Position numbers and translations under genes: made by a program | The notes under the pieces: generated by a model | Databases searched by the model: none | Seen by the model: the letters and a program-made list of their open reading frames with translations, nothing else | What the model was told of the DNA's origin: nothing | NCBI RefSeq assembly: GCF_009695815.1 | Contig: NZ_VUNE01000003.1 | Span: forward strand, 124,001-188,000 | Reading direction: 5' to 3' | Length of the DNA stretch: 64,000 nucleotides | Origin: Peptostreptococcus porci | GTDB taxonomy: Bacteria; Bacillota; Clostridia; Peptostreptococcales; Peptostreptococcaceae | Shown: positions 1-64,000 of the stretch, in pieces | How positions within the stretch are numbered: the stretch's first letter is position 1 | Layout of the letters: each line of letters opens with the position of its first letter

Positions 1-646
1 AGCTCTTATTGTTTGAAAAACTCTTTAGTACAGGTATTCCTCTAACATATTCAACAAATAAGCTAACCATATCAAGAAGTGCTGAGTTGTTTTGATTTTC
101 AATTCTTTCAGATTGCTTAATTGTTAGATATAGAAAGATAAGTGCAATCGGAACAGATACAGCCATAATAATAGAAAGTTTGAAATCAATACTTGCAAGA
201 CCAACAAATACGACTGCACCTATCAAAAAATCACCAAACATTCTCGACCACATGTGTCCTACAACAAGGGACATATTATCAACATCTTTGTGTAAAATTG
301 TATTGATCTCTCCCAGTCTTTCATTGGTATAAAATCCCAAACTGAATTTCTTTAATTTGATAATCATGCGTTCTCTTATTTGCTGAACAATATCAAAACC
401 TGCACTATGCTTTTTCATATCTGCGACCATATTACAAATACCTTTGAAGACTACAAGTAATCCAATCGCAATAAAATATTTATATAGGCTTGCTAAGCTC
501 GTTCCATCAAAGATTTGGAACAGTATAGAAAATACGATAACAATCATGGCTATGGAGCTTAGTCCATAAAGAGCAAAGAATATACTTGATATAATCAAAT
601 CTCTCTTGCCGGTTTTTGTAAGTAGTTTTAACATTTCTCTAAACAT
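1..646 (-). CDS. ABC exporter half-transporter, N-terminal part (runs off the left edge)
   Basis: About 215 residues are visible, beginning MFREMLKLLTKTGKRDLI. They form the first membrane segments and cytoplasmic loops of a type I ABC exporter domain; the ATPase domain is outside the window. The start overlaps the 3' end of the upstream exporter gene by 8 bases, which implies translational coupling. The two products probably form a heterodimeric exporter like other paired Firmicutes exporters. Substrate is unknown. The TetR gene upstream suggests an inducible drug or peptide efflux function, which is inference. Confidence 0.8.
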   Translation of the reverse strand, partial: MFREMLKLLTKTGKRDLIISSIFFALYGLSSIAMIVIVFSILFQIFDGTSLASLYKYFIAIGLLVVFKGICNMVADMKKHSAGFDIVQQIRERMIIKLKKFSLGFYTNERLGEINTILHKDVDNMSLVVGHMWSRMFGDFLIGAVVFVGLASIDFKLSIIMAVSVPIALIFLYLTIKQSERIENQNNSALLDMVSLFVEYVRGIPVLKSFSNNKS

Positions 647-2378
647 TTTCTGTTACCACCTCTTTCAAATTCCATCTATCTACCTTGTTCTGTGCTTCAA
701 CCATATCCTTATAGAACTCACATCTTTTCATCAGCTCTTCATGGCTTCCTGCATCAAGAACAACACCCTTATCCATAACAATAATTTGGTCTGAATCTCT
801 AATCGTATTTAGATGATGAGCAATTGTAATGATGGTTTTATCCATGCTTAAATCGTCAATTGCTTCGCCGATTAGTCTTTCATTTTCACTATCAACAGCT
901 GCCATTGCTTCATCTAATATCAAAATCGGTGCATTTTTAAGTATCATTCTTGCTATGGAGATTCTTTGTTTTTCTCCACCGGATAACTTAACTCCCATTT
1001 CACCTACTCGTGTTTCATATCCATTTGGCAATGCTGAAATAAAGTCATGACATCTCGCTTTTTTAGCAGCTTCTATGACTTCTTCTTTTGTCGCATTAAG
1101 TTTCCCGATTGCAATATTGTCAAAAATACTTAAATCGAAAAGGATGACCTCCTGTTGCACACTTCCAATAAGATTTGAAATATTTTCCTGACTGTAATCC
1201 TTTATATCTTTCCCATTTATTTCTATTCGTCCGCTGTCAGCATCCCAAAATCCCATAAGCAAATTAGATACAGTACTTTTCCCACAACCACTTGCTCCTA
1301 CAAAGGCATTCAAGCTATTTTTCTTAAAAGTCAAATTGATATCTTTAAGCTCAAAACCATCTTTTCCGTATGCAAAATTCACATCTTTAAATTCTATGTT
1401 TCCAAATTCTAAACCTTGTTCTGTCTTTTTGTTTGGAAGTGGAACTGTTAAAACTTTTCCAATCGCCTTTAATGCCTCCCTAAACACAATAGAAAAATGT
1501 TGCAATGTAGCTGTCTTACTTATAGATGCAGTAAAAGCAGATGATAAAATTATTGCAAGAATAAAATTAGGTGTTGTAATATTTCTATAGTAAAGAAATA
1601 TGCTTCCTAAAATCATGACAATAACTACTCCAATTTCCATAAATATGTCAATGAGTCCCATTGGAATTGTAATTGCTCCCATGCTCTTTTTAACCCAGTA
1701 AATATATTCCCTTGCCGTTTTTAATGTTCTTTCACTAATCTCCTCTTCTTTAGCAAAAGCCTTAATCACAGAAATGTTTTTTACATATTCCATCAACTCT
1801 TCTCTCATCTTATTTTCATGATTAAAGTAAATCGAAAAGTTTTTATCCATTGTTTTCTGTGAAAGAACTTTTACCAAATACATGAGTGGAACTCCGGCAA
1901 TCATTCCAAGAGCAAGACGCCAATCCACAAAAATCATAGCTACAAAAATAATGGTAGGTAGAAGTGTAACTGACATTATTTCAGGAAGACCATGGGCAAG
2001 GTATACTTCCACTTGCTCCACATCATGTTGAACAATGTTGGTAAGCTCTCCTGTATTATGTTCTTTGAAAAATCCTAAACTTAGTTTTTTTAGATGCCCG
2101 ATAATATCTACCCTAAGTTCTGTCAATTTTTCGTATGCTTTCTCATGAGCAACCTTTGTTGCAAAATAGTAAAACACGCCTTTTAATACAAACGATATAA
2201 AGATTCCCAAGAATATATACTTAAAATTACCTTCGTTAATATTGTTTGTGATTAAAGAACTAATTAAATATATAAGTAATATTTGTGGTATCAAATCAAA
2301 TACTATTTTTAAAGCAAGAAGTGAATTGGATAAACCATTTTTCCCAATCACTTTTTTCCTTAATTCTTTTTCTGGCAT
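639..2378 (-). CDS. ABC exporter half-transporter, permease and ATPase fused
   Basis: A 579-residue protein with an N-terminal six-helix ABC exporter domain (roughly residues 15-310) and a C-terminal ATPase. Visible motifs are Walker A GASGCGKST, signature LSGGEKQR, Walker B ILILDEA and the switch histidine in TIAHH. The Walker B region continues AMAAVDSE rather than the common TSALD. I chose the ATG at 2378 because AAGGAGAG sits just before it; a TTG seven bases or more upstream would overlap that ribosome binding site. It is followed, with overlap, by the second half-transporter and preceded by a tetR gene. Export of a toxic compound is the likely role; the substrate cannot be read from sequence. 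Confidence 0.9.
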   Translation of the reverse strand: MPEKELRKKVIGKNGLSNSLLALKIVFDLIPQILLIYLISSLITNNINEGNFKYIFLGIFISFVLKGVFYYFATKVAHEKAYEKLTELRVDIIGHLKKLSLGFFKEHNTGELTNIVQHDVEQVEVYLAHGLPEIMSVTLLPTIIFVAMIFVDWRLALGMIAGVPLMYLVKVLSQKTMDKNFSIYFNHENKMREELMEYVKNISVIKAFAKEEEISERTLKTAREYIYWVKKSMGAITIPMGLIDIFMEIGVVIVMILGSIFLYYRNITTPNFILAIILSSAFTASISKTATLQHFSIVFREALKAIGKVLTVPLPNKKTEQGLEFGNIEFKDVNFAYGKDGFELKDINLTFKKNSLNAFVGASGCGKSTVSNLLMGFWDADSGRIEINGKDIKDYSQENISNLIGSVQQEVILFDLSIFDNIAIGKLNATKEEVIEAAKKARCHDFISALPNGYETRVGEMGVKLSGGEKQRISIARMILKNAPILILDEAMAAVDSENERLIGEAIDDLSMDKTIITIAHHLNTIRDSDQIIVMDKGVVLDAGSHEELMKRCEFYKDMVEAQNKVDRWNLKEVVTENV

Positions 2379-2404
2379 GAACAACTCTCCTTTCAAAATT
2401 GAAT

Positions 2405-2428
2405 AATATTGAATTTTAATTCAGTATT
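2405..2428. promoter_or_regulatory. Candidate TetR operator before the exporter genes
   Basis: This 24-bp imperfect palindrome has half-sites AATATTGAATT and AATTCAGTATT. The same two half-sites occur in front of the tetR gene at 3075-3116. A shared site at both promoters suggests that the TetR protein controls itself and the exporter pair. Binding is inferred. Confidence 0.5.
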
Positions 2429-2441
2429 AAAGTTTAAAGTA

Positions 2442-2466
2442 AGACTTTGCTGATTAAGCAAAGTCT
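2442..2466. terminator. Hairpin between tetR and the exporter genes
   Basis: AGACTTTGC and GCAAAGTCT form a perfect 9-bp stem with a 7-base loop just downstream of the tetR stop codon. The plus-strand copy is followed by a T-rich run; the minus-strand copy has only a weak one. It may be a terminator or partial attenuator that separates tetR from the exporter genes. Confidence 0.5.
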
Positions 2467-2481
2467 ATTTTTTAGTGCTGA

Positions 2482-3054
2482 TTATAGGGATTCCACTCCC
2501 TTGTAATAACACCTTGCAATAAGTTTTAACATATCTTTCGCCCACTTTTCACTTTGATAGTGCCTTGCTATTTCAAGAAGCCCCTCTGTAAAGTTACTGG
2601 CTAAAATATGGGCAAGCATTTGATCATATTCCTGTTTCGATTGTCTTTTTAGACTCACTTCAATATGAACCTGCATTTGCGATATGAGTTTTTGTTTTGC
2701 TTCTGTATGCTTTGTACCTGAGCTTTTATCCATTAAAATAATTAACTTCTTACGCTCTTTTAAAAGTTCATGAATATAATTTTCTCCAACTTCATCAAAC
2801 CTTTCAGAAGCAGAACCTTTTTCCAAAGATTCCTCCTCATTAAAAGCTGACTCAAAATTTATATAAACAGAACTCACTACTGCATCAAACAAAACTTCCT
2901 TATTTTTGAAATAGGTATAAATTAGTGCCACAGGTATATCTGCTTCTTTTGCAATTTCTGTTAATTTGGCACCTCTATAATCCTTTTTATAAAATACTTT
3001 TTCTGCTGCTTCGAGTATTCTATTTCTAACTTCTTCTTTTAATACTTGTGCCAT
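2482..3054 (-). CDS. TetR family transcriptional regulator
   Basis: A 190-residue protein with an N-terminal TetR helix-turn-helix: KVFYKKDYRGAKLTEIAK, then IYTYFKNKEVLF, around residues 18-55. The C-terminal ligand domain is not recognisable to a subfamily. It lies upstream of, and in the same direction as, the two ABC exporter genes, separated from them by a hairpin. The same operator-like half-sites occur before it and before the exporter genes, so autoregulation and control of efflux are likely. The ATG at 3054 follows a GAGGTG ribosome binding site. It is part of the mobile element's cargo. Confidence 0.88.
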   Translation of the reverse strand: MAQVLKEEVRNRILEAAEKVFYKKDYRGAKLTEIAKEADIPVALIYTYFKNKEVLFDAVVSSVYINFESAFNEEESLEKGSASERFDEVGENYIHELLKERKKLIILMDKSSGTKHTEAKQKLISQMQVHIEVSLKRQSKQEYDQMLAHILASNFTEGLLEIARHYQSEKWAKDMLKLIARCYYKGVESL

Positions 3055-3074
3055 AGCACACCTCTTTCTATTCC

Positions 3075-3116
3075 AATACTGAATTTATATTTAATAATAA
3101 ATTAAAATTCAATATT
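3075..3116. promoter_or_regulatory. Candidate TetR operator half-sites before tetR
   Basis: The half-sites AATACTGAATT and TTAAAATTCAATATT seen at 2405-2428 recur here, spread apart by 18 additional bases (42 bp in all against 24 bp). They lie just upstream of the tetR start. The altered spacing could mean different occupancy of the two promoters. Confidence 0.4.
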
Positions 3117-3165
3117 TGTCAAGATTCTTTATTTTCAAGAAAACATAGTCTACCGCAATATAAAT

Positions 3166-4623
3166 TCATCTTTCTACTTCTTTCATCTTTTCTTTTTTCT
3201 CTTTAGAAATTTTTTTATCTTGTTCCTTATGTCTACTAATTTTTTCTATAACTGACTCTTTTTTCTCCCTCTTATCTCTACCAAGATACTCATTCATATT
3301 AACTTTCAGATGTTCCAACTCCTCATATTTTACTGATAACGCATTATATTTCTTTGCAATTTCCTCTTGTTTAGCCTGCAACTCTTTTGAATGCTCATTT
3401 AATTTTCTAAAAAGATTTTTACCTGATTTTGTCTTCAACTCTCCCAATACCATATGTCTCAAATGTGGAAATTGCTTAAGAAAAATATCTATTTCTTCAT
3501 ATGACTTTTGATAGTCTTCTACATCTTTTCGATTCATCATCATATAAATTTTGTCATTCGGATTTTTACGATAACCTTCGTAATGTTCTCTTTTACTGAT
3601 ACAGATTTGAATATGCTTTACTACTTCCTTTATCCTCTTTTGCTCCCATGAAATTTTATCAAATTCTTGCCTTAATCCGTTCTTTTCAACAGAAATTCGG
3701 GCAAGAGCTTTTTCCAGTTCTTTCATTGAGTCAAATCCCTTTTCATGAATTGCAATCATAGTACTGGCAGCCGTCTTCATATTATGCTTTGTCGCCCAAT
3801 GCTCATATCCTTTGCTTAACTTTGCTTTATGGTTGTTCTTAATGTCTATGATATTGCCAAGTTCTCTGTCTTTGTTAAGTATTCGTTCCTTAATTCTTTC
3901 TTCGGTATAGTTAGCTCCTATGGTCTTTGCCCTAGTAAATCTTTGCTGATTTTTACTTCTGAAAGCTATGTGTTTTCCTTGTTTAATTTCATAACCACAG
4001 CTTTCCATTTTAGATAGAAAGTCCTGCCAATTGATTGACTGCTTTATAGTCCTATCAATATCAAATTGAAGCCTCGATTTATAGCTACTTCCTTTTTTAT
4101 CTTCATTCCAGTCGTACCAATTCACAAATTTTCTTCGCCTAATCTCGTTGATTTCTTTTTGTGCTTCTTGGTCGATGACAGATAAATTATGCTCCTTACA
4201 TAGCTTGTCGCTTTGATTTCTGATATTCATATATGAGCCATAGTAAGAATGATAAATCTTACCCTCATCCACATCTATGGAATTAAAAATTATGTGATTG
4301 TGTATATGGTCTTTGTCGATATGTGTCGCTAAAATATACTCATATTTCCCGCCTAAAATCTTTTCACAAAGTTCAATTCCTACTTGATGTGCTTCTTCAA
4401 AACTCACTTCTTCCGGAACAAATGATTGAATTAAATGATGAGCTAAAGTTTTGGTTCTTGAGTTAAACTGCTTTTTAGTAAGCTCAAATTCTTTATGGGC
4501 ATTTTCCCTACTGCAAAGGTGTGTTGTAACATAGATTTCATCATCGGTTTTATCTCCGTTACAAATATAGTCTATCGCCTTTTTCAGTGTTGTTTTAATC
4601 GGATGTATTTTAGTAACAGCCAT
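3166..4623 (-). CDS. Relaxase (MobA/VirD2-like mobilization nuclease)
   Basis: A 485-residue relaxase that would nick the element's transfer origin and remain bound to the DNA 5' end. The N-terminal domain holds the three-histidine metal motif H101-x-D-x-x-H106-x-H108-x-H110 (HIDKDHIHNH) and an upstream HHLIQSF motif, typical of the PF03432 relaxase family. Residues 300-485 are Lys/Glu-rich and probably coiled coil. Its ATG overlaps the mobC stop as TAATG, so the two are translationally coupled. The candidate oriT lies just upstream of mobC. No coupling protein or secretion genes are in view, so transfer probably needs a helper element. Confidence 0.93.
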   Translation of the reverse strand: MAVTKIHPIKTTLKKAIDYICNGDKTDDEIYVTTHLCSRENAHKEFELTKKQFNSRTKTLAHHLIQSFVPEEVSFEEAHQVGIELCEKILGGKYEYILATHIDKDHIHNHIIFNSIDVDEGKIYHSYYGSYMNIRNQSDKLCKEHNLSVIDQEAQKEINEIRRRKFVNWYDWNEDKKGSSYKSRLQFDIDRTIKQSINWQDFLSKMESCGYEIKQGKHIAFRSKNQQRFTRAKTIGANYTEERIKERILNKDRELGNIIDIKNNHKAKLSKGYEHWATKHNMKTAASTMIAIHEKGFDSMKELEKALARISVEKNGLRQEFDKISWEQKRIKEVVKHIQICISKREHYEGYRKNPNDKIYMMMNRKDVEDYQKSYEEIDIFLKQFPHLRHMVLGELKTKSGKNLFRKLNEHSKELQAKQEEIAKKYNALSVKYEELEHLKVNMNEYLGRDKREKKESVIEKISRHKEQDKKISKEKKEKMKEVER

Positions 4624-5003
4624 TATCCGATTACCTCATTGATGATATAGTCGGAAACTTTTTCTCTAAATTCTGATAGGAAAAGCAGTTCCCCTTGCAA
4701 AGCTTTCTTGATATTTTCAATATCATCTTTGTAAATAACTCCTGTGCTGTTTATCGCCTTTGCAATCTGATTCAGGTTCGCTGAGTTACGACTGACAAGA
4801 GAAGATAATTCCCTCAATTTTTTTCTAAACTCACCGGATATATCTATGCTGATAATTCTATTCTTGAAAATACTGTCTCTATAAAACTCCCTTTTGCTTT
4901 TAAAATTGGTCAATGCAAATCTTCGGTTAAGCTCATTCATATCTTCTTCATTCACCATAAAGTGAACGGTACAGTTGTTTTTACGATTAACGATCTTTGA
5001 CAT
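4623..5003 (-). CDS. MobC-type relaxosome accessory protein
   Basis: A 126-residue protein resembling the bacterial mobilization protein MobC, a DNA-binding partner that helps the relaxase open oriT. The segment LSSLVSRNSANLNQIAKAINSTGVIY (around residues 67-92) is the usual conserved core of this family. A ribosome binding site AAAGGAG precedes the ATG at 5003. It is immediately followed by the relaxase gene with a one-base overlap, and preceded by a non-coding stretch with inverted repeats that is the likely oriT. Confidence 0.85.
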   Translation of the reverse strand: MSKIVNRKNNCTVHFMVNEEDMNELNRRFALTNFKSKREFYRDSIFKNRIISIDISGEFRKKLRELSSLVSRNSANLNQIAKAINSTGVIYKDDIENIKKALQGELLFLSEFREKVSDYIINEVIG

Positions 5004-5302
5004 TTATCATCACTCCTTTCTTACTCGGGGTCTTAGGGTCTCCCTAAACTCTTTAAGCTGAATTACCAGCTTACAAGCCTACTTTTTAGGACTGTGGTCA
5101 AAAAGTATATGCTTGCTATCTCACTGAAAATAATACTTTTACTAATAATCTCTTATAACTATCACAGAAAAACAATGTGGTTTTGTCTTTAGCATTGCTT
5201 CTCAATATTTCCTCTGCTTTTTATGAAAGTTTGAAAGTTGTCGCTACCTCACTACCTGCCTTATAGGTAGCAAAGTAGCGGTAGCGGACTTTTTCAAAAC
5301 TA
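5004..5302. other. Non-coding region with inverted repeats, candidate origin of transfer
   Basis: There is no gene here. Close to mobC are two hairpins: TTAGGG/CCCTAA with a 3-base loop at 5033-5047, and TAAGCTG/CAGCTTA with a 6-base loop at 5054-5073. Further left, short repeats of the type GTAGC(A/G) occur at about 5240-5290. Inverted repeats directly upstream of mobC-relaxase genes are the usual place for oriT. I cannot identify the nick site. Confidence 0.45.
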
Positions 5303-6373
5303 TTAGAATGGTATGTCCGAAGAATCAACCTCTATAAAATCAACATTTTCATTTTTCTTATAAAATTTCTTACTTACCCTGACGACACCGTCAATCCTGA
5401 CCTTCTTACTTTTAACAGACGGCTCTAATGTCCACTCACTTGCCATTTCGTTTGCCATAAGTTCCGAAAATACTTTTTCATTGGTTTCAGGATACTTACT
5501 TGTAAACTCGGCAGAGCATAACAAGTTCGGCGTATCTGATTTTGTAATTTTCCATTCCATGAAGTCAAAGAAGTTTTGTATATGCCTGTTATCGCTCTTG
5601 TGTGTTTGAATAACATAGTCTAAATCAGTTCGTAACTCTTTCGGCAAATAGAAATCGTGAAGTTTGTTTTCATAAAGATAGACAGCTTCTGCAACGGCTC
5701 CTTCAAAGTCCAGTTTTATGATTTCCTCATGTTCTTTTCTTGTGATAGTTTCCAATATCGGATATTTTTCGGGATCATACATTAACGGAATTTGTATGTT
5801 CTCAGCATTAACCTTTACAGGTAAATATCTTCGTTCTCCGGAAAAATCCCCTAAAAATGTTGCATCATTTGTAGTCGCAATCAATATGCAGGTTCGTTTT
5901 ACATCTGTTGAAAACCGTTCATATGGAAGTCTTACTGTGCTTGTCCTTGCCGATATAAACAGCTTCGCTTCATCGGCACTTTTTGCATTTCTAAGAGCAA
6001 CAAATTCTTCAAGTTCTACTACAACTTTCCCGACAAGATTACTGACTGCATCCTTACCTTTGATATTGTTTAAGGAACAGTACCATTCAGGAAGTAATGC
6101 AAGTTTTTCTATGAAAGAAGTCTTGCCTACACCTTGAATTCCCGTGAGAACCATCAGCTCATCAAACTTACAACCGGGATTAAAAACTCTCTTTACCATA
6201 CCAACTAAAACATGCTTCATAATCCAAGCATTTAATGCTGTATCTTCTGCTCCAAGATATTTAGGCAAAAGATTTTTAATATGGTTTTCCCCGTCATAAC
6301 TTAATGATTTCATATACATAGCCGACAAATTAACCGTTCTTTTATGTGCGACAAAGGTAATGGCATCTTCCAT
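5303..6373 (-). CDS. VirE-type helicase, C-terminal part of a gene split by an in-frame stop
   Basis: A 356-residue virulence-associated E family domain (PF05272), an SF3-like ATPase used by phages, plasmids and integrative elements in replication. Walker A is GIQGVGKTS near residue 80; Walker B-like VVVELEEF and the ATTNDATFL motif follow. It is in the same frame as the gene fragment at 6401-6700, from which it is separated by one TAA and nine further sense codons reading FGIKYAKNR. Those codons continue the family's usual sequence, and no ribosome binding site precedes the ATG at 6373. The original protein was therefore probably one 465-residue polypeptide. Either the gene is inactivated, or this part is made by reinitiation or readthrough. 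Confidence 0.8.
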   Translation of the reverse strand: MEDAITFVAHKRTVNLSAMYMKSLSYDGENHIKNLLPKYLGAEDTALNAWIMKHVLVGMVKRVFNPGCKFDELMVLTGIQGVGKTSFIEKLALLPEWYCSLNNIKGKDAVSNLVGKVVVELEEFVALRNAKSADEAKLFISARTSTVRLPYERFSTDVKRTCILIATTNDATFLGDFSGERRYLPVKVNAENIQIPLMYDPEKYPILETITRKEHEEIIKLDFEGAVAEAVYLYENKLHDFYLPKELRTDLDYVIQTHKSDNRHIQNFFDFMEWKITKSDTPNLLCSAEFTSKYPETNEKVFSELMANEMASEWTLEPSVKSKKVRIDGVVRVSKKFYKKNENVDFIEVDSSDIPF

Positions 6374-6400
6374 TCTGTTTTTAGCATATTTGATTCCGAA

Positions 6401-6700
6401 TTATCTTTCGATTTCAACTCCAAGAACATTAGTCATATGGTCATTCCATTTTCTTATCTCCAATTCAGAATGATTTTCTCCTTTTAGCTTCCCAAAAAAC
6501 TGAATCGTCCTGCTGCATGAATCGAAGAATATATTCCCTGATATAATGGATTGTTCTTTGCAAAAAGAGGGATTAACTAACACAGTAATTAGGTTGGTTG
6601 CTGTACTTTTGACTTGTCCTTTGTCTGTGATTTCAAGCTCACGATTCAAATAATCGTTAAGCTCCACATCATCAAATTTAAGCCAATTATTCAAGAGCAT
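6401..6700 (-). CDS. VirE-type helicase, N-terminal part of the split gene
   Basis: A 99-residue fragment (MLLNNWLKFDDVELNDYLNR at the start) that corresponds to the small domain preceding the ATPase in VirE-family helicases. It ends in GVEIER followed by TAA at 6401-6403, and the frame stays open beyond it into the 356-residue ATPase. Its start overlaps the primase gene by 14 bases. GGAGG lies only 2 bases before the ATG, but 8 bases before a TTG at 6694, so the real start may be that TTG. It is best read as the front of a nonsense-interrupted gene. Confidence 0.65.
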   Translation of the reverse strand: MLLNNWLKFDDVELNDYLNRELEITDKGQVKSTATNLITVLVNPSFCKEQSIISGNIFFDSCSRTIQFFGKLKGENHSELEIRKWNDHMTNVLGVEIER

Positions 6701-7613
6701 GACCTCCTTTATTTTTTTGATAGTTGTATTCCCAATACTGCCCCCAGCCTTTCTTTACCGCTTTGTTGATACTCTCATCTAAATATCTAAGATATCCTTC
6801 TTCGGTTCTTCTTTTGCTTCTATCATCAATTCTGTTAAGAGCCGATTGTAAAAAAATTTCTCTCATCATTTCCGCATTTCCATGAGTAAAGCTGTTTAGA
6901 AAAAGAAGCAACGAAAAGTCATCTTTACTGGCATCTCCGCTGGTGTATGAGCCTTCAAACAATGCTCTTGCCCTTGCGTTATACCTGCACATCGTTTCTA
7001 TAACCTTATCCGTTTCCGGAACACTGTTTGACCTCTGATAAGTCAAAATCTTTTTTCTAATGCTGTCTTTAGGTGCAAACAACCTATAATATTTATCAAG
7101 TTCGCCTTGCTTTGAAATAATTTTCCGTACACTTGAGTTCTCAAATTTATGAATATCGCCTGTCATCGCAATACACCTGTTTACTTGATACATCTCCACT
7201 TTTTCAATTTGGTTGTTAAAGTTCTTTTCAATTTGCCCTTTAACAAAAATGTGTACACCATTTCCCGACTGTGATATTTCTTTATAGGTATCAATAAAGT
7301 CCATCTGAAACATCTTGAGTATGTTCCCCTCAACATTATCCAAGTCGATACAGACAAACGGATCATCTCTGCTTAACACAAAAGACAATCCGTCACAACC
7401 ACTACTTTCTAAATTATTAACTGCTGTTTCAAAATCTGCCCATTGCTCTTTATTATTCCAGTCATCAGATTTTAAGGTAATCGGACTTACAGGAAGCTTT
7501 AGTATTTTTTCTTTCCCTTTCAAATCCTGTTTTCTGATTCTCTTAAACCATAGCCACTGCTTGTATTTCCTTAATTCAGCTGGAATATTTCGTAAGTAAT
7601 TTTCCTTGTTCAT
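6687..7613 (-). CDS. Primase-polymerase of the mobile element
   Basis: About 308 residues, similar to the primase-polymerase N-terminal module of phage and plasmid replication proteins (NrS-1 polymerase type). Recognisable motifs are VCIDLDNV (metal-binding acidic residues), SGNGVHIFVKG and RCIAMTGD. The C-terminal part resembles the small helical domain found after such primases. GGAGG lies 8 bases before the third of three consecutive ATG codons (7613), the start used here; 7616 is nearly as good. It overlaps the split VirE helicase gene, and together they would form the element's replication module. Confidence 0.8.
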   Translation of the reverse strand: MNKENYLRNIPAELRKYKQWLWFKRIRKQDLKGKEKILKLPVSPITLKSDDWNNKEQWADFETAVNNLESSGCDGLSFVLSRDDPFVCIDLDNVEGNILKMFQMDFIDTYKEISQSGNGVHIFVKGQIEKNFNNQIEKVEMYQVNRCIAMTGDIHKFENSSVRKIISKQGELDKYYRLFAPKDSIRKKILTYQRSNSVPETDKVIETMCRYNARARALFEGSYTSGDASKDDFSLLLFLNSFTHGNAEMMREIFLQSALNRIDDRSKRRTEEGYLRYLDESINKAVKKGWGQYWEYNYQKNKGGHALE

Positions 7614-7641
7614 CATCATAACCTCCAATCTTTATATTGCT

Positions 7642-7704
7642 GATGGAAGTACAACCTGATAAAATAATCTTGTCAGGGATGAAATACCAAGCTGTACTTT
7701 CATC
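7642..7704. repeat. Long-range inverted repeat in front of the primase gene
   Basis: GATGGAAGTACA (7642-7653) can pair with TGTACTTTCATC (7693-7704); the one mismatch is a G-U wobble on the plus strand. Nested within it, CCTGA (7655-7659) pairs with TCAGG (7673-7677). It lies between the small mobilization gene and the primase gene. A role as a replication origin or leader structure is possible but unproven. Confidence 0.4.
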
Positions 7705-7722
7705 TTGCCTTTAGTCATTTGG

Positions 7723-8172
7723 CTAAATGCTTTTTTCTTGTATTGCCGCTTCTATTATTTCAGTAATCATTTTCAATTCATGCCTATAACCCGCATCCAA
7801 TTCTCCGTACTGCTTCACTCGTTTAAGTTCCGATAGAATTTCCTTTAGCTCATTTTTACAATTATCTATAACATTTCTTGTTGCGAATACTTTTATAGGA
7901 GCATTAAGGATGGCATTGGTCATATAATCCTGTCTGCTGAGTCCGGACATTGTAATCTTTTTGAAAATAAGCTCCCTATCTTTTCGATTTGTTCTGAATG
8001 CTATGGTTACATCCTTTTTTCTGTTACCAACAAATCGCTTACCTTTGTCTCGTTCCTTTTGCTTTCTTTCCTCCTCTAACGCTTGCCATTCTTCTTTACT
8101 CAGCAAGTTTTGAGACTTTTTCTTTTTACAATTTACAGCTTCATCATAGCTTGGAAATTTTGGTGCTTTCAC
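7723..8172 (-). CDS. Small basic mobilization-associated protein (MobC-like)
   Basis: A 149-residue, Lys/Arg-rich protein. The middle section FRTNRKDRELIFKKITMSGL, followed by SRQDYMTNAIL, looks like the ribbon-helix-helix and core region of plasmid mobilization/MobC-like proteins in Firmicutes elements. The C-terminal 45 residues are predicted helical. The start is a GTG with AAGGAGG nine bases upstream. It overlaps the integrase gene by 29 bases, so it is probably expressed with it. It may assist the relaxosome or excision; the exact role is unknown. Confidence 0.65.
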   Translation of the reverse strand: MKAPKFPSYDEAVNCKKKKSQNLLSKEEWQALEEERKQKERDKGKRFVGNRKKDVTIAFRTNRKDRELIFKKITMSGLSRQDYMTNAILNAPIKVFATRNVIDNCKNELKEILSELKRVKQYGELDAGYRHELKMITEIIEAAIQEKSI

Positions 8173-9247
8173 TGTACTCTCCCTCCTTATCCAACTTATC
8201 CGCCATGTCCATCTGTTTATTCGGGAACATATGACTGTAATCCATCAACACCTTTATGCTCTCATGTCCTGTTCGTGCTGCAATGTCAACAGGTGTAAAA
8301 CCCATTTCTATGAGCAGCGATATATGGCTGTGTCTCAGTGCATGAAGCTTGATTTTCTTAACTTTCGACTTTTTAATTCCTCGCTCCATTTCCTTATTGA
8401 AATAGGTTTTGCATTTTGGAAAGATTTGTTCATCTTCCGAAAAATATTCAATCTTCAAGAAATAGTCTTTAAGTTCTCTGATTAAAAAATCCGGAAGCAT
8501 AATTGTTCTTTTGCTTTTCGGTGTTTTCGGATCGGTAATAACTTCTTCTCCGTTAATTCTCTGTGCTGATTTACTGATTCGCATCGCCTTTTTATCAAAG
8601 TCAAAATCAGCTTTTGTTAATGCTCTAAGTTCACCCAACCGAATACCTGTCCAATAAAGAATTTCAAAAGCATAAAATGAAATATCCTTGCCCTTAATAG
8701 CTTCTATAAATTTTAAGTACTCCTCTTTCGTCCAAAACTCCACTTCCTCATCACTTTTTTGCTTTCCTATACGCCCTGTTACCTTGCAAGGATTTTGCCT
8801 TAACCCGTAATACTTAACTGCATGGTTAAACATACAACTTAGCTGTGCGTGAATGGATTTAAGATAGGTCGGCTTATAGGCTTCTCCTTCTGCATTTTCA
8901 ATGTTTAAGAGTACGTTATGCCACTTCTTTACTACAACAGGTTTAATCTCACTCATTTTCATACCGCTGAAAAACGGTAAAATCTTTGTTCTTATCATAT
9001 GTTCTTTTGTCATCCATGTATTAAGTCGAATGGTTCCTATAACATCAGCCTTATAAAGTTCAAAGTAATCTTCAAAGAGCATATTGAGAGAACCCGACAT
9101 CTTTACCGTAAAATTCCTCTCGTAAGTAATTGCTTCTTTCTTGGTTTCAAACCCTCTTTTCAGCTTCTTTCTGCTCTGTCCGTCCCAATCCTTATAATAG
9201 AATGAAGTGAACCATTTTCCGCTTTTTTCGTCCTTATATGCAGGCAT
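8144..9247 (-). CDS. int: Tyrosine recombinase/integrase
   Basis: A 367-residue site-specific recombinase. The N-terminus (KSGKWFTSFYYKDWDG) is an arm-site DNA-binding domain of the Tn916/AP2-like kind, followed by a SAM-like core-binding domain (about residues 55-150) and the catalytic domain. Active-site residues are visible: R203 in TGIRLGEL, H302 and R305 in HALRH, H328 in TGHES and the nucleophile Y337 in DYSHMF. It would integrate and excise the element at guaA. Its ATG overlaps the stop of the upstream excisionase-like gene as TAATG. Confidence 0.96.
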   Translation of the reverse strand: MPAYKDEKSGKWFTSFYYKDWDGQSRKKLKRGFETKKEAITYERNFTVKMSGSLNMLFEDYFELYKADVIGTIRLNTWMTKEHMIRTKILPFFSGMKMSEIKPVVVKKWHNVLLNIENAEGEAYKPTYLKSIHAQLSCMFNHAVKYYGLRQNPCKVTGRIGKQKSDEEVEFWTKEEYLKFIEAIKGKDISFYAFEILYWTGIRLGELRALTKADFDFDKKAMRISKSAQRINGEEVITDPKTPKSKRTIMLPDFLIRELKDYFLKIEYFSEDEQIFPKCKTYFNKEMERGIKKSKVKKIKLHALRHSHISLLIEMGFTPVDIAARTGHESIKVLMDYSHMFPNKQMDMADKLDKEGEYSESTKISKL

Positions 9248-9432
9248 TATTCTCCCTCCTTCGCCTTGTAGATTTGTTCCATAAAATATTTCTTATTGAT
9301 TCTTCCCCTAAGGACAAGAAAGCCGTGTTCAGCAAGCTGCTTATTCATATCTCGGATGATTTTATAAGCTTGCTGCTGCGATATATTTAATAAATCGGCA
9401 ACTTCATTAGAAGTAAGAAATAATTTCTCCAT
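9247..9432 (-). CDS. xis: Excisionase-like helix-turn-helix protein
   Basis: A 61-residue protein, MEKLFLTSNEVADLLNISQQ at its N-terminus, with a MerR/excisionase-type winged helix (LTSNEVADLLNISQQQAYKIIRDMN). It is placed directly before the integrase with a one-base overlap, the usual position of an Xis recombination directionality factor. I chose the ATG at 9432 because AAAGGAGG lies just upstream of it; a longer reading from 9462 would swallow that site. An inverted repeat (9456-9471) lies in its promoter region. Confidence 0.8.
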   Translation of the reverse strand: MEKLFLTSNEVADLLNISQQQAYKIIRDMNKQLAEHGFLVLRGRINKKYFMEQIYKAKEGE

Positions 9433-9455
9433 CGTACTTTCCTCCTTTCTTTTTA

Positions 9456-9475
9456 GAAACATATTTGTTTCTGTT
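9456..9475. promoter_or_regulatory. Inverted repeat/operator candidate in the xis-regulator intergenic region
   Basis: GAAACA-TATT-TGTTTC is a 6-bp-arm inverted repeat between the divergent xis-int genes and the XRE regulator. Related sequence TTTTGTTTCTGT follows near 9496, and GAAACAAAT near 9578. The 18 bases at 9458-9475 are repeated exactly at 11362-11379, against the guaA stop codon. Likely a binding site for the XRE regulator or Xis/Int. Confidence 0.5.
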
Positions 9476-9609
9476 TCTATTTTAGATTATAAGTAGCTTT
9501 TTTGTTTCTGTCAATACTTTTTTCTAAATTTTATTTTTCTATTGTGTTTTTTCTTATTTTCGATTATATTATTAAGAGAAACAAATTTGCTCCTAAGGAG
9601 GTGTTTAAA

Positions 9610-10146
9610 TTGAGTTTGGGTAAATTGATAAAGAAATTCCGTGAACTAAGGAGAATTACTCAAAAGGCATTAGGAGACAGAATCCATTTAGATGATGTAA
9701 GAATAAGACAATACGAACTTGATATTCGTACTCCTAAAGACGATGTCTTGGAAAATATTTCCGCTGCACTGCATGTAAACAAAGAGTATTTGAAAGAACC
9801 TGATTATCCATATACGGAACATGATTTAATGCGATTTTTATTTAAGCTAGATGACAGTATTGAAGTAAATATACGACCTGTTATCCTAAATGATGAAGAT
9901 CCCGAATACACTACCACAGGTATATATTTCGGCAGTGAAGCTATATTAAGAATTCGTAATATGCTTGAACAGTGGCAGGAAATGAAAGAGAAATATGAAA
10001 ATAACGAAATTACTAAAGAAGCCTTACAGGATTGGAAGGCAAACTATCCTAACAGCCTGAAAAAAGATTATGTTCCCTTTGAAGAAAGTAATGTGAAGTT
10101 CTATAGAAAAGGCATAACCGCTAAGATTCCACCGGATATAAAATAA
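9610..10146 (+). CDS. XRE-family (cI-like) transcriptional regulator of the element
   Basis: A 178-residue protein starting MSLGKLIKKFRELRRITQKA, with a lambda-repressor-type helix-turn-helix in residues 1-60 (ITQKALGDRIHLDDVRIRQYE). The remainder is an unassigned helical C-terminal region without an obvious peptidase motif. The start is a TTG with AAGGAGG eight bases upstream; an upstream hydrophobic extension would be out of keeping with the family. It diverges from xis-int, as is common for element repressors. It probably controls excision and transfer. A terminator follows at 10153. Confidence 0.82.
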   Translation: MSLGKLIKKFRELRRITQKALGDRIHLDDVRIRQYELDIRTPKDDVLENISAALHVNKEYLKEPDYPYTEHDLMRFLFKLDDSIEVNIRPVILNDEDPEYTTTGIYFGSEAILRIRNMLEQWQEMKEKYENNEITKEALQDWKANYPNSLKKDYVPFEESNVKFYRKGITAKIPPDIK

Positions 10147-10152
10147 GCATAG

Positions 10153-10202
10153 AAAAAGCACATAGCTGAAAGATTTTTAGATCTTAAAGTTATGTGCTTT
10201 TT
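10153..10202. terminator. Terminator after the XRE regulator
   Basis: AAAAAGCACATA and TATGTGCTTTTT form a 12-bp stem around a 26-base loop, with a T-rich tail. It lies between convergent genes and could serve both. Confidence 0.75.
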
Positions 10203-10281
10203 TATGTTGTTTGATGCTTTAGACAAGCTGGGATTGTCGTTCTGAAATCACATAATTTTTACGATAATTCATTAAAACAGA

Positions 10282-11097
10282 TTATGAAGATATATCTTCT
10301 ATTGCACAGCAAATGATTGAAGCAAGTTGGTTTATAGCATTTTCACTCATATTAACATTAGCATTTATATTAGCGGGATGCGCTATCTTATTTCGCAAAG
10401 CAGTAAATTGCTCTTCTTTCTCATTAGGTTTTGCACCTAGGCGGGTACATAAAGATAGACTCAAATTTATTCCAACCCTAGAACAGTTATCTGAAATATA
10501 TTTTACTACTTGTTTTTGACTTTCTCTTTGGCTAGAATATATTTCCTTTACTAAGCACATCAGATAAGCATACATCGCCATATACTTTTGAACGATATTA
10601 CCTCCCTGAAGTAATAAAAACAAAATATCATACTTATCATTTTTTATAGTGTAATCTGAAATTTTAACATCTTCTATCCATTGTCTCAAAATTTCATTTC
10701 CGTTATCAAACTTAGAACAACAAACTAAGGAATCAGTAATTCGAATATAGTCATTTAATCTAACTTCATTTTCTAATAAATGCAACTCTAAAATACGAAT
10801 AGTGGGTTTAAGCAAAACACTTGAATACTTCAAACTATTTTTTATAAGAGCAATCATAATATTGCCAAGATACAACGAAAGGTAATTAACTATTTCCAAA
10901 ACATTATTTTCTGAAATCTCAAGTGAATCATGCAAATAAAAGATAGCCTTACTGATATCTGACGATACTTGTATTTTGCTTATATACTTATCATTGTTAA
11001 TTATACATTCCGCATCTTTATCAAATACAAAAGAATTCTGACGGTCGTCTTTCTTAACTCCTAAAATTTCAAAAACAACATATTTACTATTTTCCAT
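10282..11097 (-). CDS. Hypothetical protein with a C-terminal HEPN-like RNKIAH motif
   Basis: A 271-residue protein I do not recognise overall. It is mostly alpha-helical and has no signal peptide or membrane segment. Near the C-terminus (about residues 230-242) it reads FTALRNKIAHP, an R-N-x3-H pattern matching the Rx4-6H motif of HEPN domains. These are often RNases in toxin-antitoxin and abortive infection systems. The ATG at 11097 follows GAGGAGG. It sits at the edge of the element next to guaA, a common place for defence cargo. HEPN membership is inferred from this motif alone. Confidence 0.6.
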   Translation of the reverse strand: MENSKYVVFEILGVKKDDRQNSFVFDKDAECIINNDKYISKIQVSSDISKAIFYLHDSLEISENNVLEIVNYLSLYLGNIMIALIKNSLKYSSVLLKPTIRILELHLLENEVRLNDYIRITDSLVCCSKFDNGNEILRQWIEDVKISDYTIKNDKYDILFLLLQGGNIVQKYMAMYAYLMCLVKEIYSSQRESQKQVVKYISDNCSRVGINLSLSLCTRLGAKPNEKEEQFTALRNKIAHPANINANVNMSENAINQLASIICCAIEDISS

Positions 11098-11146
11098 TTT
11101 CCTCCTCACAATTACAAATTCTTATTTATCAACCACTATTTTCACA

Positions 11147-11177
11147 AAAGCCTCCCACCATAACGATGGAAGGCTTT
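11147..11177. terminator. Hairpin between guaA and the hypothetical gene
   Basis: AAAGCCT and AGGCTTT form the outer stem, with CCAT/ATGG inside it. On the minus strand a short T-run follows (GCTTTTG). It could end guaA transcription that passes through the element junction. Confidence 0.55.
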
Positions 11178-11361
11178 CTATAAACTTTTACCTACCTTAT
11201 TGCCCTTCGGTCAATAAGTATCGCTCGTGAAACTCGCTCAATTCAACAACTCCCTTTTGAACCTATTATTTCAACTTTTTAGTATCAAAATAGTATCACT
11301 CAAGAGTTTTTTGTTTTTACAAACCGCAAAAACTCGCTGTTTTCAACGCTTTCATAACAGT

Positions 11362-11391
11362 AACATATTTGTTTCTGTTATTCCCACTCAA
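11362..11391. mobile_element. Candidate attachment site at the end of guaA
   Basis: The guaA stop codon and last codons (TTATTCCCACTCA on the plus strand, 11378-11390) adjoin element sequence AACATATTTGTTTCTGTT. The guaA end is a known att target for tyrosine integrases. The matching repeat at the other end of the element is not in the window, so the crossover bases cannot be fixed. Confidence 0.5.
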
Positions 11392-12913
11392 TCGTACCAG
11401 GTGGTTTACTTGTTATATCATACACAACCCTATTCACGCCTTCGCATTCATTAATAATCCTATTACTAATCCTTTCCAGCACATCATAAGGTATCTTATA
11501 CCAATCTGAAGTCATTCCATCACTAGAAGCCACTGCTCTCAATCCCACAAGATAAGCATATGTTCTTTCATCTCCCATAACGCCTACAGTCTTAACATCT
11601 GGAAGCGTTGCAAATGCCTGCCAAATCTTCTTATACAGACCAGCTTTTCTCAATTCGTCCATATAAACAGCATCAGCCTCTCTCAATATATCACATTTTT
11701 CTTTTGTAACTTCTCCAATTACTCTAATTCCAAGTCCTGGACCTGGGAATGGATGTCTGAAAATAAGATTTTCTTCTATACCTAATTCCAACCCTATTTT
11801 TCTAACTTCATCTTTGAAAAGCTCTCTTAACGGTTCTATTATCTCTTGGAAATCAACATCTTCAGGTAATCCTCCAACATTGTGGTGAGATTTAATAGTC
11901 GCTGAGTCGCCTAAACCACTTTCAACTATATCAGGATAAATTGTTCCTTGTACCAAGAAATCCATTTTTCCTAGTTTATGTGATTCTTCTTCAAACACTC
12001 TGATAAATTCTTCGCCGATAATTTTTCTCTTGGCTTCAGGTTCTGTCACACCTTTTAATTTACCTAGAAATCTATCTTCTGCATTTACTCTTATCAAGTT
12101 CATGCTAAACTTTTCTCTAAATATTCTTTCTACATCGTTTCCTTCATTTTTTCTAAGTAGACCATGATCGACAAATATACATGTAAGGTTGTCACCAATC
12201 GCTCTATGCATCAACACAGCTGCAACAGATGAGTCGACCCCACCACTTAGTGCACAAAGAGCTTTTTTGTCTCCAACGATGCTCTTTATCTCTGCTATTT
12301 TATCATCAATAAACGAGCTTGTAGTCCAATCTCCACTGACCTCACAAATATCATAAAGGAAGTTTTTCAATATTTTATCTCCGTCAATTGAATGTTCAAC
12401 CTCTGGATGGAACTGTACACCATATAATTTCTTTTCTACATTTTGCATCGCTGCAATAGGGCAATTAGAAGTAGTTGCAATTATATCAAATCCTTCTGGT
12501 GCCGATGATATATAATCAGTATGACTCATCCAAACTTGATTAGAATCTACATCTTTAAATATAGGCGATTTTCCATATTCGATAATAGTTTTACCATATT
12601 CACGTGTCTGATTATCACCTTTTTCAACTTTTCCGCCAAGAAGATGTGCCATCAACTGGTCCCCATAGCATATACCTAAAATAGGCACGCCTAACTCAAA
12701 TATTTCGTTTGAAATCTTTGGTGAATCTTCCAAATAAGCGCTATTAGGCCCACCCGTAAAAATTATTCCCTTTGGATTTTTCGCTTTGATTTTTTCTAAA
12801 TCTACAGTATACGGTAGAATTTCACAATATACATTGTTTTCTCTTACTCTTCTTGCAATTAGCTGGTTATACTGACCACCAAAGTCAATAACAAGAACTA
12901 TTTCGTGCTTCAT
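11378..12913 (-). CDS. guaA: GMP synthase (glutamine-hydrolysing)
   Basis: A 511-residue enzyme that converts XMP to GMP with ATP and glutamine in the cytoplasm. The N-terminal class I amidotransferase domain has the nucleophile in GICYGDQLM and the His/Glu pair in QFHPEVEH. The ATP pyrophosphatase domain carries the P-loop SGGVDSS, and the C-terminal dimerisation domain ends in PPGTIEWE. Length is normal for the family. GAGGAG precedes the ATG. I see no purine riboswitch upstream. The gene's 3' end is intact and forms the junction with the mobile element. Confidence 0.98.
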
Positions 12914-13104
12914 ATATATCTCCTCTCAAATTGAAAATTTCATTCATCATTATAATTCGGTAACTAATATTATATCATAAATCATTTATATAATCACGTA
13001 TTTTAATTGCAATATAGTATTATTTGTACGCTTTTTTATACCTATCATTAAAACCCTTTTTCTTTGATTCAAATTTTACAAAATAATTATTTTGTGATTA
13101 ATCA

Positions 13105-13134
13105 TTGACATATCGAGATATCTCGATATATAAT
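13105..13134 (+). promoter_or_regulatory. arsR promoter with palindromic operator in the spacer
   Basis: TTGACA (13105-13110) and TATAAT (13129-13134) are separated by 18 bases that are a perfect palindrome, TATCGAGATATCTCGATA (13111-13128). A protein bound there would block RNA polymerase. This fits autorepression by the ArsR protein encoded immediately downstream. Confidence 0.85.
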
Positions 13135-13141
13135 TTTGAGT

Positions 13142-13447
13142 ATGAAAAATATAGTAGAAATTTTAAAAGCCTTGTCAAATGAGTCTAGATTACAGATTTT
13201 ACTTTGGCTAAAAAATCCAAAAAAATACTTTTCACACTGTACTGATGTTGACATGATTGAAATTGGTGTATGCGTTGGTGAAATACAGAGACTTTTAGGA
13301 TTCACCCAATCCACAACATCTCAGTATCTTTCTATTTTGCAAAAGAGTGACTTAGTTATCGCTACTAGAGTAGGAAAGTGGACATACTACAAAAGAAACG
13401 AAGAAACAATTAAAAAACTTGGAGAATTTATAGGAAAGGAGTTATAG
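13142..13447 (+). CDS. ArsR-family transcriptional regulator
   Basis: A 101-residue winged-helix repressor starting MKNIVEILKALSNESRLQIL. The recognition helix region is GEIQRLLGFTQSTTSQYLSILQ and the wing is VIATRVGKWTYYKRN. Cysteines at about residues 38 and 48 (HCTD and GVCVG) lie before the recognition helix, not as a classical CxC metal site, so the signal is unclear. The ATG lies only 7 bases after the -10 box, and no ribosome binding site fits, so the mRNA looks leaderless. The next gene, an Old Yellow Enzyme homologue 100 bases downstream, is probably co-regulated. Confidence 0.88.
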   Translation: MKNIVEILKALSNESRLQILLWLKNPKKYFSHCTDVDMIEIGVCVGEIQRLLGFTQSTTSQYLSILQKSDLVIATRVGKWTYYKRNEETIKKLGEFIGKEL

Positions 13448-13547
13448 ACAGTAATTTGATTTATTATTAGACAGTAATTTAATTTATTAATTTATTATTA
13501 AACTTAATTTTGATTAATTATTCTTTAAAGAAAGGAATCTATGTATT

Positions 13548-14516
13548 ATGAATTTTTTTGATAACACTACAATAGGAAGAATTTACGTCAAAAACCATTT
13601 CGTAAGATCTGCAACTTACGAGGGTAAGGCTACCATTGATGGCAGGCCAACTGATGATATCACCAAATTATATATTGATTTGACAAAAGGAAATGTTGGA
13701 ACAATCATAACTAGCTATGCTTATATTGCAAATTATGAGCAACCCGCTGAATATCAACTGGGAATATATTGCGACGACATGATTGAAGATTACAAAAAAT
13801 TGACCGACGAAGTCCATAATTCTGGCGGAAAAATTGTCATGCAAATTGTCCATGGTTCGTCTATCAGTCAGGGATATCCAGAAAAAGCGGTAATACTAGG
13901 ACCGTCTGAAATAACACACCCTAGATCGAATTTAACTCCAAGGGAAATGACAAAAGACGATATTGAAAATGTTATTGGCTTATTTGCTTCTGCTGCGGCT
14001 CGTGTAAAAAAAGCTGGTTTTGATGGTGTACAAATTCATTCAGCTCATGGATATTTATTGTCACAGTTTATCTCACCAATTTTCAACCATAGAACTGATG
14101 AATATGGTGGTTCTGTAGAAAACAGGTTTAGAATTTTGGAAGAAGTCTATACTGCTATAAGAGATAAAGTAGGGTACGATTATCCAATTTGGATAAAAAT
14201 TAATTCTACAGATGACGTTGAAAGAGGATTAACTGTGGATGAGTTTTTGTTTATGTGTAAAAAATTATCTGATTTGGGAATTGATGCAATAGAAGTCAGC
14301 GGGAATAAATTCCTAAAATACAAAGAAACTGATGATGCTTACTATAGAGAAGCAGCAGGAAAACTAATATCTTTGGTAGATACTGATGTAATTCTAACAG
14401 GAGGCGTTAGGACTTTGGAGCAAATCGAAAGGCTACACAATAATCACAACATAAAGTTTTTTGGATTCTCCAGACCTCTTTTAAAGGATGTAAATTATAT
14501 AAATAAACTGAAATAA
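13548..14516 (+). CDS. NADH:flavin oxidoreductase (Old Yellow Enzyme family)
   Basis: A 322-residue FMN-dependent TIM-barrel oxidoreductase. Visible family motifs are GKIVMQIVHG, the substrate-binding pair in VQIHSAHGYLLSQFISP, NHRTDEYGGSVENR and the phosphate-binding TGGVRTLEQIE. It lacks the C-terminal 4Fe-4S and second flavin domains of 2,4-dienoyl-CoA reductases, so it is a short stand-alone enzyme. Such proteins reduce activated alkenes or related electrophiles; the substrate is unknown. It follows an ArsR regulator in the same direction, suggesting stress-inducible expression. A short direct repeat (AGACAGTAATTT-like) occupies the gap between them. A strong terminator follows. Confidence 0.92.
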   Translation: MNFFDNTTIGRIYVKNHFVRSATYEGKATIDGRPTDDITKLYIDLTKGNVGTIITSYAYIANYEQPAEYQLGIYCDDMIEDYKKLTDEVHNSGGKIVMQIVHGSSISQGYPEKAVILGPSEITHPRSNLTPREMTKDDIENVIGLFASAAARVKKAGFDGVQIHSAHGYLLSQFISPIFNHRTDEYGGSVENRFRILEEVYTAIRDKVGYDYPIWIKINSTDDVERGLTVDEFLFMCKKLSDLGIDAIEVSGNKFLKYKETDDAYYREAAGKLISLVDTDVILTGGVRTLEQIERLHNNHNIKFFGFSRPLLKDVNYINKLK

Positions 14517-14575
14517 CTCTTATCAATAATAACTATAACCAAAAAAATCATCAAAAATAACTATAAATTGAAAGT

Positions 14576-14607
14576 AAAACAGTGTAGCAAATTTGCTACA
14601 CTGTTTT
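14576..14607. terminator. Bidirectional terminator
   Basis: A perfect 16-bp inverted repeat with arm AAAACAGTGTAGCAAA, followed by a T-run on the plus strand. It ends the arsR-oxidoreductase unit. The remaining bases up to 14771 are AT-rich with no gene. Confidence 0.85.
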
Positions 14608-14771
14608 TGATAAGGAGATTTCTACCTAGGTATGAAAAGTTTTGAAAGTAACAACTAACAAACTTCTCAATTACTAGATTATGTATAATTTAAACAAATC
14701 ATTCCAAAGTTTTAGATTGATTTGAATAATTAACTACTTTATTTCCTATTTTCATTTTTATACTTAAAATC

Positions 14772-15515
14772 TTAAATTAATATCTTTGCGAAGAAATCTT
14801 TTGCTCTTTCGCTCTTTGGATTATTGAATACTTCATCAGGTGAACCATCCTCAACAATTTTTCCTCCATCAACGAAAATAACTCTATCAGCAACTTCCTT
14901 TGCAAATCCCATTTCGTGAGTCACTATCGCCATTGTCATTCCTTCATCTGCAAGCTCTTTTATTACATCGAGAACTTCCTTGACCATTTCTGGATCTAAT
15001 GCTGAAGTGGGTTCATCGAATAGCATCATATCTGGCTCCATTGCCAAAGCTCTTGCAATAGCAATACGCTGCTGTTGTCCACCAGATAACTGATTCGGGA
15101 ATGAATCCTTTTTTTCTATAAGCCCCACTCTTGTAAGCAATTCTTCTGCCTTTTTCTCAGCTTCTGCCTTGCTTATTCCTTTTACTTTCATAGGTGCAAG
15201 AGTGATGTTCTCTATTATAGATTTATTTGGAAATAGATTAAAATTCTGAAAAACCATACCGATATTTTCTCTGATTTTATCTATATTCTTTTTATTTTCC
15301 ATTATACTCTGACCTTCGAACACTATATCTCCAGATGTAGGTTGTTCCAACAAATTCATGCATCTCAAGACAGTGCTTTTTCCTGATCCTGATGGGCCGA
15401 TTATTACAACGATATTACCTTTATCAATTTCTAAATCAATGCCTTTTATTACCTCAAGATTTCCAAATGATTTATGTAAATCCTTTATTTCTAACAAAAC
15501 TTCTTTTTCTTTCAT
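14772..15515 (-). CDS. Polar amino acid ABC transporter, ATP-binding protein
   Basis: A 247-residue GlnQ-type ATPase that powers amino acid import. Walker A is [10 protein letters not shown]-loop VFQNFNLFP, signature LSGGQQQR, Walker [15 protein letters not shown] and switch His in IVTHEMGFA. The ATG at 15515 was chosen because GGGAGG lies nine bases before it; an in-frame TTG earlier overlaps that site. It is the third gene of a binding protein-permease-ATPase operon behind a T-box leader, 14 bases after the permease gene. Confidence 0.95.
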
Positions 15516-15529
15516 TTTATACAACCTCC

Positions 15530-16195
15530 CTATTTAGCTGCCATTTTCTTTTCAAGAAGAGCAACCAATCTTGAAAGAACAAATGTAAGTACAAAGTAAA
15601 TCAAAGCGGCTAACAAGTATGGTCCAAATGATTTAAATGTAGTGTTCTTTACAGCTCCAGCAACAAACATTATGTCCATAATACCCACTGTAGAAACAAT
15701 TGCAGTTTCTTTTACAAGTGACACGAATTCGTTCGCTAATGCTGGTAATATGTTTTTGATAGCCTGTGGAACAATAACATATCTCATTGATTGCCAATAG
15801 TTCATACCTAAGGAACGACTTGCTTCCATTTGCCCTTTGTTTACTGACTCTATTCCTGACCTCAGTATCTCTGCTATATATGCACCTGAATTAAGAGTCA
15901 ATGCTATTGCACCGGCTGTAAATTCTGGACCAAGCCCCAAGAAATCTGGATATTTGATATCCAACAAAGTCGGCAAACCAAAGTATATAATTGACAACTG
16001 AACCATCAAAGGTGTATCTCTAATTACCTCTATATAAATATTTGAAATAACCTTGAAAATTTTAAAATTTGAAATCTTTGCTATACAAGCGATTAGTCCT
16101 AGAACAAATCCAAAACATAACGCAACGATCGATAGCAATATCGTAACCTTCGTACCTTTTATAAACAGGTCCGAATAATCTAATAAATAGCCCAT
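15530..16195 (-). CDS. Polar amino acid ABC transporter, permease
   Basis: A 221-residue inner-membrane permease of the HisM/GlnP family with about five membrane segments. The ATPase-contacting EAA loop is visible as [22 protein letters not shown], residues 125-150. It also has the family's [12 protein letters not shown] segment near residue 55. It pairs with the binding lipoprotein encoded upstream and the ATPase downstream; the single permease would act as a homodimer. The 176-base gap to the binding-protein gene holds AT-rich repeats and a hairpin. Confidence 0.95.
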
Positions 16196-16215
16196 AATCT
16201 AACTCCTTAAAAAAA

Positions 16216-16373
16216 TCCTTATCTTCTTTTGTTTCTATTTTTATTTGTGTTTTTATTTTATTTCTATGTTTATTTTATTTCTATACTTATTTTTATTTCT
16301 ATGTTTGTTTACATATATTACATTATTAGCATAATTAGTATAATTAGTATAATTAGCTTAAATTAAGCTAATT
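16216..16373. repeat. AT-rich repeats and stem-loop between binding-protein and permease genes
   Basis: Imperfect tandem copies of TTTATTTCTAT occur at about 16231-16310, and ATAATTAGT repeats at about 16330-16350. AATTAGCTT/AAGCTAATT (16351-16373) overlaps the binding-protein stop codon and forms a 9-bp hairpin without a T-tract on the minus strand. Such a hairpin may stabilise the upstream mRNA and let the binding protein be made in excess. Confidence 0.5.
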
Positions 16374-17220
16374 ATTTCTTTTCTTTTGATACTTGGTCAA
16401 CAGCATTAGCTAATATCTTGTCATATTCTCCACTATCTTTTAGAGTCTTAATTTCTTCATTCAATGCAGCTAGTAGCTCTTTATTGTCGCCTTTCTTTAC
16501 TGCTACTGCCATCAACTCTTCATCTCCACCACTAGTTAATGCCAAGTTTTCAACAACCTTTACACCATCATATTTTCCTGCATTTATGCTGGCAACTTTA
16601 TCATTCAATACAACTGCATCTATATTTCCATTCTTCAAGTCCATTACTAGGTCTGGAACTGATGTCAAAGCCTTGTAATCAGTAAGCTTTAATTGGTCCT
16701 TAACATATATTTCCTGAGTAGATCCCTTTTGAACGCCTATCTTCATCTTCTTCAAATCGTCTTCTGATTTAACTTTTCCAGCGTCGCTTTCTTTCACTAT
16801 TACACCATTTTTTCCAGTGAAGTAAATATCTGTGAAATCTACTGATTTCTTACGAGTTTCATCAGGTGTCATACCTGTAATTACTAAATCTACAACATCA
16901 GATTGCAGTGCTGGTAATAGTGAGTCAAAATCCATTGATTTGATTTCAAGCTTTACTCCCAATTTATCAGCAAATTTTTGTGCCAATTCTATATCAGCTC
17001 CAACTATCTTGCTCTTTCCATCTTCTGAAATAATAAATTCAAAAGGAGGATAATCTGGTGAAGTACCAACAATTAGCTTTCCATCCTTCTTAATCTGTTC
17101 AATCTTAGTTGCTCCAGCTGATGAAGCTTTTTCTTCCTTTTTACTTCCACAGCCTGCCATACCTACTGCCAATACAGCTACTAATCCCAATGCCATTAAT
17201 TTCTTTAATCCCTTTTTCAT
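16372..17220 (-). CDS. Amino acid-binding lipoprotein of the ABC transporter
   Basis: A 282-residue extracellular solute-binding protein, family 3. It has a lipoprotein signal peptide ending in a VGMAGC lipobox (Cys near residue 25), then the SBP_bac_3 fold. Typical ligand-contact motifs are TSPDYPPFEFI, LVITGMTPDETRKKSVDFT and GVQKGSTQEIY. It captures a polar amino acid at the membrane surface and delivers it to the permease. The exact amino acid is unknown; the T-box specifier is compatible with a basic residue (Lys or Arg). First gene of the T-box-controlled operon. Confidence 0.95.
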   Translation of the reverse strand: MKKGLKKLMALGLVAVLAVGMAGCGSKKEEKASSAGATKIEQIKKDGKLIVGTSPDYPPFEFIISEDGKSKIVGADIELAQKFADKLGVKLEIKSMDFDSLLPALQSDVVDLVITGMTPDETRKKSVDFTDIYFTGKNGVIVKESDAGKVKSEDDLKKMKIGVQKGSTQEIYVKDQLKLTDYKALTSVPDLVMDLKNGNIDAVVLNDKVASINAGKYDGVKVVENLALTSGGDEELMAVAVKKGDNKELLAALNEEIKTLKDSGEYDKILANAVDQVSKEKK

Positions 17221-17279
17221 CTCTCTAACTCCTTATCAAAATACCTTAAAAATTTTTTAAAAAATAAACCTTAATTTAT

Positions 17280-17615
17280 AAAAAAAGTCCCTTGGCCATA
17301 ATGACCAAGAGACGAATATACCGCGTTACCACTCTTGTTGACAGCTACGCAATAAGAATACCAATGTACAAAAAAATCCCTCAGTCATAAATGACCAAGA
17401 GACGAATATACCGCGTTACCACTCTTATTGACAGATAGACTGCCCTCTCAACCCCTTAAGGCGGGAAACCTATTAGAATACTAAATTTCTTCCAATAATC
17501 TCCAGAGCTCTTTTCACAAATACTTCCAATATTGGGCTCACACCATATCCCAACTCGCTGAAAATTCCGTAAAGCTACTTTCTCTATCACTGATTTTCTA
17601 AACTATTTAGCTATG
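17280..17615 (-). ncRNA. T-box leader with duplicated antiterminator/terminator module
   Basis: The minus strand has a T-box stem I (AGAGAAAGTAGC near 17580 and GGTGTGAGCCC near 17540), then the T-box sequence AGAGTGGTAACGCGG at 17425-17411 and a 12-bp terminator with a T-tract at 17376-17370. A second T-box sequence and terminator follow at 17335-17280 with no second stem I. The two modules are exactly 90 bases apart; 17300-17344 and 17390-17434 agree at 44 of 45 positions. The leader senses an uncharged tRNA and controls the ABC importer. The specifier region reads GTGAAAAGAGC, compatible with AAG (Lys), AGA (Arg) or GAG; I cannot fix the register. Confidence 0.9.
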
Positions 17616-17621
17616 AACTAT

Positions 17622-17650
17622 ATTATACTCACCGAATAAACTATTGTCAA
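17622..17650 (-). promoter_or_regulatory. Promoter of the T-box leader and ABC importer operon
   Basis: On the minus strand, TTGACA (17650-17645) and TATAAT (17627-17622) are separated by 17 bases, a consensus housekeeping promoter. Transcription would begin near 17615, just before T-box stem I. Confidence 0.85.
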
Positions 17651-17667
17651 TATATTTTTTTATTTTT

Positions 17668-19557
17668 TTAAAATTCTTTTTCTATGCCTTTTATAAATCT
17701 TGATTTTTCAGCTTTTTTATTATATTTTTTTGCTGGAATACTAATTGTCAAATTATCCTTTGCCCTAGTTACTCCCACATAGAACAATCTTCTTTCCTCT
17801 TCTTCATGATTTTCATCTATATTTTCATCCTCAGAATTAATATAAGGAACTATTCCATCAATAACTCCAGCAATAAAAACATTTTTAAACTCAAGACCTT
17901 TGGCGCTATGCATGGTAGTCAACACAACACCTTCATCTAGCAAATCGTCCAAAGAGCTTTTTTTCTGTTGGCTATTTTTCCTTTTAAGCTCTTCTCTTAC
18001 ATTATCAATATGCTTAAAAAAATCAAAGCTAGATCTAAAGCTTTTAGATGAGCTTTCAAACTCATCTAAAATATCCACAATACCTTTTGCTTTTATCTTC
18101 CTCTCGTGACAGTATTCAAGTATGTATCTGTCATAGTCCAAGGTTGTTCTAATATATGAAATAGCATACTCTGGTGCCAATGATCGAATATACAACAAAT
18201 CTTCATATAAATCTCTTAAATCTCTTTTTTGAAACTCCTTTATATCTGTATTATTCAATAAAGATTCAAAAAAATCCACACTTTTCACTGCTTTATCCAC
18301 TGCTTTTTTTGAAATATACCTGAAAGGCTTATTAATAATCCTTGCCCACTCCTCATTTGTAGCTATATTCATAGCAATTCTCAGATATGCAATCAAATCC
18401 AAGCTTACCCAATGATCAAAAATACTTTTTGCTGAATCTTTTAATACAAATGGTATTCGATTATTCATAAACGAGTCAACAAGCGCTCTTGACTGCCTGT
18501 TTGTCCTATATATAACGGCAAAATCAGAATATTCATTTTCATCTTTTTCCACAGCCTTTTTTATTTCTTCAGCTATAATATTTGCTTCCTCTTCAATATC
18601 TTTTGGATAAATATAGCAGATATTTCCCTTCGTCGCCCTATATGGAAATACTCTTTTTTCGTATCTATTTTTGTTGTTTTTTATCAATTTCTGTGACAGT
18701 TCTACAATATTTCTATTGGATCTGTAATTTTTTTCTAGAATAACAGTTTTCGCTCCATCGAAATACTTTGAAAAATCTAACATAAAATCCGGTCTTGCAC
18801 CTCTAAACCCATAGATACTTTGATCCTCATCGCCAACTACAAAGACATTGTTTAAAGGCTTGGCAATCAATTTAATTACTTCAAATTGGACTTTATTGAC
18901 ATCTTGAAACTCATCAATTAGGATATATTTGTAAACACTTCTCACTATTTCTAAAATATCTTGATTTTCCAGCAATAGTTTATATGTCATAATAAGCATA
19001 TCATCAAAATCGATTTTTTTGACGCTATTTTTACCTCTCTCATAAAGGTCAAAAATCTGTGAAAAAACCTCTGCTTCAAAGGATTCACAATTATATGACA
19101 TCGGCTCAATCATCTCATTTTTTACATAGGAAATATCTGACAATATCGCAGCTATATCGTCGTCACTGATATTTGAAATTTTAAGCTGTCTCAAGACAAT
19201 TTTCATCAATTTATATCTGTCATTTTCTGAAATAATATCCTCGAGATTAACTCCACTATATCTTCTCAATATCCTAAAAAATGAAGAATGAAATGTCCCA
19301 AAATTAACCTTTTTCACTCTATCATCTCTTGCAAAATCGAGTGTTTTTTTCCTGATATCGTCCGATGAAGCCTTTGTAAAGCTAATAGCCAAAATTCTGG
19401 TAGGAGGGATATCATGGTTTTTTATCATATTATAAATTCTATGTGCTATTACCCTTGTTTTTCCAGATCCCGGTCCTGCAAGAACCAGGCAAGGTCCGTC
19501 AATATGTTCAACGGCAATACGTTGATTTCGATTTAATGTATTCAATATGTTAGACAA
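17668..19557 (-). CDS. UvrD/PcrA-family ATP-dependent DNA helicase
   Basis: A 629-residue superfamily 1A helicase. Motifs in order: NRNQRIAVEH (Q motif), GPGSGKT (Walker A, about residue 28), LIDEFQDVN (Walker B), GDEDQSIYGFRGA (motif III), LEKNYRSN (motif IV), TMHSAKGLEF (motif V) and RRLFYVGVTRA (motif VI). It is about 100 residues shorter than typical PcrA/UvrD and lacks the C-terminal tail. It would unwind DNA in repair or replication restart. The start is a TTG preceded by GGAGG. It is the last gene of a run with cyclodeaminase, folD and the ClC gene. Confidence 0.93.
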   Translation of the reverse strand: MSNILNTLNRNQRIAVEHIDGPCLVLAGPGSGKTRVIAHRIYNMIKNHDIPPTRILAISFTKASSDDIRKKTLDFARDDRVKKVNFGTFHSSFFRILRRYSGVNLEDIISENDRYKLMKIVLRQLKISNISDDDIAAILSDISYVKNEMIEPMSYNCESFEAEVFSQIFDLYERGKNSVKKIDFDDMLIMTYKLLLENQDILEIVRSVYKYILIDEFQDVNKVQFEVIKLIAKPLNNVFVVGDEDQSIYGFRGARPDFMLDFSKYFDGAKTVILEKNYRSNRNIVELSQKLIKNNKNRYEKRVFPYRATKGNICYIYPKDIEEEANIIAEEIKKAVEKDENEYSDFAVIYRTNRQSRALVDSFMNNRIPFVLKDSAKSIFDHWVSLDLIAYLRIAMNIATNEEWARIINKPFRYISKKAVDKAVKSVDFFESLLNNTDIKEFQKRDLRDLYEDLLYIRSLAPEYAISYIRTTLDYDRYILEYCHERKIKAKGIVDILDEFESSSKSFRSSFDFFKHIDNVREELKRKNSQQKKSSLDDLLDEGVVLTTMHSAKGLEFKNVFIAGVIDGIVPYINSEDENIDENHEEEERRLFYVGVTRAKDNLTISIPAKKYNKKAEKSRFIKGIEKEF

Positions 19558-19619
19558 CCCAATCCCTCCTTTCCATTTTTTTATATAAATATATTTATTT
19601 CGCAGGGAAAATAATTCTA

Positions 19620-21209
19620 CTACGCACCTATTGTAAGCCCATTCAAATAATCCAACATTTTCGGATAGTCTGATTGATTCACCATAACAGTCAGCATATC
19701 ACCCTCCAATATCATAGTCTTTCCTCTTGGCAAAATTTCAGTATCACCTCTGTATACAGATACCACCAAGCAATTTTGTGGCCAATCAATTTCGGATATA
19801 TACTTGCCCTCAACTTTGCTTCCCATATGTACAGCAAATTCCATCAGAGTTTTTTTATCATTTTCTATAATCTCGGTATCCTTTCCCTTTGATGACAAAA
19901 TGTCCTTTAACAATAGATCATACACAGGCTCAACTCCAAGTAAATCTGATGTGATCAAGGCAGAGAAAACTACCAAAGCGAGTGACAGCAGATGCTCAAA
20001 TGAACCAGTCATCTCAAAAATAAGTATTATTCCAGTGATTGGAGCCTTAACAATGGCAGCGAAATGCCCAGCCATAGCCAACACAGCAAAATTAATAATA
20101 AATTCCCTAGGTATTCCTAAAAACTTTACACAAAAAATTCCAAATATACTACCTATCATTGCACCCAATGCCAACAATGGAAAGAAAATTCCTCCTGGCA
20201 CTCCAGATCCAAAGGATATAAATGTAAACAAGTATTTGATAACTAAAAAGGCAAGCAATGCCATAATACTATAATCAACAACACTCAGCTTCGTAATTAT
20301 CTCATGGCCACCACCAATTAACTGTGGAACTGTCATTCCCAAAATTCCAGAAAAAATAAATGGTATCATTATTTTTAGCTCTAATATTATAGGCAATTTT
20401 TTATAAAAATGTTTTGTAATAAGTAACCCATGATTAAATATGTAAGCACTCAAGCCCACCAAAACACCTAATATTATCAGTGTCCAATAATATTTTATGG
20501 GAATAATCTTTAAGACAGAAAACCTTAGAGATGGATTCATACCAAGAATGGATTTACTAACCATATCCGCAGTTACTGCTGAAATCATTGCAGATGTCAA
20601 AACGACAGGCGAAAAATTTTTATGAACCTCTTCCAATGCAAACATAACACCTGCCAAGGGTGCATTAAATGCTGCAGCCAAGCCGGCAGAAGCACCACTT
20701 GTTATCAGATATTTTTGTTCGCTATCAAGTCTATTCGCATTTTTTGAAACACCTTCACCAACTGCTGCACCCATCTGAATTGATGGACCCTCTCTACCAA
20801 CTGACAATCCAGCAGCCAATGAAATTATCCCACCAATAAATTTATAGAATAACACCTTTTTCCAATTAACCTTAATTCTTCTGGTAATAATGCCTTCTAC
20901 TTGAGGAATACCAGAGCCTGAAATATTAGGCTCTTGCTTTACGCAAAAAGCCACGAATAATGACGCAATGATAAGGCACAGAAAGACCACTGCAATATTG
21001 AGTGGTTTTCCTGACGTTTTTCCATATAATCCATTTACAATTTCAAATAACTTTTCACCCAAAATCCTGTATGCAACAATCACAAGACCACTGAGTATAC
21101 CGATTAAGAAAGAGTAAAAAATCATATTATATTTTAGAGATTTCGTGGATTCGAGAATATCACCTACACTCTGCTCCTCACGATTTTTTCTTGCACGTCT
21201 AATAAACAT
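19620..21209 (-). CDS. ClC-family chloride channel/antiporter with TrkA-C domain
   Basis: A 529-residue membrane protein. The ClC core has the selectivity motifs GSGIPQVEG, GREGPSIQMGAA (gating glutamate present) and GVPGGIFFP. About 85 C-terminal residues form a cytosolic TrkA-C-type regulatory domain (KVEGKYISEIDWPQNCLVVSV and later), as in many Firmicutes ClC proteins. It moves chloride or a similar anion, probably in exchange for protons, given the retained glutamate. It lies 20 bases upstream of... the folD stop on the same strand, with folD transcribed first, so the genes probably share a transcript. Confidence 0.95.
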   Translation of the reverse strand: MFIRRARKNREEQSVGDILESTKSLKYNMIFYSFLIGILSGLVIVAYRILGEKLFEIVNGLYGKTSGKPLNIAVVFLCLIIASLFVAFCVKQEPNISGSGIPQVEGIITRRIKVNWKKVLFYKFIGGIISLAAGLSVGREGPSIQMGAAVGEGVSKNANRLDSEQKYLITSGASAGLAAAFNAPLAGVMFALEEVHKNFSPVVLTSAMISAVTADMVSKSILGMNPSLRFSVLKIIPIKYYWTLIILGVLVGLSAYIFNHGLLITKHFYKKLPIILELKIMIPFIFSGILGMTVPQLIGGGHEIITKLSVVDYSIMALLAFLVIKYLFTFISFGSGVPGGIFFPLLALGAMIGSIFGIFCVKFLGIPREFIINFAVLAMAGHFAAIVKAPITGIILIFEMTGSFEHLLSLALVVFSALITSDLLGVEPVYDLLLKDILSSKGKDTEIIENDKKTLMEFAVHMGSKVEGKYISEIDWPQNCLVVSVYRGDTEILPRGKTMILEGDMLTVMVNQSDYPKMLDYLNGLTIGA

Positions 21210-21229
21210 AAAATCACCTCTAAAAAGAA

Positions 21230-22084
21230 TTATAATGTATTTTTAAACGCTTTTAATACCTGGCTTGCCAATATTGAAGTCGTTACTGCTCCAACGCCAC
21301 CCGGAACAGGAGTTATTCCTCCAGATTGCTCTAAAACCTCGTCATAGTCGACATCACCCATCATATTTCCGTCTTCATCAAAATTGATACCAACATCAAT
21401 AACGATCGCACCTTCTCTGACAAATTCTTTTTTCACAAAACGACCAGCACCAATACAAGAAATCAATATGTCAGACTTACTGCATATTTCGCTCAAATTT
21501 TTGGATTTTGAATGACATATGGTTACTGTTGCATTCCTATTTGTCAGCATTATCGAAAGAGGTTTTCCAACTACCATCGATCTTCCTATTACTACAACAT
21601 TCTTTCCTTCAACATCAATTCCATAAAAATCGAGAATTTCTACTACACCCATCGGCGTACAAGGAACAAATCCATCTTTTTCCCCAGAAAACAACTTCGC
21701 TAGGTTAATGGGAGAAAAGCAATCCACATCTTTTTCAGGAGAAATAATATTTTTTATAACGTCTTCGTCTAATCCCTTTGGCAACGGTCTAAAACACAAA
21801 ATCGCCGTTACTGAAGTGTCGCCATTAAGTTTTTCCAACGAATCTATATATTCATCCATCGAACACTTTTCATCCAGCTCAACCACAACAGCGTCTATAC
21901 CACACTTTTTGCATCTATTTGAAGCCGCTCTCTGATAAGAAAGATCATCTTCCCTATTCCCAACTCTAACCATTGCAAGAGTCGGCCTCTTGCCAGTATT
22001 CCCAAAAATATCCTCAATTTCAGATATTATTTTTTCCGTCAATTTATCTGCTACAGGCTTACCCTTTAACACTTTATTTTCCAA
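21230..22084 (-). CDS. folD: Bifunctional methylene-THF dehydrogenase/methenyl-THF cyclohydrolase
   Basis: A 284-residue cytosolic enzyme interconverting 5,10-methylene-, methenyl- and 10-formyl-tetrahydrofolate. The catalytic region is SYQRAASNRCKKCGID; typical FolD reads YVxxKxK there, so YQRAA is a divergent form. Later motifs are CTPMGVVEILDFYGID, the dinucleotide-binding VVIGRSMVVGKPLSIML and the C-terminal PVPGGVGAVTTSIL. It starts at a TTG preceded by GGGGGG. It sits after a cyclodeaminase-family gene, forming a one-carbon folate pair that could also serve the corrinoid methyltransferases elsewhere in the window. The missing lysine-like position deserves care in assigning activity. Confidence 0.93.
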   Translation of the reverse strand: MENKVLKGKPVADKLTEKIISEIEDIFGNTGKRPTLAMVRVGNREDDLSYQRAASNRCKKCGIDAVVVELDEKCSMDEYIDSLEKLNGDTSVTAILCFRPLPKGLDEDVIKNIISPEKDVDCFSPINLAKLFSGEKDGFVPCTPMGVVEILDFYGIDVEGKNVVVIGRSMVVGKPLSIMLTNRNATVTICHSKSKNLSEICSKSDILISCIGAGRFVKKEFVREGAIVIDVGINFDEDGNMMGDVDYDEVLEQSGGITPVPGGVGAVTTSILASQVLKAFKNTL

Positions 22085-22166
22085 TAAATATCCCCCCTTA
22101 AATAATAAAAATATTTATTTAAATCTAAATATACAATTCTAAAACCGTCTTATATCTCTGTTTTTG

Positions 22167-22805
22167 TTAGATAAGTTTTTCCACAACTGATTGATATATC
22201 CTATCACAGCTATCACATATTTTTTTCTCCAAAGACTCTAACTCAAGCTTATATTCATTTACAAAACTTTCATCATCTATATACTTTATATTAATTAAAA
22301 TATTTAATTTTGCACTAAGCACTGATGCCTTTAACATCATAACACCAACCCCAACATCACTTATTAGCATATTTGAGCCTTTCACCAAAAGTTCTTCATG
22401 AAGCTTCAATATTTCATTTGAAATCTGTAATGTTTTTAATGGAACTGATGCTGCAACCTTCAGGCAATCTTGAATAGTATGCTGCTTTAGTTTCTTTTCT
22501 TCTTCTGTATCACTTGGCAATTTATACGCATTTGAAAGTGGTAAATATGCTTCGACATCCTCATCTACCAAATCCAAAGAAATCTTTTCATACTCCTTTG
22601 CTTTTTCAATAATTACATTGACATCCTCATCATATTGTTGATATTTCTTCTTTCCTACTGTAAAATTTCCGACCATAGATGCAAGAGCGGATGACAACGA
22701 AGAACAATATGCTGCAACACTTCCCCCACCTGGCATGGTCTTCTTCGCAGCAACCTCATTTGAAAACTCTTCAAGAGAAAATTCTACATACCTTCTATTT
22801 TCCAT
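22167..22805 (-). CDS. Cyclodeaminase/cyclohydrolase family protein (FchA/FTCD type)
   Basis: A 212-residue all-helical protein of the formiminotetrahydrofolate cyclodeaminase family. The N-terminal folate-binding signature MPGGGSVAAYCSSLSSALA (about residues 24-43) is clear, followed by MVGNFTVGKKKY. Members convert formimino-THF to methenyl-THF or act as methenyl-THF cyclohydrolases. The next gene is folD, which uses the same intermediates. No glutamate formiminotransferase domain is fused, so the stand-alone bacterial FchA role is more likely than histidine breakdown. Confidence 0.92.
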   Translation of the reverse strand: MENRRYVEFSLEEFSNEVAAKKTMPGGGSVAAYCSSLSSALASMVGNFTVGKKKYQQYDEDVNVIIEKAKEYEKISLDLVDEDVEAYLPLSNAYKLPSDTEEEKKLKQHTIQDCLKVAASVPLKTLQISNEILKLHEELLVKGSNMLISDVGVGVMMLKASVLSAKLNILINIKYIDDESFVNEYKLELESLEKKICDSCDRIYQSVVEKLI

Positions 22806-22945
22806 ACAATACCCCCTTCACAAATTTTCGCATGAAAATAACATGCATACTCACAAAAAATTTCGTCACTATTTATTATATGTGAACAGACAGATTTTAA
22901 CAATATATAGACCGAAAAAATGTACATGATACAAATCACAAAAAA

Positions 22946-22982
22946 CTCGCCCATTCAAATTCCAAGAAATGAATTAGGCGAG
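22946..22982 (-). terminator. Terminator between the YeeE/YedE gene end and the cyclodeaminase operon
   Basis: On the minus strand CTCGCC pairs with GGCGAG, with AATTCA/TGAAT inside, followed by a run of six Ts. It ends the CoA-disulfide reductase-YeeE/YedE unit. Confidence 0.8.
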
Positions 22983-23027
22983 CGATAATTTATATTGTGT
23001 CAAATAACAGAAATCTGCTTTAATACA

Positions 23028-24302
23028 TTATACATTTAATTTTCTTGCGACTTTGTTTCCAAGTATTCCACCTGCTACTAGCACTATCAAGAATATCCAT
23101 CCCGAAAGTGAGAAATTTGCTATAGGTGTATAAAGTGCACCAACATTACAACCGTTAGAAAGTCTTGTTCCAAATCCCATACACAGACCACCTAATGCAT
23201 AAAAAGCACCCGATTTTACACTAATTTTCCAGTCAGTCGAAACAGTCTGAGAAAATAATTTTGCAGTAAACAAATAAACCAAAGCGCCCAGAAAAATTCC
23301 CACATTTTGTACTGTTACTGGATGCTCAAAGAAAGGCAAGCTGTACGGACCCGCAGGCATTTTTGTAAAAGCTGAGATTGCATCTGCAGAAACGCCAAAT
23401 TTCATCAAAGCCTTACCAAACCAAATACCATAAGGAGTACTCGCTCCCCAGCCTGCTTTTGTAACACCCATTAGCAATACGAAAATACCAGCTATTATGA
23501 AAGCACCAGTCTTTAAACTCCATGGCTTAATAAAGAATTTGTAATAAAAATCGGTCTTTAGTGCTTCCTTACTCAAACTTTCTGTAATTGCCTTCTGTTC
23601 TTCGTTATCCTGCATCACTTCACTAAGATAACCGTAGTAAGTTTTGTTGTTTTTTCTCTTATTTTCATATGCATTTGCAATAAAAATTACAATCAAGCAA
23701 AAAATACCGGTCAAAACAATTGCACCAAGATATCCCTGCATTCCGTCAAATTTAAACAAATCAGGTAAATAAACACCCTTTGTTCCTATTTTTGCTCCTG
23801 TTTCAGTAGTAAACCAAGATTCGGTTATCCAACTCTTTGTATTTTGAATTGGAAATCCGATAAACACACCAAAACAGAAGAATATTAACGTAATCAAAGC
23901 TCTTGGAAGAGAGCTTGCCAAATCGGTTAACACTCCAGATGCACAGCAAGCCGAAAAAGTCATTCCGAACCCAAACAAAATTCCACCTAATAGTAAGCCT
24001 GTATTTATCGGATTTACCCATAAATCAAACTTACTCGCATCAGCATTGAACAGCACAGCCGTTGAAAATAATGATGTAATAAAAAACATAAACATCAATG
24101 TTTTCATTAATTTAGTTGATCCAGTATTATAAGCTCTATTCACGCTACCCGCAAAACCAAGATACCCTCTTGATAAAGTGTAACCTAAGCCAACACCTAT
24201 CAACAATCTAAAAAATAGCATATCACTCATCAAATAATACTTTCCAAACAGAAGTATCAAGATAATTAGTAAGCCGCCTATATATCCTTCAAATTTTTTC
24301 AT
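23028..24302 (-). CDS. YeeE/YedE family sulfur-compound permease
   Basis: A 424-residue membrane protein with about ten transmembrane segments in two YeeE/YedE (Sulf_transp) halves. Conserved cysteines are in GMTFSACCASGV (about residue 120) and RLSNGCNVGALY (about residue 385), as in the thiosulfate importer TsuA/YeeE. It probably carries thiosulfate or another reduced sulfur species across the membrane. It lies directly downstream of a CoA-disulfide reductase-rhodanese fusion on the same strand, which supports a joint role in sulfur-compound uptake and reduction. A terminator follows. Confidence 0.92.
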   Translation of the reverse strand: MKKFEGYIGGLLIILILLFGKYYLMSDMLFFRLLIGVGLGYTLSRGYLGFAGSVNRAYNTGSTKLMKTLMFMFFITSLFSTAVLFNADASKFDLWVNPINTGLLLGGILFGFGMTFSACCASGVLTDLASSLPRALITLIFFCFGVFIGFPIQNTKSWITESWFTTETGAKIGTKGVYLPDLFKFDGMQGYLGAIVLTGIFCLIVIFIANAYENKRKNNKTYYGYLSEVMQDNEEQKAITESLSKEALKTDFYYKFFIKPWSLKTGAFIIAGIFVLLMGVTKAGWGASTPYGIWFGKALMKFGVSADAISAFTKMPAGPYSLPFFEHPVTVQNVGIFLGALVYLFTAKLFSQTVSTDWKISVKSGAFYALGGLCMGFGTRLSNGCNVGALYTPIANFSLSGWIFLIVLVAGGILGNKVARKLNV

Positions 24303-24468
24303 ATATAACTCCTAAAATAATTTTTTATAAACTTCACACAATTTCTTCTCATTATTTTTTTATAGACCTCATGTAATTTCCTACAAATAAATCTCAATTT
24401 GTTTCATGTAATTTCTTTTTTAAGTATTTTTAATTAATTTCATCGAAATTACTTCCAACAATTATCTA

Positions 24469-26160
24469 TTAATTAAAATTATATTCAGTTACAATTTTAT
24501 CTCTTGATGTAGTTTGATCTAAGAAATATTCATTAAACGATATTCCCAGAAATGAACCTGAGATATTTATCAAATTCCTATATCCCAATCCTTGCAAAGC
24601 AGAAATAACATTATAGCTTCTCTGCGATGACCTACAATGCAAATATACCGGTATATCTTTTGGAATTTCATCCAATCTATCCCTAAATTCGGACATTGGA
24701 ATATTTATCGCATTTACAAGATGACCACTTTCAAATTCTCCTTTTTCTCTAACATCAATGATAAACGCATTATCTTCGACCAATCTTCTGACTTGCGAAA
24801 CTGGAACCTGTTTGAAGTCGGCGTGCAATACATTTAATGCAACTAAGGCAGCATGGTTTACTACATCTTTTGCAGTCGAATAATAAGGAGAATAACATAA
24901 TTCTAGTTCTTTCAAATCTTCAAGAGTACCATTCATAGATATCAATGTAGCTATGACATCAATTCTCTTATCAGCTGCACCCCTTCCTATTGCCTGTGCT
25001 CCTAATATTTTTCCAGTTGGAACCTCAAACAATAGTTTGAAAAATAAAGGCTTAGAATTTGGCATTAATCCAACCTTGTCGTTTGGAATAATATAGACAA
25101 AATCATAATTAATTCCATATTTTTTACAATCTTTTTCATTAAGACCTGTATTTGCAATATTGTAATTAAATAAATGTATACAGCTTGACCCTATTACACC
25201 TTTATTGTTATGATATTTTCCAAACATATGATCAGCCGCTGCCCTCGCCTGTCTTTGTGCAGGACCAGCAAGTGAAAGTCTGGTCTTATCACCAGTCAAC
25301 TTACTTGTGACCTCAACTACATCACCAACAGCGTAAATATCTGGATAATTGGTTTGATAGTTATGATTAACTAAAATTGCACCAGTTTTTCCAATTTCGA
25401 TACCACAATCTCTTGCCAGAGAAGTCTCAGGTTGAACACCTATTGCCATTACGACAACATCTGCCTCAACAGATTTGCCGGATTCCAAAATAACAGTAGA
25501 TGCCTCAATTGAAACGACTTTTTCCTCAAGATACATCTTCACTCCATTATCAAGCAATTCCTTGTGAGCAATCTGTGCCATATCATAATCTAGTGGTTGC
25601 ATAACTTGATTAGTTCCCTCAATCAAGGAAACTGATTTTCCCGCCTCAACTAAATTCTCACAAATTTCCAATCCAATAAATCCACCACCGACAACTGCGA
25701 TATTATCGACATTTTTTTCAACGATATACGACTGCAAATTATTGATATCCACAACATTCTTAACCACAAATACATTCGCATTATTTACACCAGTTATAGA
25801 CTGTGGTCTAATTGCAGATGCACCTGGTGCCAAAGCCAACTTATCATAGGACTCTTCATATAATTTCCCAGTTATCAAATTTTTTATTTCGACGATTTTG
25901 CCATCTGGTCTGATTTTTACCACCTCGTGATTAACTCTAGCTTCAATATTATATTTGGTTGAAAATTCAACTGGGTCCATCAGCACCAAATCATCACTTC
26001 GTTCAACTATTCCACTAAGATGAAACGGTAAACAGCAGTTAGAAAAAGAAACATGAGGTCCCCTTTCAATAATAATAACTTCGGATTTTTCATCAATGCG
26101 GCGTACTCTAGCAGCAACACTTGCACCACCAGCCACACCACCAATAACTAAAACTTTCAT
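24469..26160 (-). CDS. CoA-disulfide reductase/polysulfide reductase with C-terminal rhodanese domain
   Basis: A 563-residue FAD and NAD(P)H-dependent enzyme. It has the FAD site MKVLVIGGVAGGASVAARVR, the redox cysteine in SFSNCCLPFH (two adjacent cysteines rather than the usual single one), a second dinucleotide site VVGGGFIGLEI, the FAD motif YAVGDVVEV and a dimerisation domain. A rhodanese domain follows (residues 465-555) with active cysteine HCRSSQRS. This is the CoADR-Rhd/Npsr architecture that reduces CoA persulfide, polysulfide or sulfur. I chose ATG 26160 after AAAGGGG rather than a longer upstream reading. The neighbouring YeeE/YedE permease supports sulfur metabolism. Confidence 0.94.
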   Translation of the reverse strand: MKVLVIGGVAGGASVAARVRRIDEKSEVIIIERGPHVSFSNCCLPFHLSGIVERSDDLVLMDPVEFSTKYNIEARVNHEVVKIRPDGKIVEIKNLITGKLYEESYDKLALAPGASAIRPQSITGVNNANVFVVKNVVDINNLQSYIVEKNVDNIAVVGGGFIGLEICENLVEAGKSVSLIEGTNQVMQPLDYDMAQIAHKELLDNGVKMYLEEKVVSIEASTVILESGKSVEADVVVMAIGVQPETSLARDCGIEIGKTGAILVNHNYQTNYPDIYAVGDVVEVTSKLTGDKTRLSLAGPAQRQARAAADHMFGKYHNNKGVIGSSCIHLFNYNIANTGLNEKDCKKYGINYDFVYIIPNDKVGLMPNSKPLFFKLLFEVPTGKILGAQAIGRGAADKRIDVIATLISMNGTLEDLKELELCYSPYYSTAKDVVNHAALVALNVLHADFKQVPVSQVRRLVEDNAFIIDVREKGEFESGHLVNAINIPMSEFRDRLDEIPKDIPVYLHCRSSQRSYNVISALQGLGYRNLINISGSFLGISFNEYFLDQTTSRDKIVTEYNFN

Positions 26161-26230
26161 ATATTGCCCCTTTCTTTTAATATATCTTAGTATATACCCA
26201 AATACCATTAAATTACTATAGTAAAAAAAT

Positions 26231-26266
26231 AGTGGAGTATCATTTTTTTCATTTTGATACGCCACT
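26231..26266. repeat. Interrupted inverted repeat in the CoADR upstream region
   Basis: AGTGG-A-GTATCA and TGATAC-G-CCACT form a stem of 11 pairs around a T-rich loop. It lies upstream of the CoA-disulfide reductase gene and 165 bases before the ISL3 remnant. It could be an operator or a terminator; the rest of 26161-26431 contains no gene. Confidence 0.4.
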
Positions 26267-26431
26267 TTAAAAATTCTGTTGTATAATATTTAGCGTTTAT
26301 GGTAAAAATTTTCAAATTCATTGAAAGATGAATTCAGAAACAATCAGCGCTATTTTTTTCAAAAAAATTGAAAACATGTCAAATCCGTTGTACAATAAAG
26401 TCGACAAAAACAATAGTAAAGGGGATTCAAC

Positions 26432-26831
26432 ATGTTTTAAAGTAATAGTATATCAAATATTTTAGGAATTGGCGATAAAAATTTAGTATTAACTGGAGAA
26501 TAAATTTTCGAAACAATAAAAAGTGTAAAATATTGTGTATTAAATGCCATTTTGACATATGAACCATCACACTGTCCACATTGCAATTCTAATAAAGAAG
26601 GACATAACATTGTAAAAAATGGTAGCCAAATGGTCAAAATCGTTTTTAATAGAGCTGGAAATAATCCAATACTGTTAAGAGTAAAAAAACAGAGATTCTA
26701 TTGTAAATCGTGTAAAAAAACATTTATGGCAAAAACATCTTTGACTAATAAGGGTTGTTTCATCAGTAATGATGTAAAACGTTCAATAATTGGTGATCTT
26801 TGTGAATTCAACTCTAACGATTGGATAAGAA
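26432..26831 (+). pseudogene. Decayed ISL3-family transposase fragment
   Basis: A single frame from the ATG at 26432 carries stops at 26438 and 26501, then reads LTYEPSHCPHCNSNK and RFYCKSCKKTFMAKTSL, the paired CxxC zinc finger of ISL3-family transposases. The match stops near codon 130 of about 400, where the frame runs straight into the leader-distal CRISPR repeat at 26832. It is an inactive remnant with at least two nonsense mutations and a lost 3' two-thirds. Confidence 0.85.
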
Positions 26832-27395
26832 GTTTAAGTACCATATAAAATTACACCACTCTCAAACTTCATAAGCTACTTTACTCCAATCATATAAGTT
26901 TAAGTACCATATAAAATTACACCACTCTCAAACATGGTATTTAATCAAAGTTGGAGTGCCAATGTTTAAGTACCATATAAAATTACACCACTCTCAAACA
27001 TAACTGTAAGAACTTAAAGAAGAATTATAGTTTAAGTACCATATAAAATTACACCACTCTCAAACATTTAGCAGTTAAATCGTCAATCTGTTCAGGTTTA
27101 AGTACCATATAAAATTACACCACTCTCAAACATTAAGGATATAGTAACTCTTGATACTCCTGTTTAAGTACCATATAAAATTACACCACTCTCAAACTTG
27201 TTATCACCCATAACAACAACTTTAACAGTTTAAGTACCATATAAAATTACACCACTCTCAAACCTTGTAGCCAATTCATTTATTCGTGATTCTGTTTAAG
27301 TACCATATAAAATTACACCACTCTCAAACAATTTAGCTTCTGCAGTTTGTGCATTAATCGTTTAAGTACCATATAAAATTACACCACTCTCAAAC
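26832..27395 (-). CRISPR. CRISPR array, type II-A, nine repeats and eight spacers
   Basis: Nine identical 36-base repeats start at 26832, 26898, 26964, 27030, 27096, 27162, 27228, 27294 and 27360, separated by eight spacers of exactly 30 bases. Read on the minus strand, the repeat begins GTTTGAGAGTGGTGTAATTT, typical of type II-A. The leader and csn2 lie at the 27395 end, so new spacers enter there and the array is transcribed leftward. All repeats, including the leader-distal one, are intact. The tracrRNA upstream of cas9 matches the repeat. Spacer targets were not identified. Confidence 0.99.
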
Positions 27396-27459
27396 CTCAA
27401 AATTTTCATAGCTGAGATCAAGAGCACAACTACCACAATTGCTGTATAATTTTATATGA
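27396..27459 (-). promoter_or_regulatory. CRISPR leader with anti-repeat-like segment
   Basis: These 64 bases separate csn2 from the first repeat. On the minus strand the leader ends ATTTTGAG directly before the repeat, close to the ATTTGAG leader-anchoring sequence of one type II-A group. At 27444-27458 the minus strand reads CATATAAAATTATAC, identical to 15 bases of the tracrRNA anti-repeat. I cannot pick a confident promoter. Confidence 0.75.
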
Positions 27460-28131
27460 CTAGATTTCACACAAATCTATATCTATAATATATCTAACAA
27501 TGTGACTACTGTCAATAGGAAAACAGTCTCTTATTTCACTTTCTATGTCTAAAATATAATACTCCTTTTTTATCATTTCTTCACAAAAAAGTTCAAATTC
27601 ACTTTCAGTAAAAAAAATTGATAAATTAAAAAAAACAAAAACATCAACAGACAAGTAATTGCTACAAAATTCAATATAATTTAATAATGTATCTAATACA
27701 TCATCAGTTTTTTCAAATTCTATATCAACAAGTTTCAACAAATCTTCAAAAAAAATGTCCTTCTTTCTATAAATAGGTGTCTCAAAATCGAATATTGCCA
27801 CATCTATTGAATTCTCCAAATTATCAATTAAATGCTTAATCTCATCATAATTATCTTTTACTTCATTAGAAATTATTGAAATCAACTTATTTTTTATTTT
27901 TTTTGAGTTTATATCAATATTGAAAATATCAGAAATCGCCACCATTCGTTTAGACATATCTAAAATTTTATCATTATTTGACAAACAAAAACTGCCTTCG
28001 TTACCTTCAATCTGATCAATTAAATTATAAATGAATTTTCTATAATAACTTTTATTTTCAATTGTTAATAGTTGAAAGTATCCTTTTTCAAAATCTATTA
28101 TCATTTCAAGATTTGAATTCACAAGTTTCAT
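27460..28131 (-). CDS. csn2: Type II-A CRISPR adaptation protein Csn2
   Basis: A 223-residue protein encoded between cas2 and the array, the position diagnostic of type II-A. Csn2 forms a tetrameric ring around DNA ends and works with Cas1-Cas2 and Cas9 in spacer capture. Sequence similarity is low, as usual in this family, but length and the segments FETPIYRKKDIFFEDLLKLVDI and YLSVDVFVFFNLSIFFTESEFE fit. The ATG overlaps the cas2 stop as ATGA. A TAGATTT/AAATCTA hairpin spans its end. Confidence 0.93.
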   Translation of the reverse strand: MKLVNSNLEMIIDFEKGYFQLLTIENKSYYRKFIYNLIDQIEGNEGSFCLSNNDKILDMSKRMVAISDIFNIDINSKKIKNKLISIISNEVKDNYDEIKHLIDNLENSIDVAIFDFETPIYRKKDIFFEDLLKLVDIEFEKTDDVLDTLLNYIEFCSNYLSVDVFVFFNLSIFFTESEFELFCEEMIKKEYYILDIESEIRDCFPIDSSHIVRYIIDIDLCEI

Positions 28132-28448
28132 ATTACTACAACCCTTTCTTCTGAGTTTATTATTTCCTCATTTGTTTCTCCAAGAACCAACTCCATTTTT
28201 GAAAATTGTTTTTCTGTAATAGCAATCATCTGAATTAGTCCTGTTTTTGGTTTATTTTTTCTTACAGCATTCATTATATAAGTTGAAGCATTTTGATTTA
28301 GAGCCAGTTTGCAATAAACTGACTCTTGTAACATCATAAAACCATTTTTTATTAAATATTTTCTGAAATTTCTATATTCCCTTTTTTCCTCTGAAGTTAC
28401 AGAGGGTAAATCAAACATTACAATAACTCTCATAAACCTATAACTCAT
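28128..28448 (-). CDS. cas2: CRISPR-associated Cas2
   Basis: A 106-residue protein with the ferredoxin-like Cas2 fold and the RVIVMFDLPSVTSEE start strand with its conserved Asp. QESVYCKLALNQ and MIAITEKQF are also typical of the type II-A subgroup. It bridges two Cas1 dimers in the spacer integration complex. Its start overlaps the 3' end of cas1 by 11 bases and its stop overlaps csn2, so the three adaptation genes are tightly coupled. Confidence 0.97.
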   Translation of the reverse strand: MSYRFMRVIVMFDLPSVTSEEKREYRNFRKYLIKNGFMMLQESVYCKLALNQNASTYIMNAVRKNKPKTGLIQMIAITEKQFSKMELVLGETNEEIINSEERVVVI

Positions 28449-29319
28449 ATCTCCAAAATTTCAACCTCGATATATCATTTTCATTTAATGCATCGAAAAC
28501 ACTTCTACAATACACATTTATTGCATTCGAAAAATACATATTTTGATTATCAATCAATATGCTTCGTTCAAAAATTCTATTTAACAATTCTTTTTTTTCC
28601 TCGCTATCAAATTTTTTAACATCCATTTCAAGCACAATTCTATCAATAAATATTCTAAAAGGTTCCATTAAATCGCAGGAAAGATTAAATTGATTAAACA
28701 TATTATCATGAAATAATCCAAATTGTGTCATGTACCCCATGGATACTATCTCTCTATTTATTGACGAAAGTAATATAGCATATCCATAATTCAATGCCGA
28801 ATTAATATGAGAACTTGAATCTGATCTTGAAAATTCACTTCCAAAAATCAAATTAAAATATACTTTTGCCGCATGACCTTCTCGATTTGTCACATCAAAA
28901 TGTTCTAATTCATCACAATATTTCTCTAGCAAAATATAATCTTCCACTCCATTTTCTTTAAGCAACTTAGACTGATTATTAATTTTTTCTCTTACTATTT
29001 CTGTCCAAACTAGCTCTTTAGTATGCTTTGTCCACGATAATTGATTTCTATATTTCATACTTGTATCGTGAGAGCCATAGTACCCAATCAACTCTGATGA
29101 TGGATTTCTTTTTTCATCACAGAAAATAACTTTAATTTTTCTAGAAATCAACTCATTAATGAGTACAGCCGTTATAGATACGGCTGTTGACTCAATAATG
29201 AGCATATAAATTTCATCCAAAAAAATCTTCTTTGTGTCTTCAATATTTCTTACAACAAGATAATTCATTTTGTAATCTAGTTTTGACCTTTTACTAACTA
29301 CAACTGTTCTCCAACTCAT
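28438..29319 (-). CDS. cas1: CRISPR integrase Cas1
   Basis: A 293-residue type II Cas1. Metal-binding active-site residues are recognisable: Glu in VTNREGHAAK, His in FGLFHDNM and the acidic pair in SCDLMEPFR. The protein integrates new spacers at the leader end of the array. The gene starts two bases after the cas9 stop codon and overlaps cas2, so it belongs to a cas9-cas1-cas2-csn2 operon. Length is normal. Confidence 0.98.
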   Translation of the reverse strand: MSWRTVVVSKRSKLDYKMNYLVVRNIEDTKKIFLDEIYMLIIESTAVSITAVLINELISRKIKVIFCDEKRNPSSELIGYYGSHDTSMKYRNQLSWTKHTKELVWTEIVREKINNQSKLLKENGVEDYILLEKYCDELEHFDVTNREGHAAKVYFNLIFGSEFSRSDSSSHINSALNYGYAILLSSINREIVSMGYMTQFGLFHDNMFNQFNLSCDLMEPFRIFIDRIVLEMDVKKFDSEEKKELLNRIFERSILIDNQNMYFSNAINVYCRSVFDALNENDISRLKFWRYEL

Positions 29320-29321
29320 AA

Positions 29322-32300
29322 CTATTTTATTATTTCTATATTATTTTCAAATAGTCCAGTAACTGACTGGTTAATAATTGTAAAACTATTCAAGTTGCTT
29401 ATGTCCAAGGAAAGAGTAGATCTACTGGATGTTACGAGTGGTTTAAGGTTACGAGTGGTTTTTTTATCCGTTAAGGAGTTTAACATTTCAAGTAACAGTT
29501 TCGATTGCTCTACAATTGTTAGATTACTAAATTTTTCTAATACACTGGAAGAATCGAAATCGTAGTATTTGTTATTTTTTTTCTTTAAAAACATCTGTGT
29601 ACCCATTTTTTCTACTATAGTTTTATACATTTTAATATTTTCGTCTTTTGAAATACCGTAATATACCGCACTATCATCATCTATTTCATTTATATTGCAT
29701 GCCTTTACAAGTTTCTTTAAATATGCTAGCTTATCTAAACCAAAAATCACTTGTACTGCACTATCTATCCATGCACTATTGTTTGTTTTTCCTCCTAAAT
29801 AGTAATTAAATTCATCAACTTTTATTAAAGACCCAATATAAAGCTTATCAAATAGAATTTTAAATTTACCTATTGTTTTATCATTTTTTTTGAAATTATT
29901 TTCATATACATATTTTTCTAACATATTTCTATTTTTTATCGATTTTGCGATAAAAATTGGTATAGGAACTAATCTCGTTTCGATTTTTCCATTATCTTCT
30001 AACTCATACCTAACTATTGAAAAATATGAATTTTTTATATTTGTAAATCCACCATACTTTTTAACATCTTTTAATCTCTCATCACCCATCTTTATTGGAA
30101 AATATGATTCTGGTTTCGCTTCAGATTTTTTGTATAGTGTTGCGTTATAAAGTGCGCCTTTCTGCTCCTTAACCATCCTTGTTACCCTAACATCGTTACA
30201 TCTCATCATCTTTTCTACAGTTTTTATTGATTTTGATTTATCCCAAATAACTTTTTCACCATTTTTTAAATCCTGATAAAATAATTTGGCTAAATTATAC
30301 TTTCTCCCATCTTTTTTGGAAATAAAATTCATAGGATTTTTAGTAAATTTCTCATCATACACATTTCCTACAACTATGTTTAAATATGCATCCTTTGCAT
30401 GATGATGATCATTTATTTCTCTAACCTTAACGAATGGATTTTCTTTTTCTTCTTTGAATTTATTGCTGATCTCTTTGCCTTTTTTCTTCTTATTATTTTC
30501 CTTATTTGGATCGCTCTCATTCCTAAAATCGCTCACATTTTCAGCTTTCACATAAACAATACTTGATTCACGATAAATTCTACCCATTATTTCAGCAGCT
30601 GCTTTTGCTGATTGTGATGTTTCTACTATTTGCCTTGCTATAAATCCAGAAAGTTCTTCGTCAGTAAAATCCTCCGTTCTGGTCAATTTTTCAAATTTTC
30701 TATCACTAATAAGCCCACATTCGTGTAATGATTTCCAAAACATTAGTTTGTTTTTTCTTACATCAGAAGAAAGCAATTTATCTTCTTTTATTTGATTGCA
30801 ACTCAAATGAACTAATACTAAATTATCAAAACTATCATCCTTCGTTTTACTTCTAGGATAAATGTGATCTATCTGATAGTCATTTGTAAATAATTTTTCC
30901 AAGACTATCTCTTCATCGCAGTACATACATTTTCCCAATTGTGTAAAGTATAAATAAAGCTTCTTTCTTCTAAGATCTGAATCATTATATGACTCAAGTT
31001 CATTTATTAATTTTTGATCAATATCTTTTACTGCCTTATATGATAGCTTCAATTTCGCTTTTCTAGACTCTGTTCTCTTACCCTTTTCACCATGTTTTCT
31101 TGTCGTCTCAATGAATATTTTCTTTGGTTGACAACCCATAATTTTAACAATTTCCTCTGTTATTTTTATCGATTGCCATAGACTTCTTTTTACAGCAGGA
31201 GAAACATATAGATCATCAATAATAGAATACTCAATCTTTTCTATTTCAGATACTGTACTATTATTTATTTCATTTATTTTTTCCATAAAGTCGTATCTAT
31301 TACTCAATAGTTGCATCAGATTTTCAGGAAAACTTCTCATTGCTTCTATAATATTCATATGTTCCCCTGTTTCGACATTTATTAGTTTATCACTAAATAT
31401 CATTGACAAGAATTTTGAAGAAAAATTCCCCCAGTCTTTATATTTTAAATTTGTGATTTTCCTAATCTGTTCTTTTGTCAATCTGTCGCCATATATCTTT
31501 TTAATTTTTGATTCAAGTATCTTGCTAGAGTCGCCAAAAATAGTTATCCATCTAATCAAATCTTCAACCATCATATAATTGAAATCATTACCAAGTATGT
31601 CCATCATTTCTCTGTGAGACTTCAAATCTGACTTTATTTCAAAATCCATACCTGTTATTTCACATTTACCATCGCAATACCCTTGCATTTTTAGAAATTC
31701 AGATATTTTATTCTTGGTAATTTTTCCGTGCTTCTTTAAAAAAACATTTTCAATCATATCTTGTTTTATATTTGTCGGCAATACCTTTCCATCACATTTC
31801 AGATTGTTCAATTCATTCAACAAACAAAATTCCGAGTACAATAGAGACTGCTTTGGCAAAACATCTTCGTTTCTTAAGTATGTGCATTTATTAGTCAGGT
31901 TTTCAATAAATTTTTCTGAACTTGCCTCAATATCTATTACTTTATCAAAATTCCATGGAGTAACTTTTTCATTCGAATTTCTAACAACCCAAACATTACT
32001 TCTATTATTTCCATTTCCTTTGCTATGAAAATCGTTTATAGGTCCGACATAATAGGGAATTCTAAATGTCATTAGCTTCATAATCATTTCAAAAACGCTC
32101 AAGCCATCTATTGTTTTATTTAAAAAATCATGGTGTTTCGAAGCTTTTTCAAGAATTTTTCTCAATTCGTTCGCATGAATTTGATACGGAATAGTACCAT
32201 TTTCCTTCACTCTTTGGAGAGGTAAAAAGTCTAGGAGTTCAATATCATTCAAAACTTGTTCCTTTTCGGCAGAATCCCCAATTTTTTTCAACTGATCCTT

Positions 32301-33452
32301 TAGATATTTGTAAAAATCCTCTCTATTAGTACCTTTTCCATTTTCATTGTTTTTTATGTAAGAGGCATAACTAGGACGTTCCTTGTATTTTTTGTCATCC
32401 GAAGTTTTACTTTCCTTGAAAATCGAATCGTACACAGACTTATTACTTTTTGTTATTTTCTTTAATAGCCTTAAATCATTTTTGTGTTTATTATATGCAT
32501 CTATTTTTGCTTGTGATAAGCTTTTCCCCTCTGGTTTAATTTTCATAAGTATTAGAGAGTCATACAATTTTTTTGCCAAATCTATATATTCTATCCTGTC
32601 CCCCAATACTTCTTCAAATCTATCTCTTACTTCATCATAGTCTTTTGAACTAAAACAAATTTTCTTTACATCATTGTCGAGTTTCTGTAAATCTTCATCG
32701 TTGAACATATTTTTTAACTGACCCGTTCCTCCAATTGCGACTTTTAGAAATTCCAACAAACACTTATTTTTTTTACAAATCGCCTTTATTTTGCTGGTTT
32801 TATCGGTAATTGTCATTTTATTTTCTTTGATTATTTCCAAAATACTATCAACTTCACTATCTGATAGCATCCCTTCTTCTAAATAATTATTTAAATTAAG
32901 TTTTTTAATTAAATCCCCCAATAATATCCCAATTGAGTCACCATTATCTGATATCTCTCCTTTTAGCAAGAAATGACCTCTGTATTTTACGATATGGTGA
33001 GCCGCCAGAAAAATTTCTCTGATATCATGTTCACTGTCATCTGTCATCAAAGCTTCTCTCAAGTGATATATGGTTGGATATTTTTCGAAAAATTCTTTGT
33101 CACCAAAAGTAATATCATCGAATAGTACGTTTAACGTTTCTATCCTTTTATCTGAAACATGATACTTACTTTCTTTTAATCTCAAAAAGAAAGCTTTATC
33201 TATTTTAGAAATCTCTTCTGAAAATAGTATTTCTAATAATTCTAATCTGTTTTTTCTTCTTTCTAGTCGCCTTCTGTTTGATCTATATACTCTTCGTTCT
33301 TTAGCAGTTTGACCTTCTTCAAAAAGTCTAACTCCCCACATCCTTTTGCCCCTAAACTTGAGTACTTTGTAGCTTTCATCTGTTACTGCCCATCCTACTG
33401 AATTAGTTCCAATGTCCAATCCTAAAAAATAATCCTTAGTATTAACACTCAT
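29322..33452 (-). CDS. cas9: Type II-A CRISPR effector nuclease Cas9
   Basis: A 1,376-residue RNA-guided DNA nuclease. It has RuvC-I with D13 (FLGLDIGTNSVGWAV), an arginine-rich bridge helix (RRLERRKNRLELLEILF), RuvC-II with E782 (KIFIETTRK, where most relatives read IEMAR), HNH with D862-H863 (IDHIYPRSK) and RuvC-III H1018 and D1021 (HHHAKDAY). All catalytic positions are kept. CxxC at 842-845 precedes the HNH motif. Residues 978-1008 are a Lys/Asn/Glu-rich stretch about 25 residues longer than the matching SpCas9 loop. The C-terminal PAM-interacting region ends INQSVTGLFE. GAGGAGG precedes the ATG. The tracrRNA is encoded divergently upstream. Confidence 0.99.
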   Translation of the reverse strand: MSVNTKDYFLGLDIGTNSVGWAVTDESYKVLKFRGKRMWGVRLFEEGQTAKERRVYRSNRRRLERRKNRLELLEILFSEEISKIDKAFFLRLKESKYHVSDKRIETLNVLFDDITFGDKEFFEKYPTIYHLREALMTDDSEHDIREIFLAAHHIVKYRGHFLLKGEISDNGDSIGILLGDLIKKLNLNNYLEEGMLSDSEVDSILEIIKENKMTITDKTSKIKAICKKNKCLLEFLKVAIGGTGQLKNMFNDEDLQKLDNDVKKICFSSKDYDEVRDRFEEVLGDRIEYIDLAKKLYDSLILMKIKPEGKSLSQAKIDAYNKHKNDLRLLKKITKSNKSVYDSIFKESKTSDDKKYKERPSYASYIKNNENGKGTNREDFYKYLKDQLKKIGDSAEKEQVLNDIELLDFLPLQRVKENGTIPYQIHANELRKILEKASKHHDFLNKTIDGLSVFEMIMKLMTFRIPYYVGPINDFHSKGNGNNRSNVWVVRNSNEKVTPWNFDKVIDIEASSEKFIENLTNKCTYLRNEDVLPKQSLLYSEFCLLNELNNLKCDGKVLPTNIKQDMIENVFLKKHGKITKNKISEFLKMQGYCDGKCEITGMDFEIKSDLKSHREMMDILGNDFNYMMVEDLIRWITIFGDSSKILESKIKKIYGDRLTKEQIRKITNLKYKDWGNFSSKFLSMIFSDKLINVETGEHMNIIEAMRSFPENLMQLLSNRYDFMEKINEINNSTVSEIEKIEYSIIDDLYVSPAVKRSLWQSIKITEEIVKIMGCQPKKIFIETTRKHGEKGKRTESRKAKLKLSYKAVKDIDQKLINELESYNDSDLRRKKLYLYFTQLGKCMYCDEEIVLEKLFTNDYQIDHIYPRSKTKDDSFDNLVLVHLSCNQIKEDKLLSSDVRKNKLMFWKSLHECGLISDRKFEKLTRTEDFTDEELSGFIARQIVETSQSAKAAAEIMGRIYRESSIVYVKAENVSDFRNESDPNKENNKKKKGKEISNKFKEEKENPFVKVREINDHHHAKDAYLNIVVGNVYDEKFTKNPMNFISKKDGRKYNLAKLFYQDLKNGEKVIWDKSKSIKTVEKMMRCNDVRVTRMVKEQKGALYNATLYKKSEAKPESYFPIKMGDERLKDVKKYGGFTNIKNSYFSIVRYELEDNGKIETRLVPIPIFIAKSIKNRNMLEKYVYENNFKKNDKTIGKFKILFDKLYIGSLIKVDEFNYYLGGKTNNSAWIDSAVQVIFGLDKLAYLKKLVKACNINEIDDDSAVYYGISKDENIKMYKTIVEKMGTQMFLKKKNNKYYDFDSSSVLEKFSNLTIVEQSKLLLEMLNSLTDKKTTRNLKPLVTSSRSTLSLDISNLNSFTIINQSVTGLFENNIEIIK

Positions 33453-33476
33453 AAAAATAAATCCTCCTCAAAAATA

Positions 33477-33505
33477 TTGACAATAACTAACAATTGTTAT
33501 ATAAT
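33477..33505 (+). promoter_or_regulatory. tracrRNA promoter
   Basis: TTGACA (33477-33482), 17-base spacer, TATAAT (33500-33505): a perfect consensus promoter reading away from cas9. The spacer contains the palindrome TAACAATTGTTA (33488-33499), a possible regulator site. It lies between the divergent tracrRNA and cas9 starts. Confidence 0.88.
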
Positions 33506-33511
33506 GTAGTT

Positions 33512-33628
33512 AATAATTTTGTAAGACCATATAAAATTATACCACGAGTTCAAATAAAAATTTATTCAAATCGCCAGAGATGGCCACCCGTTGTAGGGTT
33601 TTTGCTTGATAAACATCAAGCTTTTTTT
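33512..33628 (+). ncRNA. tracrRNA
   Basis: Transcription should start near 33512. The anti-repeat (33526-33550) reads ACCATATAAAATTATACCAC, then GAGTTCAAAT, and pairs with the CRISPR repeat with one mismatch and a bulge. Downstream are an AT hairpin near 33555-33568, GCCA-GAGA-TGGC (33573-33584), ACCC/GGGT (33586-33599) and a terminator hairpin GCTTGAT-AAAC-ATCAAGC (33604-33621) followed by seven Ts. It guides RNase III processing of the array transcript and forms the Cas9 guide complex. Confidence 0.95.
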
Positions 33629-33735
33629 ATTTGTTTTCTATATTGATTTACAAAAAATAACATTAATACAACAAATTGTTTCATTCTTTCTAACTCTATT
33701 ATATGTTTTTTTCAAGCCTTTTCAATGATAAAATA

Positions 33736-33761
33736 CGGTACCAAGCTTTCGCCCAATACCG
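33736..33761 (-). terminator. Terminator after the two-component system
   Basis: On the minus strand an 11-pair stem closes a GAAA loop and ends in CGGTA/TACCG, using G-U wobbles that would be mismatches on the plus strand. A modest T-rich tail (TATTTTATC) follows. This marks the end of the sensor kinase transcript. Confidence 0.6.
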
Positions 33762-33771
33762 CAATTTCACC

Positions 33772-34998
33772 TTATATCACCACCCTAAAAGTAGTTCCTT
33801 CTTCTATATTACTACAAACATCTATTTTCCCATTATGAGCCTTTACTATACTGTTGGCAATAGATAATCCAAGCCCATATCCACCCTCTTTTCGAACTCT
33901 GGATTTTTCCGATCTATAAAATCTATCAAATAATTTTTCTATATCTTCTTTCGGTATCACATTACCCTTGTTATTTACTTCCAATATACTTCTACCCTTG
34001 TCATACTTTAGACTAACCTTAATATCTGTTTTTTCATCTGAGTATTTACAAGCATTGTCAAGCAAAATATTGACTAGCTGCTTTAGCTGTGATGAATTTC
34101 CAGTAACTATTACATCATCTTCTATTTTATCTTTAAATTCTACATTTTTTTCAAATGCTATTGATTCCATGGTCAATATACTTTCCATAGTTAACTCACT
34201 CAAATTTACCTCTTCTTCTACTGTCGGTAACTGATATGAATCATATTTTGCCAGAAATAGCATTTGTTCAATTAGTTCTTTCATTCTCATTGCTTCAAAA
34301 TTACTATTCCTAATCCACTTCAATTGTGATTTATCAATTAAATTCGAATTTGACTCTAAAATACTAAGATTTGTCAATATTACAGTTAGTGGTGTTTTCA
34401 ACTCGTGCGATGCATCCCCCAAAAACTGCTTTTCATTAGCCCATGCCTTTTCAACTGGCTTTAGTGCCACTCCGGCTAGATAAACACTCATCACCCAGAA
34501 GACAGCAAGTGCAAATATTTCAACTATTAACAGATTTCTCATCAAAATAAATAGCGATTCTCTATTGTGTATTTGATCTGCAAAAACAATTCTCATGCTT
34601 CCATCATTATTTATATGCCTTAAATATAATAAGTTCAGTTTCGATAGACTACCTCTGACATTTTCACTTTTTGTCACCGCTTCTACCGCTGTCTTAATAG
34701 TGTCTTCAGTAATATTGACATAGTCTGTAGTCGTAGAAACAATATTACCATCAGAGTCCAAATCCACAAAGAAAATCGGTGCAAATTGAAAATCTCTTCT
34801 CTCTTCTTTTTCATCTATCTTAGGTTTTTGGAATGCTCCATTCATTTTCCCCATTACGACCCTATCCATCGATCTATAGCTATCGTTCGTCAATCTACTA
34901 TAGTGAATAACAGAGGTTGCAATAAATACTGCAACTAAAACAACCGTGATCAACGACATTGTTATCATAATAAATTTTCTTTTTAATTGCTTAATCAT
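33772..34998 (-). CDS. Two-component sensor histidine kinase
   Basis: A 408-residue membrane kinase with two transmembrane helices (about residues 9-30 and 150-172) flanking a ~115-residue extracellular sensor. The HisKA motif FLGDASHELKTPLTV holds the phosphorylated His. ATPase boxes follow: N box LLDNACKYS, RFYRSEKSR and GGYGLGLSIANSIV. I chose the ATG at 34998, which overlaps the response regulator stop by 8 bases and has GGAG eight bases before it. Its partner is the OmpR-type regulator just upstream. The signal is unknown; the operon across the intergenic region (VTC/DUF4956/lipoprotein) is the likely target. Confidence 0.93.
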   Translation of the reverse strand: MIKQLKRKFIMITMSLITVVLVAVFIATSVIHYSRLTNDSYRSMDRVVMGKMNGAFQKPKIDEKEERRDFQFAPIFFVDLDSDGNIVSTTTDYVNITEDTIKTAVEAVTKSENVRGSLSKLNLLYLRHINNDGSMRIVFADQIHNRESLFILMRNLLIVEIFALAVFWVMSVYLAGVALKPVEKAWANEKQFLGDASHELKTPLTVILTNLSILESNSNLIDKSQLKWIRNSNFEAMRMKELIEQMLFLAKYDSYQLPTVEEEVNLSELTMESILTMESIAFEKNVEFKDKIEDDVIVTGNSSQLKQLVNILLDNACKYSDEKTDIKVSLKYDKGRSILEVNNKGNVIPKEDIEKLFDRFYRSEKSRVRKEGGYGLGLSIANSIVKAHNGKIDVCSNIEEGTTFRVVI

Positions 34999-35668
34999 TA
35001 GAGTACTCCAATCTATATCCGACCTTTCTAACAGTTCCAATATTTACCTTAGATTTAACAAAAAACAATTTTTTTCTTAAAAATGATATGTATACCTCTA
35101 CATTATTATCCTCAGCATCAGAATCATATCCCCAAACCTTTGTTATTAGCATTTCCTTCGAAATTATTAAAGCCGGATTTGAAAGCATCAATTTCATTAT
35201 CTCGAACTCTTTATGAGATAGGTGTACAGATTTGACGCCACATTGTAGAGTGTATGTGGATAGATTTAATTTTATGTCCTCGTACTCCAATTCTTCAAAT
35301 ATAACCTCACCTTGTCTTCTAGTTAACGCTCTAAGCCTCGCCAATAATTCCTCTGACACAAAAGGTTTTGTCATATAGTCATCTGCTCCAAAATCCAAAC
35401 CTGTCACCTTATCAACTATCTCATCTTTCGCAGTCAACATAATCACTGGAGTCGCAATCTTATTTTTTCTAAGATTTCTCACGACATCAAATCCATTAAT
35501 TTTTGGAAGCATCACATCGAGAATGATCGCATCATAAATACCTGACATAGCATAGTCAAGACCATCTTCGCCATCATTTGCAATATCAACTTCATACTTT
35601 TCGTTCTCGAGGATCTGACCAATTGCTTCAGACAATCTTATCTCATCTTCTACCACTAATATTCTCAT
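34991..35668 (-). CDS. OmpR/PhoB-family response regulator
   Basis: A 225-residue regulator. The receiver domain has the acidic pair VVEDE, the phosphorylated Asp in AIILDVMLP (about residue 51), the Thr in VIMLTAKD and the Lys in YMTKPF. The C-terminal winged helix has HLSHKEFEIMKLML and the recognition region TKVWGYDSDAEDNNVEVYISFLRKK. The following kinase overlaps it. Repeated TTAAGAATCC-like and TGTTATTAACA elements in the divergent intergenic region are plausible binding sites. Confidence 0.95.
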   Translation of the reverse strand: MRILVVEDEIRLSEAIGQILENEKYEVDIANDGEDGLDYAMSGIYDAIILDVMLPKINGFDVVRNLRKNKIATPVIMLTAKDEIVDKVTGLDFGADDYMTKPFVSEELLARLRALTRRQGEVIFEELEYEDIKLNLSTYTLQCGVKSVHLSHKEFEIMKLMLSNPALIISKEMLITKVWGYDSDAEDNNVEVYISFLRKKLFFVKSKVNIGTVRKVGYRLEYSND

Positions 35669-35941
35669 AATAACTACCTTCTTCCTATTTTAATATGATT
35701 ACTATCTCTTAAAATTTATTTTATATTATTTTGCCTTATTAATTCTTTCATTTTGTTATTCATTCAAATATTTATTCCACTAAGTATATATTTTCTTACA
35801 TTAAATATATATGATGTATTTTGTAATTACAAGCTTAAAATATTCTGAAATAGAATTTTAAGATTCGTTTCAGTGAACAAAACTATACTGTACTCAAGTT
35901 AAAACAAAACAGCTAATAAACCAAACATAAATATCAGTTGG

Positions 35942-36087
35942 AAGGATTCTTAAATATTCATAAGAATACCCAAAAAATACCTTAAAGAACATAATCCTTT
36001 TCAATACTTTTTAAGAATCCTTTCAATTTCTGATATAAAACAAATAGTAAACTTTTGTTATTAACAAAAAACCTAATGTTATTAACA
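35942..36087. promoter_or_regulatory. Repeat-rich control region between the two-component system and the VTC operon
   Basis: The 472-base gap (35669-36140) has no gene. AAGGATTCTTAAA (35942-35954) and its exact inverse TTTAAGAATCCTT (36010-36022) form a 13-bp inverted repeat. TGTTATTAACA, itself a palindrome, occurs twice exactly 21 bases apart (36056-36066 and 36077-36087), that is on the same DNA face. These are candidate binding sites for the adjacent response regulator or another factor. Confidence 0.6.
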
Positions 36088-36140
36088 ATAATTAATAAAT
36101 AGAAATCAAATATAAATAAAAATTTTACGGAGGTAGAACC

Positions 36141-36863
36141 ATGAAAAAATCAATCAATACTTTTAAAAGATATGAGAAGAAATATATTATCGACACCAAT
36201 CAGTATGACAAGCTAATGATGCTGTTCAAAAATCAAATGCAGTTCGATGAATATTCTGAATCGCAAATTAATAATATATACTATGATACTCATGATTTCA
36301 AAATGATTAGAGCATCAATCGAAAAGCCAGTGTATAAAGAAAAAATTAGATTGAGGAGCTATGGAACGCCTGAAGCATACGATGATGTTTTCCTAGAAAT
36401 CAAGAAAAAGCATGATGGTATCGTATACAAAAGAAGACTACAAATGCCTTACAGCACTGCAAAAGTCTGTATGATGAAAAATAAGTGTATGGATAATACC
36501 CAGATTGGAAAAGAAATTCAATGGTCACTTGATTACTATAAGCCTGAACCAAAGGTATTTATTGGATATCACAGATTGGCTATGAAGGGAATTGAAGACG
36601 AGAATCTAAGAATAACACTTGACAACAATCTACTTTTCAGAGATTATGATCTCTCACTTTCTAGTGGTTCTTACGGACAGTATTTGTTGGAAAAAGGTCA
36701 ATACATAATGGAAATAAAAACGATAGGTGGGATGCCACTTTGGTTATCAAAAGTGCTTGATGAGCTAAAGATAATGCCTTCTTCCTTTTCAAAGTACGGT
36801 GTCGCATACAAGACGATGCTTAGAAGATTTTTATTAGAAGAGGGGGTAGTAAACCATGATTAA
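36141..36863 (+). CDS. VTC-domain protein (polyphosphate polymerase-like, TTM superfamily)
   Basis: A 240-residue protein with the tunnel-shaped VTC/triphosphate tunnel fold. Visible strands carry the charged residues that line the tunnel: RYEKKYII, IYYDTHDF, KIRLRSYG, FLEIKKKHDGIVYKRR and IMEIKT. In yeast Vtc4 the same domain makes polyphosphate from ATP; in bacteria the activity is largely untested. GGAGG precedes the ATG. Its end overlaps the DUF4956 membrane protein gene by 8 bases. A beta-helix lipoprotein follows, a combination often seen with CotH-type kinases, which are absent here. Confidence 0.9.
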   Translation: MKKSINTFKRYEKKYIIDTNQYDKLMMLFKNQMQFDEYSESQINNIYYDTHDFKMIRASIEKPVYKEKIRLRSYGTPEAYDDVFLEIKKKHDGIVYKRRLQMPYSTAKVCMMKNKCMDNTQIGKEIQWSLDYYKPEPKVFIGYHRLAMKGIEDENLRITLDNNLLFRDYDLSLSSGSYGQYLLEKGQYIMEIKTIGGMPLWLSKVLDELKIMPSSFSKYGVAYKTMLRRFLLEEGVVNHD

Positions 36864-37533
36864 TGAAATATTAACAACGTCGATTGTAAGTAATGGAATA
36901 ACTGCTCAGAATTTCTTAATTTGCTCAATTGTGTCAATCGCACTAGGAATAATTTCTACATTTATCTATATGTATAAAAACTCTTATTCAAAAAATTTCG
37001 TTGTTACTTTGGCGCTACTACCAGCTATAGTACAAGGAGTTATACTACTGGTAAATGGAAACCTAGGAACAGGGGTTGCAGTGATGGGAGCCTTTAGCTT
37101 GGTAAGATTTAGATCAATACCAGGTGGGGCCAGAGAAATAGGAAGTATATTCCTGTCTATGGCAATAGGCTTGGCTGCTGGTATGGGATACATTGCAATA
37201 GCCGCACTTTTCGTGTTGATAATTGGAATTGCAAATCTAATACTTTTATCTAGCAATTTTGCTGATCAAAAAAACTCAGAAAAAGATTTGAAAATAATAA
37301 TACCTGAAAGTCTTGATTATACAGAAGTTTTCGATGATATTTTTGAAAAGTATACTACAAAATCAGATTTAATAACAGCAAAAACAACGAATATGGGAAG
37401 CCTATATGAGCTTTACTATCAAATCAAACTAAAAAATGTAAAGGATGAAAAGAAATTTATTGATGATCTTCGTTGCAGAAACGGAAATCTAAACATCATG
37501 TGTGGAAGATTAAAGAAAAAAGAAGAGCTTTAG
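36856..37533 (+). CDS. DUF4956 family membrane protein
   Basis: A 225-residue protein with about four membrane segments in residues 15-135 and a ~90-residue cytosolic C-terminal domain. The conserved core GNLGTGVAVMGAFSLVRFRS, followed by IPGGAREIGSIFLSMAIGLAAGMG, identifies DUF4956. Members are regularly encoded beside VTC-domain proteins, so the pair may form a membrane polyphosphate synthase/translocator, which is inference. GAGGGGG precedes the ATG inside the VTC gene, indicating coupling. Confidence 0.9.
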   Translation: MINEILTTSIVSNGITAQNFLICSIVSIALGIISTFIYMYKNSYSKNFVVTLALLPAIVQGVILLVNGNLGTGVAVMGAFSLVRFRSIPGGAREIGSIFLSMAIGLAAGMGYIAIAALFVLIIGIANLILLSSNFADQKNSEKDLKIIIPESLDYTEVFDDIFEKYTTKSDLITAKTTNMGSLYELYYQIKLKNVKDEKKFIDDLRCRNGNLNIMCGRLKKKEEL

Positions 37534-37626
37534 CTCAAAAACGACTTAAAATATTTTTAAATATTTAAATCTATTTTCAAACACACATTGACTATATATA
37601 ATACATTAATTAATTGGAGGAGAAAT

Positions 37627-39675
37627 ATGAAAAACTATAAAATAAAAAGCAAATTAGCCCTGGCTCTGATAGCCACATCGCTTATCGCATCTGGCTGTAG
37701 CAATGCTCTGACAAATTCAAGCTCAACTTCTACAACTGCCACATCAACATCATCTATAACAGATAAATACTCTGACAAAGATTTGGATCCTTCATGGGAT
37801 GAAAGCACTGCCACAAAGATCACATTTTCAGGTGACTCAATCACAGTTTCTGGAGATGGTACTCAGGAAGAAAATGGGAATTTAATAATCAAATCTGGAG
37901 GAACATATGTTTTGTCAGGAACACTGGATAGTGGGCAAATAATTGTTGAAGCTTCTGACACCGATAAAGTTCAAATAGTTCTTAATAATGCTAGCATAAC
38001 CAATAAAGACAGTATACCACTAAATATAAAGACTGCAGACAAGGTATTCCTTACATTGGCAGACAATACCACAAATAAAATAGTGGATAGCTCTAGCGCT
38101 GTAGTTTCAAACAGCTCAACAGATAGTTCAAATACAAGCTCTGTAAGCAATGCTTCAACCTCTACAGAAAATTCTGAAAGTGCAGAAACAAATAGTGCAA
38201 ATAGCGCAGAGAATAACTCTTCAACAACAAATGAAACTGATTCACCCGATGCTGCCATTTACTCTAAGTGTGATTTGACAATCAATGGTAATGGCTCACT
38301 AACAGTCAATAGTAATAACAATGAAGGTATCAAATCAAAGGATGAATTGGTAATAACAGGTGGAAATATCAAAGTCGATTCCAAAGGCGATGCCCTAACA
38401 GGAAAAGATTCAATTGCGATAAAAGGCGGTAGTTTCGATCTTAACTCAAATAAAGACGGAATCAAGTCATCAAATTCAACAGATTCATCAAAGGGATGGA
38501 TTTCTATAGACGGTGGAACATTTAAAATATCTGCCGCAAATGATGGCATTGAGGCAGAAACAATACTTGAAATAAATGATGGGGATTTCGATATCACTAC
38601 CGGAGATGGTGGAGAAACTGTATCTACGCAATCACAACAAAACTCATTAGGTGGAGGGCGTCAAAATGGTATGAGACCAGATATGAATCAACAAAACGGG
38701 AATCCACAATCAAATTCGGAATTTGGCAATCGAGGGAATATGAAAAATTTTAGCACAAATGCTGAAAATTCAGATTCAAGCGAAAGCATCAAGGGATTAA
38801 AGTCAGGTACCGATCTCGTTGTCAATAGTGGTAGCATTACGATAAATGCCGAAGAAGATGCTCTTCATAGCAACAAAGACATTAATATAAACGGAGGAAC
38901 TCTAAGTGTAAAAGCCGGAGATGACGGAATACATAGTGAAGATACCTTGAATATCACGAATGATGCAAAGGTAGATATTTTAAATAGCTACGAAGGAATT
39001 GAATCTAAGGTGATCAACATTAAGGGTGGAACGACTTCTGTTGTTTCTAGTGACGATGGAATAAACGGAACCTCTGGTAGCTCTGACGTTCAAGGAATAA
39101 GAGGCAGCGGAGAAAGTGCTCAAGACGGCGTATCTGTAAACATCTCAGGTGGTTCTCTGACTGTAAACGCACAAGGAGATGGTCTGGATTCAAATGCCGA
39201 CATCAATATAACAGGCGGAAAAACAATTGTCTACGGACCTTCCAATGGTGGAAACGGAAGCCTTGACTACACAGGAACAGCAAAAATAACAAAGGGAACT
39301 TTTGTAGCTATTGGTACTGCGGATATGTATCAGGGATTCGACGATAGCTCTTCACAAAATACAGTGACATTTGGATTTAATTCCACACAAAGTGAGAACC
39401 AAACCTTGACATTGGTAGATTCTAATAACAATATAATCACATCTTTCAAAGCTCAAAAGTCTTATCAAGCATTATTGATAAGCTCTGACAAGCTTAAGGA
39501 AGGCGAAACATATACACTTTACAGTGGAGGAACTGTTTCAGAAAACAGCTCAAAAAATACTTCAGATAAGGATTCCTCAACTGATTCGAGTCTAAATACT
39601 AGTGGTAGTCTTTCAGGTGGAGAAAAAGTAACACAATTCACACTGTCTGAAAAAAATACAGTGGTTAATATATAG
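37627..39675 (+). CDS. Carbohydrate-binding domain (DUF4353) lipoprotein
   Basis: A 682-residue surface lipoprotein. The signal peptide ends in the lipobox IASGC (Cys near residue 24). A Ser/Thr/Asn-rich linker near residues 155-205 and a Gly/Asn/Gln-rich stretch (about residues 340-380) interrupt repeated strands of the type GG-x-I-x-V-x-S-x-x-D-G-I-x-S, which suggest a right-handed beta-helix. This matches the DUF4353 family. I chose ATG 37627 after GGAGGAG. It follows the VTC and DUF4956 genes and probably belongs to the same operon. Its ligand is unknown. A strong terminator follows. Confidence 0.88.
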   Translation: MKNYKIKSKLALALIATSLIASGCSNALTNSSSTSTTATSTSSITDKYSDKDLDPSWDESTATKITFSGDSITVSGDGTQEENGNLIIKSGGTYVLSGTLDSGQIIVEASDTDKVQIVLNNASITNKDSIPLNIKTADKVFLTLADNTTNKIVDSSSAVVSNSSTDSSNTSSVSNASTSTENSESAETNSANSAENNSSTTNETDSPDAAIYSKCDLTINGNGSLTVNSNNNEGIKSKDELVITGGNIKVDSKGDALTGKDSIAIKGGSFDLNSNKDGIKSSNSTDSSKGWISIDGGTFKISAANDGIEAETILEINDGDFDITTGDGGETVSTQSQQNSLGGGRQNGMRPDMNQQNGNPQSNSEFGNRGNMKNFSTNAENSDSSESIKGLKSGTDLVVNSGSITINAEEDALHSNKDININGGTLSVKAGDDGIHSEDTLNITNDAKVDILNSYEGIESKVINIKGGTTSVVSSDDGINGTSGSSDVQGIRGSGESAQDGVSVNISGGSLTVNAQGDGLDSNADINITGGKTIVYGPSNGGNGSLDYTGTAKITKGTFVAIGTADMYQGFDDSSSQNTVTFGFNSTQSENQTLTLVDSNNNIITSFKAQKSYQALLISSDKLKEGETYTLYSGGTVSENSSKNTSDKDSSTDSSLNTSGSLSGGEKVTQFTLSEKNTVVNI

Positions 39676-39711
39676 TAAAAACTCAAATTAATCAGTATAA
39701 GTTTACCATAA

Positions 39712-39740
39712 AAAATAGGAGGGAAACCCCCTCCTATTTT
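39712..39740. terminator. Bidirectional terminator after the lipoprotein gene
   Basis: AAAATAGGAGGG and CCCTCCTATTTT form a perfect 12-bp stem with loop AAACC, followed by a T-run on the plus strand. Confidence 0.9.
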
Positions 39741-39827
39741 AGCTTTTTTATTAAACATATTTTTATTAATTATATCTTTTAATTAGCTTATTATTAAACA
39801 ATTTTTTATATTTTTTTGAACACAATG

Positions 39828-40685
39828 TCAGTTTAATTTTGCAGCTTTATCAAATTCTCTCGCCGCTAGTATATTGTCATTGTCATCCAAGCGATTCACA
39901 ATGGTGAATACATAATAAGCAAGATTTAAGTTAATACTTCCAAACAAAGGATTCACCCAATCTCCTTCAAGTGGAGAATTCCATATAAAATGCAGTATAA
40001 CCGGTGCTAAAATTAAGCAAAGTGCTTTAAGCCTTGGTATTGCAGGCACATTTTTAATAATGGCTATAAGTCCAACACCAAATACTATCCCAAAAGCCAT
40101 ATGACTGCCAAGAGCATTTGACACTCTCTCGAAAGCTATTGAAAATCCACTGTTTGTTTCTCCAAAAGTAGCTTGAGAAATATACGCCCAATCCTCCAAA
40201 ACCTGAAAACCGAATCCAGAGATCATGCCTGACACAAATGCTTCCTTTAATGAAATTCCTCTGCATAGTAAATATACTAAAAGTACAACTAAACCTTTTG
40301 CAATCTCTTCTGTAAATGGTGCTGTTAAAGCAGCTCCCCAACTATCAATCACAGCTCTTGGAACACTTGTTGAAAATAAAACCTGTGAAATTAGAGCGTT
40401 CCCCTCACCACCTAGATACAGCGGTATTGTAAATCCTAGTATAAAGCTTAGTAAAACAACCTTACGTGAAACATTTAATCTGTTAACCAAATAGCGTACA
40501 AAGAATGCAGTCGGCACAGCATACAATAGCACCAGACTCGAAGCAGTCAAAAACGCTGGAAACAGCGCTACGGATTTATCCTTCTCCGCAAACTGACTAA
40601 AAAAGTCACGAAAACCTATAAATACCAATGCTACAGTTATGATAACCAGCAATTTGTATCCATAATTGTCAAAAAATTTCCTCAT
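39828..40685 (-). CDS. PrsW-family intramembrane metalloprotease
   Basis: A 285-residue membrane protein with about eight hydrophobic segments. The glutamate-rich active-site motifs of the PrsW/CAAX-protease-like (YhfE-type) family are visible: APFTEEIAKG (EE pair, about residue 125), GFQVLEDWAYI (about residue 160) and the histidines in GSHMAFG and ILHFIWNSP. In Bacillus PrsW starts proteolysis of an anti-sigma factor. No sigma/anti-sigma pair lies nearby, so the target is unknown. Confidence 0.9.
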   Translation of the reverse strand: MRKFFDNYGYKLLVIITVALVFIGFRDFFSQFAEKDKSVALFPAFLTASSLVLLYAVPTAFFVRYLVNRLNVSRKVVLLSFILGFTIPLYLGGEGNALISQVLFSTSVPRAVIDSWGAALTAPFTEEIAKGLVVLLVYLLCRGISLKEAFVSGMISGFGFQVLEDWAYISQATFGETNSGFSIAFERVSNALGSHMAFGIVFGVGLIAIIKNVPAIPRLKALCLILAPVILHFIWNSPLEGDWVNPLFGSINLNLAYYVFTIVNRLDDNDNILAAREFDKAAKLN

Positions 40686-40811
40686 ATAAACCCCTCCAAT
40701 TTTTTAAGAATATAGATATACGATTATATCAATACTATCCAAATATGATATATCTGATAAATTTACTATATAGTTAACTTATATAGTTTTTGAAAATCCA
40801 GTATAATATAT

Positions 40812-40842
40812 CATAAAAAGTTGATAGTGTCAACTTTTTATG
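40812..40842. terminator. Strong hairpin in the gap before the hypothetical gene
   Basis: CATAAAAAGTTGA and TCAACTTTTTATG form a 13-bp stem with a 5-base loop, then GAGTTTTTTT on the plus strand. It lies downstream of the hypothetical gene at 40931-41440 on the minus strand. A TATAAT at 40802-40807 just before it leaves open a very short transcript, but no good -35 is present. Confidence 0.55.
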
Positions 40843-40930
40843 GAGTTTTTTTGTCCAAATCGTCAAGTATATGATATCAGTCCTCCCTCAGTTATAACAC
40901 CAAAATTAGATGGGTTTAAATATTAAATTA

Positions 40931-41440
40931 TTATTTTAAAATCGCATAGTATTCTTCCATACTACACTCTTCGATTTTTACATTATTTGAAATACCTATG
41001 TAATACTCAATTTTATGCTTACTTTTAGCCATATTGCTCAAATTCACTATTTTTTTTATATTTTTAGGCAAATCATCATAGCAAATTGGTTCTAAGTAAA
41101 AATAAAAACCATCTTTATCAATTTCATAGTTTTCTGTTTTACCTTTAAAAAACTCATCTACCTCAGCACTATCATTAAATATTAATATCGATGAATTTGA
41201 AATAGTAGACATATTCATCCATCCAATTGAAATCCTATTAATATCATTATCTTTTTTAAAACTTAGTACATCCAGTAGAAGATTTAATATATATACTTTT
41301 TTTGAATCAGTATGTTTCATGTTCCATTCTTCAAAGGAGTATGGAACATAAATCTCATTTATATGGTTATTCATTTTCATATTATTGATTTCTATAGGTA
41401 TTTTTTTCCAAAGCCTACTTACAAATCTATTTTTTTTCAT
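40931..41440 (-). CDS. Hypothetical protein, 169 residues
   Basis: I do not recognise this protein. It begins MKKNRFVSRLWKKIPIEINN, has no signal peptide or membrane segment, and is a mixed alpha/beta, acidic-to-neutral cytosolic protein. The central part FNDSAEVDEFFKGKTENYEIDK and the strand DGFYFYLEPICYD faintly recall small immunity-type proteins such as DUF3885, but I would not assign it. GAGGGAA precedes the ATG. It stands alone between a hairpin and an AT-rich gap, a setting common for recently acquired genes. Confidence 0.7.
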   Translation of the reverse strand: MKKNRFVSRLWKKIPIEINNMKMNNHINEIYVPYSFEEWNMKHTDSKKVYILNLLLDVLSFKKDNDINRISIGWMNMSTISNSSILIFNDSAEVDEFFKGKTENYEIDKDGFYFYLEPICYDDLPKNIKKIVNLSNMAKSKHKIEYYIGISNNVKIEECSMEEYYAILK

Positions 41441-41669
41441 AAAAATTCCCTCGGATTTGATTTTGCTAAATACTCTTCCATTTTTTTCTCCTTTATTTGT
41501 GTCAAATACAACAGAATCATGTTAAAAATATAAAATATCTTGCATTACATTAATAATATACCAAAAAAAAATTGATTTCAATATCAAAATCTAATATGTA
41601 CTGAATATTAGTAATTGAGCATAACTAGTATTAGTTTGACAAATACTAAGTACCAATTTAGAGCATTAA

Positions 41670-41726
41670 AATACCCCATTTCTATACTCATACACAATAT
41701 CACTGCAAGAGAAGAAATGAGGTATT
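41670..41726. repeat. Inverted repeat in the 350-base gap before the nitroreductase
   Basis: AATACCCCATTTCT and AGAAATGAGGTATT match as a 14-bp inverted repeat with one mismatch and a 29-base loop. A further repeat, CTAGTATTAG/AATACTAAG, lies near 41625-41650. No gene is present in 41441-41791. It may be a terminator for the nitroreductase gene or a small mobile-element scar. Confidence 0.45.
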
Positions 41727-41791
41727 AATCCAAATACTAAGACCAATATCTACTAGCTTTTTATTTCTTGGTCATGTACATCATCCAACAA

Positions 41792-42418
41792 CTACTTAAC
41801 AAATTTCACTCTATTCGATATATCTTCCTTTTCCTTTGCATCAGGCTCTGAAATAATTCCACCGAACGGCATCTGAGCATCTAGCACATAGCTATCGGGC
41901 AAATCAAATAAATCCCTAACCATATGATCTATTGCTGGGTTGTAATGCTGTAAACTTGCTCCAATGCCTAGCTCTCTCAAGCCACTCCACAATGAGATCT
42001 GTAGCATTGCAGATGATTGACTCGCCCATTTCGGAAAATTGTCAGCATACAGTGGGAATTGATCCTGAAGTCCCTTTACCACATTCTTGTCATAGAAATA
42101 AAGAATTGTTCCGTAACCACTCTTAAAACTATCGATTTTTTCTCTTGCAACCTTTCCACCAAATGCGTCATATATTTTGTCCCAAAGCTCATCTTGTTTT
42201 GAACCTGTTGCAACAACAATCCTCGTACTCTTCATATTAAATGCATCTGGTATCAATTCAGTAGCTTCATTAATCAACTCAACAACCTTATCCTCTGAAA
42301 CTGGTATATCCTTATTAATTCCGTAATATGTCCTTCTTGCCCTCAAACTTTCTAATATTTTCATTCTTAATTTTTGCATATGATCTACATTTAAATCATA
42401 TACTCTCCTTCCCTTCAT
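41792..42418 (-). CDS. Nitroreductase family protein
   Basis: A 208-residue FMN-dependent oxidoreductase of the nitroreductase superfamily. The N-terminal FMN-phosphate region is LESLRARRTYYGI, NMKSTRIVVATG follows, and the C-terminal ALRELGIGASLQHYNP-like segment (here GLRELGIGASLQHYNP) is diagnostic. It resembles the YdgI/HBN1-like subgroup. The substrate (nitro compound or quinone-like) is not predictable. It stands alone on the minus strand. Confidence 0.92.
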   Translation of the reverse strand: MKGRRVYDLNVDHMQKLRMKILESLRARRTYYGINKDIPVSEDKVVELINEATELIPDAFNMKSTRIVVATGSKQDELWDKIYDAFGGKVAREKIDSFKSGYGTILYFYDKNVVKGLQDQFPLYADNFPKWASQSSAMLQISLWSGLRELGIGASLQHYNPAIDHMVRDLFDLPDSYVLDAQMPFGGIISEPDAKEKEDISNRVKFVK

Positions 42419-42682
42419 TATTTTATCATCTTAATTATTAATTTTTAACTTCCACCTTTTGATATTATTAATGTACCCCTAATTAGATGTAAATATTCAT
42501 GTGAGCTTTATTTTTTTTCAGAAATAGTATATAATTTTATTCATAGCTATTATGATTCACTGAAATTCAAGGTAATCACGAAAGTAATATTTCATAATAT
42601 AAAAAAAATTGAAGATATCAAGCAAATATATCAACATATAATTTTGAAGATAAAATTAATTAGATTTGGAGAAAAAATAAAA

Positions 42683-43486
42683 ATGAGATTAACTAACGAC
42701 AGATTAAAAAAAATAGACACTAGAAAAGAGAAAAATATTAAAATATTGTTCACATTTATTATTTTGTTCATTAGTATCACGTTCCTTGCTGGCTGTAGCG
42801 ACTTGTCATCTAGCAGTAGCGATTTTTATGAAACAGCAGAAGTTACAAAGGTAGTAGATGGAGATACAATAAATGTACAAATAAACGGAAAAGATTACAA
42901 GGTTAGGATGATAGGTGTAGATACTCCTGAAACTGTCCATCCAAGCAAGCCAGTTCAATTTTACGGTCGAGAAGCTAGTGATTATACCAAAAAAAATTTA
43001 ACTGACAAAACTGTGTATCTGCAAAAAGACGTTTCAGATACAGATAAATATGGAAGGCTTTTAAGATATGTTTGGACAGCGGCACCAAGTAGTGACAATC
43101 CTTCTGAGGAGGAGATTATAGAATCTATGTACAACGCCAATTTGGTAAAAAATGGGTATGCACATGCGTATACCTATCAGCCTAATAGTAGATACAGCGA
43201 TTTATTTTCAAAGCTACAATCATCAGCTCGTGAAAAAAACATCGGACTTTGGAATCCAGATTTGGAGAAAAAATTCAATAACGGTAATTCTGGCGAAAAA
43301 AATATTTCAACCAACTCAAAAAAATCAAGTGATGCCACATCAAATAAGATTAAAGGTAATAAAAAAAGCAAAATATATCATTTGCCAGGCTCAAAGACTT
43401 ATAGCCAAGTAAGCGAAAAAAATGCAGTGTATTTTGACACTGAACAGGATGCCATAGACGCCGGTTACAAAAAATCTGGAAATTAA
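42683..43486 (+). CDS. Thermonuclease-family secreted lipoprotein
   Basis: A 267-residue lipoprotein with a staphylococcal nuclease (SNase) domain. The N-terminus has a long basic segment, a hydrophobic stretch and the lipobox FLAGC (Cys about residue 38). Catalytic residues are visible in KVRMIGVDTPE (Arg, Asp, Glu) and GRLLRYVW (Arg). The C-terminal ~65 residues are Ser/Lys/Asn-rich followed by HLPGSKTYSQVSEKNAVYFDTEQDAIDAGY, a small Ada/excalibur-like metal-binding module seen on such nucleases. I chose ATG 42683, preceded by GGAG. It probably degrades extracellular DNA or RNA. Confidence 0.92.
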   Translation: MRLTNDRLKKIDTRKEKNIKILFTFIILFISITFLAGCSDLSSSSSDFYETAEVTKVVDGDTINVQINGKDYKVRMIGVDTPETVHPSKPVQFYGREASDYTKKNLTDKTVYLQKDVSDTDKYGRLLRYVWTAAPSSDNPSEEEIIESMYNANLVKNGYAHAYTYQPNSRYSDLFSKLQSSAREKNIGLWNPDLEKKFNNGNSGEKNISTNSKKSSDATSNKIKGNKKSKIYHLPGSKTYSQVSEKNAVYFDTEQDAIDAGYKKSGN

Positions 43487-43499
43487 ATATTTTATCAAA

Positions 43500-43556
43500 A
43501 AATGGCTAAACTAAGCACGCGATATTAACATATTTTGTGCTGATATTTAGCCATTT
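43500..43556. terminator. Terminator between convergent genes
   Basis: AAATGGCTAAA and TTTAGCCATTT form an 11-bp stem, with AGCAC/GTGCT nested inside. It lies between the nuclease gene and the oppositely oriented dehydrogenase gene and may serve both. Confidence 0.75.
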
Positions 43557-43558
43557 AT

Positions 43559-44512
43559 TTATATCATTCTTGCTTTATCCACAATTTCCATTACTAAAAG
43601 ACTATGATTCATTCTATCTTTTGCAGATTTAAGGTCTTTTTCATCAATAATTCTCTTAAATTCCTTAAACTCACTGTACATCCTATGCTCGTGTTCATTG
43701 ATGTTAAATACCTTCCTGTCCCCAAGAATGTTTTCCAATACACTTGGAATTGAGTTTGTTGCACCATTCACGACAAAGCTACCTTTTTCACCCTGCACAG
43801 TTGTCCTAATTTCAGATGTCGAATCCTTTGCACCTATACAAACCACCTTTGTGGTTTCATATTCCATAATCAGTATTCCTGATGTATCAATTTCATTATC
43901 AATATTTGCCACATATTCAACCCTATTTGGTCTGCCAAGCAATCCAACAACAAAATGAATGTTGTAAATATTTATATCCATCAATGCTCCTCCACCCTTT
44001 TGTGGATCAAATGCCGGCAAAATTATCCCTTTCTTGAATGCGTCATATCTCGATGAATATTGTGAATAATTGCATTCTATTATTTTTATATCGCCAATGC
44101 GTTTTAAATTACTTTTTATGTACTCATAATTTTTTAGATATTGATTGGTTATTGCCTCTATCAATATTAGATTTTTTTCCTCAGCAAGCTCCTTTATTTC
44201 AATCAATTGATCCATATTAAGAGTAAATGGCTTTTCACAGATTACATTTTTACCGAACAACAATGCTTTTTTTGAATATTCATAATGAAGATGATTAGGG
44301 ATTCCTATGTATACGGTGTCTATTTCTTGACTTTCAAGCATATTTTCATAATCAGTAAATACTTTTTCGATACTAAATATTTCCTTCAACTCAATTAACT
44401 TTTGTTTACTTCTCTCAGTTCCTGATATTCCAACTATTTCTATATCTAACTCTTTTAATATTGGTAACACATCGTTTACTATCATTCCAGATCCAACAAT
44501 TCCTAGCCTCAT
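43559..44512 (-). CDS. Gfo/Idh/MocA-family NAD(P)-dependent oxidoreductase
   Basis: A 317-residue two-domain dehydrogenase. The N-terminal Rossmann fold starts MRLGIVGSGMIVNDVLP, the family signature CEKPFTLNMDQLIEI (with its catalytic Lys) lies near residue 92, and GGGALMDINIYNIHF holds the usual Asp/His region near residue 160. I chose the ATG at 44512, where the Rossmann motif starts and AAGGGTG precedes it. Members act on sugars, inositols or related compounds; I cannot assign a substrate. It is 71 bases downstream of transketolase on the same strand. Confidence 0.92.
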   Translation of the reverse strand: MRLGIVGSGMIVNDVLPILKELDIEIVGISGTERSKQKLIELKEIFSIEKVFTDYENMLESQEIDTVYIGIPNHLHYEYSKKALLFGKNVICEKPFTLNMDQLIEIKELAEEKNLILIEAITNQYLKNYEYIKSNLKRIGDIKIIECNYSQYSSRYDAFKKGIILPAFDPQKGGGALMDINIYNIHFVVGLLGRPNRVEYVANIDNEIDTSGILIMEYETTKVVCIGAKDSTSEIRTTVQGEKGSFVVNGATNSIPSVLENILGDRKVFNINEHEHRMYSEFKEFKRIIDEKDLKSAKDRMNHSLLVMEIVDKARMI

Positions 44513-44583
44513 AATAATCACCCTTCGTTTAATCCAAAAAGAGGAAGCGTATTTAACACCCCCTCTCAATTTATTTCAATTTA

Positions 44584-46575
44584 CTAGAACATCAATTTTT
44601 TTGCTCTTTCTACCACGTTTTCAGTTGTAAATCCAAAATGCTTAAACAACACACTAGCTGGTGCAGATGCTCCAAAAGATGTCATACCAACAACATCTCC
44701 ATCTATTCCAACGTATTTAAACCATGGCATTGTTCCACCGGCTTCAACCGCAAGTCTAGCTCTAACATTAGAAGGAAGAACTTCTTCTTTGTATTCCTTT
44801 GATTGCTTATCAAATATATCCATACATGGTACAGATACAACTCTAACAGATTTTCCTTCTCCTTCTAAAACAGCCTTTGCGTTTACAGCCAACTCTACCT
44901 CTGACCCAGAAGCAAGTAAAATTAAGTCAATGCTATCCTTATTAGATGCTTCGGAAATTACATATGCACCCTTAAATGCATCCTTTGATGAACCTTCTAT
45001 CTGTGGTAAATTCTGTCTTGTCAACACGATAGCTGTAGGAGTAGATTTTGATCCCATGGCACTTGCCCATGCAACTGCAGTTTCAGTATAATCTGCCGGT
45101 CTGAATACATTTACATTTGGAATTGATCTAAGCATAGCTAGCTGTTCAACTGGTTCATGCGTTGGTCCGTCTTCTCCGACACCAATACTGTCATGTGTTA
45201 GCACATAGGCAACTGGTAGCCCCATCAATGCTGCCAATCTGATCATCGGCTTCATAAAATCACTAAACACAAAGAATGTTGCACAGAATGGCTTCAAACC
45301 ACCATGTAAGTATATACCATTTGTAATAGCTGTCATAGCCATCTCTCTTACTCCAAAGTGAATATTTCTTCCCAATCTGTTTTCTGGTGAGAAGAATCCT
45401 TCATTTTTCATCTCTGATTTATTTGATGGAGCCAAGTCAGCCGATCCACCAATCATATTTGGATAGATTTCTTTTAATTTGTTGATTAAATCCCCAGAAA
45501 CTGCTCTAGTAGCCATTGCCTTTGATTCATGCTTCCAGTATTCCTCTGAATTAATTATATTTTCAACATCTATATCTGAATGATATATATCCCACTGTTC
45601 TTTTAATTCTGGATATTCTGTACAATATTTTTCAAACATTGAATTCCATTTATCTTCCTGTATTGCATTCTCTTTGGCGATTGAATCATAGTGAGAGTAA
45701 ATTTCTTCTGGTACTTCAAATGCTTCGTTGCTTTCCCAGCCCAAGAATTTTCTCAATTCTAATATATTTTCTTCTCCAAGAGGTTCTCCATGAGCAGATG
45801 CCTTGCCGACTTTGGCTGGACAACCATATCCAATCTGTGTTCTACAAATAATTATAGAAGGTCTTTCAAGATCTGCCTTTGCAGCATCTATCGCCTCGCC
45901 TATAGCTTTTAGATCATTTCCGTCTTCCACTATTTGAACTTGGAAACCAAAAGCCTCAAACCTTTTTGCTACATCTTCCTTGAATGCTGTCTCAGTATTA
46001 CCCTCTATAGTTATATCATTTGAATCATATAATACTATCAGTTTTCCTAGTTTTAATGTACCTGCTAATGAAAGTGCTTCATAAGAAATACCTTCCATCA
46101 AACATCCATCACCAGTCATAGCAAACGTATAATGATCTACTACTGGATAACCATCTCTATTGAACTTAGCTGCCAAATGTGATTCTGCAATAGCCATACC
46201 GACTGCTGTAGATACACCAGCTCCCAATGGACCTGTCGTAGCTTCTACACCAACAGTATGTCCATATTCAGGATGTCCTGGTGTAAGATGATCAAGCTGT
46301 CTAAAGTTCTTAAGCTCATCAATAGTTAGACCTTCATATCCAAACATATGCAATAATGAGTACAAAAGAGCCGAACCATGACCAGCAGATAATATAAATC
46401 TATCTCTGTTTGACCAATTTGGATTTTGTGGATTGTGATTCATATGATTTGCCCATAATTCATATGCGGCTGGTGCTGCTCCCAAAGGCAATCCTGGATG
46501 TCCCGAATTAGCTTTTTGAATCTGATCAGCAGACAGTATTCTCAATGCGTCCACTGCTTTTTGATTGATATTCAT
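44584..46575 (-). CDS. tkt: Transketolase
   Basis: A 663-residue thiamine diphosphate enzyme of the non-oxidative pentose phosphate pathway. Motifs are [23 protein letters not shown], the ThDP-binding GDGCLMEG...N segment, the pyrimidine domain [20 protein letters not shown] and the C-terminal domain GAYVISEA. Length and domain order are normal for the full-length bacterial enzyme. It would supply ribose-5-phosphate and erythrose-4-phosphate in an anaerobe without an oxidative branch. A GGAGG site precedes the ATG and a consensus-like promoter lies at 46648-46676. Confidence 0.98.
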
Positions 46576-46647
46576 TAATTTTCCTCCTATAATTTAAGCT
46601 TTCATCATTTGAAAACATTACTATCAAAAATATACTTATCTCATTCA

Positions 46648-46676
46648 ATTTTATCATATATAAATAAAATGTTCAA
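46648..46676 (-). promoter_or_regulatory. Likely transketolase promoter
   Basis: On the minus strand TTGAAC (46676-46671) and TAAAAT (46653-46648) are 17 bases apart. The rest of the 384-base gap (46576-46959) is AT-rich; I see no gene or RNA in it. Confidence 0.6.
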
Positions 46677-46959
46677 ATTAATAATTACAGCAGATAGTGT
46701 CATTTTTTTATTGATGTGTTGAAAACAACAATTGGTATTTATGCAGGTTTTATGGTGTATTTTTCAATCTCTTGCCCACTATTCATTTGACTATACAATC
46801 TGTTATTTTTAGAATATTGTTAGTATTGTTTAAAACCAATTGATAGTAAGTATCTAAAATGCTATAATAAAAATGTATACTGATTATACCAGTATCTTTT
46901 TTTATATTTATTTACATTGTTTGGATGGATAATTATGTCTAAAAAATTTAAAATTATAT

Positions 46960-47481
46960 TTATTTACAAGCTTTTTTCATACTCTCAATTTTGTAGTTTT
47001 CAAGAAATACCATGTATTCTTCAGCATTTTCGATAATTCCCCTGATCTCATCTTCTGTCAGCTTTCTAACAGCTTTTGCTGGTGAACCAACTATCAATAA
47101 TCCATCTCCAAAAACCTTGTTGCTTGTCACCAAAGATCCAGCACCGACTATACAATTTTTTCCTATTTTGGCACCATCCAAAACTATTGCACCCATACCA
47201 ATAATCACATTATCATCAATATTTGCTCCATGTATTATGCATCCATGACCTAGTGATACATAGTCACCGAAAACGACTTCATCATATCCATGCACTACAA
47301 CACTATCCTGAACATTACAGTTGTCGCCAAAAGTGATATTACAGCTATCTCCTCTTAGTGATGCATTCGGCCATACACTACACCTTTCTCCGAACTTAAC
47401 TCCACCCGCAATCGTTGCTAGTTCATGTATAAAACAAGATTCAGGTATCACTGATTCCTTATCTAAATATTTTTCTATCAT
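46960..47481 (-). CDS. Gamma-class carbonic anhydrase-like hexapeptide protein
   Basis: A 173-residue left-handed beta-helix protein built of hexapeptide repeats (IxGxxx type) with a C-terminal helix. It belongs to the PaaY/YrdA/CaiE gamma-carbonic anhydrase-like family. The zinc-binding histidines are visible in VVHGYDEV, LGHGCIIHGANI. I chose the ATG at 47481, eight bases after AAGGG. Activity in this subgroup varies, so carbonic anhydrase function is not certain. It lies next to the AlkD-like gene on the same strand. Confidence 0.92.
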   Translation of the reverse strand: MIEKYLDKESVIPESCFIHELATIAGGVKFGERCSVWPNASLRGDSCNITFGDNCNVQDSVVVHGYDEVVFGDYVSLGHGCIIHGANIDDNVIIGMGAIVLDGAKIGKNCIVGAGSLVTSNKVFGDGLLIVGSPAKAVRKLTEDEIRGIIENAEEYMVFLENYKIESMKKACK

Positions 47482-47509
47482 CCCTATCACCCTTTTCTAA
47501 AATAATACA

Positions 47510-48199
47510 CTATTTTTTCAATGTCTTTAAATATTCCTTCGTATCGTCGTCGATCCTTCTACTTTCTACGGCTTTTTGAATAGATTTATTGTGTACAAAT
47601 TTATCCATAGTTTTACCCTCTATCAGCCCAATAGTATGGTCATACTGTTTAATCAAGGCAAAACTAAAGTACCAAGCAATTGCCATATTGATATAATATT
47701 CATCTGACTTTATTGAAGAGACCAACTCCAACATTTCTGGTAAAAACTCATCATCAAGATAATTGTTCATCAATCTAACTATACCATATCTCTTGGTATA
47801 TGTTTTATCACTTTTAATCCACTCTTTTATTTTTTTATATACTTCTCTTGGATATTTTTTAAATATAGGTGGTGAAAAACTATCGCAAGTCGCCCAATTA
47901 TCAATATATGGAAGAATTTCTTCAGTCATTTTTATTAGATAGTCAAAATCCTTTACTGTACTGAGAATAAAGCAATGTAGATTATTTTCCTCATAGTATT
48001 GATGTGGTAAGTCCTGTAAAAATTCATCTATGTCTTCTCTCTTTGAAAATTCTTTTGCGAGCTTCTTTAACTCCGGACTACGCACCCCGATTATTTTCTC
48101 TTTATCAATATTCGGTATAAGCTTTGCATTAAAATCTCTATAACCTAAATCCTGTAAATCAAACAGCCTCGTTTGTATTTCTCTTGAAATTAAATTCAT
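47510..48199 (-). CDS. DNA alkylation repair family (AlkD-like) protein
   Basis: A 229-residue HEAT-repeat-like protein of the DNA alkylation repair family (PF08713). IIGVRSPELKKLAKEF, EENNLHCFILS, ILPYIDNWATCDSF and YINMAIAWYFSFALIKQYD correspond to conserved helices. The Asp/Trp in NWATCDSF lie where AlkD has its catalytic surface. Some relatives are glycosylases for cationic alkyl lesions; others lack activity. The ATG at 48199 follows GGGAGG. Gene order with the hexapeptide protein suggests a short operon. Confidence 0.85.
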   Translation of the reverse strand: MNLISREIQTRLFDLQDLGYRDFNAKLIPNIDKEKIIGVRSPELKKLAKEFSKREDIDEFLQDLPHQYYEENNLHCFILSTVKDFDYLIKMTEEILPYIDNWATCDSFSPPIFKKYPREVYKKIKEWIKSDKTYTKRYGIVRLMNNYLDDEFLPEMLELVSSIKSDEYYINMAIAWYFSFALIKQYDHTIGLIEGKTMDKFVHNKSIQKAVESRRIDDDTKEYLKTLKK

Positions 48200-48289
48200 T
48201 TGTCCTCCCACCTACATTTTTCGATTTTTTTTATTAAATATTTTTTTATGAATATACTCTATAATCTCTTTGAGTATTCTTTGATTATT

Positions 48290-49054
48290 CTAATGGATAT
48301 CTAGCAATACATCTTTCATATCAAAAAGTCCGTTTTCCTTATCCTTTAGATATAATATTGCTCTAACAGCACCATTTGCAAAGGATCTATCTGATTCTGC
48401 ATGATGGCTAATAGTAATCACTTCATCGTTGCCTGCAAAAATAACATCATGATCACTAATTATTGTTCCACCTCTGACAGAATGAAAGCCGACCTCATTT
48501 TGTTGTCTCTTTGAGTTTGGACCGCTTCTTCCAAATGTTGTAAATAAATCTGGATTGGCAGATTTCATACTATTAAAAATCATCTTTGAAGTTCCGCTTG
48601 GAGCGTCCTCCTTCCTGTTGTGGTGCTTTTCAACTATCTCTATATCAAATCCTTTCAACAAATCACAAGCATTTTTCACTATATCTAAAAGCACATTTAC
48701 TCCGAATCCAGTATTATGAGATAGCAATATCGGTATCTTTTTCGAAGCATCTTCAATATGTTTCTCATCAGATTCAGTAAGCCCAGTAGTCCCTATAACC
48801 AATGGAATACTCCTATCCAAACAAAATTTAACGACATCATATATATTTTCTCTATTTGAAAAATCAATTACCCCATCACATTCTTCCGATACGCTCAATA
48901 TATTTTTGTATACTTTAAACCCTTGATGCTCATCTCCGTCTACGGATGCAGATCTAGAAACACCAAAAGCCAAACTAGTATCTGGATTAGACATTATTGA
49001 ATCATAATTAGCCTTTCCCAATTTTCCGTAAAAACCAACTACTCCAAGTTTCAT
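48290..49054 (-). CDS. dapB: 4-hydroxy-tetrahydrodipicolinate reductase (second copy)
   Basis: A 254-residue DapB. It has the Rossmann motif GVVGFYGKLGK, the substrate loop VEKHHNRKEDAPSGT and the C-terminal HHAESDRSFANGAVRAILYL, all features of functional DapB. A second, distinct dapB (59232-59999) lies in the lysine operon. This copy stands alone between the AlkD-like gene and the corrinoid operon, with no lysine riboswitch. The two differ in N-terminal region and spacing, so they are old paralogues or one was acquired. It reduces hydroxy-tetrahydrodipicolinate with NAD(P)H. Confidence 0.94.
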   Translation of the reverse strand: MKLGVVGFYGKLGKANYDSIMSNPDTSLAFGVSRSASVDGDEHQGFKVYKNILSVSEECDGVIDFSNRENIYDVVKFCLDRSIPLVIGTTGLTESDEKHIEDASKKIPILLSHNTGFGVNVLLDIVKNACDLLKGFDIEIVEKHHNRKEDAPSGTSKMIFNSMKSANPDLFTTFGRSGPNSKRQQNEVGFHSVRGGTIISDHDVIFAGNDEVITISHHAESDRSFANGAVRAILYLKDKENGLFDMKDVLLDIH

Positions 49055-49179
49055 AAGTTCCTCCTTCGAAATATAATATTTAATATCTTATACTATCTAC
49101 CATATATTATATAATATTTGTCCCACTTAATAAATGAAAAACCTTTCTTTTATATAAAAACGATACTTTTAAAAAAAAA

Positions 49180-49206
49180 TAGCGAGGCAGCCTAGCTGTC
49201 TCGCTA
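49180..49206 (-). terminator. Terminator of the corrinoid methyltransferase operon
   Basis: A 12-bp stem (TAGCGAG plus CAGC arms, one G-U) with a 3-base loop, followed on the minus strand by a run of nine Ts. A second hairpin, GGGACTC/GAGTC-ATCCC, lies nearer the stop codon at about 49268-49288. Confidence 0.85.
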
Positions 49207-49300
49207 ATAAAGTCTAACTTTTTGGGTTCACATCATTCGTGGATAATGTGGGTATACCTTTTTATTTGGGACTCTTATGAGTCATCCCTTTTTTAAGTCA

Positions 49301-50170
49301 CTATTTGAGATGAACAGCCTTGCAGATGCCATTCTTCAATTCATATTTAATATTTTTTATACACATTTGACCAACAAATTTTTCTTTTCCAACCAAATAC
49401 GAGCATACTTCTCCGTATCTCATAGACGACGGTAACTCAATATCAACAAATTCTGCTTTTTCGGTTCCAATAAGTGAAAGCGTCGTCTTTGGACATAGTA
49501 ATATCAATGCTCTATCTCCAGTTATCTCCTGCATTTTCTTTAGGTATTCATATGTAAATAATTCTACAACCTGTTCAGCCATCTTTGGTCCCAAAATGTT
49601 CACTCCACCTGAGGAATCAGCATAGCTTATCATGGTTACACCTCTATTCACTGCCTCCTCTATAATTTTTAGAACCTCATTACCTAGTTTCCAAAAAACC
49701 TCTTTCATCAAATCTGGTTTTTTTCTCATTGCTTTAAATACATAAACAGGATCAATTAATACATTCATTATTGTAAATGGACCTGCAACCTCAAGTACAA
49801 CGTCTTCACCTTGCTCCCTAAGTATTTTACAAGCCTCAAGTACCTCAAAAATTCTACCAGAATTAAAGTCTATTTCCTTTAAGCCCAAAATTTCCTCTGG
49901 CTTTGTACAAATATACTCTTTGGCTCTAGGTCCTGCCTTTTCATCACCATAGTTTACAATTCCACCCATTGCCTCTGCTTCTACAGTATGACAAAATGGT
50001 AATTCACAAAACGTCGCCTCATCATATTCTTTTATTGCTTTAGCAATCTCAACCATTGATTCTCTTTTCATATAGGCATCAGGAAACTTCAAATCCAAGC
50101 TTTTTGTCACATTCTCATTTATACCAACAGAATTTTGAAAAGTACATTTGAAGTCGACAATCTTTGCCAT
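49301..50170 (-). CDS. URO-D/MtaA-family methyltransferase paralogue with altered zinc site
   Basis: A 289-residue protein of the uroporphyrinogen decarboxylase superfamily, methyltransferase branch. ELPFCHTVEAEAMGG and LEVAGPFTIMNVLIDPVYVFKAMRKK align with the paralogues at 52101 and 53948. It is 55-70 residues shorter than those. Where they have the zinc ligands H-x-C (HICG), this one reads LLCPKTT, so the His is lost. The last gene of the corrinoid operon, 118 bases after the activator. It may have a structural role, a different metal site or a different acceptor; a decarboxylase role in heme synthesis is unlikely in this setting. Confidence 0.82.
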   Translation of the reverse strand: MAKIVDFKCTFQNSVGINENVTKSLDLKFPDAYMKRESMVEIAKAIKEYDEATFCELPFCHTVEAEAMGGIVNYGDEKAGPRAKEYICTKPEEILGLKEIDFNSGRIFEVLEACKILREQGEDVVLEVAGPFTIMNVLIDPVYVFKAMRKKPDLMKEVFWKLGNEVLKIIEEAVNRGVTMISYADSSGGVNILGPKMAEQVVELFTYEYLKKMQEITGDRALILLCPKTTLSLIGTEKAEFVDIELPSSMRYGEVCSYLVGKEKFVGQMCIKNIKYELKNGICKAVHLK

Positions 50171-50288
50171 AAAACCACTACCTTTCTAAAATCAATCCAC
50201 AATTTCTAATAAATTTTCAATATTCTCTTATACGCAAGCAGCAAATTGCTATGAAAAAAATGAAAATTTATATAGTAGTATCTTTTTA

Positions 50289-52097
50289 TCAAACTTTTGG
50301 GAATATCAGGCAATCAGAAAATAATCTTTCGTAACCTTTAACTGCACCTAATTCCATATAATCCATATTTATGGATAATTTTTCCATATTTTCTTTAACA
50401 TCTTTTGACATAAGCGCCATATATGCACCGACCTTGGATGAATTACCGACATATTCAAGCTTGTCACTGATATCATCGGGCAGTATTCCAGTTCCAGTCA
50501 AACTATCTGCTGGCAAATGTGCCCCAAATTGACCAGCTATTACTACTTTATCCAATTCATCCATTGTTATTTCAGCTTTTTCCAGCAGTGCCAAAAATCC
50601 AGACAAAATTGCCCCCTTTGCCAATTGAACTTGTCTGACATCTCCTTGGGTAATGAGTATTTTCTCGTCTGATTTTCCATTTGAGTAAACTATAAACTCT
50701 CTCTTTTTTCCATTCATCTGTATCAGTTTGTTTCTAAAGTCATCTTCTTCCAATTTTTCTAGCTTAATAAAGGCTCCATCTTTTTTTATAATCTTAGACT
50801 TAACAAGCTCTCTGACGGCAGCAAGAATACCACTTCCGCAGATTCCAATTGGCTCCTTATCTCCAATAACCTTTAACGAAATATTTCCCTGTTCATCAAT
50901 TTCAATATCTTCTATTGCTCCATCAGCAGCCCTCATTCCAGAACTGATATTCATTCCTTCCAGTGCTGGACCAGCAGCACACGAACAACACAGCAGTCGT
51001 CCAGATTTCGATAGTACGATTTCTCCATTTGTTCCAATATCTATAAATAAAATATTACCTTTTCTATTTTCCAAATTACACACATATGCACCTGAAACTA
51101 TATCTGCGCCAATATAAGCAGACACTGAAGGTAGGCAATGAAGTCTCCCAAATCTAGAAATATCTATTCCAATATCATTAGCTGGAATATTTTTTGAAGA
51201 AGTGAAAATAGGTGCATATGGAGATTTTCCAATAGTTTTTGCACTCACGCCTAAAAGCATATGCATCATCGTGCAGTTTGCACTTACAACCATCTCATAT
51301 ATAGATTTTCTAGAAATCCCCTCTTTATTGCAAATATCTTCAATCATATCATTAATAGACTTCACAATTGCCTCTTGTAACTTTTCTTTTCCATCGGCTT
51401 TATTTTCTATCTCATAAGTAATTCTAGTCAAAACATCAAGCCCAAAATGTTTTTGAGCATTTATCATTGAAGAGTTAGAAAGCTCTTTTCCGGTATTCAT
51501 ATCTACAAGCTCGCACACAACAGTTGTAGTACCAATATCTACAGCTAAACCGTACAAGCTTTCCGTAGTATCTCCCACTTCAACTCCAATTACTTTCTCA
51601 TCATACAGAACAACAGTATAAACCCCGTCATCATACTCAATTGATTGTAGATTATCAAACTGTATAGATTTTAACCCAGTAGCTTTTTTTAATTGTTCTT
51701 CAAATGGAGTCTGATTTTGCAAGCTCGGCTTCTCTATTTGAACTAATACCTTTTTTATATTGGTATTGAAATCAAACCTTGGTTTGTATCCTGCCGTCAA
51801 AACCTTATGCTCTCTTTCCTTTTGCAAAAGTTCAACTTTCAAATTTCCACTTGGTTTAACCATGCATGAAAGCCTTACTCCACTTTCAAGCTCACCTTCA
51901 CTCAAAAGTTTCCTTTCAGTAACGGACGGTGATTCTACAGCACCATCGATAATTTTTACCTTACACTTTCCGCAAGTGCCTTTACCATTACATGGGTTAT
52001 CCACAAAGTGACCCGATTCTAGCAGAATATCCAATAAATTTTCATTAGGACGGTATTCAATTTTTTCTTTTACATTTTTTACTTCGATACTAGGCAT
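50289..52097 (-). CDS. Corrinoid activation protein (RACo/RamA-like ASKHA ATPase with ferredoxin domain)
   Basis: A 602-residue protein. The N-terminal plant-type 2Fe-2S ferredoxin has C36, C42, C45 (CNGKGTCGKCK) and C78. A linker follows, then a DUF4445/RACE ASKHA domain with YGLAVDIGTTTVVCELVD (phosphate 1 loop) and GNILFIDIGTNGEIVLS. Proteins of this type use ATP to return oxidised Co(II) corrinoid to the active Co(I) state. It starts 3 bases after the upstream methyltransferase gene, so it is co-translated with the operon and should service the corrinoid protein at 53151. Confidence 0.95.
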   Translation of the reverse strand: MPSIEVKNVKEKIEYRPNENLLDILLESGHFVDNPCNGKGTCGKCKVKIIDGAVESPSVTERKLLSEGELESGVRLSCMVKPSGNLKVELLQKEREHKVLTAGYKPRFDFNTNIKKVLVQIEKPSLQNQTPFEEQLKKATGLKSIQFDNLQSIEYDDGVYTVVLYDEKVIGVEVGDTTESLYGLAVDIGTTTVVCELVDMNTGKELSNSSMINAQKHFGLDVLTRITYEIENKADGKEKLQEAIVKSINDMIEDICNKEGISRKSIYEMVVSANCTMMHMLLGVSAKTIGKSPYAPIFTSSKNIPANDIGIDISRFGRLHCLPSVSAYIGADIVSGAYVCNLENRKGNILFIDIGTNGEIVLSKSGRLLCCSCAAGPALEGMNISSGMRAADGAIEDIEIDEQGNISLKVIGDKEPIGICGSGILAAVRELVKSKIIKKDGAFIKLEKLEEDDFRNKLIQMNGKKREFIVYSNGKSDEKILITQGDVRQVQLAKGAILSGFLALLEKAEITMDELDKVVIAGQFGAHLPADSLTGTGILPDDISDKLEYVGNSSKVGAYMALMSKDVKENMEKLSINMDYMELGAVKGYERLFSDCLIFPKV

Positions 52098-52100
52098 TAT

Positions 52101-53132
52101 CTAGCTCTCCTCTTGATAATCTTCTTGCATAATCGCTTTAATTAGCGATTGTATATTCGCTATAGGTGATCTCGTTCCAAGCCCACAGGCAGGCGAAATA
52201 ATATTTGAACCGCTCCTAATGCACGCCCTAGTCAAAGCCTGAACCTTTTCTTCAGTTGCAAATTCAAGAGCATATGTACTTACATTGCCCATCAAAACTC
52301 TATCACCCAAATGTTTTCTAGATTCCTTGATGGAAACTATGGAATCAAAGCTCAGCGCATCACTTGTAATCTTACCAACTTCATTATAGACATTTTTCAT
52401 CTGACCACAAATATGGACAATCGTGCCTACATTTCTGTCCTTAATACCATCCAAAATCCTATTGATATACCTTACCACAAATTCATCAAAAAACTTTGGA
52501 CCCAATATTTCACCTGTTCCACTCGGATCAGAAATAGCAATAACATCGGCACCGGCATCAATCTGAGCATTTGCAAATTTTATTATTTCATCTGTTACAA
52601 ATTCCATATATTCATGCACTGTCTTGTTATCTTTTCTAAGACTCTTGTAAAAACTTACTGGTTCTATCACAGAGCTGGCAGTACTTATTGGACCTGTGAT
52701 ATTTCCAACAATAGGAGCGTCCAAGTTTTTTGATTTTAGAATTTTTATCGCATCCAAAACTACCCTTGCTCTTCCATTACTCAAGTCTATTGGTTTTAAT
52801 TTTCTCCATTCGGATACGGAATCATATGCATAACCAGTTACGTGAGGTTCAAAAACCTTCGATCCCATTGTAACCTCTGCCCCCATTTCTTCAGCTTCTA
52901 TGGTCATGCAAAATGGAACGCCAATATTTTCGAAGCATCCATTTTCATAGCTAGCCAAAGCTAAATTTGCCATCATCACTGGATCAAGATGAGCCTCAGG
53001 CCATGATATTCCAGATATGTCCATCAAATCTGTAGTTATCATATTCATCATTCCTCCAGGACAAATACAGGCGACCCTATCCGTTTTTTCTTTATTTAGT
53101 ATTTTTAACAATCTTTCCTTGTCTGTAGTCAT
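52101..53132 (-). CDS. URO-D/MtaA-family corrinoid methyltransferase
   Basis: A 343-residue TIM-barrel protein of the MtaA/CmuA branch of the uroporphyrinogen decarboxylase superfamily. GVPFCMTIEAEEMGAEVTMG, VGNITGPISTASSV and ISDPSGTGEILGP are family motifs. Zinc ligands H-x-C (VHICGQ, about residue 243) and a downstream Cys in SPACGLG are kept. It should move a methyl group between the corrinoid protein and a donor or thiol/folate acceptor. It lies 18 bases after the corrinoid protein gene and 3 before the activator. Confidence 0.9.
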   Translation of the reverse strand: MTTDKERLLKILNKEKTDRVACICPGGMMNMITTDLMDISGISWPEAHLDPVMMANLALASYENGCFENIGVPFCMTIEAEEMGAEVTMGSKVFEPHVTGYAYDSVSEWRKLKPIDLSNGRARVVLDAIKILKSKNLDAPIVGNITGPISTASSVIEPVSFYKSLRKDNKTVHEYMEFVTDEIIKFANAQIDAGADVIAISDPSGTGEILGPKFFDEFVVRYINRILDGIKDRNVGTIVHICGQMKNVYNEVGKITSDALSFDSIVSIKESRKHLGDRVLMGNVSTYALEFATEEKVQALTRACIRSGSNIISPACGLGTRSPIANIQSLIKAIMQEDYQEES

Positions 53133-53150
53133 AAAAATCTCCCCGAAGCT

Positions 53151-53807
53151 CTAAGCTATCCCCACAAGCCTCTTGGCAAGCTTTACAGCTTCCACAGCAT
53201 TTGATGAATATCCATCTGCACCTATTTCATCTGCAAATTTCTGTGAAATAGGACTTCCTCCTATCATGATTTTTATATCATCTCTAATTCCTCTATCTTT
53301 AAGCTTTTGAATGACAGTACTCATTCCATCCATAGTTGTCGTCATCAATGTCGACATACAAATAATTTTTGCATCGACTTCAATAGCTTTTTCAACGAAG
53401 CTATCCAATGGCACATCTCTTCCCAAATCATACATTTCAAATCCAGCAGTATCAAGCATTATTTTTACAAGGTTTTTTCCTATATCGTGAGTATCTCCTT
53501 CAACAACTCCTATCACTACCTTTATCTTATCTCCTTCATTATCTTGTGAAGGAATATGTGGCTTCAATATTTCCAGCCCTGCGTACATCGCATCTGAGCA
53601 AAGAAGTAAATCTGTAACAAAATACTCTTCTTCATCATATAGTACTCCAGCCTTGTTCATACCGTCTACCAAACCATCCATAATTCCCTCTAATGCAGGA
53701 TATCCAGCTTCTATATATTCATTTGAAATATCGACAACATCTTCATCTTCCATTTCCAAAACACAATCTGATAATAATTTCAATAATTCTTCTTTTGATC
53801 TTGTCAT
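53151..53807 (-). CDS. Corrinoid (B12-binding) methyl-carrier protein
   Basis: A 218-residue MtaC/MtbC-like protein with an N-terminal four-helix cap (residues 1-90) and a C-terminal Rossmann-like cobalamin domain. The cobalt ligand is His107 in GDTHDIGKNLV; MSTLMTTTMDG and IMIGGSPIS are the other cobalamin contacts. I chose the ATG at 53807, eight bases after GGAGG. It carries the methyl group between the URO-D-family methyltransferases encoded on both sides and is kept reduced by the RACo-type protein. A 140-base gap separates it from the first methyltransferase gene. Confidence 0.96.
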   Translation of the reverse strand: MTRSKEELLKLLSDCVLEMEDEDVVDISNEYIEAGYPALEGIMDGLVDGMNKAGVLYDEEEYFVTDLLLCSDAMYAGLEILKPHIPSQDNEGDKIKVVIGVVEGDTHDIGKNLVKIMLDTAGFEMYDLGRDVPLDSFVEKAIEVDAKIICMSTLMTTTMDGMSTVIQKLKDRGIRDDIKIMIGGSPISQKFADEIGADGYSSNAVEAVKLAKRLVGIA

Positions 53808-53947
53808 AATAATTTCCTCCATTTAATTAAAAAACAATTTCTTATAGTTAAAAACAATAAAGATTATTATTAGTTTTTTCGTCACACTCAATCAAAAATC
53901 AGCCTTTAACAGCTAAATCTCAACTGCAAATAATGCGTCAAAAATCA

Positions 53948-55018
53948 CTATTCCCAATTGCTCGAATTTAATGGATATTTTCCATATTTTCTCGCAGCAT
54001 CCATAAATGCCTCCAGGTTTTCTAATGGAATATTCCCATTTAAGTCGCAGCCTGTGCACAAAATATATCCATTTTTACTATCATATGCTTCCTGAATACA
54101 TTTTTTTACCGAATTATCAACATCCTCTGGTGTTCCAAGTATCATAGTTCCCACTGGATCTACATTTCCTACTAGCGGCATATATGGTTCAATCAATTCT
54201 TTTGCATAGCCTATTGGAACTCTATTGTCAATACTTATCATATCAGGCTTGGTTAATATCATCTCAGAAATAATTTTTTTAGTATCTCCGCAAATATGGT
54301 AACAAACTATACCATTATGTGCATGAATATTATCCATTAATTCTACAGTGTATGGAAGGACAAACTCCTTATATGTTTTAGCAGATATAATAGATCCCGA
54401 TGCAATAGGCTCACAAAATAATATCATTGATCCAACAGAGATAAATTCGTTATGTATCTCTTTAAGTACATCTGTACAAAGCCTCATCAATTTATGAATA
54501 TCATCAGGTCTTTTTATAGTACCCTTAAGCAGCTTTTCAACAGGATAAATACTTGCTGCGGCAGTAAATGGACCTGAAATCAAGGTTCCTGTTGGAACTT
54601 CTTGTCCCATTTTATCTACCAATATTTTTGCACAATCAAGATGTTTTCTGAAATCTTCACTATTTTCAAGCTTTGCCTTATTAAAATCAAGTGAATCTAT
54701 ATCAGACAAATCCTTTAATACATGATCGATTATTGCCGGAACAGCATCCTCTGGATCACTCATCTTGCTACCAAGTGCTTTTCCAACTGTGTGTAAACCA
54801 TATTCTGCAATCAAAAGGTCGTTTCCAAATTTTCTATAGGCTTCTATTTGACATTGCGCCTCGCTTTCCGCAGTAGCTCTTTTCTGCCTGTGAGTCATAC
54901 CTGCACATTTTCCAGACATCGAGCATATTAGTGGCATTGCCAAAATTCTGTCCATTTCTTGACCATTTAAAAAGCATCCCAATCTTTCAATAGGTGTCAT
55001 TTGATCCCCTTTATGCAT
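53948..55018 (-). CDS. URO-D/MtaA-family corrinoid methyltransferase, first gene of the operon
   Basis: A 356-residue protein of the MtaA/CmuA branch. MPLICSMSGKCAGMT, SGPFTAAASIYPVEKLL and EPIASGSIISAKTYKEF are recognisable family segments. Zinc ligands are in CYHICGDT and ILCTGCDL. The N-terminus contains MTPIERLGCFLNG, as in many members. I chose the ATG at 55018 (eight bases after GGAGG); an ATG at 55000 after AAGGGG is an alternative. It is the first gene after the cobalamin riboswitch. It could be the substrate-side or the acceptor-side methyltransferase of the system. Confidence 0.9.
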   Translation of the reverse strand: MHKGDQMTPIERLGCFLNGQEMDRILAMPLICSMSGKCAGMTHRQKRATAESEAQCQIEAYRKFGNDLLIAEYGLHTVGKALGSKMSDPEDAVPAIIDHVLKDLSDIDSLDFNKAKLENSEDFRKHLDCAKILVDKMGQEVPTGTLISGPFTAAASIYPVEKLLKGTIKRPDDIHKLMRLCTDVLKEIHNEFISVGSMILFCEPIASGSIISAKTYKEFVLPYTVELMDNIHAHNGIVCYHICGDTKKIISEMILTKPDMISIDNRVPIGYAKELIEPYMPLVGNVDPVGTMILGTPEDVDNSVKKCIQEAYDSKNGYILCTGCDLNGNIPLENLEAFMDAARKYGKYPLNSSNWE

Positions 55019-55205
55019 AACCATATCCTCCTAATTAGTAATAAATAGTTAGTAATAATAAAAAAGTGAAAAAAAGCGACTCAAAAATATAAAGTCATAA
55101 TTATTCTCAAATCAGTCATTTATCCAATAACAAATATTAAAAATATATAACATAGCCTTATATTTTCGTATCATCCTTTTCCCACCAAAAGATCATGACA
55201 GTTAT

Positions 55206-55358
55206 TATATAGCAGGTCTCCTGACTTAACTTCAACCTCTGATTTCGCCTTCCCCGAACACAGGTGGCATTTGAAATCTTCGTCTGTAACACAGTAGAGT
55301 GAGCTGTTCCGGATTCAAACCGTATTCCCTTTTCAACATCGTTCAATGTCACTATATA
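55206..55358 (-). ncRNA. Cobalamin riboswitch
   Basis: On the minus strand the aptamer has AAAAGGGAATACGG, GAATCCGGAACAGC, the B12-box region ATGCCACCTGTGTTCGGGGA and the closing AGTCAGGAGACCTGC. P1 pairs TATATAG (55358-55352) with CTATATA (55212-55206). It precedes the corrinoid methyltransferase operon by about 190 bases. No clear intrinsic terminator lies between, so the switch mechanism is not evident. Control by cobalamin fits the operon's cofactor. Confidence 0.95.
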
Positions 55359-55682
55359 AAATATGAAAACAATTAAAACAACGTTTTCAATAAAATATCA
55401 AAATATTTACTAAACTTCTTTTCACGTTAATATTATCACACTAAAGTGTTCTAGTCTAATTGTTATTATCTATAGTGTAATATACGAATTATCAGTTTTT
55501 TCAATGGAATGTATTCTTTGATCAGTATTATTTTCATATAAACATCCCTAGGCTCAGACTCTATTTTAGAAAATTTATTTTTTTATTTACATTTCGTATT
55601 TACAAAACTCAAAATATACTTTATAATGAATAACTAACCGATAGATAGATAATATCTACCTATTAATATAACTAAATACGAT

Positions 55683-55850
55683 TGGATAGAGGCGCAAATG
55701 ACATCAGTAGTTTCAAACAATGAGAGCAATCAGTTTGATTCGAAAGGGGATTTTGCCGAAATGATATTGGTATTGCTCGACTGATATCGTTGGAATACTT
55801 GTTAACAGCAAGTGTTTTGTCATTATCATAAGATAATGGAGTGCTAACCA
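55683..55850 (+). ncRNA. Lysine riboswitch (L box) aptamer
   Basis: The plus strand shows the L-box order GATAGAGGCGC, AAGGGGA...GCCGAA, ACTGATATCGTTGG and the closing ATAATGGAGTGCTA. P1 pairs TGGATAG (55683-55689) with CTAACCA (55844-55850). It lies upstream of lysC and the whole lysine operon. A terminator follows at 55890, and a second copy of the closing sequence plus another terminator follows that. Confidence 0.93.
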
Positions 55851-55889
55851 CATTTTGACTATAATTGTATCAGCCCTATAGGATTTATT

Positions 55890-55924
55890 AGACGAATGTT
55901 TGGTTAACCACATTTGTCTTTTTT
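55890..55924 (+). terminator. First riboswitch-controlled terminator before lysC
   Basis: AGACGAATGT pairs with ACATTTGTCT (one G-U), with TTGGTTAACC at the tip and a T-tract. Its 5' arm (AATGTTTGGTTA) can alternatively pair with TAACCACATT at the end of the aptamer, giving a simple lysine-dependent switch. Confidence 0.85.
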
Positions 55925-55927
55925 AAC

Positions 55928-56027
55928 ATAATGGAGTGCTAGCCAGATACATTGTCATAATTGTCGATAAAAATATACACGCTAAATCAAAGGACAAATG
56001 TAGTGAGCTGCTACACTTGTCCTTTTT
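55928..56027 (+). terminator. Second copy of the switching sequence and second terminator before lysC
   Basis: ATAATGGAGTGCTA (55928-55941) repeats the aptamer's closing strand at 55833-55846. ATACATTGTC downstream of it can pair with the 5' arm of the next hairpin (GACAAATGTA). That hairpin, AAAGGACAAATGTAG/CTACACTTGTCCTTT (55989-56025), has a T-run and ends 30 bases before the lysC start. Confidence 0.85.
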
Positions 56028-56054
56028 CAGTATAAATTTTGTTTGGAGGTAATC

Positions 56055-57260
56055 ATGAATAAAACAACGGTACTAAAATTCGGTGGATCATCAGTGAGCA
56101 CTATCGAAAAAATCAAGTCAATTTCGACCAGTCTAAAGGATAGGGTTGAAAAAGGAGAAAAGCTTATAGTTGTCGTTTCAGCAATGGGAAAAACCACTGA
56201 TTCACTGCTAAATCAAGTAAATCAAATAACCTCAAATCCCGATGTCAGAGAGCTAGATACTCTTCTAGCAATAGGTGAACAGACCACCATTTCACTAATG
56301 GCAATCACCTTAAACGACATTGGTGTTAAATCCAGATCTTTAACAGGTTTACAGGCTGGAATAAAGACATTTGGTCAGCATACAAAAAGTAAAATTGCCG
56401 ATATAGATTCAATATTTTTGAAAAATGAATTAAACGAATTTGATGTTCTTGTAGTAGCAGGATTTCAAGGGTACAATGAAAATTTAGAAATAACAACTCT
56501 TGGTCGTGGCGGTTCTGATACGAGTGCCGTTGCATTGGCGGCATCATTAAACGCACCATGTGAGATATACACCGATGTTACCGGAGTTTTTAGCACAGAT
56601 CCTAGAATTTTTCCGAATGCAAAGAAGCTTGAACAGGTAAGCTATGAAGAAATGTTGGAGTTGTCTGCTCTGGGCGCAGGCGTCTTAGAAACTAGATGCG
56701 TTGAAATTGCGAAAAATTACAACGTACCACTATATTTGGGAAAAACACTATCAGAAGAAAAGGGGACATGGATAATGGAAAGTTCAAATTTATTAGAAAA
56801 GAAAATAGTTACAGGAGCGGCTTTGGATAAGGATATTTTACACGTTACCCTGTCTTGTAAAGACTGTTCGACAATGTTTGTAAAGGATTTATTTGACAAG
56901 CTTGATGAGTTTGGAGTAAATATAGATATGATTAGCCAAGTAATTTCAAATAATATTATCAATATTTCATTCACTTGCAAGGATACAGATAGAAATTTCT
57001 TAAATAGATCGCTGGAAAATCTATCTACTAGCTATCCAAATATAGACTGTTCCATCGATTCAAGCTGTTGCAAGGTATCTATAGTTGGATCAGGTATGAG
57101 AGATGTAAGTGGTGTGGCTGCAAGAGCATTTAGAACTCTTTGTAAAAATGGTATAGAATTTTTACAGGTGACAACTTCAGAAATATCAATATCATTTGCA
57201 CTAAAAAAAGACGATGGAAAAGAAGCAATCAGACTTCTGTGTTTAGAGTTTAATATATAA
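56055..57260 (+). CDS. lysC: Aspartate kinase
   Basis: A 401-residue monofunctional aspartokinase, first step of lysine synthesis. The kinase signature KFGGSSVS is at residue 8; VVSAMGKTTD, TTLGRGGSDTSAVALA and YTDVTGVFSTDPRIF follow. Two ACT domains occupy residues 265-401 and would bind feedback inhibitors. I chose the ATG at 56055, after GGAGG; an upstream TTG overlaps that site. It is the first gene of a lysine operon and stands behind a lysine riboswitch with two successive terminators. Confidence 0.97.
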   Translation: MNKTTVLKFGGSSVSTIEKIKSISTSLKDRVEKGEKLIVVVSAMGKTTDSLLNQVNQITSNPDVRELDTLLAIGEQTTISLMAITLNDIGVKSRSLTGLQAGIKTFGQHTKSKIADIDSIFLKNELNEFDVLVVAGFQGYNENLEITTLGRGGSDTSAVALAASLNAPCEIYTDVTGVFSTDPRIFPNAKKLEQVSYEEMLELSALGAGVLETRCVEIAKNYNVPLYLGKTLSEEKGTWIMESSNLLEKKIVTGAALDKDILHVTLSCKDCSTMFVKDLFDKLDEFGVNIDMISQVISNNIINISFTCKDTDRNFLNRSLENLSTSYPNIDCSIDSSCCKVSIVGSGMRDVSGVAARAFRTLCKNGIEFLQVTTSEISISFALKKDDGKEAIRLLCLEFNI

Positions 57261-57290
57261 AAATCAATCAGCTTTGAAAGGAGAAAAAAT

Positions 57291-58274
57291 ATGGCAATAT
57301 TTGCAATAGTAGGTGCTACAGGCGTAGTCGGAACAAAAATGATAGAAAGATTAGCAGAGAGTGAGTTAAAGGTTGACAAACTATATCTAATGGCTTCTGC
57401 CAGATCAGTTGGAAAGAAAATAAAATTTAGAGATATTGAAATAGAAGTAGAAGAATTAAATGAAAATTCTTTTGATAAAGATATTGACTATGCACTATTT
57501 TCAGCAGGAGGAAGCACATCTCTAGAGTTTGCTCCTATAGCAGAGAAAAATGGTGTAATCGTAATAGACAACTCTAGTGCGTGGAGGATGGATCCAGAAA
57601 TTGATTTGATAGTGCCGGAGTGTAATAAACCGACTCTTCAGAGAAAAATTATTGCAAATCCTAACTGCTCAACAATTCAATCAGTTGTTCCTCTTAGACC
57701 ACTTCACGACGCTTTTGGTCTATCACATATTACATACACAACTTATCAAGCAGTTTCTGGCTCTGGTAAGGGTGGTATAGATGATCTTTTAAATGGACAA
57801 GAAGGAATTGAGCCAAAGAAATATCCACATCCAATTTACAACAATGTGTTGCCACATATTGATGTATTTCTTGAAAATGGATATACAAAAGAAGAGATGA
57901 AAATGGTAAACGAAACTAAGAAAATTCTATCACTAGACGACTCTGTAGGCATTTCGGCAACTTGCGTTAGAGTTCCTGTATTAAATTCACATTCAGTTGA
58001 AATCGATGTAGAATTCAAAAAGGAAACTACTGTTGAAGAAATAAGAGAAGTATTAAAAAATGCCCCTGGTGTAATTTTGGTGGATAACGTTCAAGAAAAT
58101 GAATATCCAATGCCTATCAACGCAACAGGAATTGATGAGGTCCTAGTAGGAAGAATAAGAAGAGATATCTCTAGACCTAATGGATTCCACATATGGTGTG
58201 TGGCAGATAACATTAGAAAGGGAGCCGCTAGCAATGCAGTTCAGATTGCAGAGATGATAGAAGCAAGCAAATAA
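57291..58274 (+). CDS. asd: Aspartate-semialdehyde dehydrogenase
   Basis: A 327-residue enzyme reducing aspartyl phosphate to the semialdehyde. It has the NADP site IVGATGVVGTKM, the active-site Cys in ANPNCSTIQ (about residue 125) and the His/Arg region VRVPVLNSHS. Length is normal. GAAAGGAG precedes the ATG, 30 bases after lysC. It is the second gene of the riboswitch-controlled lysine operon. Confidence 0.97.
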   Translation: MAIFAIVGATGVVGTKMIERLAESELKVDKLYLMASARSVGKKIKFRDIEIEVEELNENSFDKDIDYALFSAGGSTSLEFAPIAEKNGVIVIDNSSAWRMDPEIDLIVPECNKPTLQRKIIANPNCSTIQSVVPLRPLHDAFGLSHITYTTYQAVSGSGKGGIDDLLNGQEGIEPKKYPHPIYNNVLPHIDVFLENGYTKEEMKMVNETKKILSLDDSVGISATCVRVPVLNSHSVEIDVEFKKETTVEEIREVLKNAPGVILVDNVQENEYPMPINATGIDEVLVGRIRRDISRPNGFHIWCVADNIRKGAASNAVQIAEMIEASK

Positions 58275-58307
58275 AAAGAAAATATACTTGTAGAAAAGGA
58301 GAATATT

Positions 58308-59216
58308 ATGACAAAGTTATTTTCGGGAGTTGCAACCGCACTTGCGACGCCAATGTTGACAAATGGTGATATAGATTTTAAAGCATATGAAAATTTAGTA
58401 AAATTTCAACTTGAAAGTGGAATAAATGGATTGGTTGTTTCAGGAACAACTGGGGAAGGATCTACTCTTACAATAGATGAAAAACTAGAGCTTCTGAAAA
58501 TGACTCTGGCTTTAAGAGGAGATAAGTATGATTGTCCTGTTATTTTGGGAACTGGTGCGAACAACACTAAATCTGCAATTCAACAGACTATTCTAGCAAA
58601 AGAAAATGGTGCAGATTTTGCCTTGGTTGTTACTCCATACTATAATAAGACAAGTCAACAAGGATTAATCGCTCACTACTATGCAATTGCGGATGCAGCT
58701 GATATTCCTATTATTCTATATAATGTTCCTGGTCGTACTGGAATGACAATACAACCAGAAACCGTTGTGGAACTAGCAAAGCATAAAAATATAGTGGCAT
58801 TAAAGGATGCAACTGGCGATATGAAGTACCTTTCAAAATTAAAAGCTTTACTAGGTGAAGATTCTGATTTCGTTCTTTACAGTGGCGACGATGGTACTTT
58901 CTTCGATTTTCTTACTCATGGTGGAAACGGAGTAATAAGCGTCGTTTCAAACTGCACGCCAAAAGCCTTTATAAATGTCTTTAAGCAATACAACAAAGGA
59001 AATATAGTCGATAGTAGAAATCTACAAAATGCATTAAATCCTTTCATCTCTGCTCTATTCTCGGATGTAAGCCCTACTCCATTGAAGGCTGTCTTGAAAT
59101 ATATGGGCTATGGCGATGAAAACTTTAGATTACCGCTTATTCCAACTAATGAAAAAGTTAGAAATAATGTAATTGCCGAATATAATTCGTGTTTAAAACA
59201 TGAAAATAACCTTTAA
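58308..59216 (+). CDS. dapA: 4-hydroxy-tetrahydrodipicolinate synthase
   Basis: A 302-residue TIM-barrel aldolase condensing pyruvate with aspartate semialdehyde. VSGTTGEGSTL is the family signature, the catalytic Tyr is in LYNVPGRTG, and the Schiff-base Lys is in IVALKDATGD (about residue 164). GGAGAA precedes the ATG. It lies 33 bases after asd and 15 before dapB in the operon. Confidence 0.97.
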   Translation: MTKLFSGVATALATPMLTNGDIDFKAYENLVKFQLESGINGLVVSGTTGEGSTLTIDEKLELLKMTLALRGDKYDCPVILGTGANNTKSAIQQTILAKENGADFALVVTPYYNKTSQQGLIAHYYAIADAADIPIILYNVPGRTGMTIQPETVVELAKHKNIVALKDATGDMKYLSKLKALLGEDSDFVLYSGDDGTFFDFLTHGGNGVISVVSNCTPKAFINVFKQYNKGNIVDSRNLQNALNPFISALFSDVSPTPLKAVLKYMGYGDENFRLPLIPTNEKVRNNVIAEYNSCLKHENNL

Positions 59217-59231
59217 TCGGAGGAAAAAATA

Positions 59232-59999
59232 ATGAAAATAATTTTGAGTGGATATGGCACAATGTCAAGAATTGTTGAAGCTCTTGCAATAGAAAAAGGT
59301 CACGAAATAGCTGGCATATTTTCACTTCAAGAAATAGAAAACCCACCATATCCTGTTTATAACAAGGTTGAAAATATTCATTCTGCAGACGTAATAATAG
59401 ATTTTTCTCATCCAGACAATGTTGCTCCACTTCTTGAAGGTGCTTCAATTCACAAGACGCCTATTGTTGTAGCAACGACTGGTGCCAGAGAAAGACTACA
59501 AGATTTGATGGACGAAGCATCAAAGAGTTGCCCTGTGTTTTTCAGTGCCAATATGAGCTACGGAGTTCACGTATTGACAAAAGCACTTGAGTTTTTAACT
59601 CCTCTATTGTCAGATGGGTTCGATATAGAGATAATAGAAAAGCATCACAACAAGAAGATTGACGCTCCGAGTGGTACCGCAGTGAAGCTACTTGAAGCAA
59701 TACAAAATTCATATACAGCAAGCAAAAAAGATAGTTCAGATACAACAGGAAAAACTTACTCACCTATCTATGACAGATCTACTGGCGAACACAAGAGAGA
59801 TAAAATGGAGATAGGAATGAGCGCAGTTAGGGGCGGAACGATTGTCGGTGAACATGAGGTTCTTTTTGCAGGAACTGACGAGGTTATTGAAATAACACAT
59901 AGAGCACAGTCGAAAAAGCTGTTTGCTGATGGCGCAATTAAGGCGGCAGAAAGTATCTCAAATAAAAAACCGGGATTCTATACTTTCGACACAATATAA
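59232..59999 (+). CDS. dapB: 4-hydroxy-tetrahydrodipicolinate reductase
   Basis: A 255-residue DapB with an abbreviated N-terminal nucleotide loop (ILSGYGTMSR), VVATTGARERLQDL, the substrate loop IEKHHNKKIDAPSGT and HRAQSKKLFADGAIKAA at the C-terminus. It lies between dapA and dapD in the lysine operon. A second dapB is at 48290-49054. This operon copy is expected to be the lysine-regulated one. Confidence 0.96.
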   Translation: MKIILSGYGTMSRIVEALAIEKGHEIAGIFSLQEIENPPYPVYNKVENIHSADVIIDFSHPDNVAPLLEGASIHKTPIVVATTGARERLQDLMDEASKSCPVFFSANMSYGVHVLTKALEFLTPLLSDGFDIEIIEKHHNKKIDAPSGTAVKLLEAIQNSYTASKKDSSDTTGKTYSPIYDRSTGEHKRDKMEIGMSAVRGGTIVGEHEVLFAGTDEVIEITHRAQSKKLFADGAIKAAESISNKKPGFYTFDTI

Positions 60000-60023
60000 T
60001 AATCAATAAATAAGGAGAATAAT

Positions 60024-60740
60024 ATGGCAAGAAACTTTACTTCAGAGGAAATAATTAATTATATAGCAACATCAACAAAAACTACACCCGTAAAAGTATA
60101 CATTAAGGGTGATTTGGAAAACATATCTTTACCAGTAGGTGTAAAGGATTTTGGAGATGAAAACTCAAAAACTCTTTTTACAGACTTAAAAACATGGGAA
60201 GAAATACTTGAAAATAATAGAAAAATCATTGTAGATTTCGTCGTTGAAAATGATAGACGTAATAGTGCTATTCCACTAATGGATCTAACAGCTGTCAATG
60301 CAAGAATTGAACCAGGCGCATTTATCAGAGAGCATGCCGTTATCAAAGATAATGCTGTGGTAATGATGGGTGCAATAATAAACATCGGTGCAGTAGTTGG
60401 AGAAGGAACAATGATTGACATGGGTGCTGTTCTTGGTGGACGTGCGACAACTGGAAAAAATGTTCATGTTGGAGCTGGAGCTGTATTAGCCGGAGTAATA
60501 GAACCGGCAAATGCAAACCCTGTTGTTATAGAAGATAACGTACTTATCGGAGCAAATGCAGTTGTTCTTGAAGGAGTTAGAGTTGGGAAAAATTCAGTAG
60601 TCGCATCTGGTGCGATTGTAACAGAGGACGTTCCAGAAAACTGTGTAGTTGCTGGAGTTCCTGCGAAAATAATCAAGAGAACTGATGAGGTTAATAGTGA
60701 AAAAATAAGTATTGTCGAAGCGTTGAGAAGCTTGGACTAA
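60024..60740 (+). CDS. dapH: Tetrahydrodipicolinate N-acetyltransferase
   Basis: A 238-residue left-handed beta-helix acetyltransferase of the DapH (YkuQ-like) type, which puts lysine synthesis on the acetylated branch. The N-terminal domain is followed by hexapeptide repeats [15 protein letters not shown] and [20 protein letters not shown], and [16 protein letters not shown] with the family's Asn-Pro. Length matches DapH, not the succinyl-transferase DapD. It is followed by the matching M20 deacetylase. The acetyl-diaminopimelate aminotransferase gene is not in the window. Confidence 0.95.
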
Positions 60741-60803
60741 ATAAAAATAAGGTTATAAATACTTAGAATAAAGGTTATATATTTAAGAAGAAAAGTGATA
60801 TAA

Positions 60804-61958
60804 ATGAAATTTACAAAATTAGAACAGATAAAAAATTGGAGAAGATTTCTACACGAAAATCCTGAGCTATCTCTTAAAGAATACAAGACTACAGAATTTA
60901 TACGCAATGAGCTGGATAAAATGGGATTGGAATATGAAGCCCCGATGGATACAGCAACAGTGGTAAAGCTATATGGAAAAGGCGAAAAATACATTGTATT
61001 AAGGGCCGATATAGATGCTCTACCTATCAAAGAAATGAATGATATAGAGTTTCGATCAAAGAATGATGGAGTCATGCACGCTTGTGGTCATGATGCCCAT
61101 GCAACTATGCTATTGGGTGCGATAAACGAACTATCTGAAATATCTAAATCCAAAGACTTAGATATTAATATACTAGCAATTTTTCAACCATCTGAGGAGT
61201 CCTTTGGCGGCGCCAACCTTTTGATAGAAAACTACAATTTTGACAAATACGAGATAATCGGTTCCTTTGCTCTTCATATTAATCCAGACTATGAAGAAGG
61301 TACAATAATTTCTAGGATAGGACCAATAATGGCTAGCTGTAATGAATTTGCAGTCAATATAAAGGGAAAGTCTGCTCATGTCGGAAAAAGAGAAGAAGGC
61401 ATAAATGCACTGAATGCTGCGATTCAAATTTATAGCCAAGTACAAGCAATACCTACTTACGATTTGGATAGCAAGCACACGAATATAATACATACTGGAA
61501 TTGTGAGAGCTGGAGAGGTTATGAACTCAGTTCCTGAAAATGCATTTTTAGAGGGTACAATAAGAACATACGATAAAGATGATTTTGAAATTATCGAAAA
61601 AAGGATTGTTGAAATATGTCAGGGTGTATCACTATCCACAAAATGTGAAGTAGTGCCTGAAATACGAGCTGGGTATCCCGCCGTAATAAACTCAGAAATC
61701 TTGTATGATAAATCCGTCAATGCAGCGAAAAAAGCAAAAGCAAACCACATCACGAGAAAAGATCCGTATCTTCTAGGTGAAGACTTTTCGTTTTTTGGTA
61801 AAATTGCTCCGATTAACTACTCCTTTATCGGTGTCAGAAATAACGAATTGGGATATACAAGTGGATTACATACACCAACACTTCAGTTACGTGAAGAAGC
61901 TCTAATATTTGGTATCGATTACTTTGTAGAAATAGCTAAAAGCTTCGGAAAGGAATAA
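60804..61958 (+). CDS. dapL: N-acetyldiaminopimelate deacetylase (M20 family)
   Basis: A 384-residue M20D-type amidohydrolase. The first metal motif ACGHDAHATMLLGA, the Glu pair FQPSEES, the dimerisation domain (about residues 175-290) and the metal-binding FALHINPDYEEG and GEDFSFF are visible. Related proteins hydrolyse hippurate or amino acid-IAA conjugates. The position right after dapH makes N-acetyl-LL-diaminopimelate the most likely substrate, as in Bacillus subtilis. A 63-base gap separates it from dapH, and alr starts 3 bases after its stop. Confidence 0.92.
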   Translation: MKFTKLEQIKNWRRFLHENPELSLKEYKTTEFIRNELDKMGLEYEAPMDTATVVKLYGKGEKYIVLRADIDALPIKEMNDIEFRSKNDGVMHACGHDAHATMLLGAINELSEISKSKDLDINILAIFQPSEESFGGANLLIENYNFDKYEIIGSFALHINPDYEEGTIISRIGPIMASCNEFAVNIKGKSAHVGKREEGINALNAAIQIYSQVQAIPTYDLDSKHTNIIHTGIVRAGEVMNSVPENAFLEGTIRTYDKDDFEIIEKRIVEICQGVSLSTKCEVVPEIRAGYPAVINSEILYDKSVNAAKKAKANHITRKDPYLLGEDFSFFGKIAPINYSFIGVRNNELGYTSGLHTPTLQLREEALIFGIDYFVEIAKSFGKE

Positions 61959-61961
61959 AAT

Positions 61962-63119
61962 ATGAAAGGTGCGAAATTGACCATAAATCTCTTGGCCCTT
62001 CAGAATAACGCAAAATATCTCGTCGACAATATAAAAAGAAATTCCACAGAAAACAATAATGGTGTGATTGCAATGGTAAAAAACAACGCATATAATCTTG
62101 GATTATGTGAGGCTGTCGAAAGTTTTTACGATGGTGGAATTAGGTTTTTCGCAACAACCTCTATTAAAGAATGTAAGGCTATTAGAGATATGTATTCTGA
62201 CGTCCATATACTATGTGTAAATCCAAATACCGAATTCGATTTTATAAGGGAGTATGGTATTACAGCTACACTCCCTTCATTCGAATACATTCAAGAAAAC
62301 CATGAGAAAATGAAAGATATTTCCTGGCATATTGAATGGGCTGGTCATATGAGAAGATCTGGCTGTAGAAGCGAAACAGAGCTTAGAAATATTCTTGAAT
62401 TTGCAAAATCAAAAGACATAGAAATAGAAGGCTTATGGACTCATTTTTCATGGGCAGATACATTTGACGAGGAAAAAAACTACGAAAAAGAAAGAGATGA
62501 ATGGATTGCTCTCTTAAAAAATATTACGAAAGACTACAGTTTCAAATATATTCACTCTCAGAACAGTGCATCTTTTTCGAGAGATGGCATCCTACCTAAT
62601 CACACTCATATCAGACCTGGTATACTGTTGTACGGATACTATCCACATGACAGATATGAAAATGACAAAATCATACCTTCCATTGAGCTTTCAGGAGAAG
62701 TTATTTCAATAATTAAGCTATCTGCTGGAGAAAGCATTGGATACTGTTCATCATTCGTTCCAACAGAGGATACTTTGGTTGCAGTTGTGAATCTTGGATA
62801 TGGAGATGGATTACTTAGAAAGCGTGGTATAGGTCATGATGTAATAATTAACGATAAAAAATACAAATTAGTCTCTTTTATGATGAGCCACACTGTAGTG
62901 AAAATTGACGAATACGTGCATATGGAAGATAGCTTTGATGCATCGGAGAAAATAATAAGTGTAAACATTGAAAATTCAGAAGTGAAGATCGGCGACACTG
63001 TATATTACTACAACAAAGAACTTCCATTACATGAATTTACAAAAAAAGGAGTGGGATCATGCTCTGAGCAAATGAGTCCACTCAACTACTCTACTCTTGA
63101 AGTTGAGTATATTAGGTAA
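61962..63119 (+). CDS. alr: Alanine racemase family protein
   Basis: A 385-residue fold-type III PLP enzyme. The PLP lysine is K40 in VIAMVKNNAYNLGL; most racemases read VKADAYGHG, so the GH pair is missing. The second catalytic residue is present as Tyr in SIGYCSS. HIRPGILLYGY, NLGYGDGLLRKRG and a C-terminal beta domain are also typical. It starts 3 bases after the deacetylase gene, so it is translated with the lysine operon. It may supply D-alanine for cell wall, alongside diaminopimelate, or racemise another amino acid. Confidence 0.88.
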   Translation: MKGAKLTINLLALQNNAKYLVDNIKRNSTENNNGVIAMVKNNAYNLGLCEAVESFYDGGIRFFATTSIKECKAIRDMYSDVHILCVNPNTEFDFIREYGITATLPSFEYIQENHEKMKDISWHIEWAGHMRRSGCRSETELRNILEFAKSKDIEIEGLWTHFSWADTFDEEKNYEKERDEWIALLKNITKDYSFKYIHSQNSASFSRDGILPNHTHIRPGILLYGYYPHDRYENDKIIPSIELSGEVISIIKLSAGESIGYCSSFVPTEDTLVAVVNLGYGDGLLRKRGIGHDVIINDKKYKLVSFMMSHTVVKIDEYVHMEDSFDASEKIISVNIENSEVKIGDTVYYYNKELPLHEFTKKGVGSCSEQMSPLNYSTLEVEYIR

Positions 63120-63161
63120 TGCTAAATTAGGGTAGTATGTTTGACATTGAACACAAAATAA

Positions 63162-63202
63162 AAGTCATGGCATATATCTAAATCGATTATATACCATGAC
63201 TT
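63162..63202. terminator. Hairpin after alr
   Basis: AAGTCATGG and CCATGACTT form a 9-bp stem, extended by ATATA/TATAT after one bulge. The T-tract is weak on the plus strand. It lies between convergent genes and probably ends the lysC-alr transcript. Confidence 0.65.
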
Positions 63203-63233
63203 GGGATTTTCCCTTAAAAACACATTCATTTTT

Positions 63234-63761
63234 CTATTCAGAAATGTACAGCTCTTTCTTATAGTGATAATATAAAATGAATGATATCACCAGACACATA
63301 AAAAACAAAAGTACAGAACGTAGTTTCGGATTATGAAATCTATTTTTAAAAGCATTTGGAATAATATATAGCAAAAATACTATGCTTACTTTATCTTTGT
63401 ATACACTTATTTTATTTTTGTCTATTTGTTTTTCCACCATGTACTTTTTAATATAAATCCATGTATTAACAATAAATAAGTGACCTACACTTATTAGTAC
63501 CAAAAAAAACGATGGATAAATTATATTAATGGATAATGCTATTAGAATGGACAATACAGAATAATGCTTTACGAGATATGTATTATTGCTATCGATTCTA
63601 TTGTTAAATAATATTGCTGCAATGGCAATCGATAATAAAATAAATACGTGTAGAGTGAAGCTATCGTAAATATGAACATTGAATCTATATAATATTGACA
63701 CGATTACTGCTATTAATCCAATGATATAGATTTCTAGTACTGTTTTTTTACCCTTATTCAT
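63234..63761 (-). CDS. Hypothetical membrane protein
   Basis: A 175-residue protein I do not recognise, with five likely membrane helices (about residues 10-28, 37-52, 65-92, 122-140 and 147-166) and a basic cytosolic loop YIKKYMVEKQIDKNKISVYKDK. GGAGG precedes the ATG. It is on the minus strand and interrupts the lysine genes between alr and lysA, so it is not part of that operon. No function is assigned. Confidence 0.75.
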   Translation of the reverse strand: MNKGKKTVLEIYIIGLIAVIVSILYRFNVHIYDSFTLHVFILLSIAIAAILFNNRIDSNNTYLVKHYSVLSILIALSINIIYPSFFLVLISVGHLFIVNTWIYIKKYMVEKQIDKNKISVYKDKVSIVFLLYIIPNAFKNRFHNPKLRSVLLFFMCLVISFILYYHYKKELYISE

Positions 63762-63870
63762 AAGAAATCCCTCCTAAAAGCATAAAAATATATCTACATA
63801 CTACAACGATATCATAATGGCAAAGCGTTGTCAATCAACATATAAATCAAATGAATTGAAAGGATACAAA

Positions 63871-64000
63871 ATGAAACTAAACGGAACTGCAAAAATTGAA
63901 AAAAATGGCATTTTGTCAATTGGCGGATGCGATTCTATAGATTTGGCAAAGACTCATGGAACTCCATTGTTTGTCTATGATGAAGAATTAATCAGAACTC
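63871..64000 (+). CDS. lysA: Diaminopimelate decarboxylase, N-terminal part (runs off the right edge)
   Basis: Forty-three codons are visible, starting MKLNGTAKIEKNGILSIGGC and reaching HGTPLFVYDEELIRT. GTPLFVYDE is the hallmark start of LysA, the PLP enzyme that decarboxylates meso-diaminopimelate to lysine. AAAGGA precedes the ATG. It is separated from the rest of the lysine genes by a convergent membrane-protein gene and so likely has its own promoter. Confidence 0.9.
   Translation, partial: MKLNGTAKIEKNGILSIGGCDSIDLAKTHGTPLFVYDEELIRT

Follow-up and report, generated by a model that had tools for sequence, protein, structure and literature searches.

The lysC leader of Peptostreptococcus porci carries a single lysine riboswitch aptamer that is followed by two closing elements and two predicted terminators. 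With a probability of about 60%, we take it to be a transcription-terminating OFF riboswitch that arose by tandem duplication of the terminator and the aptamer's 3' half, one sensor gating two terminators in series. One aptamer with two switching and terminator modules had been proposed in the preliminary description of this DNA, and it is supported by the single RF00168 match, the two closing elements, the two predicted terminators and the recurrence of the layout in seven of eight lysC leaders. Coordinates below refer to the window, that is, the whole stretch of 64,000 nucleotides that was analysed, and features lie on its forward (+) strand unless stated otherwise.

A single aptamer with a repeated closing element

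A search with the Rfam model RF00168 (gathering score 30 bits) matched the window leader once, at 55679..55854, with 99.3 bits and over the full length of the model (1-182), in line with the single L-box aptamer suggested earlier. Tandem (double) riboswitches are defined by at least two complete aptamers and by an expression platform for each unit. The window leader has only the one RF00168 match, but it does have two predicted terminators, each with a candidate antiterminator.

The closing strand of the aptamer, ATAATGGAGTGCTA, is found at 55833 and again at 55928, as had been described, and is part of an extended repeat of 25 nt (55829-55853 versus 55924-55948, 88% identical, 95-nt spacing). 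Each copy of the closing element consists of the P5 3' strand, the GGAGTGCTA core and the P1 3' strand. Copy 1 (55833..55850) is supported by the repeat and the RF00168 match, copy 2 (55928..55945) by the repeat and the conservation of its core. Both have a common partner in the P1 5' strand (55683..55689), which can pair with either 55844-55850 or 55939-55945. The proposed pairing of both CTA(A/G)CCA copies with TGGATAG thus holds, with one mismatch each at the same place (A-A and A-G, respectively). The P5 5' strand (55821..55827) can form seven pairs with copy 1 (55832-55838) and six with copy 2 (55928-55933). Since the repeat spans the P5 strand and the conserved core besides P1, it points to re-formation of the aptamer.

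The mismatch in P1 (55684-55689 with 55844-55849 or 55939-55944) is a general feature of these leaders: CTARCC, which places two mismatched purines midway in P1, is present in 15 of 15 lysC platforms, including the only platform of G001. Nine leaders of transporter-like genes from the same genomes have CTATC at the place where the lysC platforms have CTARCC. By eye, 14 of the 15 platforms also contain a three-codon frame, AUG-GAG-NGC-UAR (at 55836 and 55931 in the window), which is probably a by-product of the aptamer consensus.

Predicted terminators, antiterminators and folding energies

Two terminators after one aptamer had also been claimed, and a predicted hairpin with a U-run is indeed located 3' of each copy of the closing element. 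The putative intrinsic terminator 1 (T1, about 55890..55924, with TTTTTT) has a hairpin energy of -10.3 to -10.8 kcal/mol, and the putative intrinsic terminator 2 (T2, about 55990..56027, with TTTTT) one of -15.0 to -16.3 kcal/mol; a simple terminator scan of the region detected neither T1 nor T2. Complementarity between each copy and the terminator that follows it could be retraced for both pairings named before. The 5' side of candidate antiterminator 1, TAACCACATT (55845..55854), is complementary to AATGTTTGGTTA (55895-55906), a pairing for which the cognate-pairing test given below also speaks. For candidate antiterminator 2, the 5' side TACATTGTC (55948..55956) forms nine pairs, with one bulge, with GACAAATGTA (55993-56002).

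When the window leader was folded, the T1 decision appeared balanced, with -57.4 kcal/mol for aptamer plus T1 versus -57.3 for antiterminator 1, the free fold being lower by 5 in each case. As long as T2 is incomplete, closure on copy 1 costs 1.1 kcal/mol relative to the free fold and closure on copy 2 about 6 to 8; the latter cost rises to 8-10 kcal/mol once T2 is complete. Antiterminator 2 is weak (both antiterminators together -64.9 versus -73.0 for the free fold, with the 3' arm of T2 absent). According to these calculations, the copy-2-closed state is not favoured at equilibrium, and lysine binding or co-transcriptional folding would need to pay for it. The predicted pairing energies thus do not single out the copy-2-closed state.

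Conservation of the second closing element and pairing across species

Conservation was examined in six diverged species; G007 was left out as a near copy of G000. Mean pairwise identity across these species is 91% for the 12-nt core of copy 2 and likewise 91% for that of copy 1. In both cores the variation is confined to two positions, GGAG(N)GCTA(R)CC, so that copy 2 varies only where copy 1 does. The linkers are 49% (copy 1 to T1) and 45% (copy 2 to T2) identical, compared to 47% and 44% in shuffles, and fourfold sites of lysC are 24-59% identical among the six species, which is near saturation (83% for the near copies G000 and G007). With its core at 91% next to linkers at shuffle level, the second closing element is conserved beyond neutral expectation. 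The terminator stems are intermediate (T1 79%, T2 70% identical), and the P5 strand is less conserved in copy 2 than in copy 1 (62% versus 78%).

The alignments suggest that copy 2 is under some constraint to remain an aptamer closing element. If pairing with T2 were the only constraint, both sides could drift together; by eye, however, the terminator loops (the probable pairing partners of the core) vary from species to species, while the core does not. As the terminator stems are conserved, pairing with T2 may supply part of the constraint on copy 2.

A terminator-like hairpin could be located 3' of all 15 platforms, two of them by eye. These are the module-2 terminators of G004 (-13.2) and G008 (-17.0), which replace weak and unrelated automatic picks (-3.1 and -3.7, respectively) and whose T-runs are short (TTTTCT and TTTCT). 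Duplexes between closing elements and terminator arms were more stable for cognate than for non-cognate combinations, with means of -13.8 versus -11.6 kcal/mol. This test comprised 13 platforms, with G007 dropped, and 4 of 20000 permutations gave a value as low, a proportion that is not an exact probability because the species are related. In module 1 of G005 and module 2 of G008, the preference is reversed.

The P1 duplex has practically the same energy with either copy (within 0.3 kcal/mol in each of the seven species). The helix is short and contains a mismatch, and the best chance 12-mers in the leaders give duplexes at least as strong as that with copy 2. Pairing of P5 with copy 2 forms in five of the seven species but is lost in G004 (+0.9 kcal/mol) and G008 (+1.6 kcal/mol); in these two, such pairs cannot give a complete copy-2 aptamer.

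Genomic context and distribution within Peptostreptococcus

The aptamer is located upstream of a lysine-biosynthesis operon, as judged from Pfam matches: lysC for aspartokinase (56055..57260, PF00696 and ACT domains) is followed by asd, dapA, dapB and dapH (57291..60740), with genes for an M20 peptidase and an alanine-racemase-like protein 3' of dapH. A consensus scan gave a candidate promoter at 55599..55627 (TTTACA-17-TATAAT, 11 of 12 positions), which is weak, as the region has 12 such sites versus 10.0 (sd 3.4) in shuffles. Back to back with the lysine riboswitch, in divergent orientation and with ~300 nt between them, there is a cobalamin riboswitch (55194-55371, minus strand, 91.1 bits), 5' of genes that by eye resemble methyltransferases and a corrinoid protein. 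The window also harbors a T-box leader (17395-17599, minus strand, 114.5 bits).

The window genome has two lysine riboswitches. Altogether, nine Peptostreptococcus genomes gave 17 RF00168 matches, eight before lysC and nine before a transporter-like gene (NhaC-like by eye). The transporter leaders have a single closing element in 9 of 9 cases. A second closing element is present in seven of the eight lysC leaders, at a copy spacing of 71 to 171 nt, while the lysC leader of G001 has a single platform with one closing element. Relatives that lack the second module had been named in the preliminary description as evidence that would speak against its proposal. The outcome is mostly in favour of the proposal: seven of the eight lysC leaders keep module 2, and G001 is without it. 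In G003, the best lysC match is distant (41% identity) and is found on a different contig from the sole aptamer match of this genome.

When the lysC tree included two long-branched outgroups, the single-platform G001 joined the tandem G005 (85/89); the tree without an outgroup is mostly unresolved. The grouping with G005 leans, with weak support, towards loss of the second module in G001 as the likelier reading.

Searches for further cases

We took a census of 140 RF00168 matches in 61 genomes (9 from the genus, 28 from the rest of the family and 24 from the rest of the order); the aptamer search behind it used stricter filters, by which weak aptamers were lost. In the window, the 20-nt tail of the aptamer recurs downstream with z = 7.8 relative to mononucleotide shuffles. 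Recurrence of the own tail with z > 4 was found in 7 of the 140 riboswitches, and these are exactly the seven tandem lysC leaders of Peptostreptococcus. Three further loci with z from 3.2 to 3.8 were taken as chance. The regular expression GAGNGCT, applied to the 320 nt that follow each of the 140 aptamers, matched in G029, G033, G010, G011, G032, G024, G055 and G044 as well, all with z < 3 for their own tail; those in G055 and G044, the two that were looked at further, resemble ordinary single ON switches with the motif within coding sequence.

A wider scan looked for two closing cores with an intervening T-run in one genome per species (84,980 species), the allowed gap being too short to match the window itself. 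It gave 14 matches, among them two from Peptostreptococcus and three from Oscillibacter (L057, L063 and L066). Four of these five were confirmed directly by Rfam, and L066 only in a whole-genome search (44.3 bits). The other nine contained no lysine aptamer at the gathering score. An order-wide pattern search under the same gap limit, and hence no census, matched 3 of 297 genomes (G002, G006 and G204), and a class-wide search 4 of 391 (G000, G002, G617 and G596). The matches in G617 (L224 and L227-L230) were rejected; they belong to a repeat array, CRISPR-like by eye, whose repeat contains CGGAGCGCTAATTGCAAC. Of 200 genomes in the family of G298, only G298 itself matched a pattern made for the Oscillibacter form. 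In the sets searched, the layout is rare.

Proposed mechanism and alternative explanations

If the leader works as an OFF switch with one sensor and two serial decisions, P1 would close on copy 1 in the presence of lysine; antiterminator 1 would be blocked and T1 would stop transcription. When lysine is scarce, copy 1 would pair with the 5' arm of T1 and polymerase would pass. After this passage, the 5' part of the aptamer would be free to close on copy 2 with its P5 3' strand, GGAG-N-GCUA core and P1 3' strand. Lysine bound there would block antiterminator 2, and T2 would fire. One sensor half would then serve two serial decisions, with lower leak-through at high lysine. Lysine control of T2 and the tighter or two-step lysine response suggested in the preliminary description are both inferred.

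Alternatively, lysine might control module 1 alone, T2 being a backup whose fixed efficiency is set by the competition between antiterminator 2 and T2. We consider this unlikely, although several observations would suit it: T2 is the stronger hairpin of the two in G000, it is favoured over antiterminator 2 at equilibrium, and its stems retain 70% identity across species, in two of which copy 2 has degraded P5 pairing. A mere backup does not readily explain, however, why identity in the copy-2 core reaches 91% and its variation is limited to positions that also vary in copy 1, with linkers at shuffle level, and the differences that we see by eye between the terminator loops, the likely partners of the core, argue in the same direction. 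Copy 2 could also be kept for another role, such as a pause or protein site, a competitor that opens P1, or a signal like the tiny AUG-GAG-NGC-UAR frame. The occurrence of this frame in nearly all platforms would be in agreement with such a role, and, to judge from the loss of P5 pairing in two species, re-formation of the full aptamer is not universal. Yet the frame follows from the aptamer consensus, no Shine-Dalgarno sequence is seen by eye before it, and the copies are coupled to terminator-like hairpins in every platform; we regard another role as rather improbable.

The least credible explanation is a neutral relic of the tandem duplication that either has not decayed yet or has been homogenised by recombination between the copies. 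T1 and T2 do look alike by eye in most species, and G001 is without the module. But the linkers and the fourfold sites indicate that ample time has elapsed, by which the relic was already disfavoured, and a conserved stretch of ~12 nt is probably too short for recombination to be the cause. A relic therefore seems highly improbable.

Oscillibacter leaders of opposite sign

The Oscillibacter leaders L057, L063 and L066 differ in sign from the serial OFF switch proposed for Peptostreptococcus. In each of them, both copies of the closing element form the 5' arm of a hairpin that is followed by T's, an arrangement that fits a switch which lysine turns ON. The first gene behind L057 belongs to the BKACE family (Pfam) and appears by eye to be kce; the next genes resemble, by eye, kdd, kamA, kamD and kamE of lysine fermentation. 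In PMC5584792, kal and kce are presented as positively regulated by lysine riboswitches, so that the gene kind is the same as in the Oscillibacter leaders; the main text of that article uses neither "tandem" nor "terminator". In L063 and L066, the T2 stem is mismatched where CTATC still fits P1.

Among relatives of these leaders, 50 of ~150 matches were examined, a non-random choice that included 20 mostly lower-scoring ones, and 48 of the 50 were testable. Of these, L191, L192, L193 and L195 have two copies like those of L057, L063 and L066. L203 and L204, from one genome (G570) and with a kal-like gene downstream by eye, each repeat 16 nt of their own tail without a mismatch. In both, the duplication extends over P5 loop, core, P1 3' strand and hairpin; it is near-perfect and looks recent. 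A run of at least four T's is absent after hairpin 1 in L191, L192 and L193 and after hairpin 2 in L195, L203 and L204. Both hairpins are therefore terminator-like only in L057, L063 and L066, which are the leaders that had been found by requiring a T-run. Weaker stretches resembling a second copy in L202, L205 and L172 (10, 11 and 11 of 16 matches, respectively) were not counted. In L172, TTTGGAGTGCTATTTCC lies ~18 nt after the aptamer and before a separate terminator-like hairpin, possibly a further partial copy.

Because sign, genes and lineages differ, the Oscillibacter and Peptostreptococcus forms presumably arose separately. In the ON form, copy 1 would fold into its own hairpin once polymerase is past T1, and the 5' strand would be released to copy 2, so that this form, too, would have two serial gates on one sensor. 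It is conceivable, at somewhat less than even odds, that the two forms represent a class of riboswitches with a reusable 5' half, in which one strand closes successively on two 3' halves and which has separate OFF (Peptostreptococcus lysC) and ON (Oscillibacter kce/kal) origins. The lack of a U-run after several Oscillibacter hairpins makes this somewhat less probable. If it is true, transcripts of the ON form would be saved only when the sensor leaves copy 1 and binds again on copy 2, in effect a kinetic proofreading step for lysine.

Relation to known riboswitch architectures

The Peptostreptococcus leaders share their aptamer, target operon and terminator/antiterminator logic with the L box (RF00168) OFF switches before lysC and dap genes, but here, unlike in those, one aptamer has its closing half and terminator in duplicate. 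One sensor is also combined with two platforms in T-box leaders that have a single specifier and two terminator/antiterminator units, although the T-box sensor is for tRNA.

In its accessible part, PMC9481103 mentions 14 double lysine riboswitches, double (pseudo-cooperative) riboswitches being independently functioning units in tandem. They likewise make two serial termination decisions on one ligand, but they consist of complete units, whereas here the 3' half alone is repeated and the 5' half is common. The tandem glycine aptamers treated in the same source are also partial riboswitch duplications, of the converse layout with two aptamers and one platform. This part of PMC9481103 lists cooperative aptamers that act on one platform, complete riboswitches in tandem and various logic gates; a class with one aptamer and several platforms is not among these architectures. 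Neither did such a class turn up in the texts covered by our full-text literature searches (with PMC11477304 and PMC2258182, each seen in part, among the matches), which covered few subscription papers.

In the routes to a sharper response that we found described for riboswitches, either the aptamer or the whole switch is repeated. Repeating only the closing half and the terminator, if our reading of the Peptostreptococcus lysC leaders is true, would be a cheaper route to low leak. It would also mean that a ligand-binding RNA can be dismantled and re-formed within a single transcript.
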